Shown piece by piece: positions 1-26,671 of a stretch of DNA of 26,671 nucleotides. The DNA comes from a virus. The stretch covers positions 1 to 26,671 of IMG/VR virus record IMGVR_UViG_3300021168_000019, one strand, 5' to 3'. The translations under genes and the position numbers were made by a program. The notes beneath the pieces are model-generated. The model worked only from the letters and a program-made list of their open reading frames with translations. It made no database searches and was not told where the DNA came from. How positions within the stretch are numbered: position 1 is the first letter of the stretch; every line of letters starts with the position of its first letter.

Positions 1-150
1 GCAAAAGAATTGGGCGATGTGCTTTGGTATATCGCAGCACTGGCCGAGGAGCTACGGATTCCCATGAGCACGATTGCTGGCATGAATATTGCAAAGCTTC
101 GTGACCGTAAGGACCGAGGCGTCATTAAGAGCGAAGGAGACAATCGATAA
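1..150 (+). CDS. MazG-like nucleotide pyrophosphohydrolase, C-terminal fragment
   Basis: The first 49 codons are open from the window edge and end in TAA, so only the C-terminus is present. The visible residues include KELGDVLWYIAALAEEL and, near the end, N-x2-KL-x2-RK and a final GDNR. This pattern is typical of the last helices of the all-alpha MazG/NTP-PPase family, with the E-x2-D metal-binding pair in ELGD. Such enzymes hydrolyse nucleoside triphosphates to monophosphate and pyrophosphate; phages use them to clean or reshape the dNTP pool, and some lower the alarmone ppGpp. Substrate cannot be read from a fragment. A strong hairpin follows five bases after the stop, so this gene ends a transcript. 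Confidence 0.8.
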   Translation, partial: AKELGDVLWYIAALAEELRIPMSTIAGMNIAKLRDRKDRGVIKSEGDNR

Positions 151-154
151 ACCC

Positions 155-187
155 AAGTCAAGGAATTAGCCCCTTGACTTTTTCTTT
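155..187 (+). terminator. Rho-independent terminator after the MazG-like gene
   Basis: Perfect 9-bp inverted repeat AAGTCAAGG (155-163) and CCTTGACTT (172-180) with an 8-base loop, followed by TTTCTTT (181-187). It sits directly after the MazG-like stop and before the next small gene. Confidence 0.85.
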
Positions 188-208
188 GGTCTGTGAGAGG
201 ATATAACC

Positions 209-364
209 ATGTTGACGATAGAAGAGAAGAAGATGATTGCAGCCGTGAAGGCTAACTGGGATGACCGGAGTGTACCGGGTCAGTTAGTTAAGATTATCGA
301 GCGGCTGACAGCAGTTGAGCCTAGACCGGCGCGTAGCGAACGGGCATGGCCTCCCGTGGAATAG
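209..364 (+). CDS. Small hypothetical protein, 51 aa
   Basis: ATG at 209 is preceded by GAGAGG with 8 bases of spacing, and the frame runs to TAG at 362. The protein starts MLTIEEKKMIAAVKANWDD and is mostly helical and charged, with a proline- and arginine-rich tail. I do not recognise a family. It lies between the terminator at 155-187 and the PRPP-synthetase-like gene at 378, and it has its own ribosome binding site, which argues that it is real and that the downstream gene does not start further upstream at the TTG at 315. No membrane segment or metal motif is visible. Confidence 0.6.
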   Translation: MLTIEEKKMIAAVKANWDDRSVPGQLVKIIERLTAVEPRPARSERAWPPVE

Positions 365-377
365 GAGAGATGGGAAA

Positions 378-1211
378 ATGATTCACATTCTTAACAAAAA
401 CTTGCTCATTCCGTATAAGAGTTTCACATTCTCCGGTGGCGAGATTCAGGTAAAGCTTACGCCTGCTAACTTGGAGTACAGTCCTGACTGTCCGGTAGAC
501 TTTCATGCTACTATTACATCTGCTAGTGACCTGATGGAACTGGCGTTGCTGGTAGACGCAATTGACCGTTGGTTTTTGGATAAGTTCTATTCCAAGCCTG
601 TCAGAAAGAACTTGCACCTTCCTTATATGCCATATGCGCGGCAGGACCGAGTGTGTGCGCCCGGTGAAGCGTTGGCCCTTAAGGTGGCAGCTAACTTTAT
701 CAATTCATTGAAATTTGACGAGGTACACATTTCAGACCCTCATAGTGATGTAACCGTGGCTTTACTTGACCGGGTACTAGTACAGGATTTGATTAGCATC
801 TTCAAAGATAGGATGCCTACTACAGCTTTCATGGGTGGTACAGTTCTCATTGCGCCCGATGCTGGAGCTAGTAAGAAGGTTTTCAAGCTAGCACAATATC
901 AGAATGTTCGGATGGTACAGGCTGAGAAAGTCCGTAATCCTCTCAATGGGGAGATTACCGGGACGGTGGTTCACAGCAATGGGCTAGGAGCTAGTCCTGT
1001 CCTAGTAGTCGATGATATCTGTGATGGTGGGCGAACGTTCATAGAACTTGCCAAGCCATTGTCTGAGATAACTACCGGGAAGCTTTCCCTATACGTGACA
1101 CATGGTATCTTCTCAAAGGGACTGACAGATTTGCTGGAATGGTACGATTATATCTACTGTCCCTATGTGTTCCCTAACGTTGAACAAGATGAAAGGTTGA
1201 TTCGTATATGA
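378..1211 (+). CDS. PRPP synthetase-like enzyme (possible ADP-ribose pyrophosphokinase of a NAD+ reconstitution pathway)
   Basis: Start chosen at ATG 378, which follows AGGAGAGATGGG; a TTG 63 bases upstream has no such signal and lies inside the previous gene. The 277-aa product has the ribose-phosphate pyrophosphokinase layout: FSGGEIQV near residue 20 (family FxDGE), PYARQDR (the ATP-loop R-Q-x-R), SDPHSD, a K-x-R catalytic-loop remnant in EKVRNPLNGE, and the PRPP-binding loop VLVVDDICDGGRTF near residue 220 (canonical DDMIDTAGT). Canonical PRPP synthetases are about 310-315 aa, so this is a short, divergent phage form. Its stop overlaps the start of the next gene by ATGA, and a nicotinamide phosphoribosyltransferase-like gene completes the cassette. 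It therefore either makes PRPP for NAD salvage or, as in the phage NARP1 pathway, pyrophosphorylates ADP-ribose. The sequence alone does not separate these. Confidence 0.88.
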   Translation: MIHILNKNLLIPYKSFTFSGGEIQVKLTPANLEYSPDCPVDFHATITSASDLMELALLVDAIDRWFLDKFYSKPVRKNLHLPYMPYARQDRVCAPGEALALKVAANFINSLKFDEVHISDPHSDVTVALLDRVLVQDLISIFKDRMPTTAFMGGTVLIAPDAGASKKVFKLAQYQNVRMVQAEKVRNPLNGEITGTVVHSNGLGASPVLVVDDICDGGRTFIELAKPLSEITTGKLSLYVTHGIFSKGLTDLLEWYDYIYCPYVFPNVEQDERLIRI

Positions 1212-1477
1212 GTAAAGCTACACTCTTCGAGACGCATGAATCTTCAATGGTGCTAATTGTAAATGATGGTAACTTGGCGTATCCTAATACATCAGTAACT
1301 ATTGAAGGTTGTAATAGGAGTGCTATTGCAAACGGAATCGTCCGTATGATAAATGAAAATCAATGTTCAGAATGCGGTAAGTTTAATGGACTCCACGGAG
1401 AGGTTTTCCATGTAACGGATATGGATAACGGAGAAGTCAGAGGTAAATATTTGATGTGCTCGAAAGGAATAAAGTGA
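1208..1477 (+). CDS. Small CxxC protein inside the NAD cassette, 89 aa
   Basis: ATG at 1208 overlaps the previous stop as ATGA, and the gene's own TGA at 1475-1477 overlaps the GTG start of the Nampt-like gene as GTGA. AAAGG lies about 12 bases upstream, so coupled re-initiation probably contributes. The C-terminal half holds CSECGKFNG and a later Cys in LMCSKG, which could form part of a metal site with a nearby His (HGEVFHV). No family is recognised. Its double overlap places it in the same translation unit as the two NAD enzymes, which suggests a shared role, but that is an inference from position only. Confidence 0.7.
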   Translation: MSKATLFETHESSMVLIVNDGNLAYPNTSVTIEGCNRSAIANGIVRMINENQCSECGKFNGLHGEVFHVTDMDNGEVRGKYLMCSKGIK

Positions 1478-2949
1478 ACATTTTTCCACTACACGCAACG
1501 GACTTCTACAAGACCGGCCATCCGTCACAGTACCCAAAGGTGACAGAGTTTATCAATGAGAACTTTACTTGCCGGTCTTCGAAGTTCCTCAACGCTGGAC
1601 CCGGCTACGATGGCAAGGTGGTATTCTTTGGTCTGCAATATGTCCTGAAGAATCTCCTCATCGATACGTGGAATAAGAATTTCTTTGACCTTCCTGAAGA
1701 GGAAGTCATTGCCAAGTACAAGCGTAGGATGGATATGGCTCTAGGGCCGAATGCCGTGGACATGGAGCATGTCAAACAGTTGCACCGTGTTGGGTACCTG
1801 CCTATCGAGATTAAGGCTCTCCCGGAAGGCTCCCGTGTCGATATCCGGGTTCCGCTCTTCACCATGAAGAATACCATCTCAGGCTTTGCGTGGGTGGTCG
1901 GTTATCTGGAGACGGCAATCTCTGCGGAACTCTGGCAGATTATCACATCGGCAACCGTGGCCTATGAATACAGAAAGCTGTTCACAGACTACGCTCTTAT
2001 GACTGGAGCACCTTTGGAATTCGTTCCGTGGCAGGGACACGACTTCAGCGCCCGTGGCATGGTAGGAACAGTCGGTGGGGCCACGAGCGGGATGGGCCAT
2101 CTCACTAGCTTCACTGGTACTGATACGATTCTGGCCTTGGACTTCCTTGAAGAGTATTACCACGGAGCAGACACGTTCCTTGGCGGTAGTGTACCGGCTA
2201 CAGAGCACTCAGTCATGTGCATGGGAACTCAGGACAGTGAGATTGAGACATTCCGGCGCTTGATTGAAGATGTTTATCCCAAAGGAATCGTCAGTATTGT
2301 ATCTGATACGTGGGACTTCTGGGAAGTTATCACTAGCTTTGCTCAGTATTTGAAGCCTCGAATCCTTGCCCGTTATGGGAAGGTGGTATTTCGGCCTGAC
2401 TCCGGGGACCCTGTAAAGATTATCGTAGGTGACCCCGATGCTAGGTTTGGCTCTCCTGCTTATAAAGGAGCAGTTGAATGTCTCTGGGAAATCTTTGGCG
2501 GGACTAGGACTCCGTTTGGGTATAAGGTTCTCGATTCACACGTTGGCCTTATCTACGGAGATAGCATCTCATTGGACCGCGCACAGCGTATCCTTGAAGG
2601 ATTGAAGACTAAGGGATTCGCTTCTAACAACATTGTCTTTGGAATCGGTAGCTACACGTATCAGTACGTTACCCGTGACACTCTGGGGACCGCTATTAAG
2701 GCCACATGGGGACAGGTAAACGGTGAGGCGCGTAATCTGTTTAAGAAGCCCAAGACGGACAACGGCATGAAGAATTCGGCCTGTGGGTTAATCCGAATCG
2801 AATTTGAGAACGGTCACTATGTTCTCTACGACCAACAAACCCTTGAGCAAGAACAGCAGGGCCTCTTGACAACCGTGTTCAAGGATAGTAAGATTGTACT
2901 TGAGCACACAATCGCGGACATTCGCACTAGACTTTTAACGGGCGCGTAA
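1474..2949 (+). CDS. nadV: Nicotinamide phosphoribosyltransferase-like enzyme (NadV/Nampt family)
   Basis: Start chosen at GTG 1474: AAAGGA lies just upstream and GTGA overlaps the previous stop, matching the ATGA junction one gene earlier; a GTG at 1456 is in frame but lacks this signal. The 491-aa product matches the Nampt family along its length: HATDFYKTGHPSQYP at the N-terminus, HDFSARG, GTDTILAL, SVPATEHS (equivalent of the catalytic His loop), FRPDSGDPVK (phosphate and ribose binding) and YVTRDTLGTAIKAT. Nampt joins nicotinamide and PRPP to give NMN. A closely related phage enzyme, Namat of NARP1, joins nicotinamide to ADP-ribose-pyrophosphate and gives NAD+ directly. The partner gene at 378 fits either scheme. 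The stop codon lies within a tRNA-Arg gene. Confidence 0.93.
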   Translation: MNIFPLHATDFYKTGHPSQYPKVTEFINENFTCRSSKFLNAGPGYDGKVVFFGLQYVLKNLLIDTWNKNFFDLPEEEVIAKYKRRMDMALGPNAVDMEHVKQLHRVGYLPIEIKALPEGSRVDIRVPLFTMKNTISGFAWVVGYLETAISAELWQIITSATVAYEYRKLFTDYALMTGAPLEFVPWQGHDFSARGMVGTVGGATSGMGHLTSFTGTDTILALDFLEEYYHGADTFLGGSVPATEHSVMCMGTQDSEIETFRRLIEDVYPKGIVSIVSDTWDFWEVITSFAQYLKPRILARYGKVVFRPDSGDPVKIIVGDPDARFGSPAYKGAVECLWEIFGGTRTPFGYKVLDSHVGLIYGDSISLDRAQRILEGLKTKGFASNNIVFGIGSYTYQYVTRDTLGTAIKATWGQVNGEARNLFKKPKTDNGMKNSACGLIRIEFENGHYVLYDQQTLEQEQQGLLTTVFKDSKIVLEHTIADIRTRLLTGA

Positions 2950-3015
2950 CTCAGAAGGAAGAGTCAAGGATTTCTAATCCTTTGGTCGCAGGTTCGAGTC
3001 CTGCCGTGCTCTCCA
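2940..3015 (+). tRNA. tRNA-Arg(TCT)
   Basis: A complete 76-base cloverleaf can be folded by eye: acceptor GGGCGCG with CGTGCTC (two G-T wobbles), T8, D stem ACTC/GAGT with a G18G19 loop, anticodon stem AAGGA/TCCTT with loop TTTCTAA (anticodon TCT at 2973-2975), 5-base variable region, T stem GCAGG/CCTGC with TTCGAGT, discriminator T and encoded CCA. It reads AGA and AGG codons. Its first ten bases are also the last codons and stop of the Nampt-like gene, and its complement encodes the C-terminus of the opposing HNH protein. Confidence 0.92.
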
Positions 3016-3460
3016 AATTATCATGTTCCCAATGGCAATTGGGACACAAACGTAGAAGATTGAACCTATCGTTGACTACTGAAAGTTTGGTATCAAGTGG
3101 AAAGGTTGAAATAGCCCGGATGTGACAGACTTCAGTATGTTTGTTATATCCGCAACGTTGACAAGGGCAATCTGGAAACGATGCTCTAGCTCTTGTTCTA
3201 ACCAAGGCATAAGCTGAAGACTTGTGCTGGTGTTCGTAAATGGCTTCTTGTAGGGTTATGTCTTTCATTTCAAAGCGTTTAACCCTACATGGTGGACAAT
3301 AGTGATGGCTTTTTGGAATTAGTACGTTACATGCTTTACAGCGCTTAGTTAAGAGTTTAGGTCTAGGCGAACGTTCTCTACCACGGTTAGCACAAAGACG
3401 TGAGCAGAAAGCCGGATTGGTGGTAGTAGTGCCACATGGGCAAACGGTAGTGGGAATCAT
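2951..3460 (-). CDS. HNH endonuclease with zinc fingers, 169 aa
   Basis: The protein has three cysteine clusters. The first two (CPCG...CSRLC and CKAC...CPPC) look like short zinc ribbons. The third is the HNH nuclease core: CQRCGYNKHTEVCHI, then an N-rich strand and LCPNCHWEHDNL, with the H of CHI and the following N and H as likely metal and catalytic residues. Such free-standing enzymes nick or cut DNA and spread by homing. The last 20 or so residues, beginning ESTAGLEPATKG, are antisense to the tRNA-Arg, so the natural end of the domain is probably near HDNL. A strong promoter lies immediately upstream, and the ATG would be only about five bases from the predicted transcript start; no clear ribosome binding site is seen. 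Confidence 0.85.
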   Translation of the reverse strand: MIPTTVCPCGTTTTNPAFCSRLCANRGRERSPRPKLLTKRCKACNVLIPKSHHYCPPCRVKRFEMKDITLQEAIYEHQHKSSAYALVRTRARASFPDCPCQRCGYNKHTEVCHIRAISTFPLDTKLSVVNDRFNLLRLCPNCHWEHDNLESTAGLEPATKGLEILDSSF

Positions 3461-3471
3461 AATGTATTTCC

Positions 3472-3500
3472 ATTATACCATAAATTTTGTAGAAAGTCAA
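3472..3500 (-). promoter_or_regulatory. Sigma-70-type promoter for the HNH gene
   Basis: On the minus strand: TTGACT (3495-3500), a 17-base spacer, and TATAAT (3472-3477) preceded by an extended -10 TG. The -10 ends 11 bases before the HNH ATG, so the message would be almost leaderless. Confidence 0.7.
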
Positions 3501-3510
3501 GAAAGGGAAT

Positions 3511-4671
3511 ATGACACAGACAGCAATTACATTCTTTAAGAAGGGCGATGCGTTCTTCCAAGGTGTTGACACTCCTAGCCAACGGTATGAGAAGCTTCCC
3601 GGTGGGATTTATCTCGTAAGCGTGTCAATGGAAACTGGGTTCTTTGTGAGAGAACTCCCTAACTTCGATTTGCCGAAGCGTCTCTACGGAGACATCAAGA
3701 AGCAAGCTATCCGTATCTTGGATACCTTTGCTGACCGTCCAGCTACTACCGGTGTGCTTCTGTCCGGGGAAAAGGGCAGCGGTAAGACTCTTCTGACGAA
3801 GACGATTTGCAGCACTGCGGCTAAACTCGGCATCCCTACGCTGGTCGTAAACAACTCCTTTGGCGGGGATAGCTTCAATACCTTCTTGCAGAGCATTACA
3901 CAGCCTTGCATTCTTCTGTTTGATGAGTTTGAAAAGGTGTACGACGCCGACTCGCAGCAGGGCTTGCTGACACTGTTTGATGGTATCTTTACCACGCAGA
4001 AGCTTATCCTGTTGACTAGCAATGACTACGGCAAGATTAACAGTCACCTTCAGAACCGTCCGGGTCGTATCTATTACAATCTGGAATTCAACGGTTTGGA
4101 TAACGACTTCATTATGGAATACGGCAAGGATAACCTGAAGAACCCGGCGCACGTAAATGGTCTGGGAGTTGTTGCCTCAATGGTCAAGCCGATGAGTTTC
4201 GACATTCTACAGGCAATCGTGGAAGAGTGCAACCGGTACGATGAGTCGCCAGTCAAGACGATGGAGATTCTGAACGTTAAGGAATACTCTAGCTTCGCTG
4301 ATACTTACCTTGTTTCCATCGTGTCCAAGAAGGGCAAGAAGATTAGCCTGAAGGCCGGTGAACCGGATGAAGACGGAGATTTTGAGGATAACTCTGAGGT
4401 TCGTTGCAATCCATTTAAGGCATTCCGGTGCGATTACTACCTTCACGTTCCAGCTACTACCAAGGCCGGGAAACCAAAGAAGGCAACGGCACAGTACGTT
4501 GGTAACATTCTCAAACCGGAACAGTTGACTTCCTTCGATGGAATCCACGGTATCTACAAGTTTGAGACTGAAGACTTGCTGGTTACCCTGACGCGTAAGC
4601 CTCTGGACAGTCAGACGAAGTTTGAGAAGTACGAGCATCTGGCCGTTACGGAGGATAGAAAGGACCTGTAA
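3511..4671 (+). CDS. AAA+ family ATPase, 386 aa
   Basis: ATG 3511 follows AAAGGGAAT. The AAA+ module spans roughly residues 55-230: Walker A GEKGSGKT (86-93), Walker B CILLFDEFEK (D138, E139), sensor-1 LLTSND (N171) and an Arg-finger-like QNRPGR (181-186). The C-terminal 150 residues, beginning around the acidic GEPDEDGDFEDN stretch, match nothing I recognise and may be a partner or DNA-binding domain. The fold is that of a remodelling ATPase rather than a replicative helicase; the role in the phage is unknown. It stands alone between an opposing HNH gene and a strong bidirectional terminator, so it has its own transcript end, though I see no convincing plus-strand promoter just upstream. Confidence 0.85.
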   Translation: MTQTAITFFKKGDAFFQGVDTPSQRYEKLPGGIYLVSVSMETGFFVRELPNFDLPKRLYGDIKKQAIRILDTFADRPATTGVLLSGEKGSGKTLLTKTICSTAAKLGIPTLVVNNSFGGDSFNTFLQSITQPCILLFDEFEKVYDADSQQGLLTLFDGIFTTQKLILLTSNDYGKINSHLQNRPGRIYYNLEFNGLDNDFIMEYGKDNLKNPAHVNGLGVVASMVKPMSFDILQAIVEECNRYDESPVKTMEILNVKEYSSFADTYLVSIVSKKGKKISLKAGEPDEDGDFEDNSEVRCNPFKAFRCDYYLHVPATTKAGKPKKATAQYVGNILKPEQLTSFDGIHGIYKFETEDLLVTLTRKPLDSQTKFEKYEHLAVTEDRKDL

Positions 4672-4683
4672 ACAAAAAAAAAT

Positions 4684-4709
4684 AGGCTCCCGTTTATAGG
4701 GAGCCTTTT
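4684..4709. terminator. Bidirectional terminator between the converging arms
   Basis: Perfect 8-bp stem AGGCTCCC (4684-4691) and GGGAGCCT (4699-4706) with a 7-base loop. TTTT follows on the plus strand, and a long A-run (4672-4683 area) gives a T-run for minus-strand transcripts. The last codons of the minus-strand HNH gene lie in the stem. Confidence 0.9.
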
Positions 4710-5182
4710 CTGTATTCTAATACCGCTTTCATTGCTACTAGCATTTCATCATGGGTGAGTAAATCTCGTTTAATCATATTACAACTGGTACAACACACAA
4801 CACAATTTTCCTTGGAATATCCTAGTGAGTTATCCTTCCTATCCAAAAAGTAGGCCCTAGATGTATACTCTCCTCCTACGGTAGAATACGGAATCCACGG
4901 TATAAGACAGGAGCAGTAACAGCAGTTTGGAACTTTAGTGAAGTCTAAAAACTCTTCATAAGTTATTGTATTACCCAGCTTGCGCCAATCATTCAGAAAG
5001 CATTTATAGATACTTTCATAGGGCCGCTTCTGATGAGAATGGGTCTGACACATGCCGGAGTGAGACTTATTATCATCCCGAATTCTGACTTCAGTGGCGC
5101 ATCCGGGTGCAGCGCACTTGTACACCCGGATAGTTTTACTAGGTTTGCTATTATATTCTACACGAATTAGCGAATCGGACAT
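4694..5182 (-). CDS. HNH endonuclease downstream of the ribonucleotide reductase, 162 aa
   Basis: Start chosen at ATG 5182, which follows GGGAGGAGT; an in-frame ATG 15 bases upstream would place that binding site inside the coding region. The N-terminal half has a CAAPGCATEV...CQTHSH zinc-ribbon-like cluster. The nuclease half has KRPYESIY, TYEEFLDFTKV, CCYCSCLIPW, FLDRKDNSLGY and NCVVCCTSCNMIKRDLL, a known phage HNH layout where LDRKD and the Cys pairs form the metal centre. It is a clear paralogue of the HNH gene at 11331-11888. The start lies within the last 16 bases of the reductase gene, so it would be co-transcribed and coupled to it, and it ends in the 4684-4709 terminator. A selfish insertion is the simplest reading. 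Confidence 0.85.
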   Translation of the reverse strand: MSDSLIRVEYNSKPSKTIRVYKCAAPGCATEVRIRDDNKSHSGMCQTHSHQKRPYESIYKCFLNDWRKLGNTITYEEFLDFTKVPNCCYCSCLIPWIPYSTVGGEYTSRAYFLDRKDNSLGYSKENCVVCCTSCNMIKRDLLTHDEMLVAMKAVLEYRKGSL

Positions 5183-7035
5183 ACTCCTCCCTCGCATTCC
5201 ATCCCTTCAATCATGCGGCCTTCGCCGATGTCTTCTATTTGGATAGGCTTAATCTTGCTAGATAATTTCTCATATTGCTCACGAGTAATTGCCTCTTTAG
5301 GAGCCTGTTTGAATCCGTGATCCCCGTGACATAGAAAACTAATGGACTTGACAAATTGTAAATTCTGTGCTACCCATTCTTTCAGTTTCGGGATATCTTC
5401 ACGTTTATAATACACCGTTACTGATACCGCCTGATCTGACCAATGTTTCTGCGCCATCTTTAGTACATCCAATTGCTTCCATGTATCCCAATCTTCATCT
5501 GCGACGGGGCTTCCTTCAGGAGCGGCTACGTAGAAGTCTACTACTAAAGTCTGCTGGTCTAACGTACCATCAAATCTTATCACAGGTTCAATGTGATGTC
5601 CAGCGGCTCTCAATTTCGGCACCAACGGGTCGTTAGATGCTACTCGGATGCGCTGGACAATATACCGACTCCATGCCGCATGGATTCCCTCATACCCGTT
5701 ACAGTCTAGAACTTTTGACATCGTACCGGAAGGTTTGACTACCGTAGTTCTCTTGCTCAAAGGCAATCCTAGCTCTTTGGAGTACTTTGCATCCTCATCT
5801 TGAATGGCGGCATAGGCCCGGTCTAGTGTTTCAGGTAAGAACAGCCCAGAAGCTAGACAGCCGGTGATGCCGTTCCCTGTGCGCCTATTACGGGCGATTA
5901 CAGCCTGTGAGAGAGGATGATGATATCTTTCCATAGTCACGCGCTTTGCATAGCGCTGCATGAGCCTAGAGGCGTCAATGAACTCCTGTTCTGACTCCAT
6001 GTTGCACAGGGCCATCTCGGTTAAGTTGCATGGCTCACCGTTCTCAAGAGTCGCTTCTGCGCAAGGGTTGACGCCTATCGCGCTGTCAGGTTTTAGTTCT
6101 CCCATGCGCCCATACTTCTGAATGGCAGTACGGTTTACAATCCCGAATGGCTCTCCTTGCTCATACGTCTTCCAGAATAGAGGGTGGAAGTCATCAGTAT
6201 CATCACAGACGACTGAGTAATTAGCGCAGCTACGATGAGTAGGAATAGGTCCTAAATCCCATCTCTTAGCCCTGAGATAATCTTTATCCCATACATCTCC
6301 AAGAATAATAATAGCAGATCGACGCACGTTGCCTGCTACAACCATCTCTCCTGTAGCCGTTAGAATATCTGCTGCGTCAATGGGTCGAACTGGCTTTCCT
6401 GCTCTTGGTAGAAGAATGGACAGTAAGGTATCAATAAATTTAATCAATGGCAGCGGTCCACTTGCTACTCCTCCAAATCCAACAATCGGCTCTCCGTATC
6501 CTCTTAGGCAAACTGTAGAGTAAGTAAATGACTTACCGGTTTCAAATAAACTCTCTAATACACGTCTAGTAAGTTCGCACCATCCTTCACGAGAATCGGG
6601 CACGATGAAATCAGCATCTTTGGTAGCTTTGTGCGTAATGTATACATCTTTCTTAATCCTAGGAAGTTTACTGGTAAATTGATGCTCAACAGATAACCCT
6701 ACTCCTCCTCCTAGCATTAGTAAATCTTGTGCTATAACAAAATGATTGTAATCTGCTGCCGTTAGAAACCAACAGTTATTTAAAGCTGCTCCACCAAATC
6801 TCTCATGGGCCGGTGCTCCCGAGAACCAATAGCCTCTCCCTGCCGGTCCTGCCTTACGTTCGTTAGCTAGTCTAAGTAGTTCCTTGATTTCGGCTTCTGG
6901 AACATTCTTTCCTTTGACGTTACCCATAATGGCACGTTCTACTGTTTGGTTCCAATTTTCTAACTGCCCATGATCTTTCCGCGCATAAGTTCGGCGGTAC
7001 ACAATACTTGCGAGATTACTGAATTCCTTTGACAT
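5167..7035 (-). CDS. nrdJ: Adenosylcobalamin-dependent (class II) ribonucleotide reductase
   Basis: Start chosen at ATG 7035 after AAGGGA; an upstream in-frame start would add 13 residues with no signal. The 622-aa product has the single-chain class II layout of the Lactobacillus leichmannii triphosphate reductase: NNCWFL (first redox Cys, about C88), GGGVGLSVE, NPCAEATLENGEPCNLTE (radical Cys about C325, Glu about E327, second redox Cys about C336), VVKPSGT, and a C-terminal CEGGVCPIR carrying the shuttle Cys pair (C614, C619). All key cysteines are present. It turns ribonucleotides into deoxyribonucleotides with B12, without a small subunit or oxygen, so it works in aerobic and anaerobic hosts that can supply or take up cobalamin. 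It is followed by an overlapping HNH gene and preceded by a terminator. Confidence 0.93.
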   Translation of the reverse strand: MSKEFSNLASIVYRRTYARKDHGQLENWNQTVERAIMGNVKGKNVPEAEIKELLRLANERKAGPAGRGYWFSGAPAHERFGGAALNNCWFLTAADYNHFVIAQDLLMLGGGVGLSVEHQFTSKLPRIKKDVYITHKATKDADFIVPDSREGWCELTRRVLESLFETGKSFTYSTVCLRGYGEPIVGFGGVASGPLPLIKFIDTLLSILLPRAGKPVRPIDAADILTATGEMVVAGNVRRSAIIILGDVWDKDYLRAKRWDLGPIPTHRSCANYSVVCDDTDDFHPLFWKTYEQGEPFGIVNRTAIQKYGRMGELKPDSAIGVNPCAEATLENGEPCNLTEMALCNMESEQEFIDASRLMQRYAKRVTMERYHHPLSQAVIARNRRTGNGITGCLASGLFLPETLDRAYAAIQDEDAKYSKELGLPLSKRTTVVKPSGTMSKVLDCNGYEGIHAAWSRYIVQRIRVASNDPLVPKLRAAGHHIEPVIRFDGTLDQQTLVVDFYVAAPEGSPVADEDWDTWKQLDVLKMAQKHWSDQAVSVTVYYKREDIPKLKEWVAQNLQFVKSISFLCHGDHGFKQAPKEAITREQYEKLSSKIKPIQIEDIGEGRMIEGMECEGGVCPIR

Positions 7036-7076
7036 TATTTTCCCTTGTAAATGATACAGGCACAAAAAGTGCAATG

Positions 7077-7107
7077 AAAAGGAGGCAAGCCGGTTAGGGC
7101 CTGCCTC
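7077..7107 (-). terminator. Terminator between the cell-wall hydrolase and nrdJ
   Basis: Inverted repeat GAGGCA (7082-7087) and TGCCTC (7102-7107), extended by GCC/GGC after one mismatch, with the loop GGTTAG. On the minus strand it is followed by CTTTTC. It would end the transcript from the lysis and tRNA region before nrdJ. Confidence 0.65.
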
Positions 7108-7147
7108 TTTAGCTGCTCGTTATTGATACCCACGAGTCAGGGGTAGT

Positions 7148-7567
7148 TTATTTAAAGAAAGTGTGGTGACCGATGGTAGCCGTCACGGGATGCTCGGCGG
7201 GGTTGTTAACAATGTTTCTAAAGAACCAACCGCTTGTGGTGTTCTTGAGGTTGGCATAATAGTGAGCGCCTTTGGTAACGTCCTCGTCACTACCGGCTAG
7301 TACTAGAAGCGCCAGAGCGTGACAGGCTATAAAGATCGCATCGTTGGGACTAGGGACAAGGTTGAACTCTGGATCAGAGGATACGGACATACTGGTAAAT
7401 TGGTTCTTACCATAGATCACATCATGGAGAGTATGAGCGAAGCCGGGGTGTCCTACACGGTTAGTAATGACGTGCATCACTGCGCGACATCCTTCCATGC
7501 CTTCCCCTCTAGCTTCCTTCCAAGTGACAAGAGCAAGGTTATCTACATCTGTTTTATCGAACGTCAT
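7148..7567 (-). CDS. SleB-like cell-wall hydrolase (candidate endolysin), 139 aa
   Basis: The protein matches the SleB/hydrolase_2 fold: LALVTWKEARGEGMEGCRAV near the N-terminus, with Glu18 in the conserved E-x2-GE-G motif as the likely catalytic acid, VITNRVGHPGF, DVIYGKNQF, and the C-terminal GAHYYAN...HPVTAT. The family cleaves peptidoglycan glycan strands, as a lytic transglycosylase or glucosaminidase. There is no signal peptide, so it would need a holin to reach the wall. The start ATG overlaps the stop of the upstream 70-aa gene (ATGA). A divergent copy lacking the catalytic region is at 14331-14738. A terminator lies 40 bases downstream. Confidence 0.85.
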   Translation of the reverse strand: MTFDKTDVDNLALVTWKEARGEGMEGCRAVMHVITNRVGHPGFAHTLHDVIYGKNQFTSMSVSSDPEFNLVPSPNDAIFIACHALALLVLAGSDEDVTKGAHYYANLKNTTSGWFFRNIVNNPAEHPVTATIGHHTFFK

Positions 7568-7776
7568 ATCAATCCTCTATATGAGAATGTAATCGCATCT
7601 GCTAGTATATTTGATTCGCCAACTGGCAGAGTTACACTAGCTGTCTCTCCGCAACTACCATCTTCTTTAGCTGGATTCCGAACAGTCACACTAAGATGCC
7701 CATCCTCAAAGTTGATAGATATGTACTCAGGATAGTTAACTCCCGGTGCAGTATATGCAAATAGATTGCGTCTCAT
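7564..7776 (-). CDS. Hypothetical protein, 70 aa
   Basis: ATG 7776 is preceded by AAGGAACAC. The product, starting MRRNLFAYTAPGVNYPEYI, reads like a small all-beta protein: alternating hydrophobic residues, a central HLSVTVRNP strand and a SVTLPVG strand. There is no membrane segment or metal motif, and I do not recognise a family. Its stop overlaps the start of the SleB-like hydrolase as ATGA, so the two are translationally coupled and it may take part in lysis, although it could as easily be unrelated. It is the first protein gene downstream of the tRNA cluster, 14 bases from tRNA-Trp. Confidence 0.7.
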   Translation of the reverse strand: MRRNLFAYTAPGVNYPEYISINFEDGHLSVTVRNPAKEDGSCGETASVTLPVGESNILADAITFSYRGLI

Positions 7777-7789
7777 GTGTTCCTTAATT

Positions 7790-7863
7790 TGGCATGGGAC
7801 AGAGGACTTGAACCCCTAAGTACCGGGTTGGAGCCGGTCAGTTTGCCATTAGCTTAGTCCCAT
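7790..7863 (-). tRNA. tRNA-Trp(CCA)
   Basis: 74-base cloverleaf: acceptor ATGGGAC/GTCCCAT, anticodon stem ACCGG/CCGGT with loop CTCCAAC (anticodon CCA), T stem AGGGG/CCTCT with TTCAAGT, discriminator G73 as expected for Trp, encoded CCA. The D stem has one C-A mismatch. Confidence 0.92.
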
Positions 7864-7929
7864 GTGTATAGCCGACTGTTAACTTTTTTTGTGTATTTGT
7901 TCCGTGGAACGGAATCGACTAGCTTAAAT

Positions 7930-8005
7930 TGGAGCGCCCAAGGTTACTCGAAAACCTACGCTTTCGCTTACAAGGCGAATGCTCTGCCACTTGAGCTATA
8001 GGCGC
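7930..8005 (-). tRNA. tRNA-Thr(TGT)
   Basis: 76-base cloverleaf: acceptor GCGCCTA/TGGGCGC, D arm GCTC...GAGC with GG in the loop, anticodon stem TTCGC/GCGAA with loop CTTGTAA (anticodon TGT), T stem AGGTT/AACCT with TTCGAGT, discriminator T, encoded CCA. It reads ACA best. Confidence 0.94.
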
Positions 8006-8028
8006 AATCCTCTAATCTTGTCAGCGTT

Positions 8029-8058
8029 TCTACAGATAGGTCAACTTCTCCCTGTAGA
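8029..8058. other. Hairpin in the tRNA-Thr/tRNA-Cys gap
   Basis: Perfect 7-bp inverted repeat TCTACAG (8029-8035) and CTGTAGA (8052-8058) with a 16-base loop and no T-run. The 131 bases between tRNA-Thr and tRNA-Cys (8006-8136) hold no supported gene. This could be a processing stem in the tRNA precursor or chance. Confidence 0.4.
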
Positions 8059-8136
8059 GTACGTAGAGGCACGTTTCATATACTAGCGCCTTGACCCGGC
8101 TACGGTATAGAGGAAGAACGTGGACGCACTTCAATT

Positions 8137-8216
8137 TGGACTACCCAAAGGGATTCGAACCCCTGATATATAGGTGGGTTGCAGCCACCCGCGTTGAACC
8201 ACTTCGCCATAGGTAG
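8137..8216 (-). tRNA. tRNA-Cys(GCA)
   Basis: 80-base cloverleaf: acceptor CTACCTA/TGGGTAG, short D stem GCG/CGC with GG in the loop, anticodon stem GGTGG/CCACC with loop CTGCAAC (anticodon GCA), T stem AGGGG/CCCTT with TTCGAAT, discriminator T73 (a Cys identity base), encoded CCA. The variable region is 8 bases, longer than the usual 4-5. Confidence 0.9.
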
Positions 8217-8236
8217 ACAAGTATTGCACCCCATTG

Positions 8237-8275
8237 CCTACAAACGCCTATTAGTAGGTGCATCTAAGGCGTAGG
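8237..8275. other. Hairpin in the tRNA-Cys/tRNA-Gly gap
   Basis: CCTAC (8237-8241) pairs with GTAGG (8271-8275) and GCCT (8246-8249) with AGGC (8267-8270), giving nine pairs around a 4-base bulge. It does not fold as a tRNA. It fills most of the 64-base gap and has no T-run. Confidence 0.35.
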
Positions 8276-8280
8276 AAAAC

Positions 8281-8356
8281 TGGAGCGGAATAAGAGAGTT
8301 GCACTCTTACCTAGTGGGTGGAAGCCACGTATGCTGCTATTAAACACTAATCCCGC
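8281..8356 (-). tRNA. tRNA-Gly(TCC) with altered elbow
   Basis: 76-base cloverleaf: acceptor GCGGGAT/ATTCCGC, anticodon stem CGTGG/CCACT (one mismatch) with loop CTTCCAC (anticodon TCC), T stem AAGAG/CTCTT, discriminator T73 as in bacterial tRNA-Gly, encoded CCA. The T-loop is TGCAACT instead of TTCRANY, and the D-loop lacks the invariant GG (about TTAATAGCA). The acceptor and anticodon make the Gly call sound, but the D-loop/T-loop contact is unusual. It abuts the stop of the release-factor-like gene. Confidence 0.85.
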
Positions 8357-8725
8357 TTAACTCCCGTGTATGCCTTTCATATTGCGACGTTCTTCAGGAG
8401 TAGCAAAGTACTCTACTTTCAAATTCTGTTCCTGCATCATGGCGTCTACTCTAGAATCGATGCCGTCAAGTTGGCCCAATCTTCGCATAGTCTCCAGCTT
8501 ATGCCACGCTCGAAACTTATCTGATTCGCAGCATTTACGGAACGCCTCTTGTCTATTCTTATACTGCTCACGTCCGTCTCTATGTTCCCCGACTGCGCCT
8601 GAAGCAGTGTGAATGCATCGTACACCATTTTGTTTAGCGTTTCGATGCTGTCCACCGTTACCTCCGGTACAGAAGGTTTGAAATTCGAAGTCTTTGGCGG
8701 TTAACGAAAATAGTAACTGCTTCAT
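8357..8725 (-). CDS. GGQ release-factor-like protein (RF-1 domain), 122 aa
   Basis: ATG 8725 follows AAGGAGGAG. The protein is essentially one class I release factor catalytic domain: CTGGNGGQHRNAKQNGVR with the GGQ motif at residues 24-26, then ASGAVGEHRDGREQYKNRQEA, matching the RF1/RF2 pattern around GGQ. The codon-recognition and other domains are absent, as in the rescue factors ArfB and ICT1, which free peptide from stalled ribosomes. The C-terminal half is mixed-charge rather than the strongly basic tail ArfB uses to enter the empty mRNA channel, so a codon-independent rescue role is likely but not certain. It sits inside the tRNA cluster, with its stop next to tRNA-Gly, which supports a translation role. 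Confidence 0.88.
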   Translation of the reverse strand: MKQLLFSLTAKDFEFQTFCTGGNGGQHRNAKQNGVRCIHTASGAVGEHRDGREQYKNRQEAFRKCCESDKFRAWHKLETMRRLGQLDGIDSRVDAMMQEQNLKVEYFATPEERRNMKGIHGS

Positions 8726-8834
8726 ACTCCTCCTTACAGACTTTCCTATATATCCTAAAGATCATAGTGAGTGCCATAAGTACTAGCACTAATATAATTG
8801 CGTGATACTGCGGTGCAAGTAAAATCCAATCCAT
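8658..8834 (-). CDS. Small single-span membrane protein, 58 aa
   Basis: Start chosen at ATG 8834 after AAAGGTGAG; an in-frame extension to 8879 would run through the tRNA-Asp gene. A hydrophobic segment at about residues 11-26 (HAIILVLVLMALTMIF) is followed by a basic, charged tail with several Arg. The shape (short N-terminus, one span, cationic cytoplasmic tail) fits a phage inner-membrane mini-protein or a holin accessory, but no family is recognised. Its last 68 bases overlap the start of the GGQ gene in another frame and contain that gene's ribosome binding site, which fits translational coupling but also leaves some doubt that the C-terminus is under selection. Confidence 0.5.
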   Translation of the reverse strand: MDWILLAPQYHAIILVLVLMALTMIFRIYRKVCKEEYEAVTIFVNRQRLRISNLLYRR

Positions 8835-8849
8835 ACTCACCTTTCTTAC

Positions 8850-8925
8850 TGGCGGGAATAGCGGGATTCGAACCCGCACCTTTCACCTTGACAAGATGGC
8901 ATCATCACCATTAGACCATATCCCC
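8850..8925 (-). tRNA. tRNA-Asp(GTC)
   Basis: 76-base cloverleaf: acceptor GGGGATA/TATTCCC, weak D stem (three pairs) with GG in the loop, anticodon loop TTGTCAA (anticodon GTC) with four good stem pairs, T stem GCGGG/CCCGC with TTCGAAT, discriminator G73 (an Asp identity base), encoded CCA. It lies five bases from tRNA-Gln(TTG). Confidence 0.9.
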
Positions 8926-8930
8926 TAATT

Positions 8931-9005
8931 TGGCACGGGGTCATGGATTCGAACCACGATGAGCAGAGTCAAAGTCTGCCGTCCTAGCCGTTGAACGAAC
9001 CCCGT
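8931..9005 (-). tRNA. tRNA-Gln(TTG)
   Basis: 75-base cloverleaf: acceptor ACGGGGT/ACCCCGT, D stem GTTC/GGAC with GG in the loop, anticodon stem GCAGA/TCTGC with loop CTTTGAC (anticodon TTG), T stem CGTGG/CCATG with TTCGAAT, discriminator G73, encoded CCA. Confidence 0.92.
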
Positions 9006-9006
9006 G

Positions 9007-9228
9007 TTAAAACTTCATGTGACGTGTGTTCCACAAAATAGTGTAAACTATCTTGCACCTACAGCCGCGTACATTATCCTTACCAGTTCCGAAGCATTGG
9101 TCATTCTTACCCGGTTGGCATCTTTCTCCATCGCAGAACGAATCGTCACAATCTGCTACATGATTGGCCGGGTCATGGTCACACCACGGAGCGCACTCGT
9201 CATGGTCCATTGCGCCTAACTTCCGCAT
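9007..9228 (-). CDS. Cysteine-rich mini-protein, 73 aa
   Basis: ATG 9228 follows AAGGAATT. Eight cysteines occur in 73 residues (CAPWC, CDDSFC, RC, QC, GCRC), with several Asp and His (MDHDE, CDHDPANH), which suggests a zinc-binding or disulphide-bonded fold. There is no signal peptide, so metal binding in the cytoplasm is the simpler reading. I recognise no family. Its start overlaps the end of the upstream 76-aa gene by 13 bases, and its stop is one base from tRNA-Gln(TTG), so it is embedded in the same transcript as the tRNAs. Confidence 0.6.
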   Translation of the reverse strand: MRKLGAMDHDECAPWCDHDPANHVADCDDSFCDGERCQPGKNDQCFGTGKDNVRGCRCKIVYTILWNTRHMKF

Positions 9229-9446
9229 AATTCCTTTTCAATTGTAGCGTCAATTAGTTTCACTAAAATAGCTAACTCTTCAATTGTCAGACAACTATGC
9301 TTTAGCTCAAACCCAAAGGGGCATTTTGTGTGAACAGGTTGCGTGTGATATTTATAAACCATACCTACTTCATCTGCATAACCCGGTCCTGACTCTTTCC
9401 AAATCGAAAAGTTTCCTTGAGAATTCTTATAAGATACTAACGGCAT
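9216..9446 (-). CDS. Hypothetical protein, 76 aa
   Basis: Start chosen at ATG 9446 after AAAGGAAAA; a start at 9470 would lie inside tRNA-Gln(CTG). The protein begins MPLVSYKNSQGNFSIWKE with an N-terminal beta-like half (NFSIWKES, GMVYKYH) and ends in a helix, CLTIEELAILVKLIDATIEK. It has three Cys, no membrane span and no recognised family. It overlaps the Cys-rich gene downstream by 13 bases. Confidence 0.6.
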   Translation of the reverse strand: MPLVSYKNSQGNFSIWKESGPGYADEVGMVYKYHTQPVHTKCPFGFELKHSCLTIEELAILVKLIDATIEKELCGS

Positions 9447-9460
9447 TTCTTTTCCTTTCT

Positions 9461-9534
9461 TGGCACCCACGCGATGAATCGAACATCGGCCTGCTGAGTC
9501 AGAGTCAGCGGTCCTGCCACTAAACGAAATGGGT
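9461..9534 (-). tRNA. tRNA-Gln(CTG)
   Basis: 74-base cloverleaf: acceptor ACCCATT/CGTGGGT (mismatch at the last pair), D stem GTTT/GGAC with GG in the loop, anticodon stem GCTGA/TCAGC with loop CTCTGAC (anticodon CTG), T stem CGATG/CATCG with TTCGATT, discriminator G73, encoded CCA. With the TTG gene, both Gln codons get a dedicated tRNA. Confidence 0.9.
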
Positions 9535-9535
9535 G

Positions 9536-9721
9536 TTACTTAGGCCGATGAGTGGAATCGTATTCAAAATCTTTAACCTTAGAAGGGTCAAATGCGCCAC
9601 TCTCTACCAATGAGATAGCTCTTGGTAAAAATAAATCCCTAATAAGTTTTAACTGTTCAAGGTTAACAGTCCAAGAGGCGCTAGTAACATCTCCATCGAA
9701 GATTATTTTAAAATCATTCAT
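9536..9721 (-). CDS. Hypothetical protein, 61 aa
   Basis: ATG 9721 overlaps the previous stop as ATGA, and no strong separate binding site is seen, so translation probably depends on coupling. The product starts MNDFKIIFDGDVTSAS and has a beta-like N-terminus, a helix (LEQLKLIRDLFLPRAISLV) and an acidic tail. No family is recognised. The stop ends one base before tRNA-Gln(CTG). Confidence 0.55.
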   Translation of the reverse strand: MNDFKIIFDGDVTSASWTVNLEQLKLIRDLFLPRAISLVESGAFDPSKVKDFEYDSTHRPK

Positions 9722-9882
9722 GCGTTTTCAAACTCCGGTACATTCGGCTTACTCGGCCATGCAAGTGTTGGACCAATCTCCTTCGCCAGCTTGTGATAGT
9801 CGTCATAGTTAGTTGCCAAATCCCGGTAATACTCCCCGAGAATCCTACGCTGTTCAACTCGCGCTGCTCTAGTAGATTCCAT
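9718..9882 (-). CDS. Hypothetical protein, 54 aa
   Basis: Start chosen at ATG 9882 after AAAGGAAAC, rather than in-frame codons up to 9924 that lack a signal. The product begins MESTRAARVEQRRILGEYY, a charged helix, and ends with a Pro-rich tail. No family is recognised. Its initiation region shares 16 identical bases with that of the upstream 57-aa gene, and its stop overlaps the next start as ATGA. Confidence 0.6.
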   Translation of the reverse strand: MESTRAARVEQRRILGEYYRDLATNYDDYHKLAKEIGPTLAWPSKPNVPEFENA

Positions 9883-10042
9883 GTTTCCTTTCTTTGCAGT
9901 ATGGACCTTCATGATTATCAGCACAGGGTTGTGAAGCTTCTAGTTCTTCTGCGCTGGCTTTCGATAGCCATTCTTCTGTTTCGCACGCTAGGCAAACTCT
10001 GCGCCGTTCTGCCATTTGTTTGCGCCATTGCATGTAATCCAT
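9869..10042 (-). CDS. Small zinc-ribbon-like protein, 57 aa
   Basis: A short gene with ATG 10042 after AAAGGAAAC, ending in TAG at 9869. The product starts MDYMQWRKQMAERRRVCLAC; CLAC (17-20) with later Cys40, His44, Cys49 and His54 suggests a small metal-binding module. No family is recognised. It overlaps the next gene by 14 bases. The good binding site and the matching initiation region of the neighbour support it despite the length. Confidence 0.6.
   Translation of the reverse strand: MDYMQWRKQMAERRRVCLACETEEWLSKASAEELEASQPCADNHEGPYCKERKHGIY
9878..9893 (-). repeat. Duplicated translation initiation region, copy 1
   Basis: TCCATGTTTCCTTTCT (plus-strand reading) covers the binding site and start codon of the 54-aa gene and is identical, base for base, to 10038-10053. 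Confidence 0.75.
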
Positions 10043-10053
10043 GTTTCCTTTCT
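10038..10053 (-). repeat. Duplicated translation initiation region, copy 2
   Basis: Identical 16 bases to 9878-9893, covering the binding site and start codon of the 57-aa gene. The proteins downstream of the two copies are not alike beyond the first residues. Confidence 0.75.
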
Positions 10054-10102
10054 CGGCTCGGATGTTTTCGCAAGACCCCGATAGTTTTACTTGACACCGA
10101 CT

Positions 10103-10177
10103 TGGTGGGGTATCAGAGATTCGAACTCTGGTTAACGGATTGAAAGTCCACTTTCCTAACCACTGGAAGAATACCCC
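10103..10177 (-). tRNA. tRNA-Glu(TTC)
   Basis: 75-base cloverleaf: acceptor GGGGTAT/ATACCCC, D stem TTCC/GGAA with GG in the loop, anticodon stem GTGGA/TCCGT with loop CTTTCAA (anticodon TTC), T stem CAGAG/CTCTG with TTCGAAT, discriminator A73, encoded CCA. Confidence 0.93.
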
Positions 10178-10242
10178 ATAACTTAATCGCTCGGTTAGGT
10201 TGCGCTCAATTCAAACCGATAGTTTCTGGAGACACGACATTT

Positions 10243-10317
10243 TGGTGGACAGTGAGAGAATCGAACTCTCAACTTCGGCTTGCAAAGCCACTATTTTCCC
10301 GTTAGAACTAACCGCCC
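10243..10317 (-). tRNA. tRNA-Ala(TGC)
   Basis: 75-base cloverleaf: acceptor GGGCGGT/ACTGTCC, which contains the G3-T70 wobble pair that is the main alanine identity element. The anticodon loop is TTTGCAA (anticodon TGC) on a stem with one mismatch, the D arm is weak, the T stem is GAGAG/CTCTC with TTCGATT, then discriminator A73 and encoded CCA. It is the first tRNA after the promoter-like site at 10426-10454. Confidence 0.9.
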
Positions 10318-10319
10318 AC

Positions 10320-11042
10320 TTAAAACAAATGTAACAAAGCGCCACTGATAACGCCAGCTACGTATCCAATACCGAAAGCCTTCAGTTTCCCTACACGGGC
10401 CTTAGCCTTCTCAGCGTTCAAATCAATAGTACACTGTTTCTGTGTATCTGTCAACTGCAACTGCAAACCGCCTACAAGAGTCTTGCCCTGATCGATCAGA
10501 CCGTTTGCCTTATCGACATCGGCCTGAAGATTGGACTCCTTTACTTTCTCATCACTCAAGTCTTTTGTCAAGACCGGAACAGATTCCAGTTGGATGACCG
10601 TTGCCACGGCTGCGGATTCTGTAACAGCGTATCCTCCGGCTGACGGCCCAACTCCCTTATCATTTACAAATGTGCTCCAACGAAATGCTAGATCACTTGG
10701 TGCAAGAGTTGAATCTGTCTTTTGCTGTACGGATAGTTGACTGTCACGAGCGCCGATAGCAGTTGCTAGCTTTTGGTTAGCCTCTGCGAACACTGTTAAC
10801 TGTTGCTGATATGATTGTAACGTTTGCTGTGCTTGTGTCAGCGATTCTTGGTTCTTAGCAGCTTGCGCGGCTGTTACAGCGGCAGCTTCAGTTGCTTTGT
10901 GGCCTTCATACGTTGACACAATGCCCAGACCTTTATTAACGGCAAAGAATGAAACCCCAACTAATAGAACCGTAATGATAAGACGTTCATGAACCTTAAG
11001 CCACGATTCCGTAACCTTAAGTTCGTTTGTTGGCTCGTTCAT
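10320..11042 (-). CDS. Membrane-anchored coiled-coil protein, spanin-like
   Basis: ATG 11042 follows GAGGAG. The 240-aa product has an N-terminal span at about residues 21-35 (LIITVLLVGVSFFAV), then a long Ala/Gln-rich coiled coil (about 45-110), a central region with APSDLAFRWS, a second helical stretch, and a C-terminal hydrophobic helix GIGYVAGVISGALLHLF. An N-terminal anchor plus an extended coil resembles inner-membrane spanins (Rz), which link the inner and outer membranes at lysis, but the hydrophobic C-terminus is not typical and no lipoprotein partner is seen. It may instead be another envelope protein of the lysis block. It overlaps the upstream 61-aa gene by 26 bases. Confidence 0.65.
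   Translation of the reverse strand: MNEPTNELKVTESWLKVHERLIITVLLVGVSFFAVNKGLGIVSTYEGHKATEAAAVTAAQAAKNQESLTQAQQTLQSYQQQLTVFAEANQKLATAIGARDSQLSVQQKTDSTLAPSDLAFRWSTFVNDKGVGPSAGGYAVTESAAVATVIQLESVPVLTKDLSDEKVKESNLQADVDKANGLIDQGKTLVGGLQLQLTDTQKQCTIDLNAEKAKARVGKLKAFGIGYVAGVISGALLHLF
10426..10454 (-). promoter_or_regulatory. Candidate promoter upstream of the tRNA cluster
   Basis: On the minus strand: TTGACA (10449-10454), a 17-base spacer, TACTAT (10426-10431). It lies in the 3' part of the 240-aa gene and points at tRNA-Ala about 100 bases downstream. The same core and spacing recur at 13955-13983. Confidence 0.5.
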
Positions 11043-11202
11043 GTGTTATCTCCTCACTACATGGTGGGAGCAATGGTTCATTACTAAACCAATCCATCCC
11101 GGCCCACTCCTGAAATTGACTCCATCCATTAGTAGGTTTTGTTTCCGGCTTAGGGTGTAGTCTATCTTCAGTAGTCTTTGGGTTTAATCTATCCTGTGCC
11201 AT
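11017..11202 (-). CDS. Hypothetical protein, 61 aa
   Basis: Start chosen at ATG 11202 after GAGGTAAT; an in-frame start at 11268 lies inside the neighbouring 47-aa gene and lacks a signal. The product starts MAQDRLNPKTTEDRLHPKPE, is Pro- and charge-rich at the N-terminus with a repeated DRL-(N/H)-PK motif, and has a central Trp-containing stretch (WSQFQEWAGMDWF). It is probably disordered at the ends. No family is recognised. It follows the 47-aa gene with its start one base past that gene's stop. Confidence 0.55.
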   Translation of the reverse strand: MAQDRLNPKTTEDRLHPKPETKPTNGWSQFQEWAGMDWFSNEPLLPPCSEEITHERANKRT

Positions 11203-11203
11203 A

Positions 11204-11347
11204 TTACCTCGCGTGTTTCTTAGCTTTCTTAGGAAGTTTCTTTCCCTTAGAAGCTGCGTTCCATTCATTTACATCAACGCCTTCTTTCTCAAGTTTCTTC
11301 TTGTTAGCGTTGAAGAATGCTGCTTGTGCTTTACTTTTGTACGGCAT
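11204..11347 (-). CDS. Small basic phage protein of the KSKAQ type, 47 aa
   Basis: A 47-aa gene with ATG 11347 after GGAGAGAGG and TAA at 11204. The product begins MPYKSKAQAAFFNANKKKLE, continues with EWN-AASKGKKLPKKAKK and is strongly basic. This start (M-P-x-x-SKAQ-x-x-F) and the SKGKKLP motif recur in many short, uncharacterised phage and bacterial proteins. The function is not known to me; a nucleic-acid-binding role is possible from charge. It overlaps the end of the HNH gene by 17 bases and is directly followed by the 61-aa gene. Confidence 0.75.
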   Translation of the reverse strand: MPYKSKAQAAFFNANKKKLEKEGVDVNEWNAASKGKKLPKKAKKHAR

Positions 11348-11888
11348 CCTCTCTCCATGTTCTAATTACATCACCTAGTTGCTTCCACTCTTTATAAGTA
11401 AAATGAGTATTCTTCCCGATATTGCACCGTTTGCAGCATACAACTACATTATCCATTGTGTATGGAAGTGCACTATCTTTTCTATCTAGATTAGTAGCTG
11501 ATGAGTAGTCCTTGCCTCTTTGTCTAAATTTTGCCCAAAGAATCCTAGCTCCACAATAGTGACATTCATGTACAGTTGTGAATGTTAGAAACTCTTCATA
11601 ACTTATAAACACACGATGGTTGTCCAGTTTATCAAGTCTATTTTTCCATCCATTGTATAGGGCTTCATAAGGGCGTTTTCTCCGATATGGACGAATTGCT
11701 TTTAAACCCGGACTGCAATTACGACACGGGCCTCCTCTTTTTAAGTCTTGAGATAAACAAGTAAATTCTCTACCGCAGTCACATTTGACATTCCATAAAG
11801 GACGACTGCCAACGTGACTGTGTAAAGACAAGACAACTCTCTTATCGAATCTTTGCCCAGATAGATCAACCTTTAATCCCTTGTTCAT
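11331..11888 (-). CDS. HNH endonuclease with N-terminal zinc domain, 185 aa
   Basis: The N-terminus DLSGQRFDKRVV followed by WNVKCDCGREF and CRNC is the DNA-binding zinc motif common in phage homing nucleases. The C-terminal nuclease domain has KRPYEALY, SYEEFLTFTTV, CHYCGARILW, NLDRKDSALPY and NVVVCCKRCNIGKNTHF. It shares this whole order with the HNH gene at 4694-5182 and is its paralogue. No strong binding site precedes ATG 11888; the start lies 23 bases inside the end of the upstream gene, so coupling is likely. It sits between a DUF5664-type gene and a small basic-protein gene. No intron is visible in the neighbours, so it is free-standing. Confidence 0.85.
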   Translation of the reverse strand: MNKGLKVDLSGQRFDKRVVLSLHSHVGSRPLWNVKCDCGREFTCLSQDLKRGGPCRNCSPGLKAIRPYRRKRPYEALYNGWKNRLDKLDNHRVFISYEEFLTFTTVHECHYCGARILWAKFRQRGKDYSSATNLDRKDSALPYTMDNVVVCCKRCNIGKNTHFTYKEWKQLGDVIRTWREDAVQK

Positions 11889-12279
11889 GCTTTTCGATCC
11901 TTGTTTTTACCCAAGCTTCAAGTTTACTGGCTACCTTAGAAAACGGCCCTTTGACTCTATCATCGATAAGATTTCCATTCTCTTGCGCATCCAGTAGAAT
12001 TCCAAGACATGCCCTAGCGTGTCCTAGATGGTGAACTCCGCTGTCACTTGCTACGTCTTCACCTTCTAACCATGCACTAAGATGGCGCTGTGCGGCGTCT
12101 ACATAGATACGCGCTTTAACGTCTTTCTGACGCCAATTACGAAATCCATATTTCAAATCTCCATCTAACATAGCACAAGCTTCATGCGCTATAGCTGCGG
12201 GGCAGACTTCTCCCATTGGAACCTTCTTAATTCCAAGAAGGTCTTTCGGATTGTTACTTTCCTTTGTAGCGGTTGACAT
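11866..12279 (-). CDS. DUF5664-type protein (dATP/dGTP diphosphohydrolase-like), 137 aa
   Basis: ATG 12279 follows GGAGAG. The order NPKDLLGIKKVP, PAAIAHEACAMLDGDLKYG, FRNWR, YVDAAQRHLSAWLEGED, SGVHHLGHARACLGILLDA is, as I recall it, the signature of the phage family labelled DUF5664 or dATP/dGTP diphosphohydrolase, an all-alpha helical NTP-hydrolase-like fold. Its His, Glu and Asp residues (HEA, ARAC, HHLGHA) could hold metal. The proposed role is removal of standard purine dNTPs or general dNTP pool control. With the MazG-like fragment at the window edge and NrdJ, this makes a second or third nucleotide-pool enzyme. The biochemical function is known for few members, so the substrate is uncertain. 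Confidence 0.75.
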   Translation of the reverse strand: MSTATKESNNPKDLLGIKKVPMGEVCPAAIAHEACAMLDGDLKYGFRNWRQKDVKARIYVDAAQRHLSAWLEGEDVASDSGVHHLGHARACLGILLDAQENGNLIDDRVKGPFSKVASKLEAWVKTRIEKHEQGIKG

Positions 12280-12460
12280 TCTTTTTCTCTCCTTTAAAGA
12301 ATCTCTTTACTATATCCCACCAAGTTTCCCTTCCAACTACGCAATGAATAATGTTTCGCTGTAAAAGAACGTACCAACGTCCGTCATTCTTTAGTCTAAA
12401 CTCTTGACCAATTTCGACATCACAAAGGTTCTCACCCGGCTTGAAGATAAAGTATTTCAT
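12254..12460 (-). CDS. Hypothetical protein, 68 aa
   Basis: ATG 12460 overlaps the previous stop (TAATG) with AGGAAA just upstream. The product starts MKYFIFKPGENLCDVEIGQE, has a beta-rich first half (FRLKNDGRWYVLLQR) and a very basic C-terminus (FFKGEKKNVNRYKGK). No family is recognised. It overlaps the start of the DUF5664-type gene by 26 bases and forms a tight run with its neighbours. Confidence 0.6.
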   Translation of the reverse strand: MKYFIFKPGENLCDVEIGQEFRLKNDGRWYVLLQRNIIHCVVGRETWWDIVKRFFKGEKKNVNRYKGK

Positions 12461-12639
12461 TATTTCCTCATGTACTTGTCGTAAAGTTCATCCCACCAAT
12501 AGTAACGTGTGATTGCACAAGCCGTGGTAGTCTTCTTATCTAATCGATATCGCTTACCGCGAACAGTAATGATATCTCCTACCTTTGCGGCATGAATTGT
12601 TTCCATAGCCTCTTCGGACTCTTCCCAACAAGCAGGCAT
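12460..12639 (-). CDS. Hypothetical protein, 59 aa
   Basis: A short gene with ATG 12639 after AGGAGATAAC; TAA at 12460-12462 overlaps the next ATG (TAATG). The product starts MPACWEESEEAMETIHAAKV and has a beta-like GDIITVRGKRYRL stretch, then YYWWDELYDKY near the C-terminus. The middle reads like a small beta-barrel, but no family is recognised. It ends eight bases after the metallophosphoesterase stop, so the run is co-transcribed. Confidence 0.6.
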   Translation of the reverse strand: MPACWEESEEAMETIHAAKVGDIITVRGKRYRLDKKTTTACAITRYYWWDELYDKYMRK

Positions 12640-12647
12640 GTTATCTC

Positions 12648-13925
12648 CTAATCAATTTCTGTATGAATGAATTCAGCAATACGTCCTTGTTCTTTATTCC
12701 AGACGATTGCCTCAGCTTGACGTAGATTGCCAACAAAGTGTTCAGCACTGTGCCAAGCATCGGGTGGACAGAGGGCCGCAAATGTTCGCACTCTAACGCC
12801 GAACTTTTCATCTACCTTTAGCCCATGTGTATGCCCGATATGAATTTCACGGAACTTAGTCTCACCAAAGTCTTGTGGACGTTCTGTTGCCATCCATAGG
12901 CCGTAGTCAGCTTTTTTTCCTTTGTCCCCGTGCGTGAAGCCTAGTAACACTCTGCCCCAACGATAGAACTTGTGTGGGCTAGGACCATTATCAACTTCAA
13001 CGTCATCGTAGTTATGGAAGTAACATTCAAGTGAATCACCCAGTGTGAACGTACTCTGTGTATCGTGGTTACCGGGGATTACCTTTACCCGTACTACCTT
13101 ACAATGTGACCTTAGCTTCTCGATGGTTCTGCATAGCATTTCACGGACAGCTTTGTATGTCTTCTGATAGCGCGTGTCACTATTAACCAGTGTGCCTTTA
13201 GTTGTCTGACTGTTATAGTCATCAGAGTTTAGAAGATCATTTCCGACTCCTAATAGAATCTCGTCAAACACATAACCCTTTGCTCTACCTAGAATCGTAT
13301 CAATGGCACGTTCATAGGTTTCGATAGCGGTTGGCGTGTCATAATCTTGGTGACCGGTTTCCTTGCCCCATGCAAATTTACCAGCATGAAGATCAGGTAC
13401 AAGTAGCTCTAAGCTATTACCTGTTATAGCAATTGGCTTGCTAGCTTTCTTCGGCCAATGCGCCGATTCCTTGTACAATGCCTTCAGGTCTTCAAGTTCT
13501 TGGCGTGCTGCAATGATCGCCTTGCGCTTAGTTAGTGTAGCCTTTACTTGAAACAGTTGGTGAGACTTTGCCATGCGGTCTTCACCGACATTGGTTACAT
13601 ATCCCATGTCCCATTTGTTTACAATGAAACGTTCAACTTCCCAAATACCAAGGTCTACCTTGCAATGCTCCAGTAGTTCAGGTAACGTACTAATCGTAGT
13701 CTTTAGTGAGATGTCCCACTTGTCGCCGTGGAACTCGTGTTCCTCTGGCATATCCGGCACGCCTGTAGCAGCGGCTAGGAATGACTTAAACGTCGGAAAG
13801 TGCGCTGTCCATTGCGCTTCAGTGAATGCGCCTTTATCTCTGTAAAAGTCTCGGCTTACTTCCCCATACAGCCACAAAAGATTCTGTAAATCCACGATCA
13901 GTTGTTCTTTAGTTACGGCTTCCAT
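12648..13925 (-). CDS. Calcineurin-like metallophosphoesterase, 425 aa
   Basis: ATG 13925 follows GGAGGAG. The C-terminal half carries the full metallophosphoesterase motif set: PDLHAGK (D178, H180), GVGNDLL (D230), IPGNHDT (G285-D288), LLGFTHGDKG (H332) and HIGHTHG (H365, H367). These bind two metals for cleavage of phosphodiesters in DNA or small nucleotides. Residues 1-150 are a helical region with no match I can name, ending in a basic coil (ATLTKRKAIIAARQELEDL) that may bind DNA or a partner. The family is found in many phages and is often of unknown role; nuclease, DNA ligation-check or cyclic-nucleotide cleavage are all possible. A promoter-like site lies upstream at 13955-13983. Confidence 0.85.
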   Translation of the reverse strand: MEAVTKEQLIVDLQNLLWLYGEVSRDFYRDKGAFTEAQWTAHFPTFKSFLAAATGVPDMPEEHEFHGDKWDISLKTTISTLPELLEHCKVDLGIWEVERFIVNKWDMGYVTNVGEDRMAKSHQLFQVKATLTKRKAIIAARQELEDLKALYKESAHWPKKASKPIAITGNSLELLVPDLHAGKFAWGKETGHQDYDTPTAIETYERAIDTILGRAKGYVFDEILLGVGNDLLNSDDYNSQTTKGTLVNSDTRYQKTYKAVREMLCRTIEKLRSHCKVVRVKVIPGNHDTQSTFTLGDSLECYFHNYDDVEVDNGPSPHKFYRWGRVLLGFTHGDKGKKADYGLWMATERPQDFGETKFREIHIGHTHGLKVDEKFGVRVRTFAALCPPDAWHSAEHFVGNLRQAEAIVWNKEQGRIAEFIHTEID

Positions 13926-13954
13926 TCTCCTCCATAGGTTTCGATTTCATTACT

Positions 13955-13983
13955 ATAGTAACACATCTATTTCCTTTTGTCAA
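13955..13983 (-). promoter_or_regulatory. Candidate promoter for the metallophosphoesterase gene run
   Basis: On the minus strand: TTGACA (13978-13983), a 17-base spacer, TACTAT (13955-13960), giving a leader of about 25 bases before ATG 13925. The -35 lies in the last codons of the holin-like gene. The core is identical to that at 10426-10454. Confidence 0.6.
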
Positions 13984-14320
13984 CTGCCCGTTTACGGGGC
14001 TTGGCTCTCGCGGGGGCCGGTTGCTGTGTCTGCTGCATGGCCCAAAGTGTGGGAGCGTAAAAAGTACGGAAGTCTTGGCGCTGCTCGGATAGAGCCGCCG
14101 CAATTGTTGCTGTTTGGGCTTTAACGTCCTCGCGTAACCCCGTAATATGCGTATCCATGCTATTCTTTAATTCTACCACATTAGCATCTATACTAGTAAA
14201 CTTATTCTTGATCCATGTAATCACTTTGAAGACTCCAAAGATTAAACCTAAACCAGATACTACACCGCTGGCAACTTTTATTCCACCAAGTACTGCTACT
14301 GCACTAATAGGATCGACCAT
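13967..14320 (-). CDS. Holin-like membrane protein with coiled coil and basic tail, 117 aa
   Basis: ATG 14320 follows AAAGGAGAAG. A hydrophobic N-terminal stretch, residues about 5-36 (ISAVAVLGGIKVASGVVSGL and GLIFGVFKVITWI), makes one long or two short spans. It is followed by a short coiled coil (about 40-80) and a C-terminus rich in Pro, Lys and Arg (PAPARAKPRKRAVDKRK). This is the shape of many phage holins or of small inner-membrane proteins in the lysis block. It lies between a SleB-like gene and the metallophosphoesterase. No family is recognised with certainty, and a role in DNA ejection is possible. Confidence 0.6.
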   Translation of the reverse strand: MVDPISAVAVLGGIKVASGVVSGLGLIFGVFKVITWIKNKFTSIDANVVELKNSMDTHITGLREDVKAQTATIAAALSEQRQDFRTFYAPTLWAMQQTQQPAPARAKPRKRAVDKRK

Positions 14321-14330
14321 TACTTCTCCT

Positions 14331-14738
14331 TTAACGGAACAACATCAACGAATTCATATCAGCTACTTTTGGATGATTCGTGAGGTTGTTTAGAATCTTC
14401 TCTTGAAACCACGGATTAGTAATCGGTTTAGATGTATCGGCCCAATATACTGCACCCTTTGCATAATCTTTTGAACCATCATAGATCGCTTCAACTTCAT
14501 GAAGTAATCGTACAAAGTTCGGTTCCCATACTGACGGGGTTCCCTCCGGCTGCTCTATAGTGGCAGCTTTCGTGGGAATCCCATCAATAATCTCTAACCA
14601 GCTTCCCCATCCTAAACGCTGACGGTTAGCTAAACAGGACATCACCATACAACTCCCAAGGTGACCCCCAAAGTCTTTACCATGTTTCCAACCAGCTAAT
14701 ACTAGTTGGGCTTTTTGAAAGTCATCTTGTCTAAGCAA
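14331..14738 (-). CDS. Divergent SleB-like protein lacking the catalytic Glu motif, 135 aa
   Basis: The start codon is TTG 14738, with AAGGAGAGG just upstream; no ATG fits. The C-terminal half, GAVYWADTSKPITNPWFQEK then ILNNLTNHPKVADMNSL, aligns with GAHYYANLKNTTSGWFFRNI then VNNPAEHPVTATIG of the hydrolase at 7148-7567. The N-terminal half also keeps the layout (LAGWKHGKDFGGH versus LVTWKEARGEGME), but the catalytic E-x2-GE-G motif is lost. It is therefore either a divergent glycan-binding or virion-associated protein or an inactive copy. It sits next to the virion block and could serve the particle rather than lysis. Confidence 0.7.
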   Translation of the reverse strand: MLRQDDFQKAQLVLAGWKHGKDFGGHLGSCMVMSCLANRQRLGWGSWLEIIDGIPTKAATIEQPEGTPSVWEPNFVRLLHEVEAIYDGSKDYAKGAVYWADTSKPITNPWFQEKILNNLTNHPKVADMNSLMLFR

Positions 14739-14747
14739 TTCCTCTCC

Positions 14748-17369
14748 TTATTGCAGACTGCTTTGCGTTCCCATGATAGCATGACGTAGAGCATTGGCTG
14801 TTTTACCAGCGGCTACTTTACTTACAATTCCAGCCCCAGTTGCTACTGAACTAGATGCCGCTTTATTGGCAGCTTTCAAAGTGGCCCATGTAGCCGGATG
14901 GTTCGCAATGTGATCTAGAAATTCCCGTGCTGCGGTGAATCCGTTAGCACCCTCGGCTGCAAATGCTCCTAGTAATGCCGTAGTTATACCGTGTCCTACT
15001 GCTGCTCCACCTACCGCGCCGAGTGCTGGAGTGATTACCCCAAACTTCACAAGGTTCTTAACGCCATTTACGTTCTGTACATCCTTCAGTAGTTTATCAT
15101 AAGCTGCTGCACGTTCAGGAGTAGACTTGAACAAGGCATCCACAACTTCAGGAGAATCCTTTAATGAGCTAACAAACTTCATCAGCTTATCTGTGTTGAC
15201 ACTTCCCAATGCTCCTTTATCATTCGTGGCAGCTTCACGTAGTTGGTTCTGAAGAACTGAATTACCAAGTTCACCCATTGCTTCCGGTCCTACTGTTTGT
15301 GATAGTTGCTGCACACGTTCAGGATCGCCAAGTAAGGACTTCACACTTCCATTGCCCATCAAATCTGAGATAGTCTTAGTCGTATCCTTGATAGTTGCCT
15401 CAGCGCCGGGTATTACTCCAGACCCGTTAATCTGTTGAGCCTGCTTAATAGCATTTTCAACAGCACCGCCGTTCAATGATTCTTGAAACATAGTCTGTCT
15501 GACTTGAGGAGGAATACGAGTCCAGTTATTGAAAAACGTCTTGAAGTTAAACTGTCCTGTAGCTTTGTCTACTGCATCTGCTGCCATGCGCTGTACAGAT
15601 GAATCAGCTAGTTGCTTGAATGCGTCTTTGCCAATAGCATCGCGTACTGTGTTAATGTCAGAGATACTTGTGCCGCCGCTCATCAACCTCTTAGCCACGT
15701 CATTATCACCGCCCTTGAGCAATGCTTTGACATCTGTATTCTTAAACCGTGCAATACCAGTCTTGTAGTCTGCATTCATTTTCTGCAACGTTTGCATGGT
15801 TTCAGGCGGTGCTCCGCTCTGCTCGGCTAGTTGTTGAATAGAATCATCGACTCCGTTGATAAGCTTGTGGTAGATATCTCTATCTGCTCTTTGCTCATCC
15901 GTTGCCCATCCTGTCTTTCTGATACGCTCGTTAAGAAGTTTACGTCTATCGAGCAGTTGTTCCATGTTCAAAGTGATCGGCTCGTCTTCTTTCTTCTGAG
16001 CAATCTTAGCAAGTTCGTCCTGTGCTTCTTGCGCCGAAGGTGTAGGAGTTTCAACGCCATCTGCACCGGTAGTAGTTTCCTTAGCAGCTTCTTGCAGTTC
16101 CTTTTCACCGTATGGATCAATTAGCTTATCCAACATAGTGTTAGCTTTATCAGAACCCGGACGGGTCTGACTAAAAGCTTCATCTAGAGGATGCGCTTCG
16201 TCCTTTCCAATTCCCATTACTTCTTTAGCTGTTTGATGTAGTGGGCTATTCTCATAGGTTAGTTCGTGTCCTTCTGTAGCAGCCTTAAGTGTATCACGTC
16301 CCTTCTCGAATTCGTTGCCCAAAGCTTCGTAGGCACTATGCGCGGCCTTCTGAGCAGCACTTGTAATAGCTGCATATTCAGGAGCATTAGCCGCCATCGT
16401 TGCTGGAGATTGAGCAGCGTTAGCTAGTCTTCCCTCAGCTTCATCCTTAGCAGCCTGTGCGGTATCAATCTGGGGTTGTAATGCGCCTTCTACATGTTGT
16501 CCTAGCTGTTTATTAAGTTCAGTTTCAGTGGGACCCGCTGCGGCTTTACTTGCCAATTCTTCAGCGGTGTTTGCAGCGTTAGCTCCCTTCTCAAGTAACC
16601 CGCCTGCTATTCCCATTCCTGCGCCAAGAACTCCCGATGTTACACCGGTAGTAACTCCGCTCTTCGCAGCTTCACCAAGATCGCCGCCAGTCTTAATTGC
16701 CGTCTGTGCACCTTGTACTACACCTTGACGGAGCGCTGCTAATCCGTGTCCTGCAAGACGAGCAAGGACAGGATACTTTTGCAAAGCTGCACGTTCTTCA
16801 GGACCAAGTTCTGTACCAGCCTTTCCAACGTTGATACCAAGTTCTAATGCCTTGGCAATTGCCGGTGACTTCTCAATGTATTTCATTACGCTGGAAACTT
16901 GTTTTAGCTTATCAGCCATTGATAGTCCCTTCAAGGCTTCATCGCCCATCATGAACTCAGCAATGTTTTCAATTCCTTGTCCGATATTTTGTGCCGTTCC
17001 GTGCGTAGCGTTATTATCACCGGCTAGCCCGTGGAGTGTTTTACTTACTACTCCCGGCTGACCATTACTTAATCCAAGGTGTGACCCTACTTTGTTAGCA
17101 ATATCGGCACCGCCAGCTAGCGTACCGAATACTCCTTCGCCGATGCCCTCTAGGGTACCGGCTCCAGCCTTAGCCGCTTTAGTTGCCCAACTATCATTTG
17201 GCCCTGACTGAATCTCATCAGACTGTGGCTTTCCGAAGTTTGGGTTATCTACGAAATCGCTAGAAGCATTCGCAAGGGGTGGTTGATAATTTGGGTTATC
17301 CACGAAATCAGGAGATGCAGGTACCGCACTTCCGGTTTGTGGAGTAGTACCTGCCTGTTGATTTTCCAT
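14748..17369 (-). CDS. Large internal virion (ejection-type) protein, 873 aa
   Basis: ATG 17369 follows AGGAGAAAT. The product is Ala/Gly-rich, with a disordered N-terminus holding two copies of DFVDNPN (residues 21-27 and 38-44), a long helical and coiled-coil middle, and hydrophobic helices near the C-terminus (GVITPALGAVGGAAVGHG). I recognise no enzyme motif. Its size, composition and place directly after a gp16-like transglycosylase correspond to the T7 internal core proteins gp15 and gp16, which leave the capsid and help form the DNA channel through the envelope. This role rests on position and architecture, not on clear homology. It overlaps nothing and is eight bases from the transglycosylase stop. 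Confidence 0.65.
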   Translation of the reverse strand: MENQQAGTTPQTGSAVPASPDFVDNPNYQPPLANASSDFVDNPNFGKPQSDEIQSGPNDSWATKAAKAGAGTLEGIGEGVFGTLAGGADIANKVGSHLGLSNGQPGVVSKTLHGLAGDNNATHGTAQNIGQGIENIAEFMMGDEALKGLSMADKLKQVSSVMKYIEKSPAIAKALELGINVGKAGTELGPEERAALQKYPVLARLAGHGLAALRQGVVQGAQTAIKTGGDLGEAAKSGVTTGVTSGVLGAGMGIAGGLLEKGANAANTAEELASKAAAGPTETELNKQLGQHVEGALQPQIDTAQAAKDEAEGRLANAAQSPATMAANAPEYAAITSAAQKAAHSAYEALGNEFEKGRDTLKAATEGHELTYENSPLHQTAKEVMGIGKDEAHPLDEAFSQTRPGSDKANTMLDKLIDPYGEKELQEAAKETTTGADGVETPTPSAQEAQDELAKIAQKKEDEPITLNMEQLLDRRKLLNERIRKTGWATDEQRADRDIYHKLINGVDDSIQQLAEQSGAPPETMQTLQKMNADYKTGIARFKNTDVKALLKGGDNDVAKRLMSGGTSISDINTVRDAIGKDAFKQLADSSVQRMAADAVDKATGQFNFKTFFNNWTRIPPQVRQTMFQESLNGGAVENAIKQAQQINGSGVIPGAEATIKDTTKTISDLMGNGSVKSLLGDPERVQQLSQTVGPEAMGELGNSVLQNQLREAATNDKGALGSVNTDKLMKFVSSLKDSPEVVDALFKSTPERAAAYDKLLKDVQNVNGVKNLVKFGVITPALGAVGGAAVGHGITTALLGAFAAEGANGFTAAREFLDHIANHPATWATLKAANKAASSSVATGAGIVSKVAAGKTANALRHAIMGTQSSLQ

Positions 17370-17376
17370 ATTTCTC

Positions 17377-20247
17377 CTATTGAGCTAGTTGGCCTGTAGC
17401 AACTACGTACTTCTTACCATCGGCCCCTATGCCAAGTTTTCCATCTCTACTCAGTTGTCTATACTGGTTAGCATTCCCCGGCTTAGGTGCAAATGCTTGC
17501 TGACCGCCGCCTGTTCCGCTCTGCGAAGCATGTTCCGTGTTCCAAGGTGTCTCATAACCCATACGCTGATATAGTCTATCTGAAGACTTAGGAATCATAC
17601 GTAAATGTGCAACTCCTCCTGTGCCTTGACTATACTCTTCGTCAAGAGGAGCAACCTTACCGTGCATAACTCCAGTGTACAACTTTGCCAACGAATGAAT
17701 CTGTTGGTAGGAGTTATTAGGATTCATGTTCTTCATTAGAGCTTCGATTTCAGCCTTATCAGGAGCAAATCCGCCCGATAGAACCTTACCCATTTCACCG
17801 TTAACCGCGTTGGTTAAAGCGGATAGGTTCGAATATGTATTCCCGCCCATTTGATAATTAAACGCATTGGCGAGTTTGTTCATTGCAGGGAATTGTCCCG
17901 CAACACCTGATCCGCCATTATTTGCTTCTTCAGCGGCATCAAGTAACATATTCAAGTGGTTCGCAACGCCAGCAGAAGCCGTGATGGTCTTCATGTCAGC
18001 ACTATTCGGGTCTTGGAACTTCTTAAGGTTAGTGTATAGTGGTTCACTATAAGACGGATTTAGTTGTCTTACAATGCTGACCATTTCATCTTGAGTGACG
18101 CCATGATCCTTGTACCACTTTTTATTAGATACACTGCTAAGTGGCGCTTCATATCTTCCAATTGCTTTGGCGTCAATAAGAACAGAAGGAGGAAGAGTTA
18201 CTCCCTGCTTTGCTAGATTTGCTGTCAAATCCTTATCAGACATGTTCAGAGAATCTTTAGGAACATCTGCATTAATCAAAGTTCCAATCTTTTCCTGTCT
18301 ATCATCGTAAGCCTTGGCATCGGCCTGAGCGGATTGCGCTGCCTTATTAGCGGCACGTTCTTCTTGAGCATCAGTTGCGACTTGAGCCTTACGAACTTCA
18401 GCTTGAGTCTGCATATAATCATCGTGATTCTTAATGTTCTGTGCACTGCCAAGGTAGTTCTGGATCAAAGCTGAATCCTTACCGAATCCTTTTGATTCCA
18501 TATCCTTCAAAGCTGCACCAAAACTTCCATCAGTATGTCCTAAAGAAGCATTGAACTTTTCTACGGCAGATGGAAACGTTGGGTGTGCCTGAGAGAACTG
18601 ACCGATATCTGGAAGCTTAAACTGGTCGCCTTCCTTTACAGGAGCTACAGCTTGTAATCCAATGTTATTCGCAATAGACTGAGCATAGTTATTTGTATCC
18701 GCCGCTGTATGCAGTTGTGTATCCACAATCTTACCATTCTGAATGGCTCCGGGTCCGCTGTAATACGCGGCCAGTGCAAGCTTTGGGTCTTTGTATTGAT
18801 TCAATAACTGTGCAAAGTACTGTGTTCCGCCTTTAATATTTTGTTCAGCATTGGTTCTATCAGTAACTCCCATTTGCTTTGCAGTTGCTTGCGTAAGTTG
18901 CATGACTCCTGTAGCGCCGGTAGGACTTACAGCGTTTGCATCTCCACCGGACTCTTGATGAATAATACCATGAATAAGTGCTTGGAAATTATCAGGAGTT
19001 ACAACGGTCTTAACCTGTGGAGCTATAGCGGTTGCAGTAGAATCTGCCAAACTTTGAATCTGTGCATTTTTAATTGGAGGAGCCTTTAATGCGCCTTCCT
19101 GAGTAAGATCAGCCGTAGAAGTTCTGCCGCCTTGTTCTTCTTCCGCTTTGTTAAGCGTTGTTTCGAAGTCCTTGAAGTTAGTCTTAGCTACTCCCCACCC
19201 TGCTAGCTGTGACTTCTTATTCATCCACAAGCCTGCATTCATGGCCGTGTTACCAGTCATTGGAGGTAAATCCTGTCCAGTCATTTCCTTATAGTTCTTA
19301 CGCTCTTCATCTGTTGGCTCGAATTGTGCTGTAAACTTTGGATCAAGAACCATGTAGTCCATGTCCCATTGTGGGACGCCACTAGGGTCTGTAGCTTGTT
19401 GACCATTCTGGTCTAGACGAGGAACACGAGCATAGGGAATAGCAGTATCAGCGGTAGCGTTATACTTACCAAGATCAGCATATTTAACAATGCCCTTTAC
19501 CATGCCGGGATATTCTTGTTGAATTTGATCGATAGTTGGCTTATATTGCGAAAGATATTTATCAGTATCCTCTGCATCCATACGCCCAATATTACGAGCA
19601 TTTGCGTATAGACGCATGTTAGTCTCAGTAACTTGTGCGCGACGGGCAAAGTCATCCTGTGCTTGCTTTTTCGCCTGCTCGTCTTGGTCTTGTACTTTTT
19701 GATTACTCTGCGCCATAGCTGCGGCAGTTCCCTTAGCAATTCCGTTAGGACCTTGACCGTTTGCTAATCCAGTGATTCCACCTGTCAATGCTTCCATCGC
19801 TAGGGCGAGGGCAAGATGCTGACCACTGACGGGAACTTTTTGCTTCGTAGTATTACCATAAGCATCTACATCATACTTATAGCGCGGTCCACCGGCAAGA
19901 GTCTCAGCAATGTCATGGAACATACTAGCTTTAGCAGTAACCGGATTCTGGGTAGGAGCCGGGGCCGCTGCTGGAACTGGTTGCTGTCCTTTTGAAAGAT
20001 CAGGTTGTTTTCCTTGTGGTCCGTTACTTTGATCCTGTGGCTGTCCGGGAGCCTGCGCAGCTTGAGGAGCCTGTGGTGTAGGAGTCTGAGGACCCTTATC
20101 GGCTGGCGATTGCGGAGGCTGTTGCTGTGAGGCTACGGCAGTTTGTGAAACCGTAGCATCATTAGCTTCTGGGTTAGCAACGTCAGTGATGTTCCCGCCG
20201 TTAGGTGGGTTTGAAACGCCTTGCATATTCTGTGTATCGTCTGCCAT
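17377..20247 (-). CDS. Internal virion protein with lytic transglycosylase domain, 956 aa
   Basis: ATG 20247 follows AGGGGGAC. The first 105 or so residues are Gln/Pro-rich and disordered. An SLT lytic transglycosylase domain occupies about residues 420-520: GIIHQESGGDANAVSPTG with catalytic Glu at about 432, GVMQLTQATAKQMG, and AAYYSGPGAI (family A-Y-N-x-G-x-G). The rest is helical and unrecognised. Such domains in large internal proteins locally open peptidoglycan as the phage injects DNA, as in T7 gp16. There are no membrane spans and no signal peptide, which fits a packaged protein. It lies between a gp14-like gene and the second large internal protein, completing a T7-like ejection set. 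Confidence 0.85.
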   Translation of the reverse strand: MADDTQNMQGVSNPPNGGNITDVANPEANDATVSQTAVASQQQPPQSPADKGPQTPTPQAPQAAQAPGQPQDQSNGPQGKQPDLSKGQQPVPAAAPAPTQNPVTAKASMFHDIAETLAGGPRYKYDVDAYGNTTKQKVPVSGQHLALALAMEALTGGITGLANGQGPNGIAKGTAAAMAQSNQKVQDQDEQAKKQAQDDFARRAQVTETNMRLYANARNIGRMDAEDTDKYLSQYKPTIDQIQQEYPGMVKGIVKYADLGKYNATADTAIPYARVPRLDQNGQQATDPSGVPQWDMDYMVLDPKFTAQFEPTDEERKNYKEMTGQDLPPMTGNTAMNAGLWMNKKSQLAGWGVAKTNFKDFETTLNKAEEEQGGRTSTADLTQEGALKAPPIKNAQIQSLADSTATAIAPQVKTVVTPDNFQALIHGIIHQESGGDANAVSPTGATGVMQLTQATAKQMGVTDRTNAEQNIKGGTQYFAQLLNQYKDPKLALAAYYSGPGAIQNGKIVDTQLHTAADTNNYAQSIANNIGLQAVAPVKEGDQFKLPDIGQFSQAHPTFPSAVEKFNASLGHTDGSFGAALKDMESKGFGKDSALIQNYLGSAQNIKNHDDYMQTQAEVRKAQVATDAQEERAANKAAQSAQADAKAYDDRQEKIGTLINADVPKDSLNMSDKDLTANLAKQGVTLPPSVLIDAKAIGRYEAPLSSVSNKKWYKDHGVTQDEMVSIVRQLNPSYSEPLYTNLKKFQDPNSADMKTITASAGVANHLNMLLDAAEEANNGGSGVAGQFPAMNKLANAFNYQMGGNTYSNLSALTNAVNGEMGKVLSGGFAPDKAEIEALMKNMNPNNSYQQIHSLAKLYTGVMHGKVAPLDEEYSQGTGGVAHLRMIPKSSDRLYQRMGYETPWNTEHASQSGTGGGQQAFAPKPGNANQYRQLSRDGKLGIGADGKKYVVATGQLAQ

Positions 20248-20255
20248 TTGTCCCC

Positions 20256-21104
20256 CTATTCGCCTATCGTGTTGTTGCCAAGATCAGGACTTGTGGTTGA
20301 GATTCCTGAGCCATCTCCGGCATAGCCAGTAGCACCTTGAATCTGTGAACCACTCATGCCGTTAAACATGCTGCTACCACCGCCGCCGAATCCCTTTACT
20401 AATCCGCCAGTAGCAGCGCCAGCAACTCCACCAAGAATACCTCCAACTGCTGACATCCAGCTATTATTCTGTTGAGATATTTGGTTAGCTGTGTTAGCAG
20501 CAGCTTCACCTGCATTATTAGCGGCTCCGGCTGCACTAGTTGCCGCCCCAAATACATTAGGTGCTTGTGCTAATCCCGATACTGCTGTATCATAATTCTG
20601 TCTACCAGTTGCGTAGTTCTCTTCTTGAATCTGGTTAAGCTGATTGGCTGTATTGTTTGCGCCAGCATTCGCCAATTCTGTTGCTTCAGTTGCAGCGGCT
20701 CCGCTAGGCAATCCTGTGTTCCCGCCGCCCGTAGCTGCATTGTTCTCGCCCAAAGCAGCCTTGGCATTCTTATACGCCGTTCCTGCATTAGTGATCGCTT
20801 GTGAGTTTCTAACCGCCAGTTCTGCCGGAGAGAATCCTTGTTGATTAGGACCTGCTTGAACAGTTGGTGTAAATGTGTTTAAGAGGTTTTGGAACACAGT
20901 TGAAGATGCGCCGAAAACCTGTCCAGCTTGTGATTGCAACTGATTCATGAACGTTTGTTGAGACGCGCCAATATCCTTCTGTTGGCTGGATGCCCCGCAC
21001 ATCAATTCAATAATTCCATTATACTCAAAAGACTCTGATTTGTCAAGGACATAGGAATTCAGACTATCATCCCAATGATACTGCAATTTCGTATAGATTT
21101 TCAT
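20256..21104 (-). CDS. Gly/Ala-rich internal virion protein, gp14-like, 282 aa
   Basis: Start chosen at ATG 21104: GAGGGAAT precedes it and it overlaps the upstream stop as TAATG. The first 34 residues (MKIYTKLQYHWDD then SESFEYNG) match the short start seen on many phage structural proteins, and then comes MCGASSQQKDIG, itself a common start for this protein class. The body is Ala/Gln/Asn-rich with a Gly-rich C-terminal hydrophobic stretch (AVGGILGGVAGAATGGLVKG), probably membrane-active. In T7 the equivalent place is taken by gp14, which inserts in the outer membrane during ejection. A second start at 21002 is possible, with a promoter-like site just upstream at 21018-21046. Confidence 0.7.
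   Translation of the reverse strand: MKIYTKLQYHWDDSLNSYVLDKSESFEYNGIIELMCGASSQQKDIGASQQTFMNQLQSQAGQVFGASSTVFQNLLNTFTPTVQAGPNQQGFSPAELAVRNSQAITNAGTAYKNAKAALGENNAATGGGNTGLPSGAAATEATELANAGANNTANQLNQIQEENYATGRQNYDTAVSGLAQAPNVFGAATSAAGAANNAGEAAANTANQISQQNNSWMSAVGGILGGVAGAATGGLVKGFGGGGSSMFNGMSGSQIQGATGYAGDGSGISTTSPDLGNNTIGE
21018..21046 (-). promoter_or_regulatory. Consensus-type promoter inside the gp14-like gene
   Basis: On the minus strand: TTGACA (21041-21046), a 17-base spacer, TATAAT (21018-21023), a perfect sigma-70 core. The -10 ends 15 bases before the in-frame ATG 21002 (MCGASS). Whether it fires is unknown. Confidence 0.5.
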
Positions 21105-21517
21105 TATTCCCTCAATCTCTTAACGAGCACGCTCTCGCTGAATTCTTCAAACCCCAATCGCTTGACACAGAATTTTCTTAACAAAGGGACCTCACTGGAG
21201 AAGAAGAATCCAGTGAAGCCATTATCTTTGGCTTTAGCCTCTAGTTCTGGAAAGCCTTCTAGCATAGCTTTCATATTACGTTTAGCATCCATGTTGTTTA
21301 TATATTGGATGTCTAGTTGAATAAATTTGCACGATTCAACACCAAAGGCTTGACCACGTACGAAACAAATAGGCCCATTGCTATCTTCATACACTAAACA
21401 TACTGATCCTTCTTCATAGAAGAATTCTGGGGAAGTTTCTCTATGATATTCGTCAGATATAAGAGAATCTGCTAGTGTAGTGTAGTCATTCTCTGTAATT
21501 AATCTATTGGTTACCAT
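21104..21517 (-). CDS. GNAT-like protein in the gp13 position, 137 aa
   Basis: ATG 21517 follows AAGGAATAA. The layout LVYEDSNGPICFVRG, LDIQYINNMDAKRNMKAML, DNGFTGFFFSSEVPLLRKFC, RLGFEEFSESVLVKRL reads like the GNAT acyltransferase fold: an N-terminal strand, a helix, then the L-R-K-F-x-x-x-LGF hairpin. The usual acetyl-CoA loop R/Q-x2-G-x-G/A is not evident, so it may be a non-enzymatic structural relative. T7 gp13, of similar size and in the same place, is described as a protein of this kind. Its stop overlaps the next start as TAATG. Confidence 0.6.
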   Translation of the reverse strand: MVTNRLITENDYTTLADSLISDEYHRETSPEFFYEEGSVCLVYEDSNGPICFVRGQAFGVESCKFIQLDIQYINNMDAKRNMKAMLEGFPELEAKAKDNGFTGFFFSSEVPLLRKFCVKRLGFEEFSESVLVKRLRE

Positions 21518-21524
21518 TTATTCC

Positions 21525-21773
21525 TTAGCTTCCTAGTTGTCTATTACCGGGAGCCATTACTCTATGTTGAGGAACAGTGCCGCCGTTAAAGAACGTTCTA
21601 AGGGAGTCTGATGTAGCTTGCCATACTGGAGGAATCGGAGTTCTCAAGAAGATACTTGTTCCCGGTTCCAAGTTGTTAGACAATGACCCGCCTCCGGGTG
21701 GAGTCGGCTTATCAACCGGCTCATACCCAGATAGGTCAAGATTTGATTGTAGCATTTCATTAAGTGCTGGCAT
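21525..21773 (-). CDS. Hypothetical virion-block protein, 82 aa
   Basis: ATG 21773 overlaps the stop of the 911-aa gene as TAATG, and AGGAGATATA lies just upstream. The product starts MPALNEMLQSNLDLSGYEP and has a Pro/Gly-rich middle (DKPTPPGGGSLSNN) and a C-terminal VPQHRVMAPGNRQLGS. It is probably disordered in part, without membrane spans. No family is recognised. Placement between the nozzle-like and GNAT-like genes makes it a likely minor virion or assembly factor. Confidence 0.6.
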   Translation of the reverse strand: MPALNEMLQSNLDLSGYEPVDKPTPPGGGSLSNNLEPGTSIFLRTPIPPVWQATSDSLRTFFNGGTVPQHRVMAPGNRQLGS

Positions 21774-24508
21774 TATATCTCCTGTTGGTAACTGCCGAAG
21801 ATACTCAAAGTAAATAACTCATTCATCACGGTGTCGCTAGGTGAGAATATTACCTGAATCTGCATGTGCCTACATGCTGCTGCATCTTCTCTAAGTTGAG
21901 ATAGATAGAAACGCTGACTATATAACGATCTACTTTCTGGAAGATTAGGCGGATCAGATTCCCAGTTCTTGATGATATCAATTGGTCCTGTGTAATAAGG
22001 TAGCGCTTCATCTATTAGAAGTCCAATAGTCAAAGGAGAACCAAGTTTCACAGCATCCGTTACAATGTGATCTACAAGAGCAATCTGACCGGGTTGTGTC
22101 AGAACGGCAGACCCAATAACCGCATACGCAGAATATGGGGTTCCATCGTCACTAAATACACTCAAATCTCGTTTTGAAATAGGACCCGTTAGTGTAGGTC
22201 CAAGTAGCAACTGGTGAACGCCCGGTGATACTTCAATAGACTGAACAGCTTGCACGCCACCTACGATAGTAGCAAAAGGTGACCATGTGTATCCAGTTTC
22301 AGGAGCCGGTGTTGACATAAGTCGATACCAACCATTAACACCATCGGCTACATACCAAGCTGCATCTTCGCCTTGAACGTGCCACGCAACATATACGTTA
22401 TTGGGATTCCAACTTTGACCCGGAGTACCATTGTTTAGACGGAATTGGTCGCCGATTGGAAACCCTGCATAGCTTACGCCGTTAGAAGGATCAAGAATGA
22501 TAAATTGATTGTCAGTAGTAAATAGACCGATAATGGCCCCATTCACGTCCAATGCATTGTAGTTTAACAGTCCGATGCCGGGAAGTAATGGTTGTGATCC
22601 TTGTATGGGACTTGAGGCTGTACCTAATCCTTGAATGATGTAAACGTCTGATACAGTGAATACTAACATACCCGCAGTGGTCTTTACTAGACGTTTTACC
22701 AGTGATGGGCAATAATCGAAGTTCAAAGGATTGGAACCATTTAGTCCGTTGCCAGCCGGGTCATCCGGCCCCGATGTCCAATAAACCACATTACCTATGC
22801 TGTACCAATTTCTATTCAAATGGTATGTAAGGTTTAGTGCTCCTACAGGTGGAGGAGTGTTTTCATCGTTGATAGGAGCAGATATCAAATTGTCTAGTCC
22901 TGTATCTAATGTAGTATCAAGATATCCATTGTTTAAATAACTTGATAGCGATACGGTCCACGTTTGACCATTCTGTCCGGGAATTAAAAACGGCACTGAT
23001 TGTCCATCTGTGGTCCTAAAAATAGCAACATAGTCAGATTGCGTATCAATTACCGTGTTAGATAATGCACTATGAGGAGCACGCGTGATGGGAGGTAGTC
23101 CCGCACCGGGAGCAAGAAAAATACCCTGCGATCCGATGAAATTACCGGTTACTGCTGACATAGGAGAACCATTTGATACGGTATTGTCCAAAGAATTTAC
23201 CAACGCAACAGAATAACGATATCCGCCGTTCTGAGGACTTTGAGCCGCTAGATAGACTAACGTCCAAATTGTCGTGCCATCTGTCGTAGTTGCTCCTAGC
23301 GTTTGCGCCCAATTAGGTTCCGGTCCTGCCGGTGTGCCGCCTGTGGTTACTTCCTGCACATTGTTATTAGCATCTACTACAAACGATCCAGAGCCATAGC
23401 TAGTTCCTGTCTTCCAGAACTGAAGATTGTTGACATCTCCTAGATTACTAGAAGGGGAGAATTGCGGCACAACTGGAACATTATTAGTGTTAGCAATGCC
23501 CCAATTTTCAACAGGCGCTCCTCTGTTTACCCACACTACGGAGTTATCTATAGTGATTCCACCTTGGAAGCGAGTTGATACACTAGGGGTAACAGTGCTG
23601 AACGTCGGAATAGTCGATCCAGATACAGGTGTTCCCGCGTTGATTGCATAACAGAGCGCCGTGATAGTAGGACTAGTATATGGAAAGGTATAACCAACAT
23701 CTGTTGGAAATGGCCAATTCACAGTCATTGATGTCCCGGTTATGCTCAAAATAGTTACATCAGGAAACGGTATATTCGGATAAGCGTACGCTGTGGTAAA
23801 TATACCATGAGTTTCTAAAATGTCTCCAACAGCTACAATGTTACTTAATGTTACGCTTGAGTGTAATGTAACAATGGGTCCAGATGTGGAAGTAGGCCCT
23901 ACAATTGAGAACGAATTAATAGGGATATAAGTGCCATACAACTGCTGGATGTTTCCGTTGACATCTATGATATAAGTGGTCAGGAATGGGGTAGTTCCTA
24001 CTCCATAGCTATAGTTAGCTTGCCATGTGTTTAGAGTCTGTAGCCATTTCTTGTTGTCAATGCCGTCCGCGAAGTACAGAATGTTACCTACAGACTGCAT
24101 GTAAGTTTCGCCCGATCCTGTGCTTTTTGTAAATACGAGAGTCTTAGTTCCACTCTCTAGGGAGTACAAGGCATTAGACTGATCTACCATGATTATGATT
24201 TCTTCTGTGTTTTGATTAAACAGACGAAACTCATAGAAGCGGTCCACATTGGAGTAGCTATTGCTATCGAATACGGATGTTCCCGGTCTACGGGCTAGGG
24301 TTAGCTTGTTGGTAATTTCTACGTTCGAACCCGCAATAAGGGCATCTCCTGCCTGTCCGTAGAACTTTTCAGCAATACGACTTGTGGCCGCGTCTCTCAA
24401 CGGAGAACGATTAGTCCAAATACCACTGGACCATCTACCTGTGTAGAGCGGGGTAAACTTAGTTTGTTTTTGCGGCTGCGCTCCGGCTAGCCCTAGATTA
24501 TTAGGCAT
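21773..24508 (-). CDS. Large beta-rich tail protein, nozzle-like, 911 aa
   Basis: ATG 24508 follows AAGGGAGT. The protein begins PLYTGRWSSGIWTNRSPLRD and continues with ITNKLTLARRPGTSVFDS, followed by long stretches of alternating beta strands and loops (for example GETYMQSVGNILYFADG). The start, in which a tail protein lists sources and then a ready-made sequence of strands, is like T7 gp12-type nozzle or stabilization proteins, which form the tail tip tube in short-tailed phages. No enzyme motif or membrane span is seen. It is followed by small, GNAT-like and gp14-like genes in the T7 order, and the stop overlaps the next start (TAATG). Confidence 0.7.
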   Translation of the reverse strand: MPNNLGLAGAQPQKQTKFTPLYTGRWSSGIWTNRSPLRDAATSRIAEKFYGQAGDALIAGSNVEITNKLTLARRPGTSVFDSNSYSNVDRFYEFRLFNQNTEEIIIMVDQSNALYSLESGTKTLVFTKSTGSGETYMQSVGNILYFADGIDNKKWLQTLNTWQANYSYGVGTTPFLTTYIIDVNGNIQQLYGTYIPINSFSIVGPTSTSGPIVTLHSSVTLSNIVAVGDILETHGIFTTAYAYPNIPFPDVTILSITGTSMTVNWPFPTDVGYTFPYTSPTITALCYAINAGTPVSGSTIPTFSTVTPSVSTRFQGGITIDNSVVWVNRGAPVENWGIANTNNVPVVPQFSPSSNLGDVNNLQFWKTGTSYGSGSFVVDANNNVQEVTTGGTPAGPEPNWAQTLGATTTDGTTIWTLVYLAAQSPQNGGYRYSVALVNSLDNTVSNGSPMSAVTGNFIGSQGIFLAPGAGLPPITRAPHSALSNTVIDTQSDYVAIFRTTDGQSVPFLIPGQNGQTWTVSLSSYLNNGYLDTTLDTGLDNLISAPINDENTPPPVGALNLTYHLNRNWYSIGNVVYWTSGPDDPAGNGLNGSNPLNFDYCPSLVKRLVKTTAGMLVFTVSDVYIIQGLGTASSPIQGSQPLLPGIGLLNYNALDVNGAIIGLFTTDNQFIILDPSNGVSYAGFPIGDQFRLNNGTPGQSWNPNNVYVAWHVQGEDAAWYVADGVNGWYRLMSTPAPETGYTWSPFATIVGGVQAVQSIEVSPGVHQLLLGPTLTGPISKRDLSVFSDDGTPYSAYAVIGSAVLTQPGQIALVDHIVTDAVKLGSPLTIGLLIDEALPYYTGPIDIIKNWESDPPNLPESRSLYSQRFYLSQLREDAAACRHMQIQVIFSPSDTVMNELFTLSIFGSYQQEI

Positions 24509-24517
24509 GACACTCCC

Positions 24518-24805
24518 TTATTGCGGCTTGTTGTTATCTTTATTCTTAGCCCAATCTGCCAACTTGTTAGCTCCATACAGAGGGCCGCATGTGCTGACGA
24601 TGAATGCGCTAGCTGATGCTAGGAATGAGTTGAACTGCTCAATGCTGAATTTCTTCTGATGCGTGGCTATTCCAAAGGAAATACCAACGCCTAGTACGAA
24701 TGCGATTAAAGCAGTAATGTGTATACGAGTAGAGGAGCCTGATCCGTCAGGCTCACTCCATATAGACTTTATCCAAGTCAGACTCTTTTGAATATTTGCT
24801 TCCAT
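24518..24805 (-). CDS. Two-span membrane protein, candidate holin, 95 aa
   Basis: ATG 24805 lies directly after the stop of the fibre gene, with GGGAG just upstream. The N-terminus has SEPDGSGSSTRIHITALIAF, a pattern known from small phage membrane proteins, leading into span 1 (about 29-48, ALIAFVLGVGISFGIA). Span 2 is at about 59-79 (SFLASASAFIVSTCGPLYGA), and the tail is short and charged. Two spans with a polar linker fit a class II holin, but sequences of this kind occur between tail genes in many phages and their function is not proven. With the 117-aa protein it gives two holin candidates. Confidence 0.7.
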   Translation of the reverse strand: MEANIQKSLTWIKSIWSEPDGSGSSTRIHITALIAFVLGVGISFGIATHQKKFSIEQFNSFLASASAFIVSTCGPLYGANKLADWAKNKDNNKPQ

Positions 24806-26671
24806 TTAATCTCCCATTATAATGTCTACAATAGGTTGGCCACCTGTAGATAATACCTTAATAGCTAATATACCTACGTTCATCAAACCACTGCTAGCTT
24901 GCGTCATTGTATCTGAAAAGGAACCAGATGTTGTCGCAAACTGTTCCCATGCTAATGTTATAGGTCCATGTGAGTATCCATAAGACCCAAAGTAAAATGG
25001 AGCACCTGAATCTGCAATGATGATAGCTGGACCTGCACCTAGATAGAACGATATGATTAACTCATTGGCCCCTGCTGTAGTAATGCTACCAGTTGGGGCG
25101 GATGTGCTAGTAACTGTTGCACCATTAGAAGTATCAATAGATGGATGTGTTCCGGCTATTTCGATAACTTGTAATGCCGCAAGATCAGTCGTAGTAAGGG
25201 TTACAGTATCGGCTCCGCTTGAACTAGCAGTTGTATACCATACGCCAAAACCATTCGTTCCTCCTCCGCGAAGCAGCGTCCATGAATTGCTAAGTGAGTC
25301 GGAAATTGTTCCCGTCCCAGACTGCCACGCCCCTATGACAACAAGTAAATGTCCTGATGTTATATTTTGAACAAGTGTAGCAGTTGGAGTATTTGCTCCG
25401 GCAAACGTTCCTCCGTTCATAGTCTGAACACGGTGAGGAACGGTTATGCTATTGTTAGCTGCTGAGAAAACTAACATTGTTGATAGATTGTTTGTAAAAC
25501 TTCCACTTGTTGCTACGTGACTAGAATAAGTTCCAGCCGTAACCGATTCGTCCCACACTTGCTTTAAAAAGTGCGAACCAATTGGATATCCGCGTTGCAC
25601 CCAACCAGATGAATTTGTATAAAAAAACTGAGATGTGTCGTTATCTCCGATCAAAGAATACAAATAATAATTACCAGAACCTAATGTAATTGAATCTGTC
25701 TGGGTATTTTGAGTGGAGTTGGGTTGCACATTACGGACAGCGACAAACGGACTTGCGTTTCCTAATCCTATTACTTCTGTTGCATTTAGATCGTAGGTTA
25801 CAGAAGGAGCACCAGTCTCAGTTACAGAAATGGTTGTAGCTCCTGCTGCTACGTTTGTAGCATAGAAGGTAGTCGTTGTTTGCGGAACGTCACCACTATT
25901 ATTTACATATGGAACAACGGTCCAAGTGTTTCCCTTGTTATCACTCACTATCGGATATGAACTGTTAGCTGAAGTAACAGCAAGTATAAGAGTATCTCCA
26001 GAAGTTACAGGAAATGGCAGAGTTAAAGTTTGAGTGGTTGCAGTTCCGCTTTTAAAAGCTGTTTGCATTTCACCAAAAGTAGGAGTTGCCGATCTAAGAC
26101 CTACAACCAAAAATCCAACATTAGTTACACCGGAGCCAAACCCACCTGAAGTAGTGAATGAAAAACTTGTAGGTGAGCTAATAACTTGGTCGTAGGCGTA
26201 TTCTTCGAACTGACTTCCAGCGTTAGTTTCAAGTCGGTAAATATAACTTCCGCTTCCGCCAGAAAATTGACCCTGACTACCAATCTGGTATGTACTGAAA
26301 AGAGATACGAGCACTTCGTTAGAGCCGGTTGTTGCAATGGCCCCGGACCCTGAGCCTACAGTCCATACATCAGGAGTGTAAGTAGTACTTACACCAGTAT
26401 ATTCCAGTAATAAATTACAGGCTTGAACAGATGATGTGTAACTGACAGTAGGAGCGCAAGCTCCCGCACTTACGTTAGTAGCATAGAAAACAGTTGCACT
26501 AGCATTGTTAATTGTAGAGGATAGCAAGTTCCAAGTTGCCCCACATCCACTGACAGATGGAGACGTGCCTCCCGTGGCTGATACTAAAAGTGTATCACCA
26601 GCGGTAACAGTTATGGATGGAAATGCCAAACTGCTAACCGCAGTGCTTGATGTTGCTCTGACTGCCTGAAG
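24806..26671 (-). CDS. Repeat-built tail fibre or adhesin, 5' end outside the window
   Basis: The frame is open to the window edge, so the N-terminus is missing; a TTG at 26629 is only an internal codon. The visible 621 residues contain three degenerate repeats of about 200 aa. Each begins around a TSGDTLIL-type strand, followed by SDNKGNTWT or SDSLSNSWTLL and WYTT or FYATNVAAGA with a TVTLT-type strand, then a core with a SG-FT pattern. The repeats are Thr/Ser/Gly-rich and beta-stranded, like immunoglobulin-like modules on surface proteins of soil bacteria and phages. The first repeat alone has Cys (SGCGATW, GACAPT, ACNLLL). The C-terminus ends IVDIIMGD without a lysis motif. Likely host recognition or particle decoration. 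Confidence 0.75.
   Translation of the reverse strand, partial: LQAVRATSSTAVSSLAFPSITVTAGDTLLVSATGGTSPSVSGCGATWNLLSSTINNASATVFYATNVSAGACAPTVSYTSSVQACNLLLEYTGVSTTYTPDVWTVGSGSGAIATTGSNEVLVSLFSTYQIGSQGQFSGGSGSYIYRLETNAGSQFEEYAYDQVISSPTSFSFTTSGGFGSGVTNVGFLVVGLRSATPTFGEMQTAFKSGTATTQTLTLPFPVTSGDTLILAVTSANSSYPIVSDNKGNTWTVVPYVNNSGDVPQTTTTFYATNVAAGATTISVTETGAPSVTYDLNATEVIGLGNASPFVAVRNVQPNSTQNTQTDSITLGSGNYYLYSLIGDNDTSQFFYTNSSGWVQRGYPIGSHFLKQVWDESVTAGTYSSHVATSGSFTNNLSTMLVFSAANNSITVPHRVQTMNGGTFAGANTPTATLVQNITSGHLLVVIGAWQSGTGTISDSLSNSWTLLRGGGTNGFGVWYTTASSSGADTVTLTTTDLAALQVIEIAGTHPSIDTSNGATVTSTSAPTGSITTAGANELIISFYLGAGPAIIIADSGAPFYFGSYGYSHGPITLAWEQFATTSGSFSDTMTQASSGLMNVGILAIKVLSTGGQPIVDIIMGD

Follow-up and report, generated by a model that had tools for sequence, protein, structure and literature searches.

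Near the beginning of the window analysed here (26,671 nucleotides from the start of a 98,604-bp virus record; all positions are those of the window), three coupled open reading frames (ORFs) on the plus strand at 378-2949 encode a PRPP-synthetase-like protein, an 89-aa protein and a Nampt-like protein. Do these two enzymes carry out ordinary PRPP-based nicotinamide salvage, or would they form the NAD+-reconstitution pathway NARP1, and does the small gene lodged between them belong to the pathway at all?

Organization and setting of the cassette

The first gene, adps (378..1211, plus strand), encodes the 277-aa PRPP-synthetase-like protein P0001; the second (1208..1477, plus strand) encodes the 89-aa protein P0002; and the third, namat (1474..2949, plus strand), which begins with a GTG codon at 1474, encodes the 491-aa Nampt-like protein P0003. 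Four-base overlaps, ATGA between P0001 and P0002 and GTGA between P0002 and P0003, link adps to namat through the middle ORF on one strand and in one operon, and plausible Shine-Dalgarno sequences lie 5' of P0001 (GGAGAGATGGGAAA) and of P0003 (AAAGGAAT). All features of the operon described in the original prediction, a short PRPP-synthetase-like gene and a Nampt-like gene joined by ATGA and GTGA overlaps, were found in place. The three ORFs are under purifying selection when compared with their relatives (pN 0.16-0.32, pS 0.69-0.90), and the PHROG families 'ribose-phosphate pyrophosphokinase' (PHROG_619) and 'nicotinamide phosphoribosyl transferase' (PHROG 448) match P0001 at 264 bits and P0003 at 620 bits, respectively, so that the enzyme-family matches are not attributable to chance.

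The two ends of the record, positions 1-162 of the window and the final 162 bp, overlap with 2 mismatches, which suggests a circularly permuted or terminally redundant genome that is probably near complete. A MazG-type pyrophosphohydrolase ORF (123 aa; Pfam PF03819), also read in locus L128, spans these ends, with its 3' part at 1..150 (plus strand) and its 5' part at the opposite end of the record; this gene is part of the same early module as the cassette and lies outside NARP1. On the other side, a tRNA-Arg (TCT) gene detected by ARAGORN (2940..3015, plus strand) shares 10 bases with the 3' end of namat, stop codon included, and nine tRNA genes are present within the window. An HNH_2 ORF with a Pfam match occupies 2951-3460 on the minus strand; two other minus-strand ORFs, at 4694-5197 and 11331-11888, are HNH-like by eye, the former having no Pfam match. 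The AAA ATPase gene adjoining the cassette (3511..4671, plus strand; Pfam AAA, PHROG_2376), which is given as context only, has homologues in the loci L007, L032, L076 and L083.

The Nampt-like protein P0003

P0003 belongs to the superfamily defined by Pfam NAPRTase/NAMPT_N, PHROG 448 and NCBIfam NF006629, and the solved structures nearest to it are PDB 9w5x and 9w5w, which represent the nicotinamide-bound and NAD+-bound forms of SpβL1 Namat (PMC12774641). We drew our criteria for NARP1 and Namat from the same study, which defined the Namat-specific SCH motif GSXΦXΦXΦTRD, in which the aromatic residues at positions 3 and 7 hold the substrate adenine (PMC12774641). Residues 392-402 of P0003 (GSYTYQYVTRD) fit this motif, with Y394 and Y398 at positions 3 and 7, and exactly the same motif is present in 23 of 121 aligned proteins. 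At this site human NAMPT and the NadV proteins of phages RB16 and V07 have a GGGLLQ-type motif, which is absent from P0003. The second clamp element, SCL, is represented in P0003 by K37-F38, which fits the published rule (Arg, or else Lys or Tyr with a stacking residue after it); the same pair is found in RB16 NadV, and the SCH half of the clamp is therefore the one that discriminates. The residues that contact NAD+ in the SpβL1 Namat structure are identical or conservatively replaced in P0003, and the catalytic core is kept, SpβL1 D13, Y15, F189, R192, D215, R306 and D308 corresponding to P0003 D10, Y12, F191, R194, D217, R307 and D309.

The placement of P0003 within the family agrees in outcome with its motif. 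Clustering with canonical Nampt proteins would have spoken against the original prediction; in a maximum-likelihood tree, P0003 instead falls inside a Namat-type clade together with SpβL1 Namat and ICP1 NrsB and apart from eight canonical Nampt/NadV proteins (SH-aLRT 99), in a tree built by a quick method without bootstrap and with many inner forks unsettled. P0003 shares 77% identity with its counterpart in L007, a sister phage, and 50% each with SpβL1 Namat and ICP1 NrsB, as opposed to 32% with human NAMPT and 29% with RB16 NadV.

Two proteins met along the way deserve mention. PDB 9ke8 was considered as a Namat reference; it clusters with SpβL1 Namat, yet its motif reads GAQTYQRNTRD, and it was left out for this reason. 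In the namat gene of another phage (L022:349-2730), a probable intein lies inside the SCH signature (GSY^CVSVDTP...YLSHN^TYQYVTRD), in the part of the active site that is most diagnostic for the enzyme.

The PRPP-synthetase-like protein P0001

The AlphaFold2 model of P0001 (pLDDT 93) has the PRPP-synthetase fold, and its best fold matches in the PDB are PRPP synthetases (TM 0.73-0.76). With the NCBIfam Prs model TIGR01251, P0001 scores 85.8 bits, below the 113-bit cut-off that is exceeded in 14 of 14 control genomes.

The loop DDICDGGRTF named in the original prediction is present at residues 212-221 and aligns with the loop LVDDMIDTGGTL (DDMIDTGGTL) of E. coli Prs. The form found in P0001, VVDDICDGGRTF, is the commonest among 122 aligned sequences, in which both Asp residues are universal and the Cys, the second Gly and the Phe are kept in 113, 120 and 121, respectively. 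The core DDICDGG(x)TF is near-universal across 121 relatives of P0001, which agrees with the earlier view that the changed loop favours a specialised enzyme. The 5'-phosphate of ribose-5-phosphate is bound by this loop in PRPP synthetases, and since ADP-ribose is linked to AMP at that position, a change in the loop would be expected of an enzyme that had switched substrate. The short length of P0001, by contrast, had been read as a further sign of a specialised enzyme and had to be given up as such, since 277 aa, though short for Prs, is a usual size in the Adps family, whose median ORF has 284 aa.

P0001 is 35% identical to ICP1 NrsA and 24% identical to E. coli Prs, the one protein representing the canonical side of this comparison; to that extent the protein sits apart from canonical Prs, with which it might have clustered had the original prediction been wrong. 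Taken from the loop, the cut-off and the pairwise identities rather than from a tree, the evidence favours P0001 being Adps rather than a canonical Prs.

Gene pairing and the route to NAD+

Among viral loci retrieved with P0001 alone, 79 of 80 contain a Namat-like ORF, and of the loci retrieved with P0003, an Adps-like ORF is present in 17 of 18 from bacteria and 22 of 24 from viruses, some of the misses being contig ends. Of 122 non-redundant loci, 95 have the two genes as neighbours, separated by no more than 120 bp. No match to the NMN adenylyltransferase (NMNAT) family (CTP_transf_like, PF01467) was obtained in the 98.6-kb phage record, while 14 of 14 controls were positive. Near-obligate pairing together with the lack of a detectable NMNAT in the phage record favours the two-step NARP1 route, and the latter result also argues against a NadV-NadM route. 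A single PHROG profile, PHROG_12872 (547 positions), gives matches to P0001 as well as to P0003, a hint that Adps and Namat may exist fused in some phage. PADLOC returned no relevant match.

Canonical salvage, in which P0001 would make PRPP from ribose-5-phosphate, P0003 would convert it to NMN and a host NMNAT would complete NAD+, can draw on several observations: the folds are the same as those of the salvage enzymes, down to the PRPP-synthetase fold of P0001; most records annotate such pairs as PRPP synthetase and NAMPT; in vitro, SpβL1 Namat accepts PRPP as well and forms NMN from it roughly half as fast as human Nampt does (PMC12774641); and the nearest bacterial relatives (Acinetobacter, about 60-63%) occur in cassettes that can include nadM, a PRPP-salvage arrangement. 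We nevertheless regard this reading as most improbable, given the SCH motif and Namat-clade position of P0003, the non-Prs loop and sub-threshold Prs score of P0001, the NMNAT result above and the phage NadV routes examined (CcrPW with NadM, RB16 and VAC13), which are without a prs-like gene.

The middle ORF P0002

P0002 shows purifying selection of its own (pN 0.28-0.32 against pS 0.76-0.90) and, judged by this substitution pattern, is a genuine gene, new in sequence. The protein matched nothing above cut-off in Pfam and nothing in PHROG, NCBIfam, PADLOC or INPHARED, and a profile search of IMG/VR recovered only two relatives, L006 and L150, at 58% identity. Its C-terminal half contains invariant Cys53, Cys56 and Cys84 together with His63 and His68, residues that may form a zinc site. 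An AlphaFold2 model built from only three sequences (pLDDT 70) gave no significant Foldseek match in the PDB or BFVD.

The slot between adps and namat is occupied in other loci as well. Macro-domain genes lie there in L119 and L083 (above the Pfam cut-off) and in L024 and L050 (by a local profile); counting genes inside or near NARP1 operons, macro-domain-like genes were seen in ten loci (L083, L050, L024, L119, L114, L014, L020, L012, L098 and L122), and macro proteins near NARP1 have already been noted in phage Adele (PMC12846349). Homing-endonuclease-like ORFs also occur in the slot, that of L036 being of the GIY-YIG type by Pfam and the others being judged by eye. In phage DyoEdafos, RyDEP (gp78) is encoded within the NARP1 operon (PMC13232231).

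Against this background, P0002 could be a functional third component of NARP1, for example one that supplies ADP-ribose as RyDEP does. Its translational coupling to both enzymes, the selection acting on it and the small genes that other NARP1 operons carry at this place (macro-domain proteins, and RyDEP itself) would fit such a role. RyDEP, however, is a glycosidase with a RyR domain, and P0002 as a protein of this type was rejected, as there was no match to PF02026 at E up to 1; a macro-domain protein was likewise rejected, with no match to PF01661 in P0002 or elsewhere in the phage record and 8 positive controls. The distribution of P0002 also points away from the pathway. In the 89-kb record of L150 its relative comes after a cupin gene, and in the 36.9-kb record of L006 it comes before cupin and MazG genes. 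Neither record yielded an Adps or Namat in a search that detected Namat in three sister phages, the L006 record being a fragment that starts just before the P0002 relative, with the upstream neighbour outside it, and both records being possibly incomplete. Conversely, the nearest NARP1 relatives are without P0002: the slot holds an unrelated DUF4884 protein in L007 and is empty in L032 and L076. A role as third component is accordingly very unlikely in our estimation, and we find it highly improbable that P0002 is a new NARP1 accessory, probably zinc-binding, that handles an ADP-ribose-derived immune signal or regulates both enzymes, with the adps-namat gap as a hot spot for partners.

Because relatives of P0002 occur where no NARP1 genes were found, and NARP1 relatives occur without P0002, this ORF most likely belongs to the cupin-MazG early module of this phage lineage, as a resident bystander, rather than to the pathway. 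Of the small middle gene that the original prediction placed in the cassette, its presence, reality and coupling stand, and membership of the pathway probably does not, its relatives lying beside cupin and MazG genes.

Discussion

Two readings of the enzyme pair had been proposed, NARP1-like reconstitution and PRPP-based salvage; the SCH clamp motif of P0003 and its placement in the tree, the Adps-like loop of P0001, the almost invariable pairing and the failure to detect an NMNAT gene in the phage record favour the former, and we consider it very likely that the cassette is a NARP1 NAD+-reconstitution operon of a 98.6-kb tailed phage. In such an operon P0001 (Adps) would move pyrophosphate from ATP onto ADP-ribose to give ADPR-PP, and P0003 (Namat) would couple ADPR-PP with nicotinamide to form NAD+ directly. 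NAD+ lost to host NADase defences (TIR, SIR2 and SEFIR effectors) would thereby be replaced, and such effectors split NAD+ into exactly ADP-ribose and nicotinamide, the predicted substrates of the cassette. What the data show is how the genes are built and paired, the fold and family of their products, the residues of active site and clamp, and the selection on them; we infer the reactions and substrates, and the anti-defence role of the pair, from characterised relatives. The homologous ICP1 pair nrsAB lets the phage grow again in the face of Nezha, a SIR2-HerA system (PMC11559045), and Adps and Namat of SpβL1 shield E. coli from KomABC (PMC12774641).

The pair might instead have a metabolic role and supply NAD+ for the replication of phage DNA. 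MazG, RecA-like and RNR genes lie near it, and NARP1 is kept by bacteria too, both in published work (PMC12774641) and in the bacterial loci retrieved here. We consider this unlikely, since homologous phage pairs counter Nezha and other NADase defences (PMC11559045, PMC12774641) and the substrates of the pair are the products of NADase effectors.

Among known systems, SpβL1 NARP1 (Adps-Namat) has its genes in the order seen in the cassette, the same folds and, in a Namat 50% identical to P0003, the same catalytic residues and SCH clamp motif; it differs in that an 89-aa ORF separates the genes here, that Lys37-Phe38 stands in place of SpβL1 SCL Arg40, and that the cassette is known from sequence. 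The anti-Nezha pair NrsAB of ICP1 has adjacent genes in the same order (35% identity for NrsA and 50% for NrsB) but no gene between them, and genetic evidence supports it where sequence evidence supports ours. The DyoEdafos operon resembles the cassette in having a small gene inside it (PMC13232231), although that gene product, a RyR-domain (PF02026) protein, has no likeness to P0002 in this domain. NARP2 or NadV-NadM salvage (RB16, VAC13, V07, CcrPW) shares the Nampt fold, whereas its examined examples have no prs-like gene beside them, CcrPW has NadM, and RB16, VAC13 and V07 have the GGGLLQ-type motif, P0003 being 29-31% identical to the RB16 and V07 proteins. Finally, bacterial cassettes (Acinetobacter, Erwinia, Saprospiraceae, Leucothrix) have the Adps-Namat pair, with Namat 52-63% identical and the Namat motif; they differ in lying in bacterial genomes, and the Acinetobacter one examined also has a nadM-like gene. 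One record with an adps-namat-nadM cassette, L002 (CAKLQF020000015.1), is named 'Acinetobacter phage MD-2021a' and looks like a bacterial chromosome.

In summary, the cassette appears, on strong sequence evidence, to be an ordinary further example of a counter-defence system already known, NARP1. What novelty remains lies in the middle gene only, for which the evidence leans to a bystander. The recurrence of extra genes between adps and namat makes this slot a reasonable place to search for new anti-defence partners, of which P0002 itself is probably not one. Most records still call such pairs PRPP synthetase and NAMPT, a warning for the reading of these annotations, and our results would extend NARP1, with the sequence rules that divide it from ordinary NAD salvage, to an uncharacterised lineage of phages.
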